A stretch of 64,000 nucleotides of DNA from Lacihabitans soyangensis. GTDB lineage: Bacteria; Bacteroidota; Bacteroidia; Cytophagales; Spirosomataceae. Below, in pieces: positions 1 through 64,000 of this stretch. The notes under the pieces are model-generated. The model did no database searches. It saw only the letters and a list, made by a program, of their open reading frames with translations, and was not told the origin of the DNA. Position numbers and translations under genes: made by a program. Where the stretch lies: NCBI RefSeq assembly GCF_024343775.1, contig NZ_RJUF01000006.1:1-64000 (forward strand). The letters run 5' to 3'. Each line of letters starts with the position of its first letter. Position 1 is the stretch's first letter.

Positions 1-179
1 GTTATTATTGGCAGAGAATTAACAGTTATTGAAGTAGTGGCAGAGCTTGAACAACCATTCAAAGAAAGTGTAACTGTATAAATCCCGCTTTGGTTAAGGG
101 ATGCCACACTTATTGTAGGATTTTGAATTAGCGAACTAAAACCGTTTGGTCCTGACCATGAAAAATCTCCACTTCCTGT
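1..179 (-). pseudogene. Continuation of the Ig/PKD repeat protein in a shifted frame, cut by window edge
   Basis: On the minus strand the frame opened at 179 encodes TGSGDFSWSGPNGF followed by SLIQNPTIS and NGCSSSATTSITVN. It matches the preceding unit (YSWTGPDGF, TLQNPSITG, NGCTTSATTAVTVN) residue for residue in pattern. It is therefore the rest of the gene at 128-2200, displaced by one frame. A TGA (182-180) lies directly before it in this frame. The open frame runs off the window at position 1, so the true C-terminus is not visible. Confidence 0.75.
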
Positions 180-2200
180 TCAGTCCAAGAATAGTCACCG
201 CCTCCGGAGGAAGTCAGGTTTATAAGATTTCCTTCACATATGTTTTGATTCGAATTTATGGTTATGTTTGGTAAAACATTTACTGTCACGGCTGTTGTAG
301 CACTAGTTGTACATCCATTTGCGGTTACAGTTAAACTATATGTACCAGACTTGTTTGAGGTAGCACCCGTTATTGAAGGGTTTTGTAATGTAGAAACAAA
401 GCCGTCTGGCCCAGTCCACGAATAGTTTCCTCCTCCAGTTGAGGTTAAAGTAATGTTTTGACCCTCACACAACGTCTGAACTGGAGAAATACTAATATTT
501 GGTAAAGTGGTTACTGTTATATTAAAAACCATGTCTCTTGAAGTTACGCCATCAGAAACTCTGATGGTGAAGGTTTCAATACCAGCAAATGAAGAATTTG
601 GTGTATAACTTAAACCATTTGGAGTCACAGTTCCGCCATTTGAGCTTGATGTAGCGTTAAATCCTGCCAAAATTCCGTTTGTAGGACCAGTTACAATACT
701 CCAAGTCAAGGTCTGCCCTACATCTATATCGCTGACTGTTAGTAGATTGTTTAATTGATAAAAACCAGAGTTTTGACAGATGGTTTGATTTTGTGGGCTA
801 CTCAATGAAAAACTGGGCTCATTATTTATGATATAAGTCTGGCCCGCTGAAAACCCACTAGTGATGGCGTTTCCAGAATTATCGACAATGGATGTTCCAG
901 AGTTTTTAAGTGTAATAGAGAGCGTCCCAGCACCTGAAATATTGTTAACTGTTACATTATAGAATAAACTACCTAGTGAGGAGAAACCAGATAAATTTCC
1001 TTGGACATTGCCTGTGGTTGCGATGCTAAAGTCGGTTAGATCTACTCCTGAAACAGCCTCAGAAAATACAACCCTAAATGTTACAGTATTAACATTGGTA
1101 ATTTGAGTATTCGGATTACTTCTATTAATTCCTGAAACTACCGGAGCTACGTTGTCGTATTGAATCACAAAACTCGACGGTGCAGTATTTGAATTATTTA
1201 CCGCATCAAGAAATGAGTTTGCGTTAACTGTTACATTCACTGTTCCGTTGTTTGTAGGGATTAAGTTTGCAGTGTAATTCTGCCCACTTCCTGCAAAATT
1301 GGCTATTGAACCGTTTGTTACGTTAAAATCAGTAAAGTCCAAACCTGTAATATTCTCACTTGCAGTGATGGTCAATGGAATAGGACTCACATTGGTAGGG
1401 CTATTTATAATGCTACTTATGTTTATTGTCGGGGGCGATTTGTCAATATTGTAGGTATCTCCTGTATTGAATGGCTCATTGGCTAAGGTTGGACTTAAGC
1501 CCGTGTCATTGACTAAATTTAGTCTTATAGTCCCGTCTCCGCTACCAGTATTTACAGAAACATTCCAAGTGGTGCCCGAGCCAGAAACAGAACCTACAGA
1601 AGCTCCTGTTACTCCAGTTGTAGTTAGACTAAAATTACTTGCAGAGAGTCCGGTAATGGCTGAAGAAAACGTGACTGTAAAATTTACTGATGAAGCATTT
1701 GTAGGTGAGGTATTGGCTCTAACTATAGAATTGACATTAGCCGAAACAACGGGAGCGAAAAGAAGGGTGGCATACAATGGCACGTTTGTTCCTCCTGCTG
1801 TTGAGCAATTATTCCCACCAGTTTTTTCATTAAGTTGGATTCTATAATTGCCTCCTGTAACGAATGTATGTTCTATCTGAGAGCGAGTGCCGCCAGTTCC
1901 GCAGAAATTATCATTGAATGCAATAGAAGTGGATGAGCTTGAAGGGAAAATGGTCAAATAAGTGTCGATTGAGGCGTCGCAAACATCAAATCTCATTTGA
2001 GCCCCAGCGGGAACATTTTGCACTTCTACATATTCTCCCGCCCAAACTGCATTGTAAAGCAAGTTTCGATTGCCCACAGTATAATTACTCACATTGGTAT
2101 TACCTGATGTGCCAAATGATGGAGTATTGTTAAAAGGACATTGTGCTTGGCTGGCGAATATAACCGCCAGAAATAGAAAAAGAGTAAAGAGATTCTTCAT
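128..2200 (-). CDS. Secreted Ig-like/PKD repeat protein, frameshifted near the C-terminus
   Basis: Start taken at the ATG at 2200, because it begins a clean signal peptide (MKNLFTLFLF... cleaved after SQAQ); the codons upstream to 2221 add nothing. Seen in order: an N-terminal Cys-containing beta domain (about residues 20-155), three bacterial Ig-like repeats with the recurring pattern S-P-T-N-(A/V)-S (about 160-460), a cadherin-like domain (about 470-570), then PKD/Ig-like units of about 79 residues with CEG and YSWTGP motifs. The second such unit breaks off after DYSWT and ends in 18 unrelated residues before TAA at 128-130. The downstream part of the same repeat continues in another frame (179 to 1), so the gene is frameshifted or the repeat is misassembled. 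Such proteins are typically surface or T9SS-secreted adhesins; function not assignable. Confidence 0.8.
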   Translation of the reverse strand: MKNLFTLFLFLAVIFASQAQCPFNNTPSFGTSGNTNVSNYTVGNRNLLYNAVWAGEYVEVQNVPAGAQMRFDVCDASIDTYLTIFPSSSSTSIAFNDNFCGTGGTRSQIEHTFVTGGNYRIQLNEKTGGNNCSTAGGTNVPLYATLLFAPVVSANVNSIVRANTSPTNASSVNFTVTFSSAITGLSASNFSLTTTGVTGASVGSVSGSGTTWNVSVNTGSGDGTIRLNLVNDTGLSPTLANEPFNTGDTYNIDKSPPTINISSIINSPTNVSPIPLTITASENITGLDFTDFNVTNGSIANFAGSGQNYTANLIPTNNGTVNVTVNANSFLDAVNNSNTAPSSFVIQYDNVAPVVSGINRSNPNTQITNVNTVTFRVVFSEAVSGVDLTDFSIATTGNVQGNLSGFSSLGSLFYNVTVNNISGAGTLSITLKNSGTSIVDNSGNAITSGFSAGQTYIINNEPSFSLSSPQNQTICQNSGFYQLNNLLTVSDIDVGQTLTWSIVTGPTNGILAGFNATSSSNGGTVTPNGLSYTPNSSFAGIETFTIRVSDGVTSRDMVFNITVTTLPNISISPVQTLCEGQNITLTSTGGGNYSWTGPDGFVSTLQNPSITGATSNKSGTYSLTVTANGCTTSATTAVTVNVLPNITINSNQNICEGNLINLTSSGGGDYSWTEQEVEIFHGQDQTVLVR

Positions 2201-2383
2201 GACAATTTGGGTATTAATCATTTAAAATCTCCAAGTTAATACCTGCCTTCAGGTACAATTTTTACTGTTTATCCACTGGTGGTTTATACCAGTTCAAGTG
2301 CAGAAATAATTATCAGAAAAGACATTATAACAAGTTTATCTCCATTTATTATATTCCTTTTCTTGTTAAGACAGACCCTCCTT

Positions 2384-3247
2384 TTAATCCAAATAATTCA
2401 TTCTGTAAGCTAATGGAGTGATTTTCTTTATAGCCTTAAATTGACGATTGAAGTTTGATAAATTATAAAATCCACTGTCAAAAGCAATCTGCGAAATACT
2501 CAGTTTATCGTTTTGTAGCATTTTACAGGCATATTCTATCCTGATATCTGTCAAGAAATTAGAGAAAGTTTTCCTTGTTCTTTTCTTGAAATACCTGCTA
2601 AAAGCCGACTCACTCATGTTGGCCAACTGAGCCACGTCGTCAAGTCTTATTTGATTTTTAAAGTTTTCACTAACATGCTCCAAAACTTTTTTTATACGAT
2701 CCGAATCTACTTCGTTTCTTATCTGAATAGGGTCTGTTGACAAAAATTCAATGTCCTTGCTTTTGGCCATATCGTCAAGTACCTCGAGAAATTTAAGAAG
2801 GCGAGCCATGCCTTCCAAGTTGAACATTTCTACAAATTTTGGGTGTATGTTTGCTGAGGTTTCTTTGCTAAACTGCAGACCTCTCTTAGCTCTTTCCAAG
2901 AGGTTTTTGATATTGTAACTTTCTGGGGTTTCCCAAAACTGATTTCCAATAAAGTCGGCATTGAAATGCACTACCATAGATTTCGCTCTCAGATTTGGGT
3001 TGTTTTTCATGTAAGCCTCATCGCTTTTATAATAATGGGGCAAGAAACTACCAATCATACACAGATCGCCGGGCTCAAAGTCTGTTATGCTGCTACCAAC
3101 ATATTTTTTTCCTGTACTTTCCAACATCAGAACTATCTCTATTTCAGGGTGATAGTGCCATGGAGTAGGAAAGTTTGGTCCATCCATTTTTATCAAATTG
3201 AATGAAGTATCGGCCGGGTTCGAAATCTTTAGGAGTTGAGGTTTCAT
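2384..3247 (-). CDS. AraC-family transcriptional regulator with N-terminal cupin
   Basis: A 287-residue one-component regulator. The N-terminal half is a cupin-like sensor (HYHPEIEIVLML near residue 30, GDLCMIGSFLPHYY near 60). The C-terminal 100 residues carry two helix-turn-helix motifs typical of AraC/XylS (DDVAQLANMSESAFSRYFKK and ISQIAFDSGFYNLSNFNRQFK). The ATG at 3247 is used: the only upstream extension begins with TTG at 3271 and gives a non-conserved lead. It is divergent from the oxidoreductase/SusCD locus starting at 3467, so it is the natural candidate regulator of that locus and would sense a sugar or sugar derivative. The ligand is unknown. Confidence 0.9.
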   Translation of the reverse strand: MKPQLLKISNPADTSFNLIKMDGPNFPTPWHYHPEIEIVLMLESTGKKYVGSSITDFEPGDLCMIGSFLPHYYKSDEAYMKNNPNLRAKSMVVHFNADFIGNQFWETPESYNIKNLLERAKRGLQFSKETSANIHPKFVEMFNLEGMARLLKFLEVLDDMAKSKDIEFLSTDPIQIRNEVDSDRIKKVLEHVSENFKNQIRLDDVAQLANMSESAFSRYFKKRTRKTFSNFLTDIRIEYACKMLQNDKLSISQIAFDSGFYNLSNFNRQFKAIKKITPLAYRMNYLD

Positions 3248-3368
3248 GATAAATTGGTATTTATTTTCCAAAAATATTATATCGCTGTCATATAATCACC
3301 ATGTACTCACCTGTTTTTAAGACTATTTTTACACAAAGCTTAAATTTACTGTCAAAATATCACCACAA

Positions 3369-3382
3369 TAAGCATCTGCTTA
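3369..3382. promoter_or_regulatory. Perfect inverted repeat upstream of the oxidoreductase promoter
   Basis: TAAGCA-TC-TGCTTA is a perfect 6-bp dyad between the divergent AraC gene and the gene at 3467, 24 bp upstream of the -7 element at 3407-3414. Position and symmetry suit an operator, but AraC proteins usually bind direct repeats, so the assignment is tentative. Confidence 0.35.
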
Positions 3383-3406
3383 GTAGTTTTTGAAAATTGT
3401 TAGCCC

Positions 3407-3414
3407 TATTTTTG
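3407..3414 (+). promoter_or_regulatory. Bacteroidota -7 promoter element (TATTTTTG)
   Basis: Exact match to TAnnTTTG, 52 bp upstream of the ATG at 3467, giving an expected leader of about 45 nt. No good -33 TTTG at the standard 19-nt spacing is seen, so an activator may be needed. Confidence 0.45.
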
Positions 3415-3466
3415 TTAAAATTCTTATAATAAATAATACTTTTATAAGAGAAATTTAACCTTAAAT

Positions 3467-4624
3467 ATGAAGAAACAACAAGATAGGAGAAGTTTTTTAA
3501 GAGATAGCTCGTTAAAACTGTCGGGCTTGGGTATGTTGCCCTTCATGGCCGATTTAGACTTGAATCTGAAATTTTACAAAGAAAAATCTCCCAATCTAGT
3601 TAAGACGCTCGCACCAAAAATAAAGTTTGGAGTCATAGGCATCAACCATGGACATATATACTCTATGGCCAACGCCGTTATCAGAGGTGGGGGAGAAATG
3701 GTAGGTTTTTATGCCAAAGAAAATGACTTGGCAGCGGAATTTTCTAAGCGATTTCCAAACGCTCCTCGTGTAAACGATGAAAACATACTTTTGGAAAACA
3801 AAGAGATTCATCTGATACTTAGTTCAGCTATTCCAAGCGAAAGAGCAGCCATCGGTATCAAAGCCATGAGAGCAGGAAAAGACTACATGGTAGACAAGCC
3901 AGGTCTTACTGACCTCAAACAACTCAAAGAAGTCAAGAAAGTCCAGAAGGAAACTGGTCGAATATTTTCAATAGTTTACAGTGAACGTTTCGAAAATCGT
4001 GCGACCGAAAAAGCCAGCGAATTAGTAAAAGCAGGTGCCATAGGCAATGTATTGCAGACCATTGGTATGGGTCCACATAGAATGAATCCCAAAACAAGAC
4101 CTGAGTGGTTTTTTGAAAAGAAATATTTCGGAGGTATAATAACTGACATCGCATCGCATCAGTTTGACCAATTCCTGCATTTTACAGGTTCTACATCGGC
4201 ACAAGTTGTGGCCTCTCAGGTTGGGAATTTCAATAATAAACAATATCCGACTTTCGAAGACTTTGGCGATGTGATGCTCAAAGGTAACCAAGGCATGGGT
4301 TATATACGAGTAGACTGGTTTACGCCAGATGGTCTCAAAACTTGGGGCGATGGCCGATTGACAATTCTCGGAACAGAAGGTTTCATTGAGATCAGGAAAA
4401 ATATCGATATCGCTAGAAAAGACATAGGTAATCACCTTTATATGGCCAATAACAAAGAGACGGCCTACTTCGATTGCAGTGAGTATCCACTTTCTTATGG
4501 AGAAAGGCTTGTAAATGACGTGGTGAATCGAACTGAAACTGCCATGACGCAGGACCATTGTTTCTTGGCCATGGAACTTGCCCTGAAAGCCCAAAGTAAA
4601 GCCCAAAAAATCGAAATCGTTTAA
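3467..4624 (+). CDS. Tat-exported Gfo/Idh/MocA family oxidoreductase
   Basis: 385 residues. The N-terminus has a twin-arginine motif (RRSFLRDSS) followed by a short hydrophobic stretch, so folded export with bound cofactor is likely. A Rossmann fold starts near residue 52 (KFGVIGINHGH), and the family motif appears as DKP (usually EKP) near residue 146. The C-terminal alpha/beta domain carries DIASHQFDQFL. The family oxidises or reduces sugars and cyclitols with NAD(P); in Bacteroidota, members beside DUF1080 proteins oxidise glycosides at C3. First gene of a plus-strand run, 17 bp ahead of a second family member. Exact substrate unknown. Confidence 0.88.
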   Translation: MKKQQDRRSFLRDSSLKLSGLGMLPFMADLDLNLKFYKEKSPNLVKTLAPKIKFGVIGINHGHIYSMANAVIRGGGEMVGFYAKENDLAAEFSKRFPNAPRVNDENILLENKEIHLILSSAIPSERAAIGIKAMRAGKDYMVDKPGLTDLKQLKEVKKVQKETGRIFSIVYSERFENRATEKASELVKAGAIGNVLQTIGMGPHRMNPKTRPEWFFEKKYFGGIITDIASHQFDQFLHFTGSTSAQVVASQVGNFNNKQYPTFEDFGDVMLKGNQGMGYIRVDWFTPDGLKTWGDGRLTILGTEGFIEIRKNIDIARKDIGNHLYMANNKETAYFDCSEYPLSYGERLVNDVVNRTETAMTQDHCFLAMELALKAQSKAQKIEIV

Positions 4625-4641
4625 ATCATCAATATTCAATC

Positions 4642-6027
4642 ATGGAAAGAAGAGAATTTCTTAATAAAACACTAAAAACGGCCGCACTCGGAATAACAAT
4701 GCCTACCATAGTGCCTTCCTCGGTTTTTGGCAAAAACGCACCAAGTAATAAAGTAAATATTGGGCAAATAGGTTGTGGTAGAATAGCCCGTGACCATGAC
4801 TTGGCCAGTACTTTAAAACATGATTCTGCCAGAATAATGGCCGCTTGTGATGTGGATAGAAATAGACTAGAGGACGGCAAAAAGCTAATTGATGGTTTTT
4901 ATGCTAAAAAAATGGGTAATGATAAATACATGGATACCAAAATGTATGACGATTACCGCGAAATGCTTCTTAATAAAGATATTGATGCTGTAATGATAAG
5001 TACGCCTGACCATTGGCATTCGCAGCCAGCCATGGAAGCCGCCTTGGCCGGAAAGCATATCTATTTACAGAAACCAACTTCTCTTACCATTTCAGAAGGC
5101 AGACAGTTGGCTCATATTGTTAACAAAACAAGGGTTGTCTTTCAAGTGGGAACTCAGCAGCGTTCTTCTCCACAATTCAGAATAGCAGCCGAGTTGGTGC
5201 GAAATGGCAGAATAGGCAAATTGCATACCGTAAAAATAGGTTTGCCAGGAGATCCTTCAGGCCCACCTGCACCTGAAATGCCTATACCAAAAGGCTTCAA
5301 TTACGACATGTGGTTAGGTTCTACACCAAAGATGCCCTACACCGAGATTGGTGTTCATCCACAAAAAGGATACGACAGACCAGGTTGGCTCAGAATGGAG
5401 CAGTTTGGAGCCGGTATGATTACTGGTTGGGGTCAACATCATTTTGATTCTGCGGCTTGGGGAATGGATACAGAACTTACCGGACCAATATCAGTTGAAG
5501 CGGTGGCGGAATTTCCGAAAGCAGGACTTTGGAATGTTCATGGAGACTTTATGGTAAAAGCCGAATATGCCAACGGAATCAGCATGTACACCAGTGGTGG
5601 TTTTACAAACGGTATTAGATACGAAGGAACTGAGGGGTGGATTTTCGTATCACGAGGAAACTATGTGGCCTCTGCAAGTGATCCTGTGACGGCAGCCAAA
5701 AGTGCGAAAGCATTAGATGCCAGCGACCCTAAAATATTGTCTTCGGTTATTAAAGACAACGAAATAAAACTACAAGTAAGTGAAGAACACCATCTCAACT
5801 GGCTGGAAGGTATCCTAAACAAAACACCAGTACTTTCGCCAGTAGAAATTGCCCACCGTGCATGTTCGGTTTGCTTGGTCAGTCATGTGGCTATGAAAAT
5901 TCCTGGAAAATTAATTTGGGATCCAAAAACCGAAAGATTTACGAACAACGAAAATGCAAATAAAATGCTAAGCCGACCCCAAAGAGCTCCTTACGGAACT
6001 GATAAAATTTTTGCAAAAGCCAAGTAG
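4642..6027 (+). CDS. Tat-exported Gfo/Idh/MocA family oxidoreductase (long form)
   Basis: 461 residues with a twin-arginine start (RREFLNKTLK) and a hydrophobic segment ending near VPSSVFG. The Rossmann motif is IGQIGCGRIARDHD. The family motif appears as QKP (residues HIYLQKPTSLT), and the substrate-side motif GWGQHHFDSAAWG carries the usual histidines. It lies 17 bp after the previous oxidoreductase and is probably co-transcribed. The long C-terminal domain is typical of the periplasmic Bacteroidota/Planctomycetota subgroup. Probable role: NAD-dependent C3 oxidation or reduction of a glycoside imported by the adjacent SusCD. Substrate unproven. Confidence 0.9.
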   Translation: MERREFLNKTLKTAALGITMPTIVPSSVFGKNAPSNKVNIGQIGCGRIARDHDLASTLKHDSARIMAACDVDRNRLEDGKKLIDGFYAKKMGNDKYMDTKMYDDYREMLLNKDIDAVMISTPDHWHSQPAMEAALAGKHIYLQKPTSLTISEGRQLAHIVNKTRVVFQVGTQQRSSPQFRIAAELVRNGRIGKLHTVKIGLPGDPSGPPAPEMPIPKGFNYDMWLGSTPKMPYTEIGVHPQKGYDRPGWLRMEQFGAGMITGWGQHHFDSAAWGMDTELTGPISVEAVAEFPKAGLWNVHGDFMVKAEYANGISMYTSGGFTNGIRYEGTEGWIFVSRGNYVASASDPVTAAKSAKALDASDPKILSSVIKDNEIKLQVSEEHHLNWLEGILNKTPVLSPVEIAHRACSVCLVSHVAMKIPGKLIWDPKTERFTNNENANKMLSRPQRAPYGTDKIFAKAK

Positions 6028-6137
6028 GTTTTTAAAAATTTTTATTATAACACTTTATCGACACTTTTTTGACTATTGTCGTCAAAATCGTATCATAAAT
6101 TGCTTTTTTATTGGAAGGTAAGTCATCTACGCCGTGC

Positions 6138-6145
6138 TAATTTTG
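6138..6145 (+). promoter_or_regulatory. Bacteroidota -7 promoter element (TAATTTTG) before susC
   Basis: Exact TAnnTTTG match 120 bp upstream of the SusC start, in a 238-bp AT-rich gap. It implies a leader of about 110 nt. A TTGG lies at 6111-6114 but at non-standard spacing. No anti-sigma or ECF gene is adjacent. Confidence 0.4.
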
Positions 6146-6265
6146 TATAAATTCTAAGAAAAATGTACTTTTTCCAAGATTGTACAAATTTTCGCAAAAT
6201 TTCATTAGTATAAATTAACTTAGAACAATTAAGATTTTTTCAATTTTTTAACCAATTTTTTAACT

Positions 6266-9200
6266 ATGAAGAAAAGTTTACTTTTCCTTTTTGGAGTGCT
6301 TTTTTGCCTCCAATCGCAGTTTGTAGCAGCTCAGTCTAGAGCGGTTACAGGCAAGGTAACGGATGCTGGTGGCAATGGTCTTCCAGGTGTGAGTGTAACG
6401 GTGAAGAGCTCTACAAATGGAGCTGTAACGGATGGTGATGGAGCTTTCAGTGTAAACGTGCCAAGTGATAAAAACACCTTGGTATTTTCTTACATTGGAT
6501 ATGTTTCGCAAGAGGTAACTATTGGATCGAAAAGCCAAATCAATGTATCCCTAGTTGAAGATGCAACCGCCCTTTCAGAGGTAGTGGTAGTAGGATACGG
6601 TACTCAGAAAAAAAGTCAAATGACAGGGGCTATTTCGCAAGTGACATCGAAGCAAATCACTGAAATGCCACTAACTAACTTAGGACAAGCTTTACAAGGT
6701 CGTGCTGCAGGTGTGGACGTTTCTCAGTCTGGTTCTAAACCTGGTTCAGCACCAAGAATCCTTATTCGCGGTCGTAGATCATTCAACGCGGGTAACGATC
6801 CTCTTTATGTAGTAGATGGTATTCCACTTTCTGCTGGTTATGAAGACATAAACCCTAACGACATCCAGTCGATTGAGGTACTAAAAGACGCTACTGCGAC
6901 TGCCATTTATGGTGCTAGAGGTGCGAACGGTGTAGTATTGGTGACAACCAAAAGAGGTGGAAACAAAGGAAAAACTACTGTAACTCTGGATACTTACGCT
7001 GGTGCCTCAAATGCCTACAGTAAGTTAGAGCTTTTTTCTGGAGAGGAGTTTGCTGAATATGTAAGAGAGGCCTATAGAGCCACTAACCTTTACAAGGATG
7101 CTGCTGGAAATGCAGTGCCAACCGGTAAATCAGATCCGGCAGCAGATGCTAAAATAGCTGTATTAGGAGGTGATCCTAACGTAGCAGCAGGTATTGCCGC
7201 TGGAAGAAATACCCAATATCAGGATCTTATTCTAAGAACTGGTATGATGCAAAACCATACAATTGGTATTCAAGGCGGTAACGATAGAACTTCTTTCTAT
7301 ATTTCTGGTGGATTTTTCCAAGACAAGGGAATCACTAAACTTTTAGATTTTACGCGTCATTCTCTTCGTGCGAACATTGACCACCAAGTAAATAAAAGAT
7401 TGAAAGTAGGTATATCATCTTACATGATGTATTCGGTAAGAAATGGTGAAAACCTTAACCCTTATGGCAATACCCTTAACGCCAACCCACTTGGTGCTGC
7501 ATTCAATGCAGACGGTAGCTTAATATTTGAGCCAACAAACGATGCCCTCCTATCAAACCCACTTTCTGAGGTGGTTGATGGAGTAAACATTGATAATACG
7601 AAGAAGTACAGAATTTTTAACTCTATTTATGCTGAAGTTAAAATAATTGATGGTTTAACTTACAGACTAAACCTTGGCCCTGATTTTACGCACCAACGTT
7701 GGGGTAGATTCATAGGTTCTGAAACCAATGCTCGTCGTCGTGGAGATGCCCAAGCATTCAACGAGAATCGTTTCGGTTTCAACATGACAATGGAAAATAT
7801 CTTGAACTACAGCAAGACCTTTGGTAAACATACTTTGAATGTTACAGGTGTTCAATCAATCCAAAAAGATAATTTTGAAAGATACAGAACTGAGGTGCAA
7901 GGAATACCTGCACAAGCACAATCATTTTACAGTTTAAACTCTGCTACGTCTGTTTTGGGTGTTCAGTCAGGTTTGGTACAGTGGACTATCAACTCATTTA
8001 TGGGTCGTGTGAATTATTCATTCAACGACAAGTATTTGATTACTGCTACCATGCGTCGTGATGGATCTAGCCGTTTCGGAGAAAACACCAAATATGGTAA
8101 CTTCCCTGGGGTAGCTATTGGTTGGAATATAACCAACGAAGACTTCATGAAGAACGTGACTTTCATAGATATGTTGAAGCTCCGTGCAGGTTGGGGTAAA
8201 GTGGGTAACCAAGGGGTTGCTCCTTATCAAACTCAAGGTTTATTAGCTCGTACAACTTATGCTTTCGGTGCAACTGGAGCATTTGGATTTAGACCAGGAA
8301 CTATCAGTAACCCTGATTTGAGATGGGAGTCATCTTCCAATGCCAACATTGGTTTAGATTTCTCAGTACTTCGTGGACGTGTACAAGGATCCTTGGAATT
8401 ATACGAAACCAATACCAAGAGCTTATTGTTGAACGACTTCTTGCCAGGTTCAGTGGGATTCAACTTCTTCAGTAACAACGTAGGTCATACAAGAAACAAA
8501 GGTATAGAGTTAGGAGTAACTACCGTTAATGTGAATTCCAAGAATGGATTTAAGTGGACAACAGATTTCCAATTCACCAAAAACATAGAAGAAATCGTTG
8601 AATTGTACAACGGTAAAGTAGATGACTTGGGTAACAGATGGTTTATTGGCTATCCATTGAATACTTATTTTGATTGGAAAAAAGATGGTATCTGGCAAGC
8701 TAATGAAGCTGATCAAGCAAAAGCTTATGGATCTGAGGTAGGTCAGATTAAAGTTCAAGATAATAATGGACGAGATGCCCAAGGTAATCTTACAGGCCAA
8801 CCTGATGGAAAAATTAATGCCGATGACCGTACACTAATTGGTACAGATGTGCCAAAATGGGCGGGTGGTCTTACAAACAGATTCGAATTCAAAGGTTTTG
8901 ATTTGAGTTTCTTCTTATTTGGTCGTTTTGGCAATACTATTTTGTCTGGTTTCCACAGAAACCAACTACAGTTGGCTGGTCGTTACCAACAAATCAAAGT
9001 TGATTACTGGACTCCAAACAATCCAACCAATGAGTTTCCTCGTCCAAAAAGCAACCAAGAGTTCCCAGTTTATAACTCTACCTTGTTTTACTATGATGGT
9101 ACTTTCATAAAGTTGAGAAACATCAACTTTGGATATACATTTAGTAAGGGAATTGCCAAGAAAATCGGTGCAGAATCTGTTCGTTTTTACTCTTCAATTC

Positions 9201-9355
9201 AGCAGCCTAAAATTTGGTCAAGCTATATGTCTAAATACAATGGTGTAGATCCTGAAGCGGCTATTACTACCTCGGCAACAGGCTTAACAGCTGTTACTAG
9301 TGATGTTACACCGTCTACAACTGTAACTACATTTGGTTTAAATATTAAATTCTAA
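6266..9355 (+). CDS. SusC/RagA-type TonB-linked outer-membrane transporter
   Basis: 1029 residues. A signal peptide ends at VAAQ (about residue 23). Next is a carboxypeptidase-regulatory-like domain (VTGKVTDAGGNGLPGVSV, to about residue 100), the SusC signature ALSEVVVVGYGTQKKSQMTG, and a plug domain with LYVVDGIPL and the motif IEVLKDATATAIYGARGANG. A long beta-barrel follows, ending in the aromatic FGLNIKF expected for outer-membrane insertion. It imports oligosaccharides with its SusD partner, which follows 13 bp downstream. No FecR/STN segment is present, so it is not a transducing type. The ligand is not predictable; the neighbours suggest a glucoside-like compound. Confidence 0.97.
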   Translation: MKKSLLFLFGVLFCLQSQFVAAQSRAVTGKVTDAGGNGLPGVSVTVKSSTNGAVTDGDGAFSVNVPSDKNTLVFSYIGYVSQEVTIGSKSQINVSLVEDATALSEVVVVGYGTQKKSQMTGAISQVTSKQITEMPLTNLGQALQGRAAGVDVSQSGSKPGSAPRILIRGRRSFNAGNDPLYVVDGIPLSAGYEDINPNDIQSIEVLKDATATAIYGARGANGVVLVTTKRGGNKGKTTVTLDTYAGASNAYSKLELFSGEEFAEYVREAYRATNLYKDAAGNAVPTGKSDPAADAKIAVLGGDPNVAAGIAAGRNTQYQDLILRTGMMQNHTIGIQGGNDRTSFYISGGFFQDKGITKLLDFTRHSLRANIDHQVNKRLKVGISSYMMYSVRNGENLNPYGNTLNANPLGAAFNADGSLIFEPTNDALLSNPLSEVVDGVNIDNTKKYRIFNSIYAEVKIIDGLTYRLNLGPDFTHQRWGRFIGSETNARRRGDAQAFNENRFGFNMTMENILNYSKTFGKHTLNVTGVQSIQKDNFERYRTEVQGIPAQAQSFYSLNSATSVLGVQSGLVQWTINSFMGRVNYSFNDKYLITATMRRDGSSRFGENTKYGNFPGVAIGWNITNEDFMKNVTFIDMLKLRAGWGKVGNQGVAPYQTQGLLARTTYAFGATGAFGFRPGTISNPDLRWESSSNANIGLDFSVLRGRVQGSLELYETNTKSLLLNDFLPGSVGFNFFSNNVGHTRNKGIELGVTTVNVNSKNGFKWTTDFQFTKNIEEIVELYNGKVDDLGNRWFIGYPLNTYFDWKKDGIWQANEADQAKAYGSEVGQIKVQDNNGRDAQGNLTGQPDGKINADDRTLIGTDVPKWAGGLTNRFEFKGFDLSFFLFGRFGNTILSGFHRNQLQLAGRYQQIKVDYWTPNNPTNEFPRPKSNQEFPVYNSTLFYYDGTFIKLRNINFGYTFSKGIAKKIGAESVRFYSSIQQPKIWSSYMSKYNGVDPEAAITTSATGLTAVTSDVTPSTTVTTFGLNIKF

Positions 9356-9368
9356 AGCATTGATTATC

Positions 9369-11036
9369 ATGAATATAAATAAATTAAAAGGATTTGCATT
9401 GGGTGGTTTGTTGCTTATGAGCACCTCTTGCCAAGATTTACTGAAAGAGGAAGTAATCTCTAACATTGGTAATGATTATATGAATACAGCCAAAGGATTT
9501 GAGGATGCCACAAAGGCTGCATATTCTTCGCTGAGAACATTTTACGGTACACAATTGGGTCTTACTTTGACTGAGTATGGTACCGACATTTATGCCACTG
9601 GAGCCGATGGTGGTTATAAAGGATTTCATTTCTATGATAATCAAATCCAACCAACGGTTGATTATTTGAATATTCTATGGGACGAAATGTATAGAGGTAT
9701 TAATACTTGTAATGCTGTTATCGAAAGATCAGCTGCGGTTACAGGTGTTTCTGATGCCACAAAAAAATTGAGAGTTGCAGAGGTGAAGTTCCTTAGAGCC
9801 CACTATTATTACATTTTGCTTCAGCAATATGGTCCTCTTGATTTGAGATTAACAGAAACTTTGGCCCCAACAAAGGAATCTAAGAGAAATAGTGAAGCAG
9901 AAGTTTATGCTCAAATCATCAAAGATTGTAATGAAGCCATTGCTGATCTTGAAAACAAAGCTCACTCTGCAGATTACGGTAGAGCCACCAAGGCTTCGGC
10001 AGAAGCTCTTTTAGCTAAAGTGTATTTGGCAAAGGCTTATGGTCCAAATAAAGCAGCAGATGATTTTCAGAAGGCAGCGGACTTGTGTACTAACCTGATT
10101 ACCAAATATTCATTTAAATTATTGGATGATTTCGCAGCGGTACATAACGAAGATAACCAACAAAATGCTGAGGTAGTTTTTGCGGTTCAATATACTACTG
10201 ACCAAATCTCTAACGCTACTAATGTTGGTGGTGAAGGCGGTGGCGGTAACAACCTACATTTGTATTTCGGTATGCAGTATGATACCCAAGCAGGTATGGT
10301 ACGTGACGTTTTCTATGGTAGACCATTCAAGCGTTTGAGACCAACAAATTTCCTTCTGAATACAGTTTTTGCTGATAGAGTGAATGACTCACGTTACAAA
10401 AAGTCATTTAGAGATACTTGGAAATCAAACAGCCCTGGTACCTTCAATACTTCTTTTGATAACTCAAAAGCCAAAGTAACTTTTGCTGCTGGAGATACTA
10501 CCATCTTTATTCCTGGATATGAAATGAGTAAAGAAGAAAGAGCGACAAAGAAATATCAGGTATTGGTGCCAAGTGCTTACAACGAAGCACTATTCCCAAC
10601 TTTGCAAAAATTCTTTGATACCAAGCGTTCGGACAGAACAGAGCCAAGAGGTTCAAGAGATCATTTTGTTTGGAGATTGGCTGACATTCATTTGATGAGA
10701 GCAGAGGCTTTGTTCCAATTGGGTAAAAAAGCAGAGGCTTTGGCAGATGTTAACGCCGTTCGAGAAAGAGCAGCTTGGCCAGGGAAAAAAGAAGCTATGA
10801 GGATTACGCAAGATCAACTTACATTTGATTTCATAGTAGATGAGCGTGCTCGTGAGTTGGCAGGTGAGCAAACACGTTGGTTAGATTTGAAGCGTTGGGG
10901 ACTTTTGGTTGATAGAGTTAAAAAACACAATCCACAAGCCTCAGCTGTTGCGGAGAAGCACTACCTTCGTCCAATACCACAAACACAAATTGACCGTGCA
11001 GTTAAAGGTTCATTTGCACAAAACCCAGGATATTAA
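9369..11036 (+). CDS. SusD/RagB family surface nutrient-binding lipoprotein
   Basis: 555 residues from the ATG at 9369 (a TTG at 9360 in frame is not favoured). The signal ends in LLLMSTSC, putting the lipidated Cys at residue 21. Typical SusD features: N-terminal TPR-like helices (AEVKFLRAHYYYILLQQYGPL, GRATKASAEALLAKVYLAKA) and the C-terminal block DIHLMRAEALFQLGKKAEALADVN...FIVDERARELAGEQTRWLDLKRWG. It forms the lid of the SusC channel and selects ligand. A strong terminator follows at 11056-11090, closing the oxidoreductase-susCD unit. Confidence 0.97.
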   Translation: MNINKLKGFALGGLLLMSTSCQDLLKEEVISNIGNDYMNTAKGFEDATKAAYSSLRTFYGTQLGLTLTEYGTDIYATGADGGYKGFHFYDNQIQPTVDYLNILWDEMYRGINTCNAVIERSAAVTGVSDATKKLRVAEVKFLRAHYYYILLQQYGPLDLRLTETLAPTKESKRNSEAEVYAQIIKDCNEAIADLENKAHSADYGRATKASAEALLAKVYLAKAYGPNKAADDFQKAADLCTNLITKYSFKLLDDFAAVHNEDNQQNAEVVFAVQYTTDQISNATNVGGEGGGGNNLHLYFGMQYDTQAGMVRDVFYGRPFKRLRPTNFLLNTVFADRVNDSRYKKSFRDTWKSNSPGTFNTSFDNSKAKVTFAAGDTTIFIPGYEMSKEERATKKYQVLVPSAYNEALFPTLQKFFDTKRSDRTEPRGSRDHFVWRLADIHLMRAEALFQLGKKAEALADVNAVRERAAWPGKKEAMRITQDQLTFDFIVDERARELAGEQTRWLDLKRWGLLVDRVKKHNPQASAVAEKHYLRPIPQTQIDRAVKGSFAQNPGY

Positions 11037-11055
11037 TATTTCTTAATTTATTCCT

Positions 11056-11090
11056 AAAGAAAACCCCGGAGCAATTCGGGGTTTTCTTTT
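11056..11090 (+). terminator. Rho-independent terminator after susD
   Basis: A 13-bp perfect stem (11056-11068 with 11077-11089) with an 8-nt loop and a CCCCG/CGGGG core, ending in a T-rich arm. It separates susCD from the isomerase gene 24 bp downstream. Confidence 0.9.
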
Positions 11091-11113
11091 CTAATATTCA
11101 ACCAAAAAATATC

Positions 11114-11995
11114 ATGAACAGACGTACATTTATTCAGTCAGCAGCAAGCTTGGTTTTAGCATCACAATTTGATGCCTTTGCAGCCAAATACAATCAAAAG
11201 ATGGCTTATTCGGCCATCACATGGAGTGGAAATGACTTGGTAGCCATTAAGGATATTGCTGCATTAGGTTTTAAGGGTATCCAACTCAGGTCCAATACTT
11301 ATCCCATTTTCAAGGATAAACCTGAAGATTTAAAAATAACCATTGATTCGGCAAAGTTAAATTTGGCGATGTTTTCTAGTGGAAATGTGGGCATAACTGA
11401 TGATATTTCTAAAGATACAGAAACACACCTAAATCACGCAAAATTCATTAAAGCCTTGGGCGGCCATTCATTGCAAATAACAAATACCTCAAGACCGAAA
11501 GACAGGCAGCCAACCAAAGAGGAACTAATCAAGTATGCCAAGAATATGTCGGCTGTGGCGAAGGCTGTCTTCGAAGAAACAGGAATTCAGCCTGCCTATC
11601 ATAACCACATGCATCAGCTTGGTGAAACGCCTGAGGAAATAGAAATCATAGTCAACGAAATGGATACTAGATATATAAAATTGTTGTTAGATGTGGCCCA
11701 TTATCACCAAGGCGGCGGAGTACCAGCCGATGCCGTTTTGAAATACAAAGACATTATTTATGCTACGCATATAAAAGATACCCGCCCCGACGCAGAGAAC
11801 AAGTCAGGATACAGATTTGTTGAACTTGGACAAGGTAAAGTTGACTTTCCAGGAATCTTCAAGAATCTAAACAAGATTGGTTTTAAAGGTTGGAATATCA
11901 TAGAATTGGATTCTGTTCCGGTGAAAGGAAGAACTGCTTTGGAGTGTGGCCAAATTAGCAAAACCTATTTAGAAGGAATAAAGGTGAAATTTTAA
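11114..11995 (+). CDS. Sugar phosphate isomerase/epimerase-like TIM barrel (AP endonuclease family 2), Tat-exported
   Basis: 293 residues with a Tat-type N-terminus (NRRTFIQSAASLVLA). The body is a xylose-isomerase-like TIM barrel. Metal and substrate residues are visible in PAYHNHMHQLG, LLLDVAHYHQGGG, YATHIKDTR and the final NIIELDS, all standard for PF01261-type enzymes. Known members isomerise or epimerise keto-sugars, and some act as lyases on 3-keto-glycosides in Bacteroidota. Lying between SusCD and a DUF1080 protein, it probably processes a 3-keto sugar in the periplasm. A short TTCAACC leader precedes the start. Confidence 0.88.
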   Translation: MNRRTFIQSAASLVLASQFDAFAAKYNQKMAYSAITWSGNDLVAIKDIAALGFKGIQLRSNTYPIFKDKPEDLKITIDSAKLNLAMFSSGNVGITDDISKDTETHLNHAKFIKALGGHSLQITNTSRPKDRQPTKEELIKYAKNMSAVAKAVFEETGIQPAYHNHMHQLGETPEEIEIIVNEMDTRYIKLLLDVAHYHQGGGVPADAVLKYKDIIYATHIKDTRPDAENKSGYRFVELGQGKVDFPGIFKNLNKIGFKGWNIIELDSVPVKGRTALECGQISKTYLEGIKVKF

Positions 11996-12082
11996 CACCT
12001 TTCTAATGTAAACTGTTAAGAAAGCATCAAAATTTCATATTTTTTCGCTTTTTCTATATCATTTAGGAATAATAATATTAGG

Positions 12083-12090
12083 TAATTTTG
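12083..12090 (+). promoter_or_regulatory. Bacteroidota -7 promoter element (TAATTTTG) before the DUF1080 gene
   Basis: Exact TAnnTTTG ending 21 bp before the ATG at 12112. Its last three bases form a TTG that could be mistaken for a start codon; the promoter match argues for the ATG at 12112. Confidence 0.5.
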
Positions 12091-12111
12091 AGTAATATTC
12101 ATCTAAAAAAT

Positions 12112-13452
12112 ATGAAAAAACTAATATTGTTATTCTTTTTGTTTTCTACTGGCTTGTCAGCACAAAAATGGACAAGCCTCTTTGATGGTAAAACCCTGAA
12201 AGGTTGGACCCAAAGAGGTGGTAAAGCAGTTTATAAAGTTGAAAATGGCCAGATTGTAGGTCAGACTGTTAGCGATACCCCAAACTCATTTCTTTGTACA
12301 GATAAAGATTACGGTGATTTTATTCTTGAACTAGATCTCAAACTCGACGATGAAATGAATGGCGGAGTTCAGTTTCGAAGCTTGTCTAAACCAGATTATC
12401 AAAACGGAAGAGTACATGGGTACCAAATGGAGGTGGATCCATCTACAAGAGCCTGGTCAGGTGGTATTTATGACGAAGGTCGCAGAGATTGGTTATATAA
12501 CTTAAACCACAATCCAGCCGGCCAAAAAGCATTTGTTAAACTTGGTTGGAACAAATACCGTATCGAGGCCATTGGTAATATACTAAGAACATTTATAAAC
12601 GGCATACCTACAGCACATGTTATTGACGACATGACCGCCAAAGGGTTTATAGCCCTTCAAGTCCATTCTATATATGCAGCCATGAAACCCGGTATGACTA
12701 TCCGCTGGAAAAACATCAGAATTCAGACTGAAAATCTAAAGCCAAGTCCTTTGGATGAATGCCCAGTAGTTAATCTTCTGCCAAATAATATTTCAGAACA
12801 AGAAAAAGCTCAAGGCTACAAATTACTTTTTAATGGTCAAAATTTTGACGGTTGGAAAAATGGAAGTAGCACGGCAGCACCAGATTCTCGTTGGAAAATA
12901 GAAAATGGTATTTTGGCCATAACTGCCAATACTGACAAAAGTCCTGGGGTTGATTTAATTTCAGAACAGAAATATGGAGCCTTCGAACTTCAGTTTGACT
13001 TTAAACTGACCGATGCTGCAAATTCTGGCGTAAAATACTTCGTCGAAATGCTTGGTGAAGAAGGAAAGAAATCACCGCTTGGTCTTGAGTATCAGGTATT
13101 AGATGACGAAAAACATCCGGATGCTAAACAAGGGGTGGTAGGTAATCGTACAATTGCCAGTTTGTATGACCTCATTCCTTCGGATAAATTAGACAAGCGT
13201 TTTCAAAAGAAAATAGGAGACTGGAACCAAGCACGAGTGGTAGTAATGCCAAATAATACAGTACAACATTGGTTAAATGGATTCAAAGTTCTTGAATATC
13301 AGCGAAATAGCAATATTTTTAAGGCACTTGTCGCGAGAAGTAAATATGCCAAAATTGAGGGTTTTGGATCAGGAGAAAAGGGCCACATTTTGTTGCAAGA
13401 TCATAGCGATAATGTGTTTTTCAAAAATGTAAAAATCCGAGAAATCAAGTAA
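12112..13452 (+). CDS. Secreted protein with two DUF1080 (3-keto-disaccharide hydrolase) domains
   Basis: 446 residues from the ATG at 12112, with signal peptide ending LSAQ. Two concanavalin-like DUF1080 domains are visible: one opens with WTSLFDGKTLKGWTQRGG (about residues 18-205), the second with YKLLFNGQNFDGWKNGSS (about 235-445). Both carry the family pattern G-(A/D)-(F)-(I/E)-L-(E/Q)-(L/F)-D-(L/F)-K-L, and NGGVQFRS or NSGVKYFVE. The second domain has VLDDEKHPDAKQG, shared with the single-domain protein at 27220-27918. Family members hydrolyse or eliminate 3-keto-glycosides made by Gfo/Idh/MocA enzymes, so this is the best clue to the locus chemistry. A duplicated domain in one chain is less common than single-domain forms. 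Confidence 0.92.
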   Translation: MKKLILLFFLFSTGLSAQKWTSLFDGKTLKGWTQRGGKAVYKVENGQIVGQTVSDTPNSFLCTDKDYGDFILELDLKLDDEMNGGVQFRSLSKPDYQNGRVHGYQMEVDPSTRAWSGGIYDEGRRDWLYNLNHNPAGQKAFVKLGWNKYRIEAIGNILRTFINGIPTAHVIDDMTAKGFIALQVHSIYAAMKPGMTIRWKNIRIQTENLKPSPLDECPVVNLLPNNISEQEKAQGYKLLFNGQNFDGWKNGSSTAAPDSRWKIENGILAITANTDKSPGVDLISEQKYGAFELQFDFKLTDAANSGVKYFVEMLGEEGKKSPLGLEYQVLDDEKHPDAKQGVVGNRTIASLYDLIPSDKLDKRFQKKIGDWNQARVVVMPNNTVQHWLNGFKVLEYQRNSNIFKALVARSKYAKIEGFGSGEKGHILLQDHSDNVFFKNVKIREIK

Positions 13453-13512
13453 AGCTTTTTAAAACGCATTCTTTAATTCAAATTTTCAGTTAGCTAACAA
13501 TTCTGGTAATTT

Positions 13513-15537
13513 ATGAAAAAGACAATTTTTGTTTCTCTTTTTGCGATAAATCTGGTTTTTGCACAAAAACCTTCCCAACCTATTTTGGGCAGTAAAAATG
13601 GGAAGCTAATAAAATCAGGAAGTCTAGAGTTTAAAGACTTAAACAAAAACGGTACACTCGACAAGTACGAGGATTGGCGTTTGCCTGTTGATGTTAGGGT
13701 GAAAGACCTGCTTTCAAAGATGACCATCGAAGAAAAAGTAGGTTTCATGCTTATAAGTACCACCAGAATGGCCAACGATGGCGGCTTTGGTCCATCGGCT
13801 AATCCGAATGCCCCAATATCAAGCGGTTTCAACGAGGAGGATTTGGTACAAAATGTCAATATGTTTACTCGTAAACCACTGTCTGAGCCGAATATGTCTG
13901 CTTCAGGAACCACCAAAGCCGTTACAGAAAGACAGCTCAGGCATTTTATATTGAGAGCAAATACTTCGGCCAAAACAATGGCAGAATGGTCAAATAACTT
14001 GCAAGCACTTTGCGAATCCACAAGATTGGGTATTCCAGCAATTGTGGCTTCCAATCCAAGAAATCACATCACTACCGATGCCGCAGTGGGCTTGAGTGTA
14101 GGAGCTACGGCATTTTCAAAATGGCCCGGAGAACTCGGTATGGCTGCCATGCGTGATTTCAAACTTACCAGAGAGTTTGCAGAAATTGCCGCAAAAGAAT
14201 GGACTGCAGTTGGTTTGCGAAAAGGATATATGTACATGGTTGACTTGGCTACCGAACCCCGCTGGAACCGCACCGAGGGAACCTTCGGAGAAGATGCAGA
14301 TCTTTCTTCAGCCATGATTCGCGAGATAGTTTTAGGTTTTCAAGGAAATAAGTTGGGCAAAAATTCTGTAGCGATGACCACCAAACATTTCCCCGGCGGA
14401 GGCCCACAGGAAGGTGGACAAGACTCCCATTTTGACTGGGGAAAGTTTGCCCATTATCCGGGTGGAAATTTCAATGAACACGTGAAACCTTTCATTGCAG
14501 CCATAAATGCAGGTACTTCTTCTATAATGCCGTACTATTCAGCACCGAAAGGCAAGGAATTTGAGGAAGTTGGTTTCTCGTTCAATAAGGCCATTATTGA
14601 TGATTTGTTGCGTAAAAAGTTAGGTTTTAAAGGCATTATAAACTCTGATACGGGCCCCATAGAAATGATGCCTTGGGGAGTAGAATCTCTAACTATCGAG
14701 CAGCGATATGTGAAAGCCATAGAAGCTGGAGTGGATATTTTTTCAGGAGCGGCTGATCCAACGGTATTGCTCAACACCGTAAAAAAAGGTTTGGTAAAAG
14801 AAAGTAGAATCAACGAATCTGTAAGTCGATTGCTCAAAGAAAAATTTGAATTGGGTTTGTTTGAAAATCCTTTTGTGGATGTCGAGAAAGCTGAAAAAAT
14901 AGTTGGAAACGAAGAGTTCCAGCAAAAAGGCGATTTGGCATTACGTAAGTCAATCGTATTGTTGAGAAATGATGAGAAACTGTTACCCATTACAAAGAAA
15001 ACAAAGGTTTACTTTGAATATTATAGAGAAGAAGGTGGAGGAAGAGGGCCTCAAGCCCAAGCTCCAAAGTCACCAATAAAAGTCCTGAAACCAGAAACGA
15101 AAGCGGACAACATTGAGTTCGTTTCTACAAAAGAGGAGGCTGATGTGGTTCTCTTGTGGCTTTTTCCAACCACAGGTGGCTTATTCAGTTCTGGAGGAAA
15201 ACCTATAGAGTTGAGCCTTTCAAAAAACAAAGTTGATGTGACCCATGTAAATGAATTAATCAATAGCAAACCGACTGTTGTGGTGGTAAATTACACCAAT
15301 CCTTGGGTTATTGATGAGATAGATAGGGGAAAAACCGCCACTGTATTGGCTACTTTTGGTACTTCCGTCGATGCTTTGATTGATGTAATATCAGGTAGAT
15401 TTAACCCAACGGGAAAGATGCCTTTTGCAACACCAAGTTCGGAAAAGGCTGTCTCTGAAAACAAGTCTGACTTACCTGGAAGTAAGGAAAATCCTGGATA
15501 TGCCTTATTTAATTTCGGCCAAGGATTGAGTTATTGA
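13513..15537 (+). CDS. Secreted glycoside hydrolase family 3 enzyme
   Basis: 674 residues, signal peptide ending VFAQ. The N-terminal TIM barrel contains the conserved KHFPGGGPQEGGQDSH and the nucleophile motif NSDTGP, with Asp379 as predicted nucleophile (SDxG as in beta-glucosidases). The second alpha/beta sandwich begins near LRKSIVLLRNDEKLLP. The usual C-terminal fibronectin III domain of 750-850-residue GH3 enzymes is absent; the protein ends soon after NFGQGLSY. Likely a beta-glucosidase or beta-xylosidase acting in the periplasm on the material imported by SusCD. A retaining hydrolase beside 3-keto chemistry gives two routes for cleavage. Confidence 0.93.
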   Translation: MKKTIFVSLFAINLVFAQKPSQPILGSKNGKLIKSGSLEFKDLNKNGTLDKYEDWRLPVDVRVKDLLSKMTIEEKVGFMLISTTRMANDGGFGPSANPNAPISSGFNEEDLVQNVNMFTRKPLSEPNMSASGTTKAVTERQLRHFILRANTSAKTMAEWSNNLQALCESTRLGIPAIVASNPRNHITTDAAVGLSVGATAFSKWPGELGMAAMRDFKLTREFAEIAAKEWTAVGLRKGYMYMVDLATEPRWNRTEGTFGEDADLSSAMIREIVLGFQGNKLGKNSVAMTTKHFPGGGPQEGGQDSHFDWGKFAHYPGGNFNEHVKPFIAAINAGTSSIMPYYSAPKGKEFEEVGFSFNKAIIDDLLRKKLGFKGIINSDTGPIEMMPWGVESLTIEQRYVKAIEAGVDIFSGAADPTVLLNTVKKGLVKESRINESVSRLLKEKFELGLFENPFVDVEKAEKIVGNEEFQQKGDLALRKSIVLLRNDEKLLPITKKTKVYFEYYREEGGGRGPQAQAPKSPIKVLKPETKADNIEFVSTKEEADVVLLWLFPTTGGLFSSGGKPIELSLSKNKVDVTHVNELINSKPTVVVVNYTNPWVIDEIDRGKTATVLATFGTSVDALIDVISGRFNPTGKMPFATPSSEKAVSENKSDLPGSKENPGYALFNFGQGLSY

Positions 15538-15620
15538 TTTAATTTTTTTCAAGAAAAAACAGTAATATTTTTAATAAAACAGTATTTTTATAATTAGAAA
15601 ACTTCAACCAAAATATCATA

Positions 15621-16958
15621 ATGACAACAAGAAGAGAATTTGTTAAAAAATCGATAATGGCGGGCGTAGCCACTGGATTTTCTGTAAAAAGCTACGGAAA
15701 AATCATAGGTGCAAACGACCGCGTAAGAGTAGCATGTGTGGGTTTCTCTGACCGTCACCGTGCCTCCCATGTAGGCCCATTTGCAGCATTGCAAAAAGAA
15801 ATGAACTTCGAAATGGTGGGCCTTTCAGACATCTGGAATCGCCGTCGTGAGGAAGGTAAGGCGTTTTTGGACAAACAGTTGGGAGCTAACGTACAAGTTT
15901 ATAGAAACAACGAAGAGTTGTATGCTTCAAAATCTGTAGATGCCGTGATGATGTCAACAGCCGATTTTCAACATGCATTACATACCATCGAGGCCGTAAA
16001 AGCAGGCTGTGATGTGTATGCCGAAAAACCTTTGGCAGAAACTATGGCTGACAACCGTGCGGTATTGAAAGCCGTAAAGGATTCGAAAAAAATCGTACAA
16101 ATCGGTTCGCAAAGACGTTCGGGAACCAACTATCATGCCGCAGAAGATTTTATCAAATCAGGTAAATTTGGCGATATCAAAATGGTGGAGTTGATGTGGA
16201 ACGTTAACCAACCAGGTCGTTGGAGACGTCCTGATTTGGTTGCCAGCCTCAAAGAATCTGATGTGGATTGGAAGCGTTATTTGATGAACCGTCCTTATGA
16301 GAAATTTGACCCTCGTAAGTACTTAGAATACAGATTGTTCTGGCCGTACTCTTCAGGAATTCCGGGACAATGGATGAGCCACCAAATCGATACTGTTCAC
16401 TGGTTCTCAGGATTGAGTCACCCAAGAAGTGTGGTGGCCAACGGCGGAATTTACCAATGGCAAGATGGCCGTACGAATGCCGATACATTAACGGTTGTGT
16501 TTGATTACGGTCCTGCTGACAAACCGCAAAATGGATTCCAAGTGCAGTTTACAAGTAGATTCTCAAACTCGGCTGGTGACACCAAAGAGCTTTACTACTC
16601 AAATGGCGGTATGATTAACTTGGACACGAACGAAATCTCTGACACAGGTGGTTTACGTGAGCGTGAAGCCAAAGCGATGGGAATGAAGGCCAACTTGCTT
16701 TCACCATTGAAATTGGAAGGAGACAAAGTAGCATCTGATGCCAACACTGGTGGTGATCCGTTGACATTTGCTCATATCAGAAACTGGATGGAGTGCGTAC
16801 GTAGCCGCAAAACACCAAATGCTCCTATAGAAGCTGGTTATCAGCATTCAATAGCCACAATGATGTCAAACGCTGCTTACAGAACTGGCCTAAAAGTAAC
16901 TTTCGATGCCAAAGCTCAAGAGATTTTGGTTGGCGGAAAACCTTGGAAGCCGTTTTGA
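15621..16958 (+). CDS. Tat-exported Gfo/Idh/MocA family oxidoreductase (third in locus)
   Basis: 445 residues. Twin-arginine motif RREFVKKSIM and signal region to about residue 27, then a Rossmann segment (RVRVACVGFSDRH) in which the usual GxGxxG is altered to GFSDRH. The canonical EKP motif is present (CDVYAEKPLAETM), and the substrate motif is PGQWMSHQIDTVHWFSG. It closes the plus-strand carbohydrate locus and is followed by a terminator-like hairpin. Its leader shares TTCAACC with the isomerase gene. Likely a partner enzyme of the first two oxidoreductases, for example the reductase that returns a 3-keto product to the parent sugar; direction of reaction is inference. Confidence 0.9.
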   Translation: MTTRREFVKKSIMAGVATGFSVKSYGKIIGANDRVRVACVGFSDRHRASHVGPFAALQKEMNFEMVGLSDIWNRRREEGKAFLDKQLGANVQVYRNNEELYASKSVDAVMMSTADFQHALHTIEAVKAGCDVYAEKPLAETMADNRAVLKAVKDSKKIVQIGSQRRSGTNYHAAEDFIKSGKFGDIKMVELMWNVNQPGRWRRPDLVASLKESDVDWKRYLMNRPYEKFDPRKYLEYRLFWPYSSGIPGQWMSHQIDTVHWFSGLSHPRSVVANGGIYQWQDGRTNADTLTVVFDYGPADKPQNGFQVQFTSRFSNSAGDTKELYYSNGGMINLDTNEISDTGGLREREAKAMGMKANLLSPLKLEGDKVASDANTGGDPLTFAHIRNWMECVRSRKTPNAPIEAGYQHSIATMMSNAAYRTGLKVTFDAKAQEILVGGKPWKPF

Positions 16959-16987
16959 TAAGAAATTGATTTAAGTATTATAATGGA

Positions 16988-17013
16988 AGGAGAGTCTCTT
17001 GGCTCTCCTCTTT
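16988..17013 (+). terminator. Probable terminator after the third oxidoreductase
   Basis: AGGAGAG (16988-16994) pairs with CTCTCCT (17003-17009) around an 8-nt loop, followed by a short T-rich run. Moderate quality. Confidence 0.5.
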
Positions 17014-17065
17014 CATTTCCAACTAAATCTCTGTATTCTGAATCATTAATGAAAACGCTACAGTT

Positions 17066-17491
17066 ATGATTCGACTATTGTTTCTTCTATTCGGTTTGGT
17101 TTTAAGTGCGGCACAATGTGAGGCCGATATTGATCCTGAACTTGTAAAGCTTGATGGAACGTGGAAATTATATAAAATTGGAGTCGGTTATCCAGCACCC
17201 AATAGTCCGACGGAATTAATTCCAACCGAAACAGAAACTTTGGAAATAGACGCAAAGGCCAGTACTTTAATAAGAAAAGTAAATGGCGTAGTGACGGAAT
17301 CTACCAAAATAGAAATAGGGAATCATCCCAAAAGTTCTCCAAATCCACGTTTGGCCCTGGTTTTTTTGGAGTCCGAAACCTACTCTTTCTTAAGTATTGA
17401 TGAACAAAAGGGTGAAATCGCTCTTTACCAAAAATGTCCTTTGGATGCTGAGTTGGCCGATGGGAGCACCTACTTTTATAAAAAGCAGTAG
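17066..17491 (+). CDS. Small secreted protein, lipocalin-like, unknown function
   Basis: 141 residues with an N-terminal hydrophobic signal ending near SAAQCEAD; the Cys could be lipidated, but Gln at -1 is atypical. The body starts LVKLDGTWKLYKIGVGY and is beta-rich, resembling small Bacteroidota lipocalin-like proteins in length and in the opening G-x-W-x-L pattern. An upstream ATG at 17049 is in another frame and hits TGA after six codons, so 17066 is the start. No partner gene is evident. Function unknown. Confidence 0.7.
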   Translation: MIRLLFLLFGLVLSAAQCEADIDPELVKLDGTWKLYKIGVGYPAPNSPTELIPTETETLEIDAKASTLIRKVNGVVTESTKIEIGNHPKSSPNPRLALVFLESETYSFLSIDEQKGEIALYQKCPLDAELADGSTYFYKKQ

Positions 17492-17519
17492 GTTTTTCGT
17501 TTTTGAGAGGTTTTGAGGC

Positions 17520-17527
17520 TAATTTTG
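17520..17527 (+). promoter_or_regulatory. Bacteroidota -7 promoter element (TAATTTTG) before rlmF
   Basis: Exact TAnnTTTG match 17 bp upstream of the ATG at 17545, implying a very short leader. Confidence 0.5.
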
Positions 17528-17544
17528 GGACGAAATATTAAAAG

Positions 17545-18456
17545 ATGCCAAGCAAAACATTCAAAGAAAAACCGTCTCTTCATCCCCGAAACAAGCACAA
17601 GGGTCAATATGACTTTAAAAGCTTGGTTACGGTTCTTCCACAACTGGAGGCTTATGTTTTTACAAACAAATTTGGCACAGAAACCATTGACTTTTCAAAT
17701 CCCGAAGCAGTAAAAATATTAAATAAGTCTCTTCTGGCTTATTATTATGGGGTTAAGAACTGGGATATTCCAGAGGGCTATCTTTGTCCACCCATTCCTG
17801 GTCGGGCTGATTATGTGCATTATTTGGCGGATATTTTGATGCAAGAAAATGCTGGTAAGCTACCAGAAGGCAGCTCGATTAGATGTTTGGATATTGGGAC
17901 GGGTGCCAACTGCATTTATCCCATCATCGGCCATCAGGAATACGGTTGGAGTTTTGTCGGAACAGATATTGATCCTCTTTCAGTGAAATCAGCCAAAGCT
18001 ATTTTGGATTTTAATGAGGTACTTACAAACGGTATAGAAATAAGATTACAACCCCACAAGTCCCATTTTTTTGAGGGAATCATAAAAAAAGGCGAACGGT
18101 TCGATCTTACTTTTTGCAATCCGCCTTTTTATGCCTCGGCTGAAGAAGCTATAGAAAAAAACGTTCAAAAAAATCAAAATCTAACTGGTAAGAGACATTC
18201 GGAGCCATTACGAAACTTTGGAGGAAACGCCAGAGAACTTTGGTGCGAAGGTGGCGAACTGAGGTTTATCGTATCAATGATTCGAGAAAGTGTGAGATTT
18301 TCAGAAAATTGTAAATGGTTTACGAGTTTGGTTTCAAAAAAAGAGCATCTCGATAGAATTTATAAAGAACTAGAAAAAGTAAAAGTGAGTCAAGTCAAGA
18401 CCATAGAAATGGCTCAAGGCCAAAAGATTAGCCGTTTGGTGGTTTGGAGTTTTTAA
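17545..18456 (+). CDS. rlmF: 23S rRNA adenine(1618)-N6-methyltransferase RlmF
   Basis: 303 residues, usual for the family. Hallmarks: N-terminal LHPRNKHKGQYDF, PPIPGRADYVHYLADIL, the SAM-binding motif CLDIGTGANCIYPIIG, and the N6-adenine methylase motif NPPF (residues 192-195) in FCNPPFYASAEEA. The GGNARELWCEGGEL block is also conserved. It methylates one 23S rRNA adenine; housekeeping, cytoplasmic. ATG at 17545 is the first in frame after the promoter element. Confidence 0.95.
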   Translation: MPSKTFKEKPSLHPRNKHKGQYDFKSLVTVLPQLEAYVFTNKFGTETIDFSNPEAVKILNKSLLAYYYGVKNWDIPEGYLCPPIPGRADYVHYLADILMQENAGKLPEGSSIRCLDIGTGANCIYPIIGHQEYGWSFVGTDIDPLSVKSAKAILDFNEVLTNGIEIRLQPHKSHFFEGIIKKGERFDLTFCNPPFYASAEEAIEKNVQKNQNLTGKRHSEPLRNFGGNARELWCEGGELRFIVSMIRESVRFSENCKWFTSLVSKKEHLDRIYKELEKVKVSQVKTIEMAQGQKISRLVVWSF

Positions 18457-18458
18457 GT

Positions 18459-18486
18459 AGAGTGATTTTTCAAATCGCTGATAAAA
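18459..18486. repeat. Short palindromic element, copy 1
   Basis: TAGAGTGATTTTTCAAATCGCTG contains an 8-bp dyad (AGTGATTT / AAATCGCT) with one G-T pair and continues ATAAAAG. A near-identical element lies after the dipeptidase at 20351-20385. No T-run follows, so it looks like a dispersed extragenic palindrome rather than a terminator. Confidence 0.5.
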
Positions 18487-18567
18487 GATACTTCCCCAAT
18501 GATATTTTTACTATAATTTAAGCATAAGCTCTTCCTCCATTTCTTAGGTTTCAAGCCAAAATACATT

Positions 18568-18575
18568 TAATTTTG
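18568..18575 (+). promoter_or_regulatory. Bacteroidota -7 promoter element (TAATTTTG) before the pseudouridine synthase
   Basis: Exact TAnnTTTG match. It overlaps a TTG (18573) that would otherwise be the first possible start of the following gene, which argues for a downstream start. Confidence 0.45.
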
Positions 18576-18620
18576 GGTGAAAATTTTAATCAAAAAAGCT
18601 TTATCGAAATCCTCTCAGAA

Positions 18621-19217
18621 GTGCCCAACCGTTATTTTATTCTCAACAAGCCTTATGATATGCTTTCGCAGTTTACCGGAGATAAATTTGATAACAACAT
18701 GCTCGGAAAGATTGATTTTGATTTTCCAGAAGGCACGCATGCTATCGGTAGACTCGATAATCTTTCAGAGGGATTGTTGATTTTGACCACCAACAAAAAG
18801 GTTACAAAATTGCTTTTTAACAGCAAAATTCTACACAAACGCACTTACTTGGTGCAGGTGGACGCTACCATTACCGACGAAAACATTGAAAATTTACGGT
18901 CTGGCGTAGAGATATTGCTAAGAGGAAACAAATTGTGGACCACCAGCCCCTGTGAGGTGGAACGAATAGAAAAACCCGACGATTGTTATAACATCGTAAA
19001 CACCTTGCACCCTCGTCACCCACACGCTTGGCTTAAAATGACCCTCACAGAGGGCAAATACAGGCAGATTCGGAAAATGATAATTGCTGTAAACAACAAG
19101 TGTAAAAGGCTGATTAGAACTTCCATAGAAGATATTGAATTGGGTGATTTGCCTGTTGGAAAAGTTAGAGAATACGAGGAGGAGGAGTTTTTTAAGCTTC
19201 TGAAAATTGACTACTAA
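18621..19217 (+). CDS. rRNA pseudouridine synthase, RluE/RsuA-type
   Basis: 198 residues from the GTG at 18621, directly before the conserved PNRYFILNKPYDMLSQF. A TTG at 18573 gives 214 residues but overlaps a promoter -7 element. The catalytic motif is GRLDNLSEGLLILT with Asp46 as nucleophile; KRTYLVQVD and the C-terminal EGKYRQIRKMI are standard RsuA-family blocks. No S4 domain is present, as in RluE. It isomerises a uridine in 23S rRNA. It follows the rRNA methylase gene, both being rRNA modifiers. The start codon is uncertain; the function is not. Confidence 0.9.
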   Translation: MPNRYFILNKPYDMLSQFTGDKFDNNMLGKIDFDFPEGTHAIGRLDNLSEGLLILTTNKKVTKLLFNSKILHKRTYLVQVDATITDENIENLRSGVEILLRGNKLWTTSPCEVERIEKPDDCYNIVNTLHPRHPHAWLKMTLTEGKYRQIRKMIIAVNNKCKRLIRTSIEDIELGDLPVGKVREYEEEEFFKLLKIDY

Positions 19218-19263
19218 CCCCGAAATAAAATCTTGTTTCTAGGATTCTCCAAGATCTGTCCCA

Positions 19264-19271
19264 TATTTTTG
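19264..19271 (+). promoter_or_regulatory. Bacteroidota -7 promoter element (TATTTTTG) before the dipeptidase
   Basis: Exact TAnnTTTG, 23 bp before the ATG at 19295; the intervening leader carries TTCAACC at 19281-19287. Confidence 0.5.
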
Positions 19272-19294
19272 TAACAGAAATTCAACCATAAAAT

Positions 19295-20353
19295 ATGCTT
19301 ATTGTAGACGCCCATTTAGACCTAGCCATGAATGCCCTCGAATGGAATCGCGACCTCACCCAGGAGGTTTCGGATATAAACGCTCGAGAGTTTGGCATGA
19401 CAGATAAACCAGATAGGGGCAAGGCCACTATTTCGTTAAATGAACTCCGTAAAGGGAACATTGGCTTAGTGGTAGCCACACAAATTGCTCGTTTTGTAAA
19501 GGCAGAGAGTACTTTGCCAGGTTGGAACTCGCCTGAGCAAGCATGGGCACAAACGCAGGGTCAGTTGGCTTGGTACGAAGCCATGGAGGCGAAGGGCGAA
19601 ATGCGAATGATCAAATCTTCATCAGATTTACAAAACCATCTTTCTATTTGGGAAAATGACAAAAAAGCCATCGGATTTGTTTTAAGCTTGGAAGGAGCAG
19701 ATTCTATTATTGACTTAAGTTACTTGGAGAAAGCTTACAATAAAGGACTCAGAGCCATTGGACCAGCTCATTATAAAGAAGGTCGATATGCCAACGGAAC
19801 AGATTCTACAGGGAAAATGGGAAAGGCTGGGATTGACCTTTTGAAAGAGATTGAACGATTGGGTATGATTTTGGACATGACCCATCTTTGTGACGATGCG
19901 TTTTGGCAAGCTCTAGAAAACTATAACGGTGCTTTGTGGGCAAGCCACAACAATTGCCGAAAGTTTGTAAACCACAACCGCCAATACTCCGACGAACAAA
20001 TAAAAGCGATCATAGAAAGAAATGGGGTTATTGGAGTGGCACTGGACGCCTGGATGATGGTTCCTAATTGGACACGTGGAGTTTCTGATCCGAAAACGAC
20101 CAATTGTAATCTGGAAATAGCGGTAAATAACATTGATCATATTTGCCAACTGGCAGGAAATACGAATCATGTAGGTATTGGCTCGGATTTAGACGGAGCT
20201 TACGGCAGAGAGCAGTGCCCTTATGATTTGGAAACGATAGCAGATTTGCAAAAAATAGAAGATATTTTAAAAAATCGCGGGTACAGAGAAAGTGATATTT
20301 CGAAAATAATGCACCAAAATTTCATTGATTTTTTGATGAAGAACCTCCCTTAG
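19295..20353 (+). CDS. Membrane dipeptidase family (M19) peptidase, cytoplasmic form
   Basis: 352 residues without signal peptide. M19 metal-site motifs are present: DAHLDLA at the N-terminus, FVLSLEGADS near residue 130 (bridging Glu), RAIGPAHYKEGRYANG, DMTHLCDDAFW, ASHNNCRKFVNHNRQYSD and HVGIGSDLDGAYG. The family hydrolyses dipeptides with a binuclear zinc site, and some members act on D-amino-acid or lactam substrates. It has its own promoter element and TTCAACC leader, so it is probably monocistronic. Physiological substrate unknown. Confidence 0.92.
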   Translation: MLIVDAHLDLAMNALEWNRDLTQEVSDINAREFGMTDKPDRGKATISLNELRKGNIGLVVATQIARFVKAESTLPGWNSPEQAWAQTQGQLAWYEAMEAKGEMRMIKSSSDLQNHLSIWENDKKAIGFVLSLEGADSIIDLSYLEKAYNKGLRAIGPAHYKEGRYANGTDSTGKMGKAGIDLLKEIERLGMILDMTHLCDDAFWQALENYNGALWASHNNCRKFVNHNRQYSDEQIKAIIERNGVIGVALDAWMMVPNWTRGVSDPKTTNCNLEIAVNNIDHICQLAGNTNHVGIGSDLDGAYGREQCPYDLETIADLQKIEDILKNRGYRESDISKIMHQNFIDFLMKNLP

Positions 20354-20385
20354 AGCGATTTTCCTAAATCGCTGGGTTATAAAAG
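20351..20385. repeat. Short palindromic element, copy 2
   Basis: TAGAGCGATTTTCCTAAATCGCTG holds a perfect dyad AGCGATTT-TCCT-AAATCGCT, followed by GGTTATAAAAG. It is the partner of the element at 18459. Part of it (TTTTCCTAAAT, 20359-20369) recurs inverted at 20408-20418. Confidence 0.5.
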
Positions 20386-20444
20386 TTAAAGAGAGGTTAT
20401 TTCAAACATTTAGGAAAATTGTTTTAGTCAAGCTCAAATCTGTT

Positions 20445-21431
20445 TTACACCAGTTGCTCTTTCAGAACTTCAAATGCTTTCAAGAGACTTTGGTTTTTGT
20501 ATAGAACACCATATACAAACTCCAAAATTGGCATTTTGACCTCTAAATTTTTGTTTATCTCGTGGATACTTTTAGTGGCATAATAGCCTTCCGCTATCAT
20601 GTTAAGTTCCATTTGAGCTGTTTTGACGGAATATCCCCTGCCTATCATGTTGCCAAAAGTACGGTTTCTGCTAAATTGTGAGTAGGCAGTTACCAACAAA
20701 TCTCCTAAATAGGCCGAAGAGTTTATTTCTCTTTCACTCGGGGATATTTTATTCACAAATCGCTCGATTTCGAGCATGGCATTGGACACCATTACGGCTT
20801 GGAAATTATCACCGGCTCCCAGTCCATGTGTAATACCACAGGCCATGGCTACAATGTTTTTCATAACCGCCGCATACTCTACCCCGTCGATGTCGTTGAT
20901 GTAGGCGGTTTTGACGAATCTACAAGAGAGCAAGGCGGCAAATTCTTTGGCGGTTAGGATACCTTCAGAGGCTATGGTTAAGTAAGATTGTTTTTCCAAA
21001 GCTATTTCTTCGGCATGGCATGGCCCGGCTATGGCTGCTATTTGATCTTTGGCGACATTATACTTTTTCGAAAACCAGTCCGTAACCAACATATTGCATG
21101 AGGGAACTATGCCTTTTACGCCAGAAACTATTTTTTTACCAACAAACAACTCAGGATTAACCTCGGAGATTGCACTTTCAATAAATGCCGCCGGAATGGC
21201 CAAAATCACCCAATCTGTATTCTTAAGTGCTTCTTTGAGGTTATGATACGGCTTTATTTTTGAGGGATGTAGCTCCACACTGCTCAGATATTGTGGATTG
21301 TGGTGGTGTTTTTTGATGTGATTTATGGCCTCCAAATCACGTAACCACCATTTTATCTTTATGTTTTTTTCTGAAAGAATTTTTATCAAGGCAGTGGCCC
21401 AGCTTCCTCCTCCAATTATGGTTACGTTCAT
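20445..21431 (-). CDS. gpsA: NAD(P)-dependent glycerol-3-phosphate dehydrogenase
   Basis: 328 residues, normal GpsA length. The N-terminal Rossmann motif is VTIIGGGSWATAL; further motifs are DWVILAIPAAFI, GKKIVSGVKGI, AIAGPCHAEE, the catalytic-Lys block AAVMKNIVAMACGITHGLGAGDN, and the C-terminal EGYYATKSIHEI. It makes sn-glycerol-3-phosphate for phospholipid synthesis in the cytoplasm. Family fully convincing. It stands alone on the minus strand, downstream of the efflux genes but separated from them by a terminator. Confidence 0.96.
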   Translation of the reverse strand: MNVTIIGGGSWATALIKILSEKNIKIKWWLRDLEAINHIKKHHHNPQYLSSVELHPSKIKPYHNLKEALKNTDWVILAIPAAFIESAISEVNPELFVGKKIVSGVKGIVPSCNMLVTDWFSKKYNVAKDQIAAIAGPCHAEEIALEKQSYLTIASEGILTAKEFAALLSCRFVKTAYINDIDGVEYAAVMKNIVAMACGITHGLGAGDNFQAVMVSNAMLEIERFVNKISPSEREINSSAYLGDLLVTAYSQFSRNRTFGNMIGRGYSVKTAQMELNMIAEGYYATKSIHEINKNLEVKMPILEFVYGVLYKNQSLLKAFEVLKEQLV

Positions 21432-21483
21432 TTGTTCTGAAATGTTTACACAACAAAATTAGGCTTTTTTGAACAATTTTTTC

Positions 21484-21515
21484 ACAAAAAAAGAGTGGCA
21501 AATCCTTACCACTCT
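21484..21515 (-). terminator. Terminator after the efflux adaptor gene
   Basis: AGAGTGG (21492-21498) pairs with CCACTCT (21509-21515). Read on the minus strand, the stem is followed by an eight-T run (21484-21491 as A on plus). It separates the adaptor gene from gpsA. Confidence 0.8.
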
Positions 21516-21540
21516 CCCTTTTGTTATTTCTCTTGCAAAA

Positions 21541-22935
21541 TTATTTCTTCACTTCAGCCTTCTTTTTGGCTACTTTGTCACCATCTTTTAGTTTTTTGGA
21601 AACCTCCAAAAACGGCCCTGAAATTATTTCCTCTCCAGCTTTCAAGCCGGAAGTTATCTCTATCAAACCAGCACTGGTGTCTGTTATGCCCGTTTTTACT
21701 TCACGTTTTTTGGCCACACCCTTGTCATTGATAAACACTATTTCTTTCGGTTTTTCTTTCTTAGAATCGGCATCCTCGGTTACGGCTCCCAGACCCATTC
21801 CATCTTCGTCGTCTGCTTTTTTAGCACCTTTATCTTTTCCTTCTACTCGGGTGGTTACAGCCGAGATTGGCACCGAAATAACCGAAGTTTTTGTGGCTGT
21901 AACAATATCAACAGTGGCGGTCATACCAGGTTTGAAAGGGTATTTTTTACCTTTTCGTACGTCTATTAAGTCGCGGTAAGAAGAAGGTAAAATTTTGATT
22001 CTAACCTCAAACTCGGTCACCGATTCGGTGGAATTACTGGCAGCTCCTGTTAATGTTCCCCCTGCTCCGTTTGCCGTATTAGCTACTTGTGTTACTAATC
22101 CTTTGAACTTTTTGCCAGAAGCCGAGTACGCATCTACATCCACGATAACGGTATCCCCAAGGCCAACTCTTATTATGTCATTTTCATTAACATTTACTCT
22201 TACCTCCATATTGTTGAGGTCGGCTATTCTCAAAAGCTCTGTACCCGCCATTTGAGAAGTTCCCACCACTCTTTCGCCAAGTTCTACTGCCAGTTTCGAT
22301 ACGATTCCGTTCATTGGAGCATATATATTGGTTTTTCTCAAGTTTTCAGAAGCGTCTTTTAATGCTGCCTCTGCACTGTTTATTCCAAACTTAGCAGCTT
22401 CGTAGTTTGATTTTGAGGCATCTACGTCTTGTTTAGCTATTTTAAGATTGGTTTCAGCCGTTTCGAAATCTGATTGAGAAATTACTTTGTCAGCCAATAG
22501 TTTTTTCTGACGATTGTACTCCATCTGAGCTCTTAATAGTTGTGATTCTGCTCTGGCGATACTTGCTTTAGTTTGTTCAGCGGTTGCCCTCGACTGATTC
22601 ACTCCAGCTCTGAACCTATCCACCACGGATACGTAGTTTTCAGGTTGGATTTTCAAAAGCAACTGGCCTTTTTTTACAGAGTCGCCCTCTTTTACATATA
22701 AAGCGATGATTTCTCCTGGAACATCCGGCGAAATTTTTACTTCCACCTCTGGCTGTATTTTACCTGATGCCGAAACAGTTTCTACGAGAGTTCCAGAACC
22801 TACTTTGGCCAGTTCTACCTCAGTTGGCTTTTCCGCCATTATCCAGCCTTGTTTTTTAGCTACCAAAAATGCAACTAACAACACTACCAATGCACCGAGC
22901 AATATCCACCATATTTTATTCGATTTCTTTTTCAT
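21541..22935 (-). CDS. Periplasmic adaptor (membrane fusion protein) of a tripartite efflux system
   Basis: 464 residues. A single N-terminal membrane anchor (about residues 8-26) is followed by the lipoyl/barrel-sandwich half-motif VSASGKIQPEVEVKISPDV, a long coiled coil (about 105-200, rich in Ala/Lys/Glu), the second half-motif IYAPMNGIVSKL, then beta-barrel and MacA-like domains. The C-terminus is Lys-rich, and an acidic/Lys insert lies near residue 370. It lies 5 bp after the TolC-type gene, so the two are co-transcribed. No ABC or RND inner-membrane pump follows; a terminator and gpsA come next. Confidence 0.93.
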   Translation of the reverse strand: MKKKSNKIWWILLGALVVLLVAFLVAKKQGWIMAEKPTEVELAKVGSGTLVETVSASGKIQPEVEVKISPDVPGEIIALYVKEGDSVKKGQLLLKIQPENYVSVVDRFRAGVNQSRATAEQTKASIARAESQLLRAQMEYNRQKKLLADKVISQSDFETAETNLKIAKQDVDASKSNYEAAKFGINSAEAALKDASENLRKTNIYAPMNGIVSKLAVELGERVVGTSQMAGTELLRIADLNNMEVRVNVNENDIIRVGLGDTVIVDVDAYSASGKKFKGLVTQVANTANGAGGTLTGAASNSTESVTEFEVRIKILPSSYRDLIDVRKGKKYPFKPGMTATVDIVTATKTSVISVPISAVTTRVEGKDKGAKKADDEDGMGLGAVTEDADSKKEKPKEIVFINDKGVAKKREVKTGITDTSAGLIEITSGLKAGEEIISGPFLEVSKKLKDGDKVAKKKAEVKK

Positions 22936-22940
22936 TTTAC

Positions 22941-24398
22941 TTAAAATTCAAGGGGTTTATTCTGATAAAAGTCTAATATTTTGATTCTAAAGATGTAGTC
23001 ATACTTGGCTACAACCAAGTTAGATTTTGCTCTGTCAAGATTGGTTTTGGCCAAATTGTAATCCACAAAGTTGCTTGCTCCAGCATTGTATCTAGACTCC
23101 GCCGCCTTGAAAGATCTCTCAAGAGCATTGGTTTGAGCCAAAGTTGCTGAGTATCTTTTTTGAGCGTTTAGCATAGTAATGTATGCCTGATCAATATTTT
23201 GTTTGATTTGTAGTTTGACACTTTGATTTTGCAAATCAACCTGCATTTTCTGTATTTTGGCAGCTTGTGTTTGGTATTTCTGGTTGTAACCATTGAATAT
23301 AGGAATTCTGGCAGAGAGACCTACGTTCAGGTTTTGGTTGCTTCCCAATTGTCTGAAATACGGTATGCCATCTGACGCATAAGAAGTTTGAGGAAAGTTT
23401 ATTACAAAAGGAATAGTTTGACCTTCAAACTGTGCCGAAACCGGAATCGGATTGGATGTAGTACCTGTTTCTGTGAGTCTTTTGGCAGCACTTGAAAATG
23501 CCGTTCCCCAGCTTGTGTTGGCAGATATGCTTGGCAAACCAAGACTTTTAGCGATGGCTATATTTTTATCCGCGGCTTTTAACCTAATTTCACCAGCCTT
23601 AACCTCCGGCAGGTATCCAACTGCAATTTGATAAACCGAATTGGCGTTTTCGCCATAGTTTACAATGTTCGGGTCAGGAACAATTATTCTCGCAACTTGT
23701 ACGTTCATGTCTGCTGGTGCATTCATGGCTTGTTTCAATGTCAGAATTGCTGACTCGAGGCTATTTTGGGCATTTATGAGACTGAGTTCGTCGTTGGCTG
23801 TTTGAGCATCTAAGTCGAACAAGTTAGTTTCTGGTAGAGAACCTGCCTCAACTAATTTTTGTGTACGCTCATATTGCAGCCTTGTTACATCCAGTTGTCG
23901 CTGAGCCACATCTATCAGGTCTTCTGCCGACAATACATTCAAATAGGCAACAGTCACTTGTAGCGACACATTGTTTTTCTGAGTGGCAACGTCCATCTGA
24001 GCTGCCTCAAGACTGAGCTGGCTTCTTTCTACGGTGTTTTTATTTCTGCTACCGTCAAAAATCGGCATGCTCAAACCTACTCCCATGTTGTTGGTACCGA
24101 TGGTGTTGGTTACGATACCGTTGGTAAACGGATCCACGTTTCTACCTGCGTTACCATTTAAATTAAACTGGCCGTTGGCGGTGGGTAGTTTGGCTACTTT
24201 CGATTGATTGAGCTGAACAATTCCACTTTCCACGGCCATTTGAGACTGTTTGAGTGATACATTGTTGTTTATGGCGTAATCAATACATGCCCGTAAGGAA
24301 TATTTCTGTGCTACTTCAGAACCCGTGACTTTCGTTTGGGCGAAGCAGTGACTACCGTAAATAAGAAAAACCGAAAGGAGTAGTTTTTTGAATTTCAT
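22941..24398 (-). CDS. TolC-family outer-membrane efflux protein
   Basis: 485 residues with signal peptide ending SHCFAQ. The family's two repeated long-helix hairpins are visible (SLRACIDYAINNNVSLKQSQ in the first half; SRYNAGASNFVDYNLAKTNLDRA in the second), with strand-forming segments between. It forms the outer-membrane exit duct for the adaptor encoded next. An AraC-type regulator gene lies 111 bp upstream on the same strand. The exported substrate cannot be deduced without the pump gene. Confidence 0.94.
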   Translation of the reverse strand: MKFKKLLLSVFLIYGSHCFAQTKVTGSEVAQKYSLRACIDYAINNNVSLKQSQMAVESGIVQLNQSKVAKLPTANGQFNLNGNAGRNVDPFTNGIVTNTIGTNNMGVGLSMPIFDGSRNKNTVERSQLSLEAAQMDVATQKNNVSLQVTVAYLNVLSAEDLIDVAQRQLDVTRLQYERTQKLVEAGSLPETNLFDLDAQTANDELSLINAQNSLESAILTLKQAMNAPADMNVQVARIIVPDPNIVNYGENANSVYQIAVGYLPEVKAGEIRLKAADKNIAIAKSLGLPSISANTSWGTAFSSAAKRLTETGTTSNPIPVSAQFEGQTIPFVINFPQTSYASDGIPYFRQLGSNQNLNVGLSARIPIFNGYNQKYQTQAAKIQKMQVDLQNQSVKLQIKQNIDQAYITMLNAQKRYSATLAQTNALERSFKAAESRYNAGASNFVDYNLAKTNLDRAKSNLVVAKYDYIFRIKILDFYQNKPLEF

Positions 24399-24509
24399 AC
24401 ATTAATCCAATAATTGAGTGCAATTTTAATAAGGATACGGTACTCGTCGCTATATAATTTATTTGAACGGCAAAAATTGGCAAAATACGGGCAAGTGGGT
24501 GGTTTAAAA

Positions 24510-25361
24510 CTATTTGCTGATTTTATTGGGGGTTATTCCGAATTTCTCCTTGAAACTTTTAATAAAGTGTGACACACTCTCGTAGCCAACAGTTTCGGCA
24601 ACTTCCTCTATGTTGCCCATTTTGTTTTTTATCAGAAAAGCTGCGTGTTCGAGTTTCTTGTCTTTTATCCACTGGCCAGGCGATTGACCAAATATTTCTT
24701 GAAACTCACGCTTGAAACCCGACAAGCTTCTACCTGAAAGTTTCGCCAGTTCATCGAGGTTTAGGGGTTTTAGGTAGAATGTATTCAGAATATATTCCAA
24801 GTCTGCTTTTTGACCCGTATAAATAGAAAAAAGAAGATTTTTTAATTGATTATTTGGGTCAAACTCCAACAAGTGGAGCAATAATTCCTGCACTTTAAGT
24901 TTCAGAAATTGATTGAGATATTTGGTTTTGCTTTTGAAATACGGCAAAATGGACTCTATATATTTGCCAAAAGCTTCGTTGGATTTTAGGGTTAAAAGCC
25001 ATGAACTGTTTGGGTCTATGGCTGAAGTGTTTTCGAAAAGCTCGAGGTTTTGACTGACAAATTCTTTCAATATTTTTTCATCAAAAAAGAACACCAAACT
25101 TTTGTAGGCCTCATTGATAGACTCTGACATTAGGTAATAACCTCTTTTTACAAAAAGTACATCGCCTTTTTGAACACGAACTTCGGAACTTGAGCTGCTA
25201 AATATTTTGTCTCCTTCGAGTACATAAATAACCGCATTTTCCTCAAAAAACACATCGTTTTTGGATGGATACACATCGCTACGGTAAGCTACAAAAGTGT
25301 TTTCTTGAATTTTTAAGGATTCAAACTGATGGGCTTGTATTTCGGAGGGAATTCGGAGCAT
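24510..25361 (-). CDS. AraC-family transcriptional regulator
   Basis: 283 residues. The N-terminal part is a cupin-like sensor (ENAVIYVLEGDKIF, VQKGDVLFVKRGYYL). The C-terminal 95 residues hold the two helix-turn-helix motifs (NLDELAKLSGRSLSGFKREFQ; IEEVAETVGYESVSHFIKSFKEKFG followed by ITPNKI). It lies just upstream of and codirectional with the TolC/adaptor pair, so it may control efflux; the signal is unknown. The sequence is distinct from the AraC protein at 2384-3247. Confidence 0.9.
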   Translation of the reverse strand: MLRIPSEIQAHQFESLKIQENTFVAYRSDVYPSKNDVFFEENAVIYVLEGDKIFSSSSSEVRVQKGDVLFVKRGYYLMSESINEAYKSLVFFFDEKILKEFVSQNLELFENTSAIDPNSSWLLTLKSNEAFGKYIESILPYFKSKTKYLNQFLKLKVQELLLHLLEFDPNNQLKNLLFSIYTGQKADLEYILNTFYLKPLNLDELAKLSGRSLSGFKREFQEIFGQSPGQWIKDKKLEHAAFLIKNKMGNIEEVAETVGYESVSHFIKSFKEKFGITPNKISK

Positions 25362-25491
25362 TATTTTATTTTCAGAGAAGATTTCCTTTTCTCATCAAGA
25401 ACACGTACTAAAATGAAGTGACACGGATAATTTTATAGGAATTGTTATCTCTAATTTTTTGGTCTCAATTAATAATTTTTGTCAAAAAAAC

Positions 25492-27093
25492 TCAATTCCC
25501 CAATTTTCCCTCACCGGTTCTCTTAATTCCTGGCTGTAGTATCTCATAATTTTCTTCTTCTTTTGCTTTTTTAACGATGGCTTTTACGTCTTCGAGCAGT
25601 TTTTTGGCATCATAAACTATACCATCTTTAACGGTATATTTAACGCCACCAACTCTTATCACCTCGTTTTTATCGTTCACTTTTATGGCTCCAGTTCCAT
25701 ATAGTGTCTTTAGGTTAGCCAATGGGTTTTCTTCCATAATGGCGAAATCCGCCAATTTCCCAACTTCCACTGAGCCAATTTCTTTGTCCATTCCCAAGGC
25801 CTCTGCTCCTTTTATGGTAGCGGCCCTGATTACTTCTAATGGATGAAATCCGGCCTCACGCAAGAGTTCCAACTCTCGGATATACGCAAAACCGTAGAGC
25901 TGATAGATAAATCCTGAGTCAGAACCTGTGGTTACACGGCCACCTTTGTTTTTGTATTCGTTAACAAACCGCATCCAGATTCTGTAGTTTTCTTTCCATT
26001 GGATTTCTTGCTCAGTGCCCCAGTTGAGCCAGTAACTTCCGTGCGAAATACGGCTCGGTCCGTAAAAACGCCAAAGAGACGGCAGGGTGTATTCGTCGTG
26101 CCATTCGGCTCTCCGAGCCAACATCAACTCTCTGTTGGCTTCATAAATATTGAATGTTGGGTCAAGCGTAAAGTCTAATTTGAGAAGCTCGTCCATCACT
26201 TTATACCATTTTTCTGAACCGGGCTCAGCTGCTTGTTTCCAGAGTTTACCGGCTTCCTCAAATCTGTGCTGTTCGTTGTTGTAGTTATAATCTGCTGGAT
26301 AGTTCTGCAAAGTTCTCTCATCAAATAAGGCTTCAGGCAATCCATACCAATGCTCCATAGAAGTCAAACCCGCTTTTGCAGTGGCCAGAACATTCATTCG
26401 GGCAACTTCTAGCTGAGCATGATGACAAGCTGAACGCAAACCCAATAGCTTGTTTTCGCCCAATGCTGCTCTGAAAACATCTGGCTCTGCTCCAAAGAAT
26501 TTTATGCCGTCCGCACCTTTTTTAGCGTTATTTCGCACCCATTCTTTGGCTTGCTCAGGTGTGGTAATCGGAGTATCAGAACCCATTCCGAAGGCAGTGT
26601 AGGCCAATATCCTTGGGGCAACGATTTCGTTTTTAAGACTTTTTTGTTTGTGTTTCAAAGTCCAGTCTAGTCCATTTCCGGCTGAAGGGTCCCGGATAGT
26701 GGTGATACCATGGCCCATCCAAAGTTTAAAAACATACTCCGAAGGCGTTCCCTGCGAGCTGCCGCCTATATGACCATGCATATCTACAAAACCAGGTGTA
26801 AGATACATGCCGGTGCAATCCAGTTCTTTATCGCCAGCTTCTGCTTTGGGGCGGCGTTTTGGGTCTATGGGCACTCCAGGGTAGCCTACTTGTTTTATTT
26901 CTTTGATTCGGTTTTTCTCTACTACTATATCTACTGGCCCAACGGGTGGAGCACCTGTGCTATTTACTAAAGTTACTCCTCTGATTATGAGTTTATTATA
27001 GGGTCCGTCGCCCTCAGTTCTGTTAGGAGCGTCTTTTATTTGACTAAAAACCAAAAAGGGAGCAAGAAGCAGAGTAAATAATGTTTTTTTCAT
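25492..27093 (-). CDS. Secreted metal-dependent amidohydrolase (imidazolonepropionase-like)
   Basis: 533 residues with signal peptide ending VFSQ. The amidohydrolase beta-sandwich opens with LIIRGVTLVNSTG. The metal motif HGHIGGS follows GFVDM near residue 100, with GADGIKFFGAEPDVF, a histidine-rich segment ACHHAQLEVARMN, GLTSMEHWYG, and a late TGSDSGF supplying the conserved Asp. The end has EALGMDKEIGSVEVGKLADFAI, the standard return to the sandwich domain. Members hydrolyse cyclic amides, peptides (prolidase-like) or related bonds. It sits next to a DUF1080 protein but is separated from it by a terminator. Substrate unknown. Confidence 0.88.
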   Translation of the reverse strand: MKKTLFTLLLAPFLVFSQIKDAPNRTEGDGPYNKLIIRGVTLVNSTGAPPVGPVDIVVEKNRIKEIKQVGYPGVPIDPKRRPKAEAGDKELDCTGMYLTPGFVDMHGHIGGSSQGTPSEYVFKLWMGHGITTIRDPSAGNGLDWTLKHKQKSLKNEIVAPRILAYTAFGMGSDTPITTPEQAKEWVRNNAKKGADGIKFFGAEPDVFRAALGENKLLGLRSACHHAQLEVARMNVLATAKAGLTSMEHWYGLPEALFDERTLQNYPADYNYNNEQHRFEEAGKLWKQAAEPGSEKWYKVMDELLKLDFTLDPTFNIYEANRELMLARRAEWHDEYTLPSLWRFYGPSRISHGSYWLNWGTEQEIQWKENYRIWMRFVNEYKNKGGRVTTGSDSGFIYQLYGFAYIRELELLREAGFHPLEVIRAATIKGAEALGMDKEIGSVEVGKLADFAIMEENPLANLKTLYGTGAIKVNDKNEVIRVGGVKYTVKDGIVYDAKKLLEDVKAIVKKAKEEENYEILQPGIKRTGEGKLGN

Positions 27094-27161
27094 TGCAGAT
27101 GAGGCTAGGTAATTTGATGACTCAATTTAGGAAAAATCTTTTAGAGTCGTGGTTTTTGAGC

Positions 27162-27194
27162 AAAAAAAAGACCCTCAAAGAAATTTTGAGGGTC
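27162..27194 (-). terminator. Terminator after the single-domain DUF1080 gene
   Basis: GACCCTCAAA (27170-27179) pairs perfectly with TTTGAGGGTC (27185-27194) around a 5-nt loop. On the minus strand it ends in eight Ts (27169-27162). Confidence 0.9.
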
Positions 27195-27219
27195 AGATTT
27201 TGAATATTTTTAAGAAATT

Positions 27220-27918
27220 TTACAACTCCTTAATTCTAATATTTTTGAAAGAAACTTCATTTCCATGGTCTTGAAGGCCTATTTTTCCTTTTGGATATTT
27301 GCCAAAACCTTCCCAAGTTTTAAATTTGCTGTCTGCTACCATTGCCTCCCACTGAGGACCAACGGTTGGGTAAGTCACTGCCAATATGCCATTTTGCCAA
27401 ACGGTCACTTGATTGTTCAATTTCTTGATTTTTACTTTGTTCCACTCGCCTGCAGGTTTCCCTTTTGAGGCTGATGGAATCATGTCGTATAGCGATCCTG
27501 ACTTACGGTTACCGTTTTTTCCTTGTTTGGCGTCTGGATGACCCTCGTCGTCTAATACTTGTATTTCTGGGCTTGTTAAGTAGGGCGTGCTGTATTTGGC
27601 GTCTTCAAATACCCCATAAAAAATACCACTGTTGCCGTTTTTGGCTATTTTCCACTCCAGTTCTAACTCAAAATTTTCGTATGACTGATCTGATATCAAA
27701 TCATTTACTTTATAGTCACTTTTGGCGGTATGGTCAAACGCAAAGGCTCCATCTACAATTTTCCATTTGGCATTTACTGGTTCCCCGGCGTGATTATAAA
27801 TGTGCCAGTTTTTAAAGGTTTTGCCATCGCTAAGTTTAACCCACTTGCCTTTTTTTTGTGCAAAAGCAAAAGTCGAAACCACCGAGAGAGCCAGAATGAA
27901 TAAAATACACTTTTTCAT
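27220..27918 (-). CDS. Secreted single-domain DUF1080 (3-keto-disaccharide hydrolase family) protein
   Basis: 232 residues with signal peptide ending FAFAQ. One DUF1080 domain: KWVKLSDGKTFKNWHIYNHAG, FELELEWKIAKNGNSGIFYGV, EIQVLDDEGHPDAKQGKNGN and KIGLQDHGNEVSFKNIRIKEL. It resembles the second half of the double-domain protein at 12112-13452. Family members cleave 3-keto-glycosides; this copy is away from the SusCD locus but could serve the same oxidoreductases. It has its own terminator. The leader contains TTCAACT, close to the TTCAACC seen before other genes. Confidence 0.9.
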   Translation of the reverse strand: MKKCILFILALSVVSTFAFAQKKGKWVKLSDGKTFKNWHIYNHAGEPVNAKWKIVDGAFAFDHTAKSDYKVNDLISDQSYENFELELEWKIAKNGNSGIFYGVFEDAKYSTPYLTSPEIQVLDDEGHPDAKQGKNGNRKSGSLYDMIPSASKGKPAGEWNKVKIKKLNNQVTVWQNGILAVTYPTVGPQWEAMVADSKFKTWEGFGKYPKGKIGLQDHGNEVSFKNIRIKEL

Positions 27919-28093
27919 TTATCGTTTTTTATTAGTTGAACAAACACAAATATATGTTATAATTTAGGAAACTAAATAAATTATTTTAATAATTGCCTGT
28001 GTGGGTATTCCCTCTCAAAACACCCTCTAATACAATTCTAATTTGGCAAAACGCTGTTTTCTCTATAACTTGTAACAGTTTTCAGCACATAAA

Positions 28094-29641
28094 ATGGGTA
28101 TCATTTCGAGAAGAAATTTTTTTGATAGTTTGTTGGAGTCGACTCGCTCCAGATTGGATATAAATGCCAACTTGGATGAGTACACACAGCCACTATCGAG
28201 ACTTCAGGTACAGCATTTGTTGAGAAGGACTACATTTAGTTTGTCCAATTCTATTATTGACAAATATGTGGGTAAAACTGCTGGTTTTGTAGTAGACGAA
28301 TTGTTTACGAATGCTGATGCAGCAATTAACCCATCCCCTCCTTTTTTTCATAATGACCATATTAAAAACCCGGGAAATCTCTCAGGAAAACAAAGGGAGG
28401 AAGCCGATGCCAAAAGAAATCTTCTTTTTGGAGAGTACAACTATGTTTTAGGAGAATGGTGGGTTACCTTAATGAAAAAGGATACGGTGAGTGTTTTAGA
28501 AAAAATGGTTTTGTTTTGGCATGACCATTTCGCTACTCAGTTTCAGAGCTGCGATAACATCCCGGCCATATCTATGTATAGGCAAAACGATCTATTTCGT
28601 AAAAATTATGCTGGCAACCTTAGAAATTTGCTGGAGCAGCTTACGATTGATGGGGCAATGCTAAAGTATCTAAATGGCAACCTAAACATAAGTGCCTCTC
28701 CAAACGAAAACTATGCTAGAGAACTTATGGAGCTTTTTTCGTTGGGTGTGGGCAATTACACGGAGCAAGACGTCAGAGAAGCCTCTAAAATTCTTACTGG
28801 CTGGAAAGTCAATTATTTTTTAGATGAAGGCACTCCCTATAAGCCATATCTCAATATCGCAGAATTTGACAAATCCACCAAGATTTTTATGGGCGAGGTT
28901 TTTGCCGTAAATTATGAGGTAAATGAACAAAATGTCTTTAAGAACTCCATCCAAAAACTCATAGATGTAATTCTCTCAAAGAAAGGCGAGGTTGCTGCAA
29001 AATTTATCAGCAACAAACTTTACCAATATTTCGTTTACGCCAACCCCCAAAAGGCTGATGCAAGTGTAATTGACCAAATGGCCAAATTGGTTACTGATAA
29101 TAATTTTGAACTTAAACCAGTTTTAAAAAGACTTTTAAAAAGCCAACATTTTTTTGATGATTTGAATGTTGGAGCTCAAGTTAAGTCGCCTGCTGAGACG
29201 GTTATAGGTATGCTGAAGCATTTAAAATATCCTGACAGGTGGGCTCGTAATATTATGGCAACCCTTGGTTTGGAGCTTTTTAATCCACCAAACGTAGCTG
29301 GGTGGAAAGGTTATAGGTCGTGGATTAGTACCAAGACACTTCCAACAACCGTTTATTATATCAAAGAAATAATTAACAATAACACCAATACCGAATTGGC
29401 AAATTGGGCCCTAAGCATTGAAGGCAGTGGTGATGTCCAAATTCTTACAGAGCGGTATATAGAATTATTTTTAGCTAGGCCTGTCTCGGAGGATAGATTT
29501 AAAAAGTTCAAAAATGTGTTTTTGAGCGGAGCACCGGACTATGAATGGTACGAAATCATCAAAAACAAGGATCAGACTGGTCAAAGAGTGAGGAGTTTTC
29601 TGTTTGAAATAATTAAAGCACCCGAGTATTTCTTATTTTAG
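28094..29641 (+). CDS. DUF1800 domain protein
   Basis: 515 residues. Typical DUF1800 blocks: QVQHLLRRTTFSLSNS near the start, MVLFWHDHFATQ, NENYARELMELFSLGVGNYTEQDVREASKILTGW and FNPPNVAGWKGYRSW. The N-terminus has SRRNFFDSL, a weak Tat-like motif without a clear hydrophobic core. DUF1800 genes occur almost always next to DUF1501 genes, as here (3-bp gap). Their biochemical role is not established; the pair is often found in Bacteroidota and Planctomycetota with exported proteins. Confidence 0.9.
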   Translation: MGIISRRNFFDSLLESTRSRLDINANLDEYTQPLSRLQVQHLLRRTTFSLSNSIIDKYVGKTAGFVVDELFTNADAAINPSPPFFHNDHIKNPGNLSGKQREEADAKRNLLFGEYNYVLGEWWVTLMKKDTVSVLEKMVLFWHDHFATQFQSCDNIPAISMYRQNDLFRKNYAGNLRNLLEQLTIDGAMLKYLNGNLNISASPNENYARELMELFSLGVGNYTEQDVREASKILTGWKVNYFLDEGTPYKPYLNIAEFDKSTKIFMGEVFAVNYEVNEQNVFKNSIQKLIDVILSKKGEVAAKFISNKLYQYFVYANPQKADASVIDQMAKLVTDNNFELKPVLKRLLKSQHFFDDLNVGAQVKSPAETVIGMLKHLKYPDRWARNIMATLGLELFNPPNVAGWKGYRSWISTKTLPTTVYYIKEIINNNTNTELANWALSIEGSGDVQILTERYIELFLARPVSEDRFKKFKNVFLSGAPDYEWYEIIKNKDQTGQRVRSFLFEIIKAPEYFLF

Positions 29642-29644
29642 AAT

Positions 29645-31276
29645 ATGATAAAAAGGAGAGATTTTATAAAGCAGTCCACAATGGGCGTTGGGGTAGTAAG
29701 CAATCTATCTTTGGGCAAAATGCACGTGAGTGCGTTTGAGCCGGCTTTAGCAAATGTCCAAAACGATAATATTCTGGTGGTTATTCAGCAGTTTGGCGGC
29801 AACGACGGCATGAACACCATCACGCCATACGAGTGGGAATCGTACTATACTTTGTACAGACCTAAACTTCATATTCCTAAAAACGTGGTAGAGCCCATCA
29901 GCAAAGACTTGGGTATGGCTATGCACCCGAACCTTAAACGCGGGCCCAAAAACGGTATGCTGGGATTGTTTAATGCGGGTAAATTGGCCGTTATGCATGG
30001 CTTGGGCTATCACAACCCCAACTATTCGCACTTTAGATCTACAGATATTTGGTTGAGCGGTGTGGTGCCAAACAACGATACCGAGCCGCTGAAATCGGGG
30101 TGGTTGGGTAGGTATTTTGACAGAGTAAGGCCTTCAGAACGTACAGATAGTCCATTTTGTTTGCAAATTGGACAGAATCCTTCACTCATGTTTTTAGGTG
30201 AAACGGGTGAGAAATCTATAGTCCTGGAAGATGCCGAACAGCTTTATAGTCAGGCTAAGTCTGTTGAATCCAACAAAATCAATATTGGCGGCTCGGCGTA
30301 TTTTATGAGTGAGTTTGACTATGTCAATAAAGTTGGGCAGGAGGTTAACGAATATTCCAAAGTAATCAAGAAAGCTTTTGATAGCGGCAAGAATATCGAA
30401 AAATATGCCGACCAACCTTTGGCAAATCAGCTCAAGTTGGTGGCAAGGTTGATAAATGGCGGCCTGAAATCAAAGGTGTATTTTGTAGAACATCATGGCT
30501 ACGACACGCACTCCAATCAGGGTGTTTTGGATGGAATACATTCAAGGCTTTTGGCCGAATTGAGTGAGGCTATTAGTGCGTTTCAGTCTGACATAGAGCA
30601 GTTGGGTCATGCGTCCAAAGTTGTGGGTATTACGACCTCTGAGTTTGGTAGAAGACCTTATGAAAACGGATCTCTAGGTACAGACCACGGCACTGCAAAT
30701 GTCGGATTTGCTTTTGGAGAAGCCGTAAAAGGCGAGATATTTGGTTTTCATTTCGCATTCTTGCAATTCCGTGATTTTCAGAATCTATGGTTTAAAACTG
30801 ACTTCAGGAGTATTTATTATGAGATAATGGTCAGTTGGTTTGATCAAACCCCAGAATACGCACAGAACGTTCTGGGGTCAAAGTTTGCATATATTGAGGA
30901 GAAGGGATTTCTAAAAAGTACTAAAAAAGACATTACGCTACCACCACCTCCAGATGTGCCAAAGGTAAACATGGATTTGAACAATCCCGACAATCCACTG
31001 AGTCCTTTGAATATTACTGAGCAGGACAAGTTTACGCTTTATCCAAACCCTGTTCAAGGCAATTCTGCATTTTTAAATATGCGACTCTATTTTCAAGGAT
31101 CGGTGAGAATTGTGCAGACTTATGTAAATGGCCAAGAAATGGGCGTAATCCACGAAAAGACTTACCAGGCGGGTCTTCACAATGTTTATCTTGAGTTAAA
31201 AGGCGGTCCTGGGCTTTATCTTCTTCGTATAAAAGTGGGAAAACGGAATCACTTTGTTAGGTGTTTGAAGATATAG
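29645..31276 (+). CDS. DUF1501 (sulfatase-like fold) protein with Tat signal and T9SS sorting domain
   Basis: 543 residues. The N-terminus has a twin-arginine motif (KRRDFIKQSTMGVGVV). The DUF1501 body shows VVIQQFGGNDGMNT, HGLGYHNPNYSHFRSTDIW, VEHHGYDTHSNQ and TTSEFGRRPYENGSLGTDHGTA, matching the alkaline-phosphatase/sulfatase-like family with His/Asp metal ligands. From about residue 460 a type A T9SS C-terminal domain begins with FTLYPNP and ends YLLRIKVGKRNHFVRCLKI. Export by Tat followed by surface secretion through T9SS is implied. Operon with the DUF1800 gene. Substrate unknown. Confidence 0.9.
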   Translation: MIKRRDFIKQSTMGVGVVSNLSLGKMHVSAFEPALANVQNDNILVVIQQFGGNDGMNTITPYEWESYYTLYRPKLHIPKNVVEPISKDLGMAMHPNLKRGPKNGMLGLFNAGKLAVMHGLGYHNPNYSHFRSTDIWLSGVVPNNDTEPLKSGWLGRYFDRVRPSERTDSPFCLQIGQNPSLMFLGETGEKSIVLEDAEQLYSQAKSVESNKINIGGSAYFMSEFDYVNKVGQEVNEYSKVIKKAFDSGKNIEKYADQPLANQLKLVARLINGGLKSKVYFVEHHGYDTHSNQGVLDGIHSRLLAELSEAISAFQSDIEQLGHASKVVGITTSEFGRRPYENGSLGTDHGTANVGFAFGEAVKGEIFGFHFAFLQFRDFQNLWFKTDFRSIYYEIMVSWFDQTPEYAQNVLGSKFAYIEEKGFLKSTKKDITLPPPPDVPKVNMDLNNPDNPLSPLNITEQDKFTLYPNPVQGNSAFLNMRLYFQGSVRIVQTYVNGQEMGVIHEKTYQAGLHNVYLELKGGPGLYLLRIKVGKRNHFVRCLKI

Positions 31277-31285
31277 AATTCCTTT

Positions 31286-33703
31286 TTAGAACCTGGTAGT
31301 AGTCAGATTAAAGTAGCCGTCGTAGTCTTTTAAAACTGCTCCAAAACGGGTAATGTCCGCTTCTCCTATTTTTTCAGTGCAAACACCACCAATAATTTTC
31401 AACTCAGTATTTTCGATATCATTCTCAGAAACAATATTTTTATCAATCATGAAAAGAATTTTGCTGTTTTTGGGAACATTTAAACTTAAATGAGTGCTCG
31501 TCTTGTCTTCTTTGTGAATAATTATTTTTTCGAATTCCTTACCTTCTGCATCTTTGTAATTGATTCTTAAAACTCTCTTTTTGTTGGCATTAAGATGTTT
31601 TTTTACGATTTCACGAGCAATGGACAATTCCTTTTCGTTAGTAAATACGTAATCATTAATGGAACGCATTTCAAAATATCCATCTTTTGCTTTTTCACCA
31701 TATTTAGTAATTGCCTTTTCGTTGTTTGGCAGGTAAATAAGTGACCAGCCGAATGCCTTAGTATTCAATCTTGTCAAAATTTCTGCAGGAAACTCTTCGC
31801 CATTAATTATAACCAAAGGATTTTCGCCTAGAAAATTGGTTTCATATACCGTTCTAATTTCCTTTTTCTGATTAATTTCCTGTATTTCTATACTACCAGT
31901 TACAATGTCGTATTTATTAGACATTAATACTCCTTTAAACCACGCATTATTAATTGATATTTTGGTTTCTTTGGTATTCAAGTTTCCCTCAAATACCAGG
32001 CATTCGTCCAATCTTGATAGTTTTGTGTCAGCTTCACCTTTTTGCTTCACCCAGTGACGCATTTGGCTTAAATCAAAACTTTTGGTTTGTTTGCCAAAGA
32101 GTATCTTAACTTTATCCAAACCACCAGAAGGATTTTCGGAATAATCTAATAACTCAAAATTAAAACCATTCTTTGAGAAGTATTCTTTTGCTTCTTCTGC
32201 TGCTTTGCGTGTCAATTTATCGGGGTAAACGGTATAACTTATAGAGTCCGAACTATGGCTAATAATGCTGGACTCCGAGTTGATATTAAAGCTGTTGTGT
32301 TGCTTTTTAGGCAAATTGCTTTTATTAATGAGTAAACTTGATGAGCCAAAAAAGTATGAAATTTGTGATTTTTCGAAATTTCGGTCATACGCTTCCATTA
32401 TAAAAAAAGCACCATTTCGTCCCTGATCTCTGCACTTTTGCATATCGAAGTACTCGGCAGAGGTGATTTGTCCTGTTTTTAGGTGTTTTATAGCTAACTT
32501 TAGTTTTTTATAATTTCCGTTAATGTCAAGCTCTTTTTCTGAAATAACAAGAGCCAAATTTCTTTTTTGAATTTCGGCATTTACTGCTGCAATGGTACTT
32601 TCTGTTAAAGAAATTGGATTTACTTCGTATCTGTAACCGTTAAAGTTGACTGTTGTTAAATTGTTGAGAGTAAGATTAGAAGGGGCCATTTTCAGAGCTT
32701 TTGTAAATCCCCATGTGGCGTAGTTTCTTTCTTTTTTTATAATTAGCGGATAACTCTTTACCTCTATTTTCGTAATTTTCTTTCTTCCATTTATTTCTTT
32801 GTAAACCTTCACGACTTCCTCATTGGTGAATGCGAAAAGCGAGAAGACTAAAAGGGGTAAAGCAGCTAAATATGCATATTTTTTAGATTGTGAAGTGTTG
32901 CCGCTAAACAAAAACTCAATCCTTTTTGAAAGCGGCTTTTTGCTCATTTGATTTAGAACTGTATGATTTTCTGAAACCCCCAACTTGAGTAAAAGAAGAG
33001 CATACTCTTTGCCGTCAATTTCTTTTACCATCAGGTCATCTACCTCATATTCATGAATTTCTTTAAGAGATTTTTGAAAAAAATGGATTACCGGATTAAA
33101 CCAAAAAAAGCATTTGGCAATACCCACAAATAGTAAATCTAAAGAATGCAGTTTTTTGAAATGAAGACTTTCGTGTGTGATAATTAGGGATTCTTCTTGT
33201 GGATTTAGTAGCTTATTGTTTATAAATATGTTATTAAAAAAGGAAGAATTTTGAAGAAACCCTCCTGTTCTGTAAATCTTTATATTTTGGTGAACAATAT
33301 CGTATCTTTCTCCTTTTAAGGTATTTATGACGAAAAGAATATTCTTGAAGAATAGCAAAATAGAAATAATTAAACCTAGTAAGTAGACGATTTCTAAAAT
33401 GTCTATGATCTCAATTTTACTCCATAGCGAATCGTCAGTATCAGTGCTAATAACTGAATTTCTTGAGGTGCTTTGAAATATGGGTTGAGGGTATTCAATA
33501 AGTGATGGCGTTGAAATCACTGATGTGTTTAGGTATTCTATTTCTGTTTTGGTATTTGTAAGAAAAGGTAGGAGTATGCTGAGAACTAGGCTAAAGATTA
33601 AATAGAATCTATTTGCAGTATGAAAGGTAAATTTGCGAAAGATAAAAAAATACAAGCCATAAAAGCTTATTAAACAAGCGGAGGATTTTAGTAGATATTC
33701 CAT
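31286..33703 (-). CDS. M56-family (BlaR1-like) membrane metalloprotease sensor
   Basis: 805 residues. Hydrophobic segments near residues 5-20, 35-50 and 90-120 and again after 270 frame the peptidase loop. The zinc motif is HESLH (residues 177-181), with a downstream EIHEYEVDDLMV providing the third ligand. Residues from about 290 form a long periplasmic region without a penicillin-binding SxxK motif. Near the end is a plug-like segment (NPLVIINGEEFPAEILTRLN, then AITKYGEKAKDGYFEM) as in several Bacteroidota M56 proteins. It lies 11 bp after blaI in the same operon and would cleave that repressor on sensing a signal, probably envelope stress rather than a beta-lactam. Confidence 0.9.
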   Translation of the reverse strand: MEYLLKSSACLISFYGLYFFIFRKFTFHTANRFYLIFSLVLSILLPFLTNTKTEIEYLNTSVISTPSLIEYPQPIFQSTSRNSVISTDTDDSLWSKIEIIDILEIVYLLGLIISILLFFKNILFVINTLKGERYDIVHQNIKIYRTGGFLQNSSFFNNIFINNKLLNPQEESLIITHESLHFKKLHSLDLLFVGIAKCFFWFNPVIHFFQKSLKEIHEYEVDDLMVKEIDGKEYALLLLKLGVSENHTVLNQMSKKPLSKRIEFLFSGNTSQSKKYAYLAALPLLVFSLFAFTNEEVVKVYKEINGRKKITKIEVKSYPLIIKKERNYATWGFTKALKMAPSNLTLNNLTTVNFNGYRYEVNPISLTESTIAAVNAEIQKRNLALVISEKELDINGNYKKLKLAIKHLKTGQITSAEYFDMQKCRDQGRNGAFFIMEAYDRNFEKSQISYFFGSSSLLINKSNLPKKQHNSFNINSESSIISHSSDSISYTVYPDKLTRKAAEEAKEYFSKNGFNFELLDYSENPSGGLDKVKILFGKQTKSFDLSQMRHWVKQKGEADTKLSRLDECLVFEGNLNTKETKISINNAWFKGVLMSNKYDIVTGSIEIQEINQKKEIRTVYETNFLGENPLVIINGEEFPAEILTRLNTKAFGWSLIYLPNNEKAITKYGEKAKDGYFEMRSINDYVFTNEKELSIAREIVKKHLNANKKRVLRINYKDAEGKEFEKIIIHKEDKTSTHLSLNVPKNSKILFMIDKNIVSENDIENTELKIIGGVCTEKIGEADITRFGAVLKDYDGYFNLTTTRF

Positions 33704-33714
33704 GTTGGTATTGC

Positions 33715-34077
33715 TTAATTGTTATCAATTATTTTTCTGAGATTTTCTATTTCTTCTTTACTGAGATTTTCTTTTTTTACCATGAACGATAACAGACTTT
33801 CAGCCGAATTGTCGAAATAATTGGCAAACACTTTTTTGAAGGTGAATTGCTTGTATTCCTCTTTTGTAATCTTTGGAAAATACTCGTAAGTTTTTCCATA
33901 TGCTTTATAGTCTAAAAACCCTTTTCCTTCAAGGAGTCGAACCACCGACGAAATGGTGTTGTAAGGTGGCTTCGGGTCATCAGGCAATTGATCTATGATA
34001 TCTCTAACCAGACACTTGTCGAGGTTCCAGATGATCTGCATTATTTTTTCTTCTGTTTTTGTTAATTCTTCCATCAT
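33715..34077 (-). CDS. BlaI/MecI/CopY-family transcriptional repressor
   Basis: 120 residues. Winged helix as in BlaI: LTKTEEKIMQIIWNLDKCLVRDIIDQL, then YNTISSVVRLLEGKGFLDYKAYGKTYEYFP; the C-terminal dimerisation part contains the likely proteolysis region. Two consecutive ATGs (34077, 34074) are possible starts. It forms an operon with the M56 protease. The promoter just upstream has two ACT-N8-AGT sites at operator positions, consistent with autorepression released by cleavage. Confidence 0.92.
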   Translation of the reverse strand: MMEELTKTEEKIMQIIWNLDKCLVRDIIDQLPDDPKPPYNTISSVVRLLEGKGFLDYKAYGKTYEYFPKITKEEYKQFTFKKVFANYFDNSAESLLSFMVKKENLSKEEIENLRKIIDNN

Positions 34078-34081
34078 GAAA

Positions 34082-34112
34082 CAAACTTAAAACTAAAAAA
34101 TCAGTTTTGCAA
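34082..34112 (-). promoter_or_regulatory. blaI-M56 promoter (TTG - 20 nt - TAAGTTTG)
   Basis: On the minus strand TTG (34112-34110) and TAAGTTTG (34089-34082) are 20 nt apart, fitting the Bacteroidota -33/-7 pattern. The expected start of transcription is within a few bases of the ATGATG at 34077, so the mRNA may be nearly leaderless. Confidence 0.6.
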
Positions 34113-34126
34113 CTGTTTTTTCAGTT
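34091..34126. promoter_or_regulatory. Twin operator sites for the BlaI-type repressor
   Basis: Two ACT-N8-AGT dyads: 34092-34105, lying between the -33 and -7 elements, and 34112-34125 (AACTG-N6-CAGTT), abutting the -33. Their centres are 20 bp apart, about two helical turns. Together the arms 34091-34106 and 34111-34126 also form an inverted repeat with 14 of 16 matches. Confidence 0.6.
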
Positions 34127-34274
34127 ATTTAATTTAATTTTCAGGAATTAAGCATAAGTGACACGATAACAGATGTTTACCTATGCCGCTTTTTTACTTT
34201 ACGGTTTATATTTAGAAAAATGAAAATTCTTTACCGTAAAATAATTTTTCTTACCCAAAATGGCTCATTATTTC

Positions 34275-34282
34275 TATTTTTG
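34275..34282 (+). promoter_or_regulatory. Bacteroidota -7 promoter element (TATTTTTG)
   Basis: Exact TAnnTTTG match 19 bp before the ATG at 34302. Confidence 0.45.
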
Positions 34283-34301
34283 AAAAAAAGAGAATCCATC
34301 C

Positions 34302-34952
34302 ATGGGTCGATTACTTTTCTTGATTTTGTTTTCTGTAAAATGCTTCGGACAAGTTTCGTCCGATTCCTTGCCAAGCTTTGCCATAAAATATAATCCAGTT
34401 CCACTTTTTTTGGAAGTGGACAAGCACCTTCAGATGTCATTTGAGTATTTTATTGACGCAAAAAGAAGTGCCCAGTTCACATTTGGTTTTGGAAATAAAG
34501 CGATTTTTAAGAAGGAGGAATATAATGTGGTGTATATGGCTCGCCTAGAATACCGAAAATTCTCTAAACCTTTTTCATCTAAAAAGAATGGTCGAAACTA
34601 TTGGGCGACGGAGTTGATGTACAAACATGTTGAGGAGCCCTTTTCTCCGGTTACAGCACCAACGGATATTCTTGGTTATACTCAGCCGCCTTATTTCACT
34701 AAGTTTTTTGTAAACGTTCTGGCTTCGCATATTAAGATTGGAAGGGAGTATATTGATATGCAGTACTTTCCAGCATTCGATATTTTCCTTGGTCTAGGTG
34801 TAAGGGCATATCATAATTATATTGGCTATACACCTCCTGGATATTCAAGAGGCTTTGATGGTTCAATGTTTGGTCGAACTTCTGGTACTGGAGTTTTTCC
34901 ATCTGCGGTTGTCGGAGTAGGTATAGGCATCGGAAAGTGGAAAAGAAAATGA
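34302..34952 (+). CDS. Predicted outer-membrane protein of unknown function
   Basis: 216 residues. Signal peptide ending KCFGQ, then alternating polar/aromatic strands (FAIKYNPVPLFLEV, SFEYFIDAKRSAQFTFGFG, MARLEYRKFS) and a glycine-rich end (AVVGVGIGIGKWKRK), typical of small beta-barrel proteins of about eight strands. It is divergent from blaI/M56 and has its own promoter element. No enzymatic motif is visible; could be a target of the M56/BlaI pathway, but no ACT-N8-AGT operator is seen at its promoter. Confidence 0.75.
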   Translation: MGRLLFLILFSVKCFGQVSSDSLPSFAIKYNPVPLFLEVDKHLQMSFEYFIDAKRSAQFTFGFGNKAIFKKEEYNVVYMARLEYRKFSKPFSSKKNGRNYWATELMYKHVEEPFSPVTAPTDILGYTQPPYFTKFFVNVLASHIKIGREYIDMQYFPAFDIFLGLGVRAYHNYIGYTPPGYSRGFDGSMFGRTSGTGVFPSAVVGVGIGIGKWKRK

Positions 34953-34970
34953 TTCTTTTATAAGTGGCTA

Positions 34971-36167
34971 TCAACTCGGAAAACTCACCTTTCCCATACT
35001 TACGCTCGGTACACCTTTTCTAGTGCCAAAATCAGTTTCACCACCGCAAAGGGCTTCGTTGGCTAGTGTTGCAAAGAGTACCGCCTCTTTTGCATCACCA
35101 TCTATACCGATGTCATCTGTTTTTAAGAATTTCGTATTGGGCATTTTTTGTTTTAAAAGACTTACAATCAGTGGATTGTGCATGCCGCCACCGCTCATGA
35201 ATACCTCTGAAGGGAGTTCATTTTTTGAAATGGAGAAAATACAGTAAGTGATGGTTTCAGCGGTGAGCTGACAAAGTGTAGCCATAATATCCCCTTTAGA
35301 AAGTTCTTTTGTGTTGGATTTTTCTAAAGCAGATTCCAAATAGGCCAGGTTGAAAACCTCTGGTCCGGTGGTTTTGGGTAATGTTCCTTTGAAAAAATCA
35401 TGTTTTTTCAATTCTAGGAGCAAAGGTTCAGAAACTTGCCCCTTTGAAGCTATTTCGGCATCTTTATCATAAGGAATTCCGAAATGCTTTTGAACAAAAG
35501 CATCCATAATCGTATTTCCTGGGCCGGTGTCAGTAGCAAAGACCTTTTCGGGATTCAAATCGCCACTTAAAAACGTGAAATTGGAGATTCCGCCCATGTT
35601 GAGCAATATTCTATTTTTGCCTTTTTCGGAGAAAATAAGATAGTCCCCATAAACCGCCAACGGTGCTCCTTCGCCTCCTGCAGCACAATGTTTCTGGCGG
35701 AAATCGGACAAAGTCATAATGCCCGTTTTGGCGGCTAAATGATCTCCATCGCCAATCTGGAGTGTGGCGTTGGGAAATTTCTCTATTTTATGTTGGATTT
35801 TGGGAGCATGAAACACCGTTTGTCCATGACTTGCAATACAATCAATTTCTGAGTTCGGTATTCCCCATTTCTCTAAAAGTTGATTTACGATTTCTCCATG
35901 CAAGTTGCCAATCCAAGGATTCAGCACGCATAGTTGTTGAAATTCTATCTCTTTTTTTGCAAATATCTTCCTGATTTCTACTTTTATATCTTCTGCAAAA
36001 GGTACAGTTTCAAACTTCAAAACCTTTACTTTGGTCTTCAATCCACTTTCTTGGTATTCACAAAGAGCCACATCCAGACCGTCCATAGAAGTACCAGACA
36101 TCAATCCGATGATTATTCGTTTTGGCTTTTTAGCTATTTCGTAGAGTTTTTGGATGTTTTGGTTCAT
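34971..36167 (-). CDS. anmK: Anhydro-N-acetylmuramic acid kinase
   Basis: 398 residues from the ATG at 36167; an in-frame TTG at 36182 is unlikely. Family motifs: IIGLMSGTSMDGLDVAL (phosphate loop), IASHGQTVFH, LQIGDGDHLA, FRQKHCAAGGEGAPL, LLNMGGISN, DTGPGNTIMD and SGGGMHNP. It opens and phosphorylates anhMurNAc from recycled murein in the cytoplasm. It stands downstream of an Fe-S oxidoreductase gene, separated by a microsatellite that lies just upstream of its promoter element. Confidence 0.95.
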   Translation of the reverse strand: MNQNIQKLYEIAKKPKRIIIGLMSGTSMDGLDVALCEYQESGLKTKVKVLKFETVPFAEDIKVEIRKIFAKKEIEFQQLCVLNPWIGNLHGEIVNQLLEKWGIPNSEIDCIASHGQTVFHAPKIQHKIEKFPNATLQIGDGDHLAAKTGIMTLSDFRQKHCAAGGEGAPLAVYGDYLIFSEKGKNRILLNMGGISNFTFLSGDLNPEKVFATDTGPGNTIMDAFVQKHFGIPYDKDAEIASKGQVSEPLLLELKKHDFFKGTLPKTTGPEVFNLAYLESALEKSNTKELSKGDIMATLCQLTAETITYCIFSISKNELPSEVFMSGGGMHNPLIVSLLKQKMPNTKFLKTDDIGIDGDAKEAVLFATLANEALCGGETDFGTRKGVPSVSMGKVSFPS

Positions 36168-36235
36168 GGGTGTTTTGATCAAGCAAGAAAATTACTCAAA
36201 GTAGATATTGCAACAAGAATATTCTAAAAGTGCTT

Positions 36236-36243
36236 CAAATTTA
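36236..36243 (-). promoter_or_regulatory. Bacteroidota -7 promoter element (TAAATTTG) before anmK
   Basis: Exact TAnnTTTG on the minus strand, 68 bp upstream of the anmK ATG and 47 bp downstream of the 8-bp tandem repeat. Confidence 0.45.
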
Positions 36244-36290
36244 AACAAAAACACCCAAAAATGAACCCAATATTAAAAGATGGACTTTTA

Positions 36291-36378
36291 TTAACCAATT
36301 AACCAATTAACCAATTAACCAATTAACCAATTAACCAATTAACCAATTAACCAATTAACCAATTAACCAATTAACCAA
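36291..36378. repeat. Microsatellite, 11 perfect copies of TTAACCAA
   Basis: Eleven uninterrupted 8-bp units fill 88 bp. The tract starts directly after the TGA of the Fe-S gene (36381-36379) and ends about 45 bp upstream of the anmK promoter element. Perfect identity suggests recent slippage. Confidence 0.97.
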
Positions 36379-37704
36379 TCAATCCTCTTTCGCCCAATCA
36401 AACCGCTGGTCAGGAGAGAATTTCCATGGAGCCATGTTGGTTTCGAGGTTTTGGAACATCATGTTCCAGCTTTGAGGAGCTTGGCTTTCTTCCATTACGC
36501 GGTAGCGGCGTAGTTGCAAGATTATATCTAGAGGGCTAATCATTACGGGGCATTCCTGCACGCAGGCATTGCAGCTCGTACAAGCCAATATTTCTTCGTC
36601 AGTGATATAGTCTCCAAGAAGTGATTTCTCGTCTTTGTAGTCGTTACCATTTTTAATCCAGCCTTTTTGGATGTCTTCCAGTCTGTCCCTGGTGTCCATC
36701 ATTATTTTACGAGGAGAAAGAGCCTTACCTGTTTGATTGGCCGGGCATGCGGAAGTACAGCGGCCGCATTCGGTACAGCTATAGGCATCCATGAGGTTTT
36801 TCCAGCTCAAATCTTCCACATCTTTTGCTCCGAATCTGCCCACCTCTGCTGGGGTTTCAGGAGCTTGTTCAAGGCCTAACATTATTTTCACCTCAGTACT
36901 TACAGTAGGCATATTGCTCATTTTACCCTTCGGATTGAGGTCGGAAAAATAAGTGTTTGGAAAAGCCAAAGCAATGTGAAGATGCTTAGAATAAGTGACA
37001 TACAAGGCAAAAGCCATAATACCCAAGATATGAAACCACCAAGCCGCTCTTTCTGCAAAAATTAACATGCCAGTAGAAAAAGTATCCATAATTGGCACCA
37101 ACCACTGACTTACGACAAATGGACCCGTGATCGCTTCGGCAAAATGCCCAACACCACGACTTTGAAGTACCGTATCGGCGGCGTTCATTTTCAAGAAAGC
37201 AGCCATTAGAATAATTTCAAAAACCAAAATGATGTTACCGTCTTTTACTGGCCAACCTTTCATTTCACGGTGGCGACTTTCCTGCAAACGCTCCACTTTT
37301 GTGATATTTCTCCTTATCAAAAACACAACGCAAGCTATCACAACAGCCAAGGCCAATAACTCAAAAATATTGATTAATACTGGGTACAAACTTCCCAAAG
37401 GCTTTAAGAAAATGCGGTGCGTGCCCAACAAACCGTCTAGCACAATCTCTAACACTTCCAGATTGATAATGATAAATCCTAGGTAAACGGCTAGGTGTAG
37501 AATGGCCACCATTGGTTTTGCAAACATTTTTTTCTGACCAAATGCCAGCAAAAGCATGTTTTTAAGCCTAATACTAGCATTGTCTGTTCTGTCTTCAGCT
37601 TTGCCCAATTGAATGGTTTTCTTTATCAACATAACCCTGCGGGCAATAAAATAACCTGCTACACCAAGTGCGGCTAAGAATAATATTTGTGGTATGAAAT
37701 TCAT
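36379..37704 (-). CDS. Membrane-anchored Fe-S oxidoreductase (heterodisulfide reductase-like)
   Basis: 441 residues. The N-terminal two-thirds has about five or six membrane segments resembling the NarI/DsrM-type cytochrome region (LHLAVYLGFIIINLEVLEIVL, AWWFHILGIMAFALYVTYSKHLHI with paired His). The C-terminal part has two 4Fe-4S motifs: CTECGRCTSACP (Cys310, 313, 316, 320) and CTSCNACVQECP (Cys375, 378, 381, 385). It probably passes electrons from quinol to a soluble CCG-domain partner, whose gene would be expected beside it but is not in the window. The stop codon abuts the microsatellite. Confidence 0.9.
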   Translation of the reverse strand: MNFIPQILFLAALGVAGYFIARRVMLIKKTIQLGKAEDRTDNASIRLKNMLLLAFGQKKMFAKPMVAILHLAVYLGFIIINLEVLEIVLDGLLGTHRIFLKPLGSLYPVLINIFELLALAVVIACVVFLIRRNITKVERLQESRHREMKGWPVKDGNIILVFEIILMAAFLKMNAADTVLQSRGVGHFAEAITGPFVVSQWLVPIMDTFSTGMLIFAERAAWWFHILGIMAFALYVTYSKHLHIALAFPNTYFSDLNPKGKMSNMPTVSTEVKIMLGLEQAPETPAEVGRFGAKDVEDLSWKNLMDAYSCTECGRCTSACPANQTGKALSPRKIMMDTRDRLEDIQKGWIKNGNDYKDEKSLLGDYITDEEILACTSCNACVQECPVMISPLDIILQLRRYRVMEESQAPQSWNMMFQNLETNMAPWKFSPDQRFDWAKED

Positions 37705-37812
37705 CTTGTTAGGTTTTTAATAATGGTATGCATGCATACTATATACAAATATCAAGAAAAAGTGGAAGAAAACAAACGCTCGAAAAAAAAATTATGTTTT
37801 TTTTAATTGAAA

Positions 37813-37843
37813 TTTGTTATTGAAAACTTTTTCCCTAATTTTG
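37813..37843 (+). promoter_or_regulatory. Canonical tRNA promoter (TTTG - 19 nt - TAATTTTG)
   Basis: TTTG at 37813-37816 and TAATTTTG at 37836-37843 are separated by exactly 19 nt, the Bacteroidota consensus spacing. It is the best promoter in the window. A small hairpin GTCCC-AAACA-GGGAC (37846-37860) lies in the leader before the tRNA. Confidence 0.8.
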
Positions 37844-37879
37844 CAGTCCCAAACAGGGACATGGTGGTGAAATCACAAT

Positions 37880-37952
37880 GGTGATGTAGCTCAGTTGGTA
37901 GAGCAAAGGACTGAAAATCCTTGTGTCGGCGGTTCGATTCCGTCCATCACCA
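37880..37952 (+). tRNA. tRNA-Phe (anticodon GAA)
   Basis: Full cloverleaf: acceptor GGTGATG (37880-37886) with CATCACC (37945-37951), D-arm GCTCAGTTGGTAGAGC, anticodon loop CTGAAAA with GAA, T-arm GGCGG-TTCGATT-CCGTC (37928-37944), discriminator A at 37952. CCA is not encoded. A second copy of its 3' end lies at 38365-38406. Confidence 0.97.
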
Positions 37953-37953
37953 C

Positions 37954-37982
37954 AAGCCGATTCGAAAGAGTCGGCTTTTTTT
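37954..37982 (+). terminator. Terminator after tRNA-Phe
   Basis: A 10-bp stem (37954-37963 with 37968-37977, one G-T pair) capped by a GAAA tetraloop and followed by a T-run. Confidence 0.9.
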
Positions 37983-38063
37983 GTGCTCCAAATTTTGATT
38001 ATTTCATAAAAAAATTGGATTAGCGTAAAAATTGATTTGAAATATTCACATAATAGTAAGAAT

Positions 38064-38351
38064 ATGAATCACTTTGTAAATATACTTTTTTCACAAAGCT
38101 TGAACAAATTTTATGTCGGTGAATCTACCTTTCCATTTGAGCGTGTAAAAGAGCACAATACTGGGAAATATGGAAAGTCTTTTACTAAGCAAGTAAATGA
38201 TTGGGAGATTAACCTTTTTATTGAATTAGAAAATAGAAATCAGGCATTGATAATAGAGAAAAAAATCAAATCAATGAAATCATCAAAATACATTGAAAAT
38301 TTAAAAAAATACCCAGAAATGATAGAAAAACTTATTGTTTCTGTTAAATAA
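38064..38351 (+). CDS. GIY-YIG nuclease family protein
   Basis: 95 residues from the ATG at 38064; an in-frame TTG at 38037 gives a longer, less likely form. It opens with HFVNILFSQSLNKFYVGES (FVN and YVG in place of GIY and YIG), then ERVKEHNTGKYGKS and ALIIEKKIKSMKSSKYI, matching the UPF0213/YhbQ-like GIY-YIG fold: Arg in ERVKEH and Glu in IIEKKIK are in catalytic positions. Stand-alone members are small nucleases, frequent and often mobile in Bacteroidota. It is enclosed by tRNA-Phe and a duplicated tRNA-Phe 3' end, suggesting it is cargo or remnant of an integrated element. AT-rich relative to its neighbours. Confidence 0.85.
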   Translation: MNHFVNILFSQSLNKFYVGESTFPFERVKEHNTGKYGKSFTKQVNDWEINLFIELENRNQALIIEKKIKSMKSSKYIENLKKYPEMIEKLIVSVK

Positions 38352-38364
38352 TATCTATGCGAAA

Positions 38365-38406
38365 GGCGGTTCTCCCGATAGCTATCGGGACCGTCCATCA
38401 CCACAA
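38365..38406 (+). repeat. tRNA-Phe 3'-end duplicate interrupted by an 18-nt palindrome (probable att or scar)
   Basis: GGCGGTTC (38365-38372) and CCGTCCATCACCACAA (38391-38406) are identical to 37928-37935 and 37940-37955 of the tRNA and its flank. Between them the T-loop bases GATT are replaced by TCCCGATAGCTATCGGGA (38373-38390), a perfect palindrome. The 5' two-thirds of a tRNA is absent, so it is not a functional gene. Confidence 0.85.
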
Positions 38407-38412
38407 AATAAC

Positions 38413-38447
38413 AAGGCAGTTATGACGAAAGTTGTGACTGCTTTTTT
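38413..38447 (+). terminator. Terminator-like hairpin after the tRNA-Phe fragment
   Basis: A 14-bp stem including G-T pairs (38413-38426 with 38431-38444), GAAA loop and T-run, in the same position and with the same loop as the terminator of the intact tRNA, though stem sequences differ. Confidence 0.75.
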
Positions 38448-38565
38448 GTTTGGTACAGTTAGGGGTACAAAAATTTGCTTTTTGGAGTTATTTTTTCAAA
38501 GCTGTCGCCAATGTGTTTCTCCTTTAAATTGGTTGAGCATTATGTTTAGATTTTAAAACTATTCA

Positions 38566-39162
38566 TCACTTCTTCCCACCAAAAACACCCCTCATTCTTA
38601 ATTCAAAAGTTCCTAAATTGGGTCTGGACGAGGTAAATGTCTGGGTGTTTGAAAGGCCTTTGCTTAGAGAAGCGTCTAAAAAAAGATTTCTTTTTTTGGT
38701 TAATGCATAACTGAAACCTCCCCCAATATTTGTTATCAAAGCAGTGTTGCTATTTCCAAAGCCTCTTGCAGCTGTCTGCGATATAACTTTAAAATATTCT
38801 GAGGAATTCGTTTCGATACCTATTTCAAATAATACAAATGGCCTTAAACGATAATCGCTAATATAGTAACGTCCAAATGTGGCAGCTTGAAAAGACTTCT
38901 CAGTGAACTCATCGTAGGTCTGATTATTTATTATAATGTTGCCATTGTATTTAACTTTGTTATAGTTACCCCCAATTTTTAGACCAACCTCCAAGTTTTT
39001 AGCATAAAATCTGCTTACGCTCAGCTGAGGGAGTGCTCGAAATCCTGCTATGGTGCCTATGTTTGTATTCAATCCAATACCTACTGAGAATTTTCCTTGA
39101 TTTTGGCTCCAGACCAATTGAATACTAAGCAGAAAGAGAATAATGTGAATCGTTTTTTTCAT
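38566..39162 (-). CDS. Predicted outer-membrane beta-barrel protein
   Basis: 198 residues. Signal peptide ending QLVWSQ, then beta-barrel pattern with GKFSVGIGLNTNIGTIAGF, NLEVGLKIGGNYNKV, LRPFVLFEIGIETNSSEYF and a final RMRGVFGG. Porin-family-like proteins of this size have eight strands and no known single function. No operon partner: the upstream gene is divergent and the downstream side holds the tRNA scar. Confidence 0.78.
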   Translation of the reverse strand: MKKTIHIILFLLSIQLVWSQNQGKFSVGIGLNTNIGTIAGFRALPQLSVSRFYAKNLEVGLKIGGNYNKVKYNGNIIINNQTYDEFTEKSFQAATFGRYYISDYRLRPFVLFEIGIETNSSEYFKVISQTAARGFGNSNTALITNIGGGFSYALTKKRNLFLDASLSKGLSNTQTFTSSRPNLGTFELRMRGVFGGKK

Positions 39163-39341
39163 GATGATTTAATAGTTTAGGTACAAACGAATTTAATCAT
39201 TTACAATTATGTGTGTTTTTGATATTGCTGAAGGAATGTTATTTATCGGTAGTTTTTTTCGGAATGAAATATTCAAACTTTATATAATTGGTCTATCAAG
39301 ATGTTAAAGTTGTTTTTAGTAGTCATTCCCACAAATTCTTC

Positions 39342-39349
39342 TAAATTTG
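39342..39349 (+). promoter_or_regulatory. Bacteroidota -7 promoter element (TAAATTTG)
   Basis: Exact TAnnTTTG match 28 bp before the ATG at 39378; TTCAACC lies at 39370-39376 directly ahead of the start. Confidence 0.45.
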
Positions 39350-39377
39350 TTAAGACAAAAGAATATTTATTCAACCT

Positions 39378-40268
39378 ATGAAGAATATGAGAACAACTTT
39401 CGGTTTACTATTTCTTTTACTTACCTCCAATACCCTTTTCGCCCAAGGCCCAAAGGTGTTAATCGTTACTGCTCATCCCGACGACGAAACGATGTTTCCG
39501 GCCACGGTTTTTAAAATTACTAGGGAGCTGAAAGGCACGGTGGATTTAGCTTTGATAACCGACGCTTCGGGAGGATACAATGGTTTGGTGGCATCTACTT
39601 ATTATGACAAAAACTTAACGGATTCGGCCACAGGTCGGGTAGCATTGCCGCTTCTGCGTAAAAAGGAACTGATTTGTGCGGGTGAAGTAATGGGTATCAG
39701 AAACTTTTTCTTTTTTGACCAACTCGATGATTTTTATCAAATAGACCCAAAGCCGTTTTTCGAAGGGAAGCGTTGGGACATGGCTTTTTGCGAGAAAAAA
39801 TTGAACAAGATTTTGGAGGAGGGGCAATACGATTATGTGTTTTGTTTGGTACCCAGTGCTGAGCAACACGCCCACCATAAAACTGCAAGTATTTTGGCTA
39901 TTAGAGCGGTCAAAAACTTAAAGTCAGAGAAAAAACCAATTGTTTTGGGTGGTAGAGCTTTGAATAAAAATTATACTTACAGCTTTGATGTTTTGGATGG
40001 GTTTCCTGAAACCAAAATCTCTAAAAAAGCCCCAGTATTTTATTTCGATAGGTCGTATGGATTCGGAGAAAACAACAAACACAGCTACATGATAGTGGCG
40101 GATTGGGTGAAGGCCTGTCACAAATCACAAAGTGGCGACATGAATAGCTCTATGCATCGAGGCGACTTGGAGACGTTTTGGTATTTTGATATAAACGTAG
40201 AAAGTGGCATCGAGGCCACTTCCAAGCTTTTTGAGAAAATTCGTCAGTCGGGATTTGTGACCAAATGA
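39378..40268 (+). CDS. Secreted PIG-L family deacetylase
   Basis: 296 residues with signal peptide ending TLFAQ. The zinc motif AHPDDE appears near residue 34 (VLIVTAHPDDETMFPATVF), with LITDASGGYNG, LRKKELICAGEVMGI and the C-terminal zinc/catalytic His in AEQHAHHKTAS. The family removes N-acetyl groups from GlcNAc-type sugars (GlcNAc-PI, mycothiol and bacillithiol precursors, chitooligomers). Export suggests an amino-sugar substrate in the periplasm. Start could also be the second ATG nine bases later. Confidence 0.92.
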   Translation: MKNMRTTFGLLFLLLTSNTLFAQGPKVLIVTAHPDDETMFPATVFKITRELKGTVDLALITDASGGYNGLVASTYYDKNLTDSATGRVALPLLRKKELICAGEVMGIRNFFFFDQLDDFYQIDPKPFFEGKRWDMAFCEKKLNKILEEGQYDYVFCLVPSAEQHAHHKTASILAIRAVKNLKSEKKPIVLGGRALNKNYTYSFDVLDGFPETKISKKAPVFYFDRSYGFGENNKHSYMIVADWVKACHKSQSGDMNSSMHRGDLETFWYFDINVESGIEATSKLFEKIRQSGFVTK

Positions 40269-40339
40269 CCATCTTCTCTTTGGCGATAGGTCACCCGCAA
40301 TATCTTTAAGGCCGAATTAGTCCTTACATTTTGAGATTA

Positions 40340-42289
40340 TTAATTTTCAAAAATGATGGTTACTTTGTTAAAATCAGCTGCGGCATTGATTACTTTCTGG
40401 AAGTCATCGTAAACACTTAGTGGGAGTAAAACCTTGTGATAGTATTCGTTTATTGTTATGGTTATTTTGTTTCCATTTACTTGGTAGTCAGATACAAAAC
40501 CCATGTTTTTTTTGCCTTCAAAATCATACGTGATATTTCGTTTTACTTCTTCCAAGCCACGTACCTTGTAGCCATCAGGAATGGCAATGGTGATATTTCT
40601 TACATACTCATGTGCCGAACCCACATCGATAGATTGCTGACGGGGGCGTTCGTTATATAGTTCTTGCTGAGGCCCGAGTATGTCTCCCAGTTTGAAAATA
40701 TACTTTTTACCTGCTTTTTCTATCATATTTTTAGCCACTACGTCTGAGCTCAGAATGAAGGGTTTATTAACTTCATCAGAGTTGATATCATAGTTTTTGG
40801 CCACAATATTAGAATACTCGGCGTCTTCTTTCAAAGAGGCTTTCAATATATTATCTAGTATTTCTTTGCGTTGGGTTTCGTTTGACAGCATCAGATAACC
40901 TTTGATTTCGCCGTCTTGCGAACCGCCCAAGGTTCTAGTTAGTTTAATGTTGGCGTGTGCTAAGTTGGCAGGGAAGCTGACTTCGGCGTCTATATTATTG
41001 TAATTTAATGCTGCCGTTGAAAATGGAATGGTCTTGATTTTGCTTATGCCTGATTTAGTTTCGCCTAAACTTATGTTGGCTATAAACAAAGCATCGGTGC
41101 CTTCTAAACCGCTTTCAATTTGCCCGAGCCTCAGCATTGGATTGCTTGGGTCAAGGTATTTTTTGGCATTTGGAAAATAAAAAAAGTATTTGTCGAGCTG
41201 TGTCCAGGTTTCGAAGGCCTTGTCGAATTTCTTCTTAAATCGACTTATACCTATGCCCAACTCATAATTGACATTTGCAGCCTCAAACATCTGAACATAA
41301 AGACGGGCAAGACCTCCGGCTTCAGCATATTTTGATTTAAGTATGGCCTCGGGCATGGCATCCTCGGCGTCTTCTTTTATATTAATATTAGACTTTATAT
41401 AGTTTTCGATAGCCCTTATGGCCTGATCTTCTGGCATTTCGAGTATTTTTTCTTTTTTCAAAACCTTCTCTATCTCTTTCAGCGTGTTTTTAGACCTTGC
41501 GTGCATCATTTCAAAAAACTGATTGCCGGCGTCTTTCCAAGTAAAGAGCTTGTTGTTGTCTTTAGCGGTGTTATAAGTGAGTTTGTACTCTATTCTAGGC
41601 GTGTTGGCGTTTTCAGAAGAATATTTTTCGTCAAAAACCGGAGTAATGTCTTTGAGATTGTAGCTTACAAATGCCTTTTTATTTATTACCGTGTCTTTTT
41701 TTATACCTACGGCGTTATATAATTTAGCCTCAAACTTCAGAAAATCTGGTGAAACAATCAAAAAGTCCCAGTTGCGAATGGGCAGCTTTTTAAGAAGTGG
41801 CTCTGTGCTGTATATATTGATTGGGGTCTTTATGACATAAAAAAACTCCATTTCGCTACCGGGTTCTAGTCCTTCTACAGCTACCATTTTGTAGGTTTGG
41901 CCTTCTTCGGTGGTTTCTTTAATGGCACTTTGACCGAGCTCTTTTACTATACCTTTGGGGTTAATGCTTCTAACTTTGATGTCTATTAACTCGCTGCTAG
42001 CCGATATGGGCAAGTACACTTTGTTGTAGCTATCAACAGCCCCGGCTTCGTGTATATGGAAGCGTCGCATGAGGCCGTAATATTGTTCCACGTTTTGGGT
42101 AAGCGAGTCTTTGTAATATTCAACATAGATCTTACTGTCGAGCAAGATGGCGGGTTCTTTTTTTTCTGCTTCACTTAGCGTACTAAGTTTGTTATTTGTT
42201 TTTTTGATAAAATCAAGTTTAAAAAACTGTAGGTCTTGTGCGAATAGTGGTGACCCCAATAGTGTAAGGGCCAATACAAGTTTCTTCAT
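40340..42289 (-). CDS. DUF3857 protein with degenerate transglutaminase-like domain
   Basis: 649 residues with signal peptide ending PLFAQ. The N-terminal DUF3857 beta domain covers about residues 50-250, then a transglutaminase-like helix region. Compared by eye with the next upstream protein, its active-site segment reads SKYAEAGGLARL where the partner has KRYGDCKDMASL: the nucleophilic Cys is Ala324, and the His of the triad is also not found; only the Asp-equivalent LDPSN remains. It is therefore probably a non-catalytic binding or structural partner. Last gene of a three-gene operon (31-bp gap). Confidence 0.8.
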   Translation of the reverse strand: MKKLVLALTLLGSPLFAQDLQFFKLDFIKKTNNKLSTLSEAEKKEPAILLDSKIYVEYYKDSLTQNVEQYYGLMRRFHIHEAGAVDSYNKVYLPISASSELIDIKVRSINPKGIVKELGQSAIKETTEEGQTYKMVAVEGLEPGSEMEFFYVIKTPINIYSTEPLLKKLPIRNWDFLIVSPDFLKFEAKLYNAVGIKKDTVINKKAFVSYNLKDITPVFDEKYSSENANTPRIEYKLTYNTAKDNNKLFTWKDAGNQFFEMMHARSKNTLKEIEKVLKKEKILEMPEDQAIRAIENYIKSNINIKEDAEDAMPEAILKSKYAEAGGLARLYVQMFEAANVNYELGIGISRFKKKFDKAFETWTQLDKYFFYFPNAKKYLDPSNPMLRLGQIESGLEGTDALFIANISLGETKSGISKIKTIPFSTAALNYNNIDAEVSFPANLAHANIKLTRTLGGSQDGEIKGYLMLSNETQRKEILDNILKASLKEDAEYSNIVAKNYDINSDEVNKPFILSSDVVAKNMIEKAGKKYIFKLGDILGPQQELYNERPRQQSIDVGSAHEYVRNITIAIPDGYKVRGLEEVKRNITYDFEGKKNMGFVSDYQVNGNKITITINEYYHKVLLPLSVYDDFQKVINAAADFNKVTIIFEN

Positions 42290-42320
42290 TTATGTATGTT
42301 TTTATGAGATTAAATATGAA

Positions 42321-44243
42321 TTATTTCTTTTTGAAACCAATAAGTTCATTGTGAGCCGTGGTTATTTTATTGATCATCTTATTCCATTCCTCAAACTCCG
42401 ACTTTTTCAAAACGAGTGTATTTAGGTAGGTTATTTGTTTTAGGATGATTTTACCAGATTTTTGCTCATAACTCAGTGCATAACCAAAGTTGGCTCCAGT
42501 GTAGTTTGAACTTTCTGGCAAATACACAAGCTCATGATTTTCTGGCACTTCTATTTCTACTTCTGATTCTTCTTTCCAAGCATAATCATTCACAAAATCG
42601 TTTTTTCGAGATTTCTGCATGAGGTTGTCGGCAGTTATGTGGGTGTATATATGCGGATTAAAATACAGCTCATTATCTATTTTTTTGACAAAATCAGGTA
42701 CCTGAAAACTATAGTCGAAACCGATAAGTTTTTCCCTGTCTTTGAGGTTATTTATAGTTACAGGACCTACTTTGCATTTGTTATTGCCCACTTTAAAAAG
42801 TGCTTCGGTGTAGTCTTGTTTTTCTTTTTCGGAGTAATTACTCAAGTAGTATTTCACCTCGGTTTTCCAAAGGCCATCTAAGGTCGTTTTGCCGATTCCG
42901 ACAAGATTATTGCCTTCTATTTTTATCTCGGTTTTGTCTTTACGAGCATTTATGTTCGACTTTACTACTGGTACGTCTATTATTTGATATTCTGTATCCG
43001 TAAGTTTAATCATACACTGCTTGCCTTGGATGTGGCTGGTAGGCAGGCCGTAGTCTATGCGGTCGTCTGTGGCATCCAGAAAAACCCATTGATTGTCGAC
43101 TTTAGCCACTGCAATCATGTGGTTATCAACAGAAAGGGAGGGATTTTCGGCGTATTTGAAAGGGATGTCGCGGGTACCAATCCAACCCAAATGTACGTCT
43201 TTTACATTGGCTATTTTGAGCATGGTAGTAATCAGGCTGGCCATATCTTTACAGTCGCCATAGCGTTTGCTAAATACCTGACTGGCTTCACGCGGTATAA
43301 AGCCTCCCATACCGTCTTCAAAAGCGATATATTTGACATAGTCTTGCACCCAATAATATACTGTTTTTATTTTTTCGAGGTCAGATTTGCCGTTTGTGAG
43401 AGAGTCCGTGAGATGTATCAGGGCTTTATCAGGTGATGCGTTTAAATTACGTACCAAACTTGCGTAATAATTAAAGAGTTTTCTTTCATCGGAAAGTACT
43501 TCTATGGTCTTATTATCTATGGTATAATTTTCTATAAACAATTGTACAGAAGGCGTTAAATATCTGATATTTAAAGATTTTGATTCGTAGGGTATATCTT
43601 TCAGATTTGAGGCTTTCCAAGTATAAGTTGTTTTGTTCTTTGATTTGCTTTCCGTAAAAACGATATTCGAAAAGTCACCGAATTTTTTAAAATTTACCTT
43701 TATATTGGAGGGGAAGGTAACAGAGAATTCGGCGTTTTGAATGGGTAAGTAATTGCCAAATATGAAACTCGGCATCATGTAGGGGTCTTTGATGGTTTCT
43801 TGGTATTTCAGGGTTGAGACGGCTCCTTGTTGTAAACCCTGAAAGGTGAATTTTTTCACCAGGTAATCATCATAAAAAATACCTTTGGAGTTTTCTTTTT
43901 CGGTAGTTATTTCTTTGACATTGAGTTTTTTAGGGCCTTTTTCGCTTGGTACAAAAGTTGCGGCCTCAATATTGTTTATTTCCTGAAAAAAAGGAGAGTA
44001 GACAATAGATTGGTCGGCATACTGGTATATACTGGCCTTATTGGTCAGATAGAGATTTTCATTGAAATAATCGGTAAGAATTTGCACCTTACCGTCCACT
44101 ATTTTGATATTTACCTCTTCTTTTTGGCTAATGGTGAGTATGTCGTTGCTCGGATACTGAGCCCGATAATAGTCAAGATTTTCTTTGGATTGGGCCCAAA
44201 CTCCTTGCGTTATCAGTAAGCTGAATATTACTATTTTATTCAT
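42321..44243 (-). CDS. DUF3857 / transglutaminase-like protein with intact triad
   Basis: 640 residues with signal peptide ending GVWAQ. DUF3857 occupies about residues 40-230. The transglutaminase-like core has RYGDCKDMASL (Cys331), VDNHMIAVAKV (His375) and FLDATDD (Asp390), a complete Cys-His-Asp triad, and HLGWIGTRD as in related peptidases/acyltransferases. A C-terminal beta domain follows. Such exported proteins may cleave or cross-link peptides, but function in Bacteroidota is unproven. It lies 11 bp after the MORN-repeat gene and 31 bp before the degenerate paralogue. Confidence 0.88.
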   Translation of the reverse strand: MNKIVIFSLLITQGVWAQSKENLDYYRAQYPSNDILTISQKEEVNIKIVDGKVQILTDYFNENLYLTNKASIYQYADQSIVYSPFFQEINNIEAATFVPSEKGPKKLNVKEITTEKENSKGIFYDDYLVKKFTFQGLQQGAVSTLKYQETIKDPYMMPSFIFGNYLPIQNAEFSVTFPSNIKVNFKKFGDFSNIVFTESKSKNKTTYTWKASNLKDIPYESKSLNIRYLTPSVQLFIENYTIDNKTIEVLSDERKLFNYYASLVRNLNASPDKALIHLTDSLTNGKSDLEKIKTVYYWVQDYVKYIAFEDGMGGFIPREASQVFSKRYGDCKDMASLITTMLKIANVKDVHLGWIGTRDIPFKYAENPSLSVDNHMIAVAKVDNQWVFLDATDDRIDYGLPTSHIQGKQCMIKLTDTEYQIIDVPVVKSNINARKDKTEIKIEGNNLVGIGKTTLDGLWKTEVKYYLSNYSEKEKQDYTEALFKVGNNKCKVGPVTINNLKDREKLIGFDYSFQVPDFVKKIDNELYFNPHIYTHITADNLMQKSRKNDFVNDYAWKEESEVEIEVPENHELVYLPESSNYTGANFGYALSYEQKSGKIILKQITYLNTLVLKKSEFEEWNKMINKITTAHNELIGFKKK

Positions 44244-44254
44244 TTTCTTGGTTT

Positions 44255-47200
44255 TCAGTATTCTATTCCAAAATAAAAATTCCGTGATTTAGCCACTTTT
44301 TCATTGGCATCGTATTCTATAACCTTTCCGTGATAGTAACCCTGTAGATAGTGTTCTTCAAGCATAAGTTTGCCCGTTTCGGTGTAGCTATATGATGGAC
44401 CTTCGTGTTCGTCTTCTTTTTGGAAATATCGATTTCGGATTTTACCGTTTACATAAAATACTTTTTGCTCGCCATGGTACATGCCATTTACGAAGTTATA
44501 TTCAGCACTCAGATTTCCATTCATATAATAACGTTTCAAGTTACCCATACGTTGGTTGTTTTTGTAGCTGGCTTGATAGCTCATTTTGCCGTTAGGATAA
44601 TAAGCTTTGATGTCAAACGTACCGTTTTTGGTATTTACTACGGGTAACCAATTGGCGTTTTTATCTTGGTAAGAGTATCCTACAATGTGGCCTTGGACAT
44701 AGATTATTTTATAGGCAGGAGTTTTGCCATCCTCACCAAAATGTATAAGTTCACCATTTTTTTCATCTTTTTTTAATGGTGTTAGCGTTTCAAGGGCTCC
44801 GTTGTGATAATACCATCGTGACTCGCCATCTGCTTCACCTTCAATAGTTTTACCCTCATACTCTAGCTTACCGTTGTCAAAGTATCTCTTATCGTAGCCA
44901 TCCTGTAGGCCGTTTTTGTATTCAATTTCGTTTTTAAGTTTTCCATTGTGATGGTATGACATGTACTTGCCGTCCATCATGTCGTTGTTATATGCAACTT
45001 CAGCATATTTATTACCATCTTTTGACCAATAGTATGTTTCTTTCCCTTGTTTCACACCATTCACTAAAGTGTATTCTTTGTATGGCTTTTTGTTTAAACT
45101 CAATATGGTGACTTTGCCGTTTGCCTTTGGTAAATCTATTGTATTAAACACCTGCCCAAGGGTATCGTATTGAGTGGTTTTGGTTACTATGTTGTCTTTT
45201 GTGAAATATTCATAGAGCTTTACACCGGTTGGAGCGTAGTTTTCTGCATAACCTGTAGCTATGCCGTTTTGAAAGAACATGACGTCCTTAATTACGCCAT
45301 TGTTGTAATAATATTTCCATTGGCCTTCTGCTAGGTCATTTACGTACCAACCTTCGTAAGATTTTTGGCCATTGTCATGATAATATACAAAGTAACCATC
45401 TCGTTGGTTGTCTTTGAAAAAACCTTCCATTTTTAGCTGTCCGAGTTCTGTGAATTCTTTTGAAATGCCATGTAAAAGGCCATCTTTATATTGCCTTTCG
45501 GCGAACAGTGCCCCACTCATGTAATATTCCTTCATACTACCGTTATTGCCAAATTTGTTCATGCTTCCCTCTTGCCTCTTTTGGCCAGCTGGGTAGTAAG
45601 TCTCATAGACCAATTGGTCATTTTTGCGGGTGTTTTCTTTGATAATATTCCCTTTTTTGTCGAAAATTTTTGTGTATTTCAACAATTTCTTTTCGTAAAA
45701 TTCTTCGGCAAAAATCAACCCATCTTCATCAAAATATTTATGAAGACCTACAGGTTCTCCATCGGTAGAATTACCCTCACTGGCCAATTTACCGTTTGAA
45801 TGGAACGTGGTTTGCTTGCCTTCTTTTTTACTGTCTTTATAGAAAGACTGGGCAATTTTTTTACCATTGATATCGAAGTAGAGCCATTCGCCTTGCAATA
45901 AGTTATTTGACATTTTACCTGCCACTTTTGGCTTGCCGTTGAAGAAATAGCTTTTATAATCACCCTCCTCAAGGCCTTTGCTATAGGTACTTTCCGATGA
46001 AAGTTGGCCATTATAATAGTATTGACGACTTGGCCCATCTAATTCATTATTTTTATAGATAGCATCGGCTGCCAGCTGGCCATTTTGGTGGTAATCAAAA
46101 AATTTGCCTTCTTTTTGTCCTTTTTCAAAAACCTTAACATATTTCTTACCGCCACCTAAATAATAATAGATAAACTCCCCTTGTTCCAAATCATTTTTGT
46201 ATTGTCCTTCTACCTCTAGGTTGCCATTCGGGAAATAATCTTTGAACTTTACGGTAGAGTCTTTCGGGTTGAAAACACTAATTTGACTTAGATATCCTTC
46301 TTCAGTATAGTACTTCCACTCACCTGTTTTTTGACCGTTATCGTCATACAAGCCCTTGCTCATTAGGGATTTATTTGGGTGAAAAAATTCGGTATAACCC
46401 ATTAATGTTTTGGTACTTTCATCATATTTTGTTGTAATAGCCTGAAGGTTGTGGTTATTGTATGTACCAACGAAGTATTTGGCAGTTTTTCCGTTGAAAT
46501 CCAACACCTTTAATTTGTCATGTCCAGAAAAACTATTATCTACCAGTTCTTTAGCTTTCTTTATACCTGCATCGTTTTTTTCGTATCTTTTTTTTGCTTT
46601 TTCATTTACAGAGCTCAACCAATAGTGGGTAAAATCATTAAAAAGTCCATTTTCCCATATCCTTTTATAAAACAAAACATAGTTTTTCATCCAGAAGTCT
46701 TCACTTTCTTCTGCGTATTCTAGCTTTTCTAAAAGTGCTTGGCATTGTCTAACAACTTTGTAGTCAAGTTCAGATTTTAGCTTGAAGTTCTTATTGAAAG
46801 TAACCTGCGAGTTCAGCACCAAATCCGTTGTCTGGAAATCTTCGGCAGGTTGAATCAGCAAGGAATCGTTGTTAAAAGCAACATTGGTAGACAAATATTT
46901 TTCGAGTTCAATAATCACATTGTCGGCATTGTCGTCTTGTGGCTCAAGCGTTAAATAGGTCAGTATCGAAAGGGTACCCCTGGTAGGTTGGTTTTGTATT
47001 AAACACAGATGGCCAAGCATTTTATGGCTCAGTGCATTAAAGAAATTGATGTTTATTGATTTTTGAAAACATTCTACGGCTTCATTTATTTTCCATTGGT
47101 TCAAGTATGTCATGCCCATGCTGGTCAGTAGGCTATAATCGTACGGGTATTTTTCAAGACCTTTTTTATAAGTTTCTATGGCCAATTCTTTTAGGCCAGA

Positions 47201-47527
47201 GTCGTCATAGGAGGCAGCCAGAAATAAAAAAAATGAGGCTTCATATTTAGAATTGAGATTCAAACCAAGCTTACAAACTTCTTGGGTTTCTTTATGCTTT
47301 GCAGACATCAACAAAGTGAGGGACTTGTGATAAATTGATAGAGCATAATTGGTGTCACTTTTTGAAATTTTATCTAGCTCTAGGAGGGCCTGGTCTTTTT
47401 TGTCTTCGTTTCGAAGGCTTATGCTTTTTTTAATTAACTCTCCCGAATTTACTAATATTATTTGGGGATTTTGGGCATTGGCTGCTGTGCTTAAACATAC
47501 CAAAAGCAGTATAACGAGGATACGCAT
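44255..47527 (-). CDS. Giant exported TPR plus MORN-like repeat protein
   Basis: 1090 residues with signal peptide ending AANAQ. Residues about 30-220 are TPR-like helices (DQALLELDKISKS, LAIETYKKGLEKYPYDY, EAVECFQKSININ). From about 350 to the end there are roughly 28 units of about 23 residues with the pattern Y-x-x-N-G-x-L-x-x-E-x-x-Y-x-x-G-x-x-x-G, the YwqK-type MORN variant (YHHNGKLKNEIEYKNGLQDG, YYMNGNLSAEYNFVNGMYHG). No catalytic domain is seen; it looks like an elongated binding scaffold. It is first in an operon with two DUF3857/transglutaminase-like proteins. Confidence 0.88.
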   Translation of the reverse strand: MRILVILLLVCLSTAANAQNPQIILVNSGELIKKSISLRNEDKKDQALLELDKISKSDTNYALSIYHKSLTLLMSAKHKETQEVCKLGLNLNSKYEASFFLFLAASYDDSGLKELAIETYKKGLEKYPYDYSLLTSMGMTYLNQWKINEAVECFQKSININFFNALSHKMLGHLCLIQNQPTRGTLSILTYLTLEPQDDNADNVIIELEKYLSTNVAFNNDSLLIQPAEDFQTTDLVLNSQVTFNKNFKLKSELDYKVVRQCQALLEKLEYAEESEDFWMKNYVLFYKRIWENGLFNDFTHYWLSSVNEKAKKRYEKNDAGIKKAKELVDNSFSGHDKLKVLDFNGKTAKYFVGTYNNHNLQAITTKYDESTKTLMGYTEFFHPNKSLMSKGLYDDNGQKTGEWKYYTEEGYLSQISVFNPKDSTVKFKDYFPNGNLEVEGQYKNDLEQGEFIYYYLGGGKKYVKVFEKGQKEGKFFDYHQNGQLAADAIYKNNELDGPSRQYYYNGQLSSESTYSKGLEEGDYKSYFFNGKPKVAGKMSNNLLQGEWLYFDINGKKIAQSFYKDSKKEGKQTTFHSNGKLASEGNSTDGEPVGLHKYFDEDGLIFAEEFYEKKLLKYTKIFDKKGNIIKENTRKNDQLVYETYYPAGQKRQEGSMNKFGNNGSMKEYYMSGALFAERQYKDGLLHGISKEFTELGQLKMEGFFKDNQRDGYFVYYHDNGQKSYEGWYVNDLAEGQWKYYYNNGVIKDVMFFQNGIATGYAENYAPTGVKLYEYFTKDNIVTKTTQYDTLGQVFNTIDLPKANGKVTILSLNKKPYKEYTLVNGVKQGKETYYWSKDGNKYAEVAYNNDMMDGKYMSYHHNGKLKNEIEYKNGLQDGYDKRYFDNGKLEYEGKTIEGEADGESRWYYHNGALETLTPLKKDEKNGELIHFGEDGKTPAYKIIYVQGHIVGYSYQDKNANWLPVVNTKNGTFDIKAYYPNGKMSYQASYKNNQRMGNLKRYYMNGNLSAEYNFVNGMYHGEQKVFYVNGKIRNRYFQKEDEHEGPSYSYTETGKLMLEEHYLQGYYHGKVIEYDANEKVAKSRNFYFGIEY

Positions 47528-47625
47528 TGAAGTGGATGGTTTTTATGTGATTATTAGAAAATATTTATGGCAAAAATTAAACCAAAATATTGAAATACCA
47601 ATTTAAAAAATAATTTTAGTTGGTT

Positions 47626-47808
47626 ATGGCTTATTATAAAGTGGAGGTTAAAATAAAAGGCAGAGAAAATCAGGCTATTAAAATTGTAATAGATGAGTCA
47701 AGTTTATCAAATAAGGTAAGAGTTTTTTACAATGCACCAAATCGTCCCTTTACCAAGGTTTGTGCAAGGAGGGTAAATTTTATAAAGTCTGGCACCCGAA
47801 CCCTTTGA
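47626..47808 (+). CDS. Possible small protein, convergent with and overlapping crtB
   Basis: 60 residues from the ATG at 47626: MAYYKVEVKIKGRENQAIK followed by VIDESS and VRVFYN. The first 33 residues look like a real beta-strand-rich small protein, but the last 27 are antisense to the end of crtB (47727 onwards). Its 3' end may be the eroded tail of a once longer gene. No promoter match is exact (TAATTTTAG upstream). Tentative. Confidence 0.3.
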   Translation: MAYYKVEVKIKGRENQAIKIVIDESSLSNKVRVFYNAPNRPFTKVCARRVNFIKSGTRTL

Positions 47809-48563
47809 GTTTGGATTTTGGCTGCTGAGGTTTTTTTGATTCTTTTGAATAATTTTAGATAATACACATAGGCCAAGTATACACCTGAACGTGCTCCAAC
47901 GGGTAGGTTTAGTATTCCCCTCAGTGCGTTGTCGAAGTCTATCTGTATATCTTTTTCTATTTCCCTTTTGGCGTAAGCCGAGAAATTGCTCATGTCTATT
48001 TGTGGGAAATATACACGTCCACGCTCCTGATAGTCACTTTTGAGGTCTCTCAAGAAATTGACTTTCTGGAATGCAGCACCAAGGCTTCTGGCATCGGTTT
48101 TTAGTTTTTCGTAAAGGCTTTGATCTCCTTCCACGAACACTTTCAGGCACATGAGGCCTACTACTTCGGCCGAGCCGTAAATGTATTCTTTGTATTTGCT
48201 GTCGTCGTAAACTATTTGACCCAAGTCCATTTCCATGCTGTATAAAAAAGCATCAATGAGCTCAAGGTCTATTTTAAACTCATGAACTACTTTCTGAAAA
48301 GAATGTAGGATGGGATTGAGACTAATACCCGTTTCTATGGCCTCGTAGGTGTCGGCTTTAAATTTTTCGAGAAGGTATTTTTTGTCAAACTGATGAAAGG
48401 TGTCCACAATTTCATCTGCAAAACGAACGAATCCATATATACCATAAATAGGTTCGTGGAAACGCTTGGTAAGTGTTTTGATACCCAATGAAAAGGACGT
48501 GCTATAAAGCTCCGTTACGAGCTTACTACATCCGAAGGTTGATTTTTCATACAAATTAAACAT
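47727..48563 (-). CDS. crtB: Phytoene/squalene synthase family protein (carotenoid)
   Basis: 278 residues from the ATG at 48563; the in-frame TTG at 48569 is not needed. Both Asp-rich prenyl-diphosphate motifs are present: FADEIVDTF near residue 50 and NFLRDLKSDYQERGRVYFP near 170, plus YCxxV-type region GSAEVVGLMCLKVF. It condenses two geranylgeranyl diphosphates to phytoene at the membrane. It lies 14 bp after crtI and is last of the sigma-crtI-crtB operon. Confidence 0.93.
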   Translation of the reverse strand: MFNLYEKSTFGCSKLVTELYSTSFSLGIKTLTKRFHEPIYGIYGFVRFADEIVDTFHQFDKKYLLEKFKADTYEAIETGISLNPILHSFQKVVHEFKIDLELIDAFLYSMEMDLGQIVYDDSKYKEYIYGSAEVVGLMCLKVFVEGDQSLYEKLKTDARSLGAAFQKVNFLRDLKSDYQERGRVYFPQIDMSNFSAYAKREIEKDIQIDFDNALRGILNLPVGARSGVYLAYVYYLKLFKRIKKTSAAKIQTQRVRVPDFIKFTLLAQTLVKGRFGAL

Positions 48564-48577
48564 TCTCAATCAGGGTT

Positions 48578-50038
48578 TTAATGATTTTTAGCTATATAAT
48601 CACCTACCACCAATCCCGAGATCAACGCAGGAGGAACTCCTGGCCCTGGGACCGACAATTGGCCTGTATAGTACATATTTTTTAAGTTCTTGTTTTTTAG
48701 TGCGGGTTTCAGAAATGCCGTCTGCAACAATGTGTTAGCCAAACCGTAGGCATTTCCTTTAAAGGCATGATAATCAGCTTTAAAGTCACTTACAGCGTAA
48801 CTTTTTTTGTAAACTACATGATTTCTGATCTCATGACCTACGTATTTTTCAAGTCTTTCGATCATTATATCGAAGTACTTTTCGCGGGTTGACTCGTCAT
48901 CTTCCAAATCAGGAGCTATAGGAATAAGCAAAAACAAATTCTCATGGCCTTCCGGTGCTACAGATGGGTCGGTTTTTGACGGTGCCGACACGTAAAAAAG
49001 AGGTTTCGATGGCCATTTAGGGTTTTTGTAGATTTCATCGGCGTGAAGATTAAAGTCTTCATCAAAAAACAAATTATGATGTTCTAACCTATCCACTTTT
49101 CTGTCAACTCCTATATAGTACAGCAACGACGAAGGAGCCATCAATCGTTTATCCCAATATTTTTTACTGTAGTTACGGCTGCCGTTAAGAAGACCCTCGG
49201 TATGTTCGTAATCGGCACCACTTACCACAATATCGGCATAGTAAACAGCATCGAGAGTACGTATTTTTTTGACATTACCATTTTCCGATACTATCTCCTT
49301 AACCTCTTGATTATTAATGAATTTTACTCCCTTTTCTTCGGCTAATTTTAGCATGCCTTTCACTATTTCGTGCATTCCGCCCATGGGATACCACGTTCCC
49401 AAGGCCATTTCGGCGTAGTTCATGAGGCTGTAAAGAGCAGGGGTGTCGTTTGGAGTTGCTCCTAAGAACAAAACAGGAAACTCCATGATTTTCAGTAAAT
49501 CTTCGTTTTTGAAGAATTTTCTGAGGTGTTTTCCAAAAGAGGCAAAAAGATCAAGACTAATAGCTTTGGATAAAAGTCGAAAATCAAAAAATTCACTGAC
49601 AGAAAGCGACGGCTTCCAGACAAACTCACCCATTCCTGTAGTGTATTTGTATTTGGCCTCTTCAAAAAAGGCATCGAAACTAGGACCACAGCCAGGCTCG
49701 AGTTTTTCGAAAAGGGCTTTGAGCTCTGTTAGATTTGCGGGCAGATCAACTTCTTTTCCGTTTGTTAGTATGACTTTATACGATGGCTCGAGTCGGACAA
49801 GTTTATAATAGTCAGATGGTTTTTTGCCAAACTCGCCAAAATACCGTTCAAAAACATCTGGCATCCAGTACCAACTCGGACCCATGTCGAATTTAAAGCC
49901 AGCCTCACTAAATACTCTTGCTCGGCCACCGAAATCGGCGTTTTTTTCCAAAACGGTCACCTCAAAACCCAAACTTGCGAGTTTTGTTGCGGCAGAAATT
50001 CCTGCAAAACCTGAACCGATTACGATGACTTTTTTCAA
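48578..50038 (-). CDS. crtI: Phytoene desaturase (CrtI type)
   Basis: 486 residues. The FAD-binding motif VIVIGSGFAGISAATKL begins at residue 4, followed by EKNADFGGRARVF and DMGPSWYWMPDVF, with the C-terminal CrtI signature YYTGQLSVPGPGVPPALISGLVVGDYIA. The start codon is TTG (50038-50036): no in-frame ATG or GTG lies upstream before the previous gene, the next ATG is past the FAD motif, and a purine-rich GAGAGAAAGA precedes it. Converts phytoene to neurosporene or lycopene. Gaps of 14 bp on both sides show a tight operon. Confidence 0.95.
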   Translation of the reverse strand: MKKVIVIGSGFAGISAATKLASLGFEVTVLEKNADFGGRARVFSEAGFKFDMGPSWYWMPDVFERYFGEFGKKPSDYYKLVRLEPSYKVILTNGKEVDLPANLTELKALFEKLEPGCGPSFDAFFEEAKYKYTTGMGEFVWKPSLSVSEFFDFRLLSKAISLDLFASFGKHLRKFFKNEDLLKIMEFPVLFLGATPNDTPALYSLMNYAEMALGTWYPMGGMHEIVKGMLKLAEEKGVKFINNQEVKEIVSENGNVKKIRTLDAVYYADIVVSGADYEHTEGLLNGSRNYSKKYWDKRLMAPSSLLYYIGVDRKVDRLEHHNLFFDEDFNLHADEIYKNPKWPSKPLFYVSAPSKTDPSVAPEGHENLFLLIPIAPDLEDDESTREKYFDIMIERLEKYVGHEIRNHVVYKKSYAVSDFKADYHAFKGNAYGLANTLLQTAFLKPALKNKNLKNMYYTGQLSVPGPGVPPALISGLVVGDYIAKNH

Positions 50039-50052
50039 ATCTTTCTCTCTTT

Positions 50053-50571
50053 TTAAACAGTTTGCGTATTAGAATAAATTTTTAGGCGGTCTTTCAACTC
50101 TTTTCTTGCCAAATGTATTCTATTTTTCACAGTCCCAATCGGAATCGCCACTTTTTCAGCAATTTCGTGATATTTAAAACCATTAAAGTACATCATGAAC
50201 GGTTCTTTGTAGGTATCGTCCAATTTTTCAAGTGCTTTTGTGATGTCCTCATTAGCAAAGTTACCATAAGCATCATTCTGAACAATACTGTCTGACGAAT
50301 TTATATAATGTAAATTGTCGCTAGTATCAATAATGGTGTTCTTACGCATCATCCTTTGATAATTCGTGATGAAGGTGTTTTTCATAATCGTAAACAACCA
50401 AGCCTTCAAATTGGTACCATCAGCGTATTTGTCTTTATTTAAAAACGCTTTCACCAATGTATCTTGTACCAAATCATTGGCATCGTCGTAGTTTTTCGTT
50501 AACCTCATCGCAAAAGGCTTAAGCGTTTTGGTGTTGGTTTGTAAAGCATAATTAAATTCTATCGCAGTCAT
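50053..50571 (-). CDS. Sigma-70 family (ECF-type) RNA polymerase sigma factor
   Basis: 172 residues. Region 2 shows YDDANDLVQDTLVKAFLN and LKAWLFTIMKNTFITNYQR, region 4 shows ALEKLDDTYKEPFMMYFNGF then YHEIAEKVAIPIGTVKNRIHLARKELKD. It is the first gene of the carotenoid operon, so it probably controls pigment or photo-oxidative-stress genes and possibly itself. No anti-sigma gene is adjacent. Three TTGTTTAA-N16-TTAAACAA dyads lie upstream, the nearest half-site 15 bp before its ATG. Confidence 0.92.
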   Translation of the reverse strand: MTAIEFNYALQTNTKTLKPFAMRLTKNYDDANDLVQDTLVKAFLNKDKYADGTNLKAWLFTIMKNTFITNYQRMMRKNTIIDTSDNLHYINSSDSIVQNDAYGNFANEDITKALEKLDDTYKEPFMMYFNGFKYHEIAEKVAIPIGTVKNRIHLARKELKDRLKIYSNTQTV

Positions 50572-50585
50572 TTGATTGTTTTAAT

Positions 50586-50617
50586 TTGTTTAAGCAAATG
50601 TTAAAAAGATTAAACAA
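50586..50617. promoter_or_regulatory. Operator-like dyad 1 upstream of the carotenoid operon
   Basis: TTGTTTAA (50586-50593) and TTAAACAA (50610-50617), both perfect, with a 16-bp spacer. The spacer holds a non-canonical -7-like TAACATTTG on the minus strand (50603-50595). Confidence 0.65.
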
Positions 50618-50628
50618 AAGAAAAAATT

Positions 50629-50660
50629 ATGTTTAACTTATATTTAAAAATATTAAACAA
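50629..50660. promoter_or_regulatory. Operator-like dyad 2 upstream of the carotenoid operon
   Basis: ATGTTTAA (50629-50636, one mismatch to the consensus) and TTAAACAA (50653-50660), again with a 16-bp spacer. Confidence 0.6.
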
Positions 50661-50703
50661 AACTTACTATGTTTTAATTTATTCTTTAATAAGTACAATT
50701 ATC

Positions 50704-50735
50704 TTGTTTAATTTTTTTCTTTTATCGTTAAACAA
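50704..50735. promoter_or_regulatory. Operator-like dyad 3 between the carotenoid operon and priA
   Basis: TTGTTTAA (50704-50711) and TTAAACAA (50728-50735), both perfect, 16-bp spacer. It is 111 bp upstream of the priA start and could serve either direction. Confidence 0.6.
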
Positions 50736-50846
50736 ACCTACGTATTACTCATCTTTTTGGATGTCCGGTGATATTTGTTTTACGTTGCAATCCATATAAT
50801 TTCCAATATTTATAGTGTTTTAAAGGCTCAAATTTTAAATTTGTAT

Positions 50847-53348
50847 ATGATAAGTGAGAGTAATGAGTTTTCAGAGGTAGAACAGACATTTTTTGTGGAG
50901 GTGGTATTGCCTGTACCCATACCACAATATTTTACCTATCGTCTTTCTCGAGAAATGAGTCAATTGGCCAAAGTGGGCTCTCGTGTAGTGGTAGAATTCG
51001 GCAAGTCGAGAGTTTTGACGGCGGTCATTGTGAAAATTCATAACACACCACCACCAAAGTATCAGGCCAAATATGTGCAGGAATTGCTTGATATTGAGCC
51101 TGTTGTCACAGCCTCACAACTCTGGCTATTTGAGTGGGTAGCCGAGTACTACATGTGTCATGTGGGCGAGGTAATGAATATTGCGTTGCCGGCCGGACTT
51201 AAAATAAGTAGTCAGTCCAGAATTCAGTATAATCCTGATTTTGCACATCCCGAGTTACTGTCTGAACAAGAAACCCAACTGATGGAGGTGCTTCTGAAGG
51301 AGGAATCTCTAAGCTACGACGAGGTCGGGCGTTTTCTAGACCAAAAAGACATCAACAAAACCATAAAAGAGCTGGTGGCCAAGCATGCCATTATACTTTT
51401 TGAAGAGGTAAAAGATAAATATCGCCCGAAGATTGTCAAGAAAATACGCTTGAAGCGAGTTTTTGAAGGCACAGAGGAGATTTTGGCCTTGATAGAAAAG
51501 CTTGAAAAAACCACCAAACAGCAGGAGGTGTTGTTGGAATATCTAGGCCATGTGCCTATTAATGAGCTGCATTATAAAAACAAGGAGGGTTTGGCGAAAA
51601 GTACGCTCAAGGCTGGTGATATTTCGGAATCGTCTCTCAAAACTCTTTTGGACAAAGGTATTTTTGAGGAATTCGAGATTGTGGTTTCAAGGTTTGACGG
51701 TGAAGACCTTGGCTCTCAGGCTCAAATGCAACTTTCGGAGCCACAACAAAAAGCATCTGACCAGATAATGGACTCTTTCACCCAAAACGAAGTGGTGCTT
51801 TTTCATGGCATCACAGGTTCGGGCAAGACAGAAATTTACATAGACCTCATACAAAAAGTACTGGATTCAGGCTCACAGGTATTGTTTTTATTGCCAGAAA
51901 TTGCCCTTACTACTCAAATAGTGAACAGACTCCGGGTGGTTTTTGGAGATGCCATGGGCGTTTATCATTCTAAGTTTTCTGACAACGAACGCGTGGAGGT
52001 TTGGAAAGGTGTTTTGGACGGTAAGTTTCAGTTTGTGGTGGGTGTACGGTCGGCTATTTTTCTGCCCTTTACCAATTTGGGACTCATTATAGTAGATGAA
52101 GAACACGAGTCATCCTACAAACAGTTTGACCCCGCTCCCCGCTATCATGCTCGTGATGTGGCCATTATGTTGGCTCTGAAGGTCCGGTCTAAAGTACTAC
52201 TTGGTTCGGCTACGCCATCGATAGAGTCTTTTTATCAAGCCAAAAACAAAAAATATGGTCTGGTAAGCCTAAATGTAAGATACGGTGATGCTCAGCTGCC
52301 TGATATCAGGTTGGTAGATATGAAAAAGGAGCGGAAGGACAAAACCCTTGTGAAGGAATTCAGTTCGGAGCTGTTGGCGGAAATGGCTCAAAACTTGGCC
52401 AATAAACAGCAGACCATTATATTTTTGAACAGACGGGGTTATGCTCCGTATCTCAATTGCCAGGAGTGCAATTGGATAGGGCATTGCGACCAATGTGCGG
52501 TTTCGCTCACTTATCACCTGGCAGAGAAGACTTTGGTTTGTCATTATTGTGGACACAAGGAATCAGTGCCTAAAACATGCCCCGACTGCGGTTCTACCAA
52601 GGTCAAAGCCATGGGAGTTGGTACTGAAAAAATAGAGGAAGATCTGTATGAAATATTCCCAGAGGCCAAAATATTACGGATGGATTTGGACACCACAAGA
52701 TCAAAAAATGCCTATCAGAATATTATCGGGGAGTTTGAAAAAGGCGAGGTGGATGTTTTGGTGGGTACACAGATGGTATCCAAAGGACTTGATTTTGACC
52801 ATGTGAGCTTGGTTGGAATTTATAATGCCGACAAGATGATTCACTTTCCTGACTTTCGAGCGGCCGAGCGGGCTTTTCAGTTGATTACCCAAGTAAGTGG
52901 CCGGGCAGGTAGGAGGGACCAAAAAGGCAGGGTGTTGATACAGACAGGAAGCCCGCAAAACCGAATTTTGCAGTTTGTACTTCAGAACGATTACGTGGGT
53001 TTTTATGAATCCGAGGTTATTGATAGAGAGGGGTATAATTATCCGCCATTTTCGAGAATTATTGAGATTACGGTTAAGGACGTTGACCAGACTTTGGCCC
53101 ATCAAGCTGCTGCCAGGCTTGCTCAGGCTTTGGAGAATCAACTGGGTAAAACCCGTGTTATGGGTCCTGAAAAAGCTTTGGTAGAAAGAATCAGGAACAA
53201 ATATCTTTTTGAGGTTTGGCTTAAACTAGAGAAGGACAAGATGAATATTCAGGCCACAAAAGCGTTTCTACAAAAAGAAATAGTAAATTTGATTACTGAA
53301 AAAAAATTCAAATCTGTGCAGGTAGTGGTAAATGTGGATGCCGTTTAA
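50847..53348 (+). CDS. priA: Primosomal protein N', replication-restart helicase
   Basis: 833 residues from the ATG at 50847, directly before the conserved FFVEVVLPVPIPQYFTYRL. Upstream codons to 50775 are non-conserved. Helicase motifs: Walker A GITGSGKTEIY (Lys327), DEEH (417-420), GSATPSIESF, LNRRGYAP, GTQMVSKGLDFDHV, QVSGRAGR. The zinc module has eight Cys as CQEC, CDQC, CHYC and CPDC. It reloads the replisome at stalled forks. A TAAATTTG element at 50836-50843 sits just four bases before the ATG, so if that promoter is used the mRNA is leaderless or the start is later. Confidence 0.96.
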   Translation: MISESNEFSEVEQTFFVEVVLPVPIPQYFTYRLSREMSQLAKVGSRVVVEFGKSRVLTAVIVKIHNTPPPKYQAKYVQELLDIEPVVTASQLWLFEWVAEYYMCHVGEVMNIALPAGLKISSQSRIQYNPDFAHPELLSEQETQLMEVLLKEESLSYDEVGRFLDQKDINKTIKELVAKHAIILFEEVKDKYRPKIVKKIRLKRVFEGTEEILALIEKLEKTTKQQEVLLEYLGHVPINELHYKNKEGLAKSTLKAGDISESSLKTLLDKGIFEEFEIVVSRFDGEDLGSQAQMQLSEPQQKASDQIMDSFTQNEVVLFHGITGSGKTEIYIDLIQKVLDSGSQVLFLLPEIALTTQIVNRLRVVFGDAMGVYHSKFSDNERVEVWKGVLDGKFQFVVGVRSAIFLPFTNLGLIIVDEEHESSYKQFDPAPRYHARDVAIMLALKVRSKVLLGSATPSIESFYQAKNKKYGLVSLNVRYGDAQLPDIRLVDMKKERKDKTLVKEFSSELLAEMAQNLANKQQTIIFLNRRGYAPYLNCQECNWIGHCDQCAVSLTYHLAEKTLVCHYCGHKESVPKTCPDCGSTKVKAMGVGTEKIEEDLYEIFPEAKILRMDLDTTRSKNAYQNIIGEFEKGEVDVLVGTQMVSKGLDFDHVSLVGIYNADKMIHFPDFRAAERAFQLITQVSGRAGRRDQKGRVLIQTGSPQNRILQFVLQNDYVGFYESEVIDREGYNYPPFSRIIEITVKDVDQTLAHQAAARLAQALENQLGKTRVMGPEKALVERIRNKYLFEVWLKLEKDKMNIQATKAFLQKEIVNLITEKKFKSVQVVVNVDAV

Positions 53349-53362
53349 ATCGTTAGAAAATT

Positions 53363-53725
53363 ATGAGCATAAAGTCGTCGATATCGGATTATTTCAAAAT
53401 AGATGAGCTAAAAGATAACCTGATTAAACTTATTGAGGCCAAGTTTGAACTCAAGAAATTGGAGGTTCAAGAAAAAATTGAGGGCTTGATTTCGGGTATC
53501 GTGGTTAAAATTGTGATGGGCGTTTTTCTGGTGATGGTATTTGTGCTTCTCAATATATTGTTGGCCGCCACTATCAATCATTTTACGCATACTTTTTGGC
53601 TTGGTTATGTCATACTTATAGCTGTATATTTGATTTTATGGTGGATTTTCAAAACACAAAAATCTAAGGTGGAGGCTATCATAAAAACTAAAGTTGGAGA
53701 AGCCTTGGATGAGGTTGGGGTATAA
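53363..53725 (+). CDS. Holin-X-like (DUF1469) small membrane protein
   Basis: 120 residues: an N-terminal amphipathic, Lys/Glu-rich helix (about 10-45), two membrane segments (about 47-70 and 77-95) and a charged C-terminal helix, the layout of phage-holin-family/DUF1469 proteins. Despite the family name it is a common chromosomal Bacteroidota protein; no phage genes are nearby. It starts 14 bp after priA and may be co-transcribed. Function unknown. Confidence 0.8.
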   Translation: MSIKSSISDYFKIDELKDNLIKLIEAKFELKKLEVQEKIEGLISGIVVKIVMGVFLVMVFVLLNILLAATINHFTHTFWLGYVILIAVYLILWWIFKTQKSKVEAIIKTKVGEALDEVGV

Positions 53726-53839
53726 TTAATAGTCCTAAGGCTGTATCGGTGAAAATAAACCTACGAATTCCAACTTGTTAAAGTGTTCATTTACAATATA
53801 TTACAGACCTAATCAAATAAAAAATAATTATATCGAAAA

Positions 53840-54289
53840 ATGAAAAGATTACTAATCCTGAGTTTTCTAGTGTTACCATTTCAGGTAACAAAAGCCCAAA
53901 ATGCAGAGAAAGAAACTGCAGCCATCAAGGCGGTGCTGACTGACTTTTTTGAGACTTTCACTCACCCAGACATGAAGTATTTTGATAGAAATTGTAGCCC
54001 TGATTTCCAACTGTTGGAGGTGGGTGAAGTATGGGAACGCAAGGAAATCCAGGCTTACGTTGATAAGATGACCGCCAAGCCCTTAACGTTTGAACGTACC
54101 AATCAGTTTGATTTTATTAAAGTCAAATTTTACAAAAATATGGCTTGGGTAAGCTATTACAACACTGCCACTATTCGATCTCTACAAGATAATTCTGTAC
54201 GGAAAGTAGAATGGCTAGAAAGCATAATTCTTGAAAAAGTAAAAGGCCGATGGGTTTTGCAGCAAATGCACAGTTCATTTAAAAAATAA
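53840..54289 (+). CDS. Secreted NTF2-like (DUF4440/SnoaL-like) protein
   Basis: 149 residues with signal peptide ending VTKAQ. NTF2-like cone fold pattern: ETAAIKAVLTDFFETF, MKYFDRNCSPDFQLLEVGEVW, a central strand MAWVSYYNTATI and the end GRWVLQQMHSSFKK. Related proteins are ketosteroid-isomerase-like enzymes or ligand binders; no catalytic residues can be assigned. Stand-alone gene followed by a bidirectional terminator. Confidence 0.82.
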   Translation: MKRLLILSFLVLPFQVTKAQNAEKETAAIKAVLTDFFETFTHPDMKYFDRNCSPDFQLLEVGEVWERKEIQAYVDKMTAKPLTFERTNQFDFIKVKFYKNMAWVSYYNTATIRSLQDNSVRKVEWLESIILEKVKGRWVLQQMHSSFKK

Positions 54290-54306
54290 AAAGTACAAGT
54301 GATTAT

Positions 54307-54346
54307 GCCACGAATTCACGAATCCAATAAGTAGTGCATTCGTGGC
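54307..54346. terminator. Terminator-like hairpin between convergent genes
   Basis: GCCACGAAT (54307-54315) pairs with ATTCGTGGC (54338-54346), loop 22 nt, with T-rich sequence after it on plus (CTTTAAAA) and A-rich before it. It can serve both the NTF2-like gene and the large minus-strand gene. Confidence 0.55.
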
Positions 54347-54358
54347 TTTAAAACCTCA

Positions 54359-57300
54359 TTACTTTTTCAGCGTTTTCAGATATTTCATCAGGTCCAAAAT
54401 CTCAGCCTCCTCCATATTGTCAAATAGCCCAACAGGCATGAGTGATGCTTGCATAACTTCTCTCGACTGAATGTCTGATTTGTTGATGAAAACTTTGTCT
54501 TGGCCTACTATTCGCATCGTTAGATGACGGTCATTTTCCGAAATCACGTTGCCAGAATAGGTTCTGCCATCACGGGTAATGATCACCACCAATTTGTAAT
54601 CATCTTGTATTTCTCCGCTCGGATTCAGCACATTAAATAGGATGTAGTCTGTGCTTCCTCGGTTTGATCCCGTTAATTCTGGCCCGATGTTCCCGCCTTT
54701 TCCATACATTTTGTGGCAACTTCCGCAAACTGTTTGAAATACCTTTTCACCTTTTATTGGGTTTGCTGTAGCCAGAGATTTTTCATTTATCATTCTTTGG
54801 TATTTGGCATAAGATTTCTCCAAAGAAGGTTCTTGCTCTATCGGCCCCCAAACTTCAATAAAACCACTTCCTACCACTCTCAAGAGCTGTCGGGCAGCAT
54901 ATGGCGGTACATCACGTTTTGGTATTTTCTCCGATTTTATGGCTTGTGTAAGTTCCCAACCATACTTTGATCTGGAAGAAAGCGTTTGAATAGCCTGCTG
55001 TTTTTCGGCGGCGTTGAATTGGTTATAATTTGCTACCAAAAGTTTTCCAAACTCCGCTTTGTCGTATTCCGAAATGGCTCTAATAGCCTCTAATCTAAGT
55101 TTCGGATCGTTCAATAGGTTTGGAATTTCAGCTACCAATTCTTCTCGTTTTCTATTTGAAAGTGACTGTATCGCTTGTTGTCTTTGGAGAATCGGTGCGT
55201 TCTTATTTTTCAAGGTAGCGAGCTGTTGTTCAGAGGCTTGCGTATCCCCAAAACGTTGGGATATCTGGTCGGCCAAAGTCGCTGATTCTCCTTTCGTAGT
55301 TTTCAATTTAGTTGAAAGTGCAGCCCAATTTTTAGGAGCTTTTAGGTCAAATCTTCCCTCCAATCCATCTCTCATTCCTTTCAGTATTTCTACTTGGTTC
55401 GCTCCATTTTTTGCCAATGAATTTACGATAGCTTCCGGATTATTGGCATCTACCAATCTTCTCGAAATATAATTTGAAATGAGCGGAATCTTAGCCTGAT
55501 GTGCCAAAGCCATGGCCTGAGCAGGATTTTCTTTTACCAAACCTTCCAGACCAAACCATATCATTTTAGGCAAATTGTGGTCTTCAGCATCTTCGCCATA
55601 CATTGCCAATCCTTCGGATATTTGCCAGGCGGTTGTATTATCCACCCTTTGTAATCCCGAAGCTAAATACAATCTAACTACAGCTGAAGCATCCTCTTTG
55701 GCCATTTTCACAAACTTATCTTTGGCATTTTGCTCAGCGTTTTTGTCTTCACAAAGCATCTGTATAGCCCAAGCCCTAATGTGTTCATCTTTGTCAGAAA
55801 GTGATTTATATAGTTCGTCTTTACTAATACTATTGGTGATAAACAAAGCCCAAAATGCCCTCAAACGATAGTCTGCATTGGCATTAGTTTTACAAATAGT
55901 TCTTAAATCTGCCAAAGCGGAGGCATCTAACTTACTTTTTAAAGCTCTATTTTGTAAAATCAACCTAGCTCTTCTGGAATGCCAATCACTGGTATTGGTT
56001 TGTAATGCTACCAATTGTTTATCCGTCAATTTGTTCAAATCTTCATATCTTCCTTCCCAGTTGAAGGCCTTATTTTCTTTGGGCATAATTCTGAAAACCC
56101 TACCCGTTTCGCCATTTACCACTTCTTGGCCGCAAATGTCGGCATCGTGCCAATCTAGCACATAGAGTCCTCCATCGGGCCCAACTTCCATGCTGAATCC
56201 AACCCACTGAGCATTGTTGGCCATCAGTAGTTCGTCGCCATGTTTGGCCACGAAGCCGGAACCTTTTTTCTCTAAAATATCAGACAAAACTGCATGTTCA
56301 TGGATATTGGCCATAAATATTCTACCTTGATGCTCAGCCGGAAAGGCATCTGATTGATACACCCTGGCACCACCGTGAGCCGAGCGATGACTGTGGTCAG
56401 CGATGGTTCTGATATCGCTGTAGGTATAAGGATTAAAATGTTGTCCACCCTGGCGGTGATAGATGCCTCCTGGTATAATGTGCCACATGTGCGGTATCAC
56501 ACAAGCACTTATAAATAGCTGACCTTTAGCATCATAGTCAATTCCCCAAGGATTGCTGAAACCATGTGAAACAACTTCAAATTTGTCTTTGGTTGGGTGA
56601 TATCTCCAAACACCACCGTTGATATCCACACCTTCACCTTGCAAAATATCTTCTGGAAATGGGTCTTTGTGTCTGTAAAGTCGGCCCTTACCAACTGGTT
56701 TTCTAACCTTCGATGGTGTAGCAAATCCTTGGCAACCATAAAGCCAGCCATCCGGACCCCAATGCAAACTGTTGAGCGTTTCGTGGCGGTCGCGAATTCC
56801 CCAGCCGGTTAGCCTCACTTCGATGTCATCCATATCGGCTTGGTCGTCTTGGTTTTTGTCTGGCACAAAAAGTAGGTTAGGTGGAGCACCCAGATACAAT
56901 CCATCAAATCCCACAGCCATGGCCGCAGGAAAAGCAATGCCTTCTAAAAAGACTTTTTTAGAGTCCGCCACACCGTCATGGTTGGTGTCCTCCAGTATCA
57001 AGATTCTGCTGTTACCAGCATTCGAAAATCCTTTTCCTCTAGACTCATAATCACGGTTTTCGGCTATCCAAAGACGGCCTTTGTCATCCCAACAAAAAGC
57101 CATCGGTTGTGTGATCATGGGCTCTGCTGCCCATGTATTTACCTTGAAACCATCTTTCAGGGTCATGTTGGCCACAGCTTCCTCTGGCGACAAAAACTTG
57201 GCATCTCTTCCTTCTTTTTGGGCTATTCCCCAAAGTGCCCAAGTCATATTCTGGCCACTGTACTCACCCCACATATTGTTGATTTCAACATCATTAAGCT

Positions 57301-58168
57301 GACCAGTATATACAATCAACTGATGTTTTATGACCTCCACCTCTCCTTTTTTTATGTTCCAATCAGCCGTTCTAGCACGTGCGGGCCCTATTCCCAACTG
57401 ACCGTCAACACGCCAATATTGCGGAAATCCTTTGTTTTCGGGGTGGTCAAAAACTGCCACATGCACCCTATCTTTTCTGCCTTCTATAGTCATGCCGGCA
57501 TCTACCCACATGGCACGCTGCCCTTCGGCCTTTTCATTTTTCTGTCTTGCTGCATTTACTACTTCTCCGTCTATTCCTTCTCGCCAAAGCATCCTTACAA
57601 ACAAGCCACCGTAATCATATTTACCTATGGTCACGTCGGTTTGGGCATCACCCTCCCACTCTACGTTTAACACATATTTTCCGTCTTTTTCTTGCATGGT
57701 CCAAGTTTGGGTTTCTCTCAAAAGAGCATTTCCTTTTTCGTCCAAAAGGTCGTAAACCGTTTGCCATTTCACCTCCGCACCTTTAGCTTTGATGATTTTG
57801 GCAGAAACTTTTTTCCAATAATCACCCTCTGGATGATGAAAATAATCGCGGCCGTTTACTCGTGTATAGCCCCAATAAATTCCTGTTTGGTGTTTGTGAT
57901 GACCTGGGCTGTATTCGGTTATTACCCCTTTTCCATCTGGGGCTATTATGGGGTGCAAATATGGGCGAAAGTCTTTCTTGGCTACTTGAGTGAGTATGGC
58001 CGTAGTTCCCGAAAGCCGAAAAACAGAAATGGTTTGTGCTTTTTCGTCTTGGACAACTCTAAGTTGACTTATTTTAGGTGCTGAGTAAGTCTCCTTTTTA
58101 GTATTTGGAATAAAAAACAATAAAAAGCTAAGAAATGCCAAATGCATGGCCAGAAAGAAGTTCTTCAT
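54359..58168 (-). CDS. Fusion: PmoA/DUF6807 - PVC-type dehydrogenase propeller - HEAT - cytochrome c
   Basis: 1269 residues. The N-terminal hydrophobic signal is followed by a PmoA-family (DUF6807) domain (about 40-320: TEYSPGHHKHQTGIYWGYTRVNGRDYFHHPEGDYW). Next is a beta-propeller of the membrane-bound dehydrogenase type (about 335-700: CWDDKGRLWIAENRDYE, LHWGPDGWLYGCQGF, GGVWRYHPTKDKFEVV), HEAT-like helices (about 720-1090), then a heme domain with CGSCH (1148-1152) and the conserved Met side near ASLMPVGLFDNM. Families of this kind are sugar or alcohol dehydrogenases in Planctomycetota and Bacteroidota. Periplasmic oxidation of a carbohydrate with electron transfer to the heme is likely. 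Four modules in one chain are unusual. Confidence 0.88.
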   Translation of the reverse strand: MKNFFLAMHLAFLSFLLFFIPNTKKETYSAPKISQLRVVQDEKAQTISVFRLSGTTAILTQVAKKDFRPYLHPIIAPDGKGVITEYSPGHHKHQTGIYWGYTRVNGRDYFHHPEGDYWKKVSAKIIKAKGAEVKWQTVYDLLDEKGNALLRETQTWTMQEKDGKYVLNVEWEGDAQTDVTIGKYDYGGLFVRMLWREGIDGEVVNAARQKNEKAEGQRAMWVDAGMTIEGRKDRVHVAVFDHPENKGFPQYWRVDGQLGIGPARARTADWNIKKGEVEVIKHQLIVYTGQLNDVEINNMWGEYSGQNMTWALWGIAQKEGRDAKFLSPEEAVANMTLKDGFKVNTWAAEPMITQPMAFCWDDKGRLWIAENRDYESRGKGFSNAGNSRILILEDTNHDGVADSKKVFLEGIAFPAAMAVGFDGLYLGAPPNLLFVPDKNQDDQADMDDIEVRLTGWGIRDRHETLNSLHWGPDGWLYGCQGFATPSKVRKPVGKGRLYRHKDPFPEDILQGEGVDINGGVWRYHPTKDKFEVVSHGFSNPWGIDYDAKGQLFISACVIPHMWHIIPGGIYHRQGGQHFNPYTYSDIRTIADHSHRSAHGGARVYQSDAFPAEHQGRIFMANIHEHAVLSDILEKKGSGFVAKHGDELLMANNAQWVGFSMEVGPDGGLYVLDWHDADICGQEVVNGETGRVFRIMPKENKAFNWEGRYEDLNKLTDKQLVALQTNTSDWHSRRARLILQNRALKSKLDASALADLRTICKTNANADYRLRAFWALFITNSISKDELYKSLSDKDEHIRAWAIQMLCEDKNAEQNAKDKFVKMAKEDASAVVRLYLASGLQRVDNTTAWQISEGLAMYGEDAEDHNLPKMIWFGLEGLVKENPAQAMALAHQAKIPLISNYISRRLVDANNPEAIVNSLAKNGANQVEILKGMRDGLEGRFDLKAPKNWAALSTKLKTTKGESATLADQISQRFGDTQASEQQLATLKNKNAPILQRQQAIQSLSNRKREELVAEIPNLLNDPKLRLEAIRAISEYDKAEFGKLLVANYNQFNAAEKQQAIQTLSSRSKYGWELTQAIKSEKIPKRDVPPYAARQLLRVVGSGFIEVWGPIEQEPSLEKSYAKYQRMINEKSLATANPIKGEKVFQTVCGSCHKMYGKGGNIGPELTGSNRGSTDYILFNVLNPSGEIQDDYKLVVIITRDGRTYSGNVISENDRHLTMRIVGQDKVFINKSDIQSREVMQASLMPVGLFDNMEEAEILDLMKYLKTLKK

Positions 58169-58290
58169 AAAGGAAAAGGTTGAAATTGACCTAAATTTAG
58201 AAATTTTTGGGTAAAATCAAGAGTTTTGATAAAATGAAAAAATATGCAGATGTAATTTGGTTGAAGTTTTATTGCGAAAAGGGTAACAAA

Positions 58291-58464
58291 AAAATGTCGC
58301 CCCGATGGGGCTATCATAAGCATACAATCACTATTATGCCTATTATTACCAAAATGCCGCCCCTATGGGGGCTTTATTAGTATATGTAACATAAAGCCCA
58401 GAGGGCTAACATTTTGGTAGAAAACAAAGAAACATGATATTTAAAGCCCCAGTGGGGCGACATT
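58291..58464. repeat. Cluster of four REP-like palindromes
   Basis: Within the 404-bp gap 58169-58572. Consensus AAAATGTCGCCCC-NN-TGGGGCTTTA occurs forward at 58291-58312 and 58351-58376 and inverted at 58391-58415 and 58441-58464, each with a GCCCC/GGGGC hairpin core. The central pair extends into a larger inverted repeat (TACCAAAATG 58347-58356, CATTTTGGTA 58410-58419). No transposase lies nearby. The rest of the gap is AT-rich with nothing recognisable. Confidence 0.8.
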
Positions 58465-58572
58465 GCATTATGCTTTTTTGAATTAGTTATGAACAAAATC
58501 TTCGATCATCAAAATGTGATTGAAGACTATTATATAATCCTCCAACCTTAAACTTTTATCAATCAAAAAATC

Positions 58573-59433
58573 TTATTTCAATTCCTCTTTAAAAAACGCA
58601 ATGGTTCTGTCCCAAGCCAGTTTGGCCACTTCGGCATTGTAGCGAGCAGGCGACGAATCGTTGTTGAAAGCATGTTGAGCTCCTTCGTAAATATAGAGTT
58701 TGTAATCAATTTTGTTTTCTTTTAGAGCAGCTTCATAGGCCGGAATTCCTTCGTTTACGCGTTCGTCCATGCCTGCATACTGGAGCATAAGTTTGGCTTT
58801 GATTTTAGGAACATCCACCGCAGCAGCTTGTCGGCCATAGTAAGGAACTGCCGCATTGAGCAATGGATCGCTTACAGCCATGGCGTTGGCGATAGCACCA
58901 CCCCAACAAAAACCTACGCAACCTGTCTTTTTATTGCTATTTTTCAAGCCTCTCAAGTAATCCAAACCACTTTTTATATTTTCTATATTTTGAGCAGGGT
59001 CTAGCTTTGGAAACATGGCTCTGCCTTCGTCTTCGTTGGCAGGAGTACCTCCAAATGGCGAAAGTGCATCTATGCCTAAAGCAATAAATCCAGCTTTGGC
59101 CACACGCCTCGTAACATCCTTTATATGAGGGGTTAACCCTCTGTTTTCATGTACCACTAACACCGCTCCAAGTTTACCTTTGGCGTTTTTGGGCATGACC
59201 AGATACCCTTTCATGGTACAGTTTTTTGAGGCATAACTGATATCTTCTGCTACCAAGTCTTCGTCTTGCTCTGCTACTTGATTCGCCATAGCGTAGTTGC
59301 CTTCCAGCATCGGCAAAATGGCCATTGCGGCGGCGGTTCCACCAGCAAGTTTGGTTAGTTTAGCCAAGAAATCCTCTCTTTTGAGGGGTTTGTGGGTGTA
59401 TTCGTCAAAAAGGTTGATAATTCTCTGATCCAT
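58573..59433 (-). CDS. Dienelactone hydrolase family protein
   Basis: 286 residues. The N-terminal 55 residues form a lead with an Ala/Gly-rich hydrophobic stretch (LTKLAGGTAAAMAILPML) that looks like an anchor or signal but lacks RR. The hydrolase domain starts near SYASKNCTMKGYLVMP. The catalytic triad is visible: Cys in GCVGFCWGGA, Asp in YAGMDERVN and His in GAQHAFNND. The family hydrolyses dienelactones and various esters. Stand-alone gene; substrate unknown. Confidence 0.92.
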   Translation of the reverse strand: MDQRIINLFDEYTHKPLKREDFLAKLTKLAGGTAAAMAILPMLEGNYAMANQVAEQDEDLVAEDISYASKNCTMKGYLVMPKNAKGKLGAVLVVHENRGLTPHIKDVTRRVAKAGFIALGIDALSPFGGTPANEDEGRAMFPKLDPAQNIENIKSGLDYLRGLKNSNKKTGCVGFCWGGAIANAMAVSDPLLNAAVPYYGRQAAAVDVPKIKAKLMLQYAGMDERVNEGIPAYEAALKENKIDYKLYIYEGAQHAFNNDSSPARYNAEVAKLAWDRTIAFFKEELK

Positions 59434-59597
59434 AGTGTTTTTGGTTTAAGAAATCAATTTAAATATATTATTTGGGGTATCAACTTTTAAATCGACAAAA
59501 TGCATTAAATAATCGCTGGATTGGAATTTTCTACTTACCCAAACTTTATGTTTTCATTTTTTAAGTCTAACTTCACCCCTATATTCAACCATAAAAC

Positions 59598-62336
59598 ATG
59601 AAAATCACTTTTATTTCTTCTTTCCTTGTACTTTTTTCTTTTGGCCTTAAGGCCCAAACCATTCCACTTCCTGAACATCCTAGACCTGACTTTGAGCGAA
59701 CTGACTGGGTCAATCTCAATGGCAAATGGGAGTTCGAATTTGATAGCTTGAGCAAAGGCGATGACCAAAATTGGTCCAAAGGAACTGCTAAGTTTTCTAA
59801 AACCATCAATGTCCCTTTTCCTTGGGGAGCACCACTTTCAGGGGTAAAAGATGAGGCGGATATTGCTTGGTATCAGAAAAACATTACCGTTCCAGAGTCA
59901 TTCAAAAACAAAAGATCTTTCATTACCATCGGAGCTTCTGACTGGGAAACAACGGTTTGGTTGGATGGCAATCTTTTAGGTAAACACCAAGGTGGTTACA
60001 CCCCGTTTTCTTTCGATATTACGCCTTTTGTAAAATATGGTTCGGCCCAAAAATTGGTCATAAAAGTAGATGACAAACGTCGTGAATTTACGCTTTATGG
60101 CAAACAAGGTTATGGTAATGCCAGAGGTATTTGGCAGACCATCTATCTCGAAGCTCGTGGAAATAGTTTTCTAGATTATGTACATTTTACACCTGATATT
60201 GATCAAAATAAAATAAAAGTATCAGGTGAAATAATTGGCGGAGATTCTAAGGACAACGTATTGAAAATCAAAGTAAAAGACCGTTCGGAAGCATTAACGT
60301 TTTCCGTTCCGAAAGGTCAAAATATGTTTGAGTTTACATTTGATGTTCCCAACGCTAAACTTTGGACTTTGGAAAATCCTTATTTGTACGAAACAGAAGT
60401 TACTTGGGGTGATGATGTGGTGAAAACCTACTTTGCTATGCGAAAAATATCCGTGGCCAATCTTCCCGGCACCGATATTCCTTATGTGGCTTTGAATAAC
60501 AAACCTATTTATCTGCAACTTACGCTCGACCAATCGTACCATCCTGAGGGTTTCTACACTTTCCCGACGGATGAATTTATGAAAAACGAGATTCAACTTT
60601 GTAAAAACATAGGCCTCAACGGCCTACGTACACACATTAAAGTGGACGTGCCTCGCAAGCTCTATTGGGCTGACAAACTGGGTCTTTTGGTAATGGCCGA
60701 CTTACCCAATTTCTGGGGGGAGCCTGATGCACAAGCCCAAAAAGAATCGGAGTTTACACTTCGACAAATGATCAGGCGTGACTACAATCACCCAGCAATA
60801 TTTTCTTGGATTGTTTTCAACGAAACTTGGGGACTAAGAACCAAAGTGAAAAACGAAACTACCGGAAAAGTGGAAAGTCAATATTTGCCAAAAACCCAAA
60901 ACTGGGTGGCCTCGATGTATTATTTGGCCAAATCGCTGGACCAAACACGCTTAGCCGAAGACAATTCTATCTGTTGCGGTGCTGGCCATACAGAGACCGA
61001 TATCAACTCATGGCATGAATATTTACCTGGCTACGAGTGGGAAGCCCACATGCAAAAAATAGACAAAGGCACCTATCCGGGTAGCAGTTTTCATTTCGAA
61101 AAAGGCTTTACCCAAGGCAACCAACCTATGATAAACTCGGAGTGCGGCAATGTGTGGGGCTATGATGGCAGTACAGGCGATGTGGATTGGAGCTACGACT
61201 ACCACCGTATGATGAACACCTTCAGAGTTCACCCAAAAATGTCAGGCTGGCTATATACCGAACACCACGATGTGATAAACGAATGGAATGGATACTGGCG
61301 TTTTGACAGAACCATGAAATATACTGGGGTGGGTGATTTGGCAAAAGGCATGACAGACAAAGATTTTCATTCATTGGTATATTTATCTAATGGTCAAGAC
61401 ATTACGCATACGGTAAAAGCAAACGAAGAGGTGTCAGTACCTATTTTTGTATCTGTAATGGAAGATATTAATATGGTGGATAAAGTATTTTTGGTAGAAT
61501 ATACACTTGAAGGGGTTAATCAAATCGGAAATACGGTAAAAGTGGGTGAAGGCAAACTCAATTTACCTTTTGAACCTTGGATGCAGAAAGCTTTTGATCC
61601 TCTAAAAATCAAAATGCCCGAAACCAATGGGGTTTACACGCTCACATTTACTCTCAAAGACAGCAAAGGCGGTACAGTTTATCACAAAAACTTTGTGTCG
61701 TTTGTCGTGACAGACGGAAAACTTCCAGCAGGCGTTTCGATCATTGAAAAGGCTGCAAATGCATATTCAGATGCCAAATGGTCTTTGAAAAAATGGGAGG
61801 TTATGGGTGGTAAAAAAGTAAATGGTGCTGGTAACGGTAGCTTTACTTACACGTTTGAAGGAAAATCTTCGGGTGCTAAATCTGGCTATTTGTTGATGGA
61901 ATTGGGTGCGAAAGAATTGTTCTTCAAAGACCGTGCAGGGTCAGAAATTAAAAACACTGACTACATGCTAGGAGCCAAGGCCGAACCAAGCCAAAATCAG
62001 AATTCATATCCGATGACAGACGAGAAGAAATTTCCTTCAAATCTGAAGGTTTTTGTGGATGGTGCTTTGGTAAAAACAGTTACGCTTGAAGATGATCCTG
62101 CCGACCACCGAGGCATATTGAGCTGGCATAATCAATTACAAAACAGGAAGTTGTCCGAGGCTGGAAGTTACGGTTATATGGTAAAAATACCTTTGACAAA
62201 AGCCCAAATAAAAACATTAGATAAAACTGGCAAGCTGAGCGTAAAGTTGAATGTAGACAGTGGTGGTGGCTTGGCGGTTTATGGTAAAGAATTCGGTAGA
62301 TATGCCTTTGATCCGTCTATTGTGTTGGTGAAGTAA
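59598..62336 (+). CDS. Secreted glycoside hydrolase family 2 enzyme
   Basis: 912 residues with signal peptide ending LKAQ. Domain order: sugar-binding jelly roll (about 25-185, with DWVNLNGKWEFEFD), Ig-like sandwich (about 190-285), TIM barrel (about 290-560), and C-terminal beta domains. Acid/base Glu409 lies in FNETWG and the nucleophile Glu515 in NSECGN. Beta-galactosidase, beta-glucuronidase and beta-mannosidase are all in GH2; the specificity cannot be fixed. TTCAACC lies 7 bp before the ATG. The gene is followed after 8 bp by the phytase-like gene. Confidence 0.94.
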   Translation: MKITFISSFLVLFSFGLKAQTIPLPEHPRPDFERTDWVNLNGKWEFEFDSLSKGDDQNWSKGTAKFSKTINVPFPWGAPLSGVKDEADIAWYQKNITVPESFKNKRSFITIGASDWETTVWLDGNLLGKHQGGYTPFSFDITPFVKYGSAQKLVIKVDDKRREFTLYGKQGYGNARGIWQTIYLEARGNSFLDYVHFTPDIDQNKIKVSGEIIGGDSKDNVLKIKVKDRSEALTFSVPKGQNMFEFTFDVPNAKLWTLENPYLYETEVTWGDDVVKTYFAMRKISVANLPGTDIPYVALNNKPIYLQLTLDQSYHPEGFYTFPTDEFMKNEIQLCKNIGLNGLRTHIKVDVPRKLYWADKLGLLVMADLPNFWGEPDAQAQKESEFTLRQMIRRDYNHPAIFSWIVFNETWGLRTKVKNETTGKVESQYLPKTQNWVASMYYLAKSLDQTRLAEDNSICCGAGHTETDINSWHEYLPGYEWEAHMQKIDKGTYPGSSFHFEKGFTQGNQPMINSECGNVWGYDGSTGDVDWSYDYHRMMNTFRVHPKMSGWLYTEHHDVINEWNGYWRFDRTMKYTGVGDLAKGMTDKDFHSLVYLSNGQDITHTVKANEEVSVPIFVSVMEDINMVDKVFLVEYTLEGVNQIGNTVKVGEGKLNLPFEPWMQKAFDPLKIKMPETNGVYTLTFTLKDSKGGTVYHKNFVSFVVTDGKLPAGVSIIEKAANAYSDAKWSLKKWEVMGGKKVNGAGNGSFTYTFEGKSSGAKSGYLLMELGAKELFFKDRAGSEIKNTDYMLGAKAEPSQNQNSYPMTDEKKFPSNLKVFVDGALVKTVTLEDDPADHRGILSWHNQLQNRKLSEAGSYGYMVKIPLTKAQIKTLDKTGKLSVKLNVDSGGGLAVYGKEFGRYAFDPSIVLVK

Positions 62337-62344
62337 TATTAAAT

Positions 62345-63343
62345 ATGAATAAATTTTTAATTTTATTGTTGTTTTCTTCGTTTTGGGCAAATGCCCAAAC
62401 ACAAAAAAACTTTGAATTCGTAAAGGTCGATTCCTCGTTTAATTCACCGACTGATGTGTTTTCATCACTACCTGCAGAAATTAAATTTGGAGGAATTTCA
62501 GGTATAGAATTTTACAGTAATGCCCTATTTTTGGTATCAGACAGAGCTTTCAAGTCTGATACCAATCAAAATTCTTATCTTTTTAAGATGGACTCTGTCG
62601 GCAAAATATCAGCTGCTTTTAAATTTTTTGGAGTAGATAATGCCGAATCAATTCGTTTTGATAATCTATCTCAAAAAATGTTTTATGCCTTCGAAAGAGA
62701 GGATTCTACAGGCGTGGGTTTTATCAATGAAAACAATATTCTCACCAACCTTGCTACTTTTTCGATGAAAAACGATGCTCTAACCACCGAAAATCGTGGA
62801 ATCGAGAGCTTGTGTTTTGATGAAAATAAAAATCTTTGGTTTGCTTTTGAGTCGAGTTTGAGTTCGTCGGTTTCATTGATTCAATGTCCGTATGACACAA
62901 CAACGAACAGCTACGATTACAAGAAAAAGGAGGTTTTCCAATATCCGTTCGATGCCAGAAGTTGCACAAAATCGGAGCAAGTTCTCAATGGAAATGTTGG
63001 AAATGGAATAACAGAAATATTACCTTTTGACAATAACAAACTTTTGGTAATGGAGCGGTGCTTTGATGGTAGTTTTATAACCATGCGATTATTCGTAGCA
63101 AGTATTCCATCCACCGGAAGTATTATTTCTAAAGAACAAGTGTTTGAGTTTAGCATAAAAAACGAACTTCTCGGGCAAGGCCACGCCCTAAGACCCGATA
63201 ATATGGAGGGCATGTGCTGGGGAAAAGACGAAGACGGTCATAGGATTTTATATGTAATCAGCGATGATAACTTTAACCCAAAAAGGCAACGGACCTTGCT
63301 TTTGAAGTTAAAGGAAATTGATGTTCAAAAATCAAATAAATAG
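62345..63343 (+). CDS. Secreted esterase-like phytase family protein
   Basis: 332 residues with signal peptide ending WANAQ. The esterase-phytase-like beta-propeller pattern is visible: FGGISGIEFYSNALFLVSDRA, DNAESIRFDNLSQKMFYAFERED, TENRGIESLCFDENKNLWFAFE and GHALRPDNMEGMCWGKDEDGHRILYVISDDNF. It probably hydrolyses a phosphoester or ester in the periplasm. Eight bp after the GH2 gene, likely same transcript. Exact activity unknown. Confidence 0.85.
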   Translation: MNKFLILLLFSSFWANAQTQKNFEFVKVDSSFNSPTDVFSSLPAEIKFGGISGIEFYSNALFLVSDRAFKSDTNQNSYLFKMDSVGKISAAFKFFGVDNAESIRFDNLSQKMFYAFEREDSTGVGFINENNILTNLATFSMKNDALTTENRGIESLCFDENKNLWFAFESSLSSSVSLIQCPYDTTTNSYDYKKKEVFQYPFDARSCTKSEQVLNGNVGNGITEILPFDNNKLLVMERCFDGSFITMRLFVASIPSTGSIISKEQVFEFSIKNELLGQGHALRPDNMEGMCWGKDEDGHRILYVISDDNFNPKRQRTLLLKLKEIDVQKSNK

Positions 63344-63350
63344 CGAATTT

Positions 63351-63716
63351 ATGACTCCTGAAAAAGTAAATATTACAGAAAAACTTTCGCTTTTCCATGA
63401 CCATTGGAATCCAAAGATTGTGGGAGAACTCAATGGCCAACACGTGAAATTGGTGAAACTATTGGGCGAGTTTGTGTGGCACAAGCACGATATAGAGGAC
63501 GAAATGTTTTTGGTTATTAGTGGTATACTCAAAATGGAGTTTCGGGACAAAACGGTGGTGATTCATCCCAATGAATTTATTATAATTCCTAGAGGAGTAG
63601 AGCACAGACCTGTGGCCGAAAATGAGGTAGAAATTATGCTCTTTGAACCTGCTTCTACCCTCAATACTGGCGATACGAAAGGAGAACTAACACGAGAGAT
63701 TTTAGAGAAAATATAG
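63351..63716 (+). CDS. Single-domain cupin protein
   Basis: 121 residues from the ATG at 63351, 7 bp after the previous gene; earlier in-frame starts (63318, 63321) would overlap that gene. Cupin motifs: WHKHDIEDEMFLVISG (two His, Glu for metal) and PNEFIIIPRGVEHRPVAE (third His). Cytoplasmic, no signal peptide. Small cupins of this type are sugar-binding or isomerase-like proteins; function not resolvable. Likely last gene of the GH2-phytase-cupin run. Confidence 0.9.
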   Translation: MTPEKVNITEKLSLFHDHWNPKIVGELNGQHVKLVKLLGEFVWHKHDIEDEMFLVISGILKMEFRDKTVVIHPNEFIIIPRGVEHRPVAENEVEIMLFEPASTLNTGDTKGELTREILEKI

Positions 63717-63961
63717 GCTCCGGCTATTTTGCTGGCGTTAATTTTTTAAACAAATAGAAAAGGATAGAGAACATCTAATTGTACCCTCCATTGCGAGAGG
63801 TAACTAATATTTGGAGTTATGGACTTCGTGAAAGTAATTAGTTCAAAGTGATTAAAAAATAAAACTCTTTGCAACCCGCTATCGAATTATTGGCATCTAA
63901 GAATATAGATAACACAAATAAACGTTTTATTTGAGATTCTAACCAAATTTTATTCTGAATA
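63717..63961. other. Intergenic region without recognisable feature
   Basis: 245 bp, AT-rich, with only short ORFs (the longest near 63820 has ten codons). No promoter element, hairpin or RNA could be supported. Confidence 0.6.
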
Positions 63962-64000
63962 ATGTACAAAGTCCTACTGGTAATTATAGTTCTTTTCTCG
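63962..64000 (+). CDS. Start of a probable secreted protein, cut by window edge
   Basis: ATG at 63962 opens 13 codons to the window end: MYKVLLVIIVLFS, a Lys plus hydrophobic run as in a signal peptide. The product is unknown. The next codons would decide it. Confidence 0.45.
   Translation, partial: MYKVLLVIIVLFS

Follow-up and report, generated by a model that had tools for sequence, protein, structure and literature searches.

The region upstream of a carotenoid operon in Lacihabitans soyangensis raises the question of which protein controls it, and by what signal. Three inverted pairs of short half-sites lie there, between the divergently transcribed priA gene and a minus-strand operon encoding an ECF-type sigma factor, CrtI and CrtB. 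The motif, TTGTTTAA-N16-TTAAACAA, has 16 bp between its arms in all three copies, and these were recovered at 50586, 50629 and 50704, where a preliminary description of this DNA had placed three dyads of equal internal spacing in the window (the whole stretch of 64,000 nucleotides analysed here). The nearest dyad ends 14 bp from the sigma ATG and the farthest 112 bp from the priA ATG, in a region with the following features:

47727..48569, minus strand: crtB, phytoene synthase family (Pfam SQS_PSY; no NCBIfam cut-off reached)
48578..50038, minus strand: crtI, phytoene desaturase (NCBIfam CrtID equivalog, 727.5 bits against a cut-off of 640)
50053..50571, minus strand: ECF-type sigma factor, first gene of the operon (Pfam Sigma70_r2 and Sigma70_r4_2; NCBIfam sigma70-ECF above cut-off)
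50586..50617, minus strand: dyad 1, proximal and perfect (0 mismatches), with arm A at 50610-50617 and arm B at 50586-50593 in the direction of the sigma gene
50629..50660, minus strand: dyad 2, one mismatch (first base A), 43 bp upstream of dyad 1
50704..50735, minus strand: dyad 3, distal and perfect (0 mismatches), ending 132 bp before the sigma ATG
50847..53348, plus strand: priA, the divergent neighbour, its start taken as the first ATG in frame

Taken singly, the half-site is an ordinary word, found 12 times in the window against 10.6 expected, and it was discarded as evidence. Three dyads with up to three mismatches are ordinary too (2.55 expected in the window), but three with at most one mismatch are unusual. 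Across the whole genome (G000, 5.65 Mb in 198 contigs) the three crt-operon dyads are the sole sites at 0–1 mismatch; the dyads anticipated at further genes of this genome did not appear outside the crt operon at this stringency. Ten further dyads with two mismatches are scattered over the genome. A reversed control pattern gave 21 sites at up to two mismatches against 13 for the real pattern, so that the two-mismatch sites were rejected as noise and the signal in this genome is the cluster at the crt operon, whereas at 0–1 mismatch the control gave one site against three. With TTGTYYAA arms and spacers of 16–18 the genome yields just dyads 1 and 3, the two perfect copies, and the control none. 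The signal is the pairing of half-sites together with their fixed spacing. No Rfam family reached its gathering score within positions 47000-54000.

The arrangement is conserved among relatives. In a family set of 61 genomes, G000 included, the sigma gene was found in 53, and 52 of the 53 orthologous sigma-crtI-crtB promoters carry at least one dyad with up to two mismatches and a spacer of 16–18. Perfect pairs occur at a spacer of 16 in 21 promoters, 17 in five and 18 in two. All the remaining spacers tried in the family crt promoters, over a range of 0 to 30, gave no perfect pair, and neither did three rounds of dinucleotide shuffles. At 0–1 mismatch the 61 genomes hold 133 forward sites against 38 for the reversed control, and some single dyads, chiefly inside reading frames among the matches listed, are probably due to chance. 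In a second set, of named genomes, a dyad lies at 55 of 80 sigma loci; the two sets share genomes (Flectobacillus longus and a Siphonobacter among them), so that the counts of 52/53 and 55/80 are not independent. The named loci divide according to the relatedness of the sigma factor, with a dyad at 48 of the 50 loci where sigma identity is at least 54% and at seven of the 30 below that value. Dyads were seen at one of 14 Pedobacter sigma loci and at none of six in Mucilaginibacter. The expectation that orthologous crt promoters would carry the dyads thus holds within the family and in close relatives, but not at distant sigma homologues: the dyad is general in the Cytophagales examined and missing from most of the Sphingobacteriaceae examined. 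Pedobacter genomes show the sigma-crtI gene order without dyads.

Where a promoter holds more than one dyad, certain distances recur. Separations of 43–45 bp are the commonest (23 of 93), and 204–207 bp accounts for another 17, a second dyad standing that far above the near one at, for example, L146, L149, L153, L155, L159 and L160; such recurrence suggests looping or cooperative binding. Helical phasing was also considered (resultant 0.44 for an 11-bp period, 0.31 for 10 and 0.20 for 10.5, computed on 93 non-independent distances), and was dropped once the 43–45 and 204–207 bp clusters were seen to account for the resultant. The promoter scans here and below cover distinct upstream regions of at least 200 bp for the crt/carH spacer scan and of at least 100 bp for rhodopsin, PTPS and photolyase genes.

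A multimeric regulator of MerR type responding to light or B12 had been proposed as the reader of these sites, and the genome offers one good candidate:

Contig C30 of G000, 13423-14331: carH, a MerR-B12 protein (PF13411, 63.8 bits, and PF02607, 34.9 bits, in one 316-aa frame)

Two MerR_1 and two B12-binding_2 matches were found in the genome, and this is the one protein that holds both domains, an N-terminal MerR helix-turn-helix and a C-terminal B12-binding helical cap, making a B12-dependent MerR-type protein the best candidate. It had been remarked that no such regulator gene is in the window, which is true of the window but misleading, since carH lies on contig C30 and its homologue adjoins the dyads in Algoriphagus, Marivirga and others. 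Its best match of solved structure is Thermus CarH (5c8d, E 1.3e-17). Residues W147, E157 and H158, in a W-x9-EH pattern which we take to cap the adenosyl group in the CarH pocket, align with the W, E and H of the Thermus protein and are kept in all 35 homologues compared, these being the distinct proteins, drawn from all the loci collected, that passed a length filter and aligned without breaks; the family search by itself had matches in 56 genomes. The histidine of ExHxxG, presumably the lower ligand, stands in GEYHEIG in the L. soyangensis protein; it is histidine in 33 of the 35 homologues and glutamine in two, and the final glycine position of the motif is G in 15 of 35 and S in 17. The NCBIfam CarH equivalog NF052513 was missed by far (94 bits against a cut-off of 400), and the protein is therefore a CarH homologue of a divergent clade. 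A further mark of the CarH/LitR family is an oligomer that depends on AdoCbl and is dismantled by light. The two homologues with glutamine for the lower-ligand histidine (L184 in G060, L188 in G020) are possibly B12-independent, like CarA; their genomes have no N16 dyad at 0–1 mismatch, and their sigma promoters carry an N17 dyad with one mismatch.

Gene order and co-occurrence tie this protein to the dyads. Within a 2.5-kb flank, carH stands upstream of the sigma gene on the same strand at 18 of the 80 named loci, mostly in Algoriphagus and Marivirga, and every one of these 18 has a dyad between carH and sigma. The order carH-dyad-crtI recurs in family f7 (probably flavobacteria), at L401, L408, L410, L411 and L415 among the loci L389-L417 inspected over 3 kb each, and in three genomes without the sigma gene at E 1e-40 (G021, G032, G051) the dyads lie, among the matches listed, at a carH-crtI-crtB operon. 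In a sample of 296 genomes from the phylum, with carH called at E 1e-20 or better, all 37 genomes with a perfect dyad fall among the 62 with carH, and none of the 234 carH-less genomes has one (Fisher p ~8e-31, the genomes not being phylogenetically independent). One genome, G261, lacks both, and the other sampled members of its genus (g46) have both. The association is incomplete in the other direction, 25 of the 62 carH genomes having no perfect N16 dyad. In the family set, G010 (88% complete) and G013 (82% complete) have dyads with no carH match. Last, arm B, TTAAACAA, includes TnnACA, the core of the published CarH half-site (PMC9304148).

These data also bear on the possibility that another, unlinked transcription factor binds the dyads and merely co-occurs with carH in this part of the Bacteroidota. 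Such a factor would accommodate the L. soyangensis carH, which is on another contig, unlinked to the crt operon and without a dyad of its own, as well as the family member G045, whose single perfect dyad is not accompanied by any carH match, and the inverted form of the dyads, unlike that of published CarH operators. It is nevertheless improbable, given the carH-dyad-sigma-crt and carH-dyad-crtI gene orders, the absence of perfect dyads from carH-less genomes in the phylum sample, the occurrence of a dyad ahead of the carH gene in 14 of 56 cases (spacer 16), and the CarH core within the arms.

If a CarH homologue is indeed the reader, the position of the near dyad should indicate what its binding does. 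The primary-sigma promoter of the Bacteroidota consists of a -7 element, TAnnTTTG, and a -33 element, TTTG. The former has a counterpart within dyad 1:

50595..50602, minus strand: putative -7 element AACATTTG inside dyad 1, matching five of the six specified bases of TAnnTTTG

Transcription is accordingly predicted to start within arm B of dyad 1. A -33 box at the expected distance was not found in the crt promoter of the window, and sigma-70 consensus promoters around the crt operon were at chance level. Among family promoters, 31 of 48 near crt dyads enclose the exact TAnnTTTG, against none of 15 rhodopsin dyads, one of 19 PTPS dyads and three of 36 far crt dyads. When one mismatch is allowed the word becomes common in all classes (38/48 near, 7/15 rhodopsin, 11/19 PTPS, 12/36 far crt), so that the exact word alone discriminates; TTTG or TTGG near the -33 distance accompanies 29 of the 48 near dyads. 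The nearest dyad had been described as bracketing the promoter and acting as a direct switch: the first part holds in relatives as well, and placement over the -7 box fits the second. A near crt dyad that covers both the -7 box and the predicted start site is in the position of a repressor.

The sign of control is less certain than the site. MerR proteins commonly activate, and in many promoters a far dyad lies ~205 bp upstream, both of which would suit a CarH that activates in light instead of repressing in the dark. The available portion of one report describes precisely this for Streptomyces, in which light makes LitR an activator of litS, a sigma gene (PMC12705666), and the sign of control here is for this reason not certain. 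Activation is still quite improbable at the crt operon, where the near dyad occupies the repressor position just described, and where the characterised AdoCbl-CarH proteins of Thermus, Bacillus and Myxococcus, described as dark repressors in the part of the review available (PMC8156234), provide the analogy; repression in the dark is suggested by these proteins together with the position of the operator.

The dyad is not confined to carotenoid operons among the relatives. It stands ahead of rhodopsin in 15 of 21 genes (21 of 27 matches being kept) and ahead of an operon of PTPS and folE in 19 of 30 (the best 30 of 62 folE matches). Among the matches listed, L080 and L417 have the gene of a retinal-forming dioxygenase next to a dyad, and in L060 a dyad is followed by rhodopsin and then by a gene of the lycopene cyclase family. 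No rhodopsin match was found in the L. soyangensis genome, and the dyad there thus serves the crt operon alone. Three loci of family f7 (L406, L413, L414) show a perfect dyad followed by a gene for a small protein (without a Pfam match in L406) and then by one for a short-chain dehydrogenase, and both genes are likely further members of the regulon. At L390 and L391 the dyad precedes a sigma homologue (47–48% identity) and then, in place of crtI, an HhH-GPD DNA-repair gene (tested at L390). Photolyase genes, at which dyads had likewise been expected, have one in a single case out of the 30 best-scoring loci of a longer list, and most of them carry instead a putative promoter for the crt operon's ECF sigma factor.

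That promoter emerged from motif discovery by gapped-word enumeration, in which thousands of word pairs were ranked and compared with shuffled sequences. The pair AACA-N17-GTT ranked first at photolyase genes, with 15 of 30 promoters against 0.75 in shuffles, and was also found in 18 of 30 PTPS promoters (1.3 in shuffles) and six of 21 rhodopsin promoters (0.55), where the top enumerated words came from a leader RNA and from the dyad itself, respectively. The L. soyangensis genome has the pair near the start of one of its three photolyases (contig C180, 47 bp) and ahead of PTPS-folE (contig C2, 97 bp). Its distribution follows that of the sigma gene: with photolyases below 40% identity and locus L282 excluded, AACA-N16-18-GTT lies at 24 of 29 orthologous photolyases in sigma-bearing genomes (1.9 of 29 in shuffles) and at none of seven in sigma-lacking ones. 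The motif is absent near the start of four photolyases (L290, L291, L293, L295) that match poorly and belong to sigma-bearing genomes. The ECF sigma factor of the crt operon is thus a probable second-tier regulator, one that probably reads the AACA-N16-18-GTT promoters of photolyase and PTPS-folE, an assignment resting on few sigma-lacking lineages (genera g20, g22, g30 and g32). A second regulatory tier acting through this factor is likely on these sequence comparisons.

At some targets the two motifs appear to be superimposed. A GTT follows arm B by 16–18 bp at eight of 15 rhodopsin and 12 of 19 PTPS dyads, against none of 48 near and one of 36 far crt dyads, while other three-base windows used as a control give 0–4; such GTT words also number eight over 17 carH dyads. 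An earlier candidate, a GTTA downstream of the rhodopsin and PTPS dyads taken as a -35 box, was dropped once the enumeration had yielded AACA-N17-GTT. Most simply, arm B would be used at rhodopsin and PTPS-folE by CarH and the sigma factor alike. Because arm B contains AACA, the recurring -35 word of the putative sigma promoters of photolyase and PTPS-folE, the arms might even be nothing but -35 elements through which the operon's sigma factor regulates itself, with no repressor site involved. This is very unlikely, since the inverted pairing at 16–18 bp is no promoter feature, dyads persist without the sigma gene in G021, G032 and G051 (among the matches listed), the near crt dyads hold a primary-sigma -7 box, and the GTT expected of such a promoter is practically absent after arm B at crt dyads, as the above counts show.

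The leader RNA mentioned above is a conserved structured element ahead of PTPS-folE, seen at L229-L258 and, in L. soyangensis, at L292 (contig C2, ~160.0 kb), where it takes a variant form shared with two congeners. It comprises a core GTGTTG, a 4-bp hairpin with the loop CAnnCTT, the word ACGAC and an outer closing stem. Over 24 distinct sequences, pairing holds in 87% of cells and both sides change in 11 of 13 pairs. The covariation score is 0.57, compared with 0.25 for shuffled and no more than 0.21 for slid versions, for a structure that was drawn from the same sequences. A pseudoknot was considered and dropped, as its loop letters vary. Rfam searches of five loci returned matches far below the gathering scores. 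The element is a candidate new cis-regulatory RNA, perhaps one that senses pterins.

Regulation of the divergent priA by the dyads can be dismissed as scarcely credible: dyad 3 does end 112 bp from its ATG, but in relatives the dyads track sigma-crtI-crtB or carH-crtI while the divergent gene changes, differing in most of them among the matches listed, which makes priA an unlikely target. At L071 this position is occupied by a TonB-dependent receptor gene with a CarboxypepD_reg_2 domain (the domain having been tested at that locus), and similar frames lie at L095, L107, L090 and L070; a receptor so placed could be under the same operator.

Altogether, the comparisons make it rather probable that the dyads are the operator of a B12-dependent repressor of CarH/LitR type, the protein encoded on contig C30, which would be released by light and would act together with a sigma tier. 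In the dark, AdoCbl-bound CarH would bind TTGTTTAA-N16-TTAAACAA over the -7 box and start site and thereby block transcription of sigma-crtI-crtB, stabilised by the upstream dyads either cooperatively or by looping. Light would break the Co-C bond and CarH would leave the dyads, allowing the carotenoid enzymes and the ECF sigma factor to be made; the latter would then read the AACA-N16-18-GTT promoters and turn on photolyase and PTPS-folE. Where relatives have dyads at rhodopsin and PTPS-folE, with arm B often doubling as the putative sigma -35 element, expression of these genes would require both release of CarH and the sigma factor. A more general proposal would recognise in the Bacteroidia a clade of B12 photoreceptors with an inverted-repeat operator of 24-bp offset and a two-tier light regulon, in which CarH gates crt, rhodopsin, retinal and PTPS-folE genes, photolyase and pterin genes are brought in by the sigma factor, and light acts through an AND gate at rhodopsin and PTPS-folE, where one dyad arm is also the sigma -35 element; we hold this broader proposal to be evenly balanced between right and wrong. 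The operator is conserved and searchable and the candidate photoreceptor can be named, so that direct testing is possible. If the proposal is true, the operators recognised by CarH proteins come in two very different architectures, and a compact light-gated promoter becomes available for the Bacteroidota.

The individual parts are of known kinds, and the operator architecture was not found described: in the open papers searched, most subscription journals lying outside these, there was no description of the inverted-repeat operator, its spread, or its coupling to rhodopsin, pterin and sigma promoters. As far as the available portions of the literature go, the protein shares with the CarH of Thermus thermophilus, Bacillus megaterium and the Myxococcales its MerR and B12-binding domains, the W and EH residues and the lower-ligand histidine, and in both cases the operator, here a putative one, overlaps a carotenoid promoter and the arm contains TnnACA, the start site here being a prediction from sequence. 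The published operators consist of three or four tandem 11-bp direct repeats, nnnnTnnACAn, in the text available to us (PMC8156234, PMC9304148), whereas those described here are inverted repeats with an offset of 24 bp, sometimes 25 or 26. In 53 crt promoters TnnACA forms a direct pair at 11 bp five times, a count at the background level of neighbouring distances. Convergent pairs in the same promoters reach 73 at 24 bp and 30 at 25 bp, and at 24 bp there are 18 in the rhodopsin and again 18 in the PTPS promoters. A peak of 43 direct TnnACA repeats at 21 bp in the crt promoters was read as reflecting the promoter TTTG beside arm B. Also unlike the known CarH systems, promoters here often carry at least two dyads, and the putative targets extend to rhodopsin, retinal and pterin genes.

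A likeness in operator form is found in CarA of Myxococcus xanthus, which was initially reported to have an operator of two inverted repeats, the -35 region being overlapped by one of them; later work, in the portion of the account available, suggests direct-repeat recognition, and the inverted repeats are not conserved in CarA relatives (PMC9304148). Within the Bacteroidota, the crt genes of Chryseobacterium lacus are likewise induced by light, and its authors, in the part of their paper seen, report no car/lit operon genes and propose a new regulator (PMC7064467). In overall logic the proposed scheme resembles LitR-LitS of Streptomyces coelicolor, where, according to the text available, a B12-dependent MerR photoreceptor controls a sigma gene heading a light regulon (PMC12705666). 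The two would differ in what the sigma factor does. In S. coelicolor, sigma-LitS transcribes from the crtE promoter in the same available account (PMC12705666), while here sigma and crt genes share an operon with a promoter of primary-sigma type, and a LitS-like role of the ECF sigma at the crt promoter fails, there being no sigma-type GTT after any of the 48 near crt dyads; its putative targets are instead photolyase and PTPS-folE.
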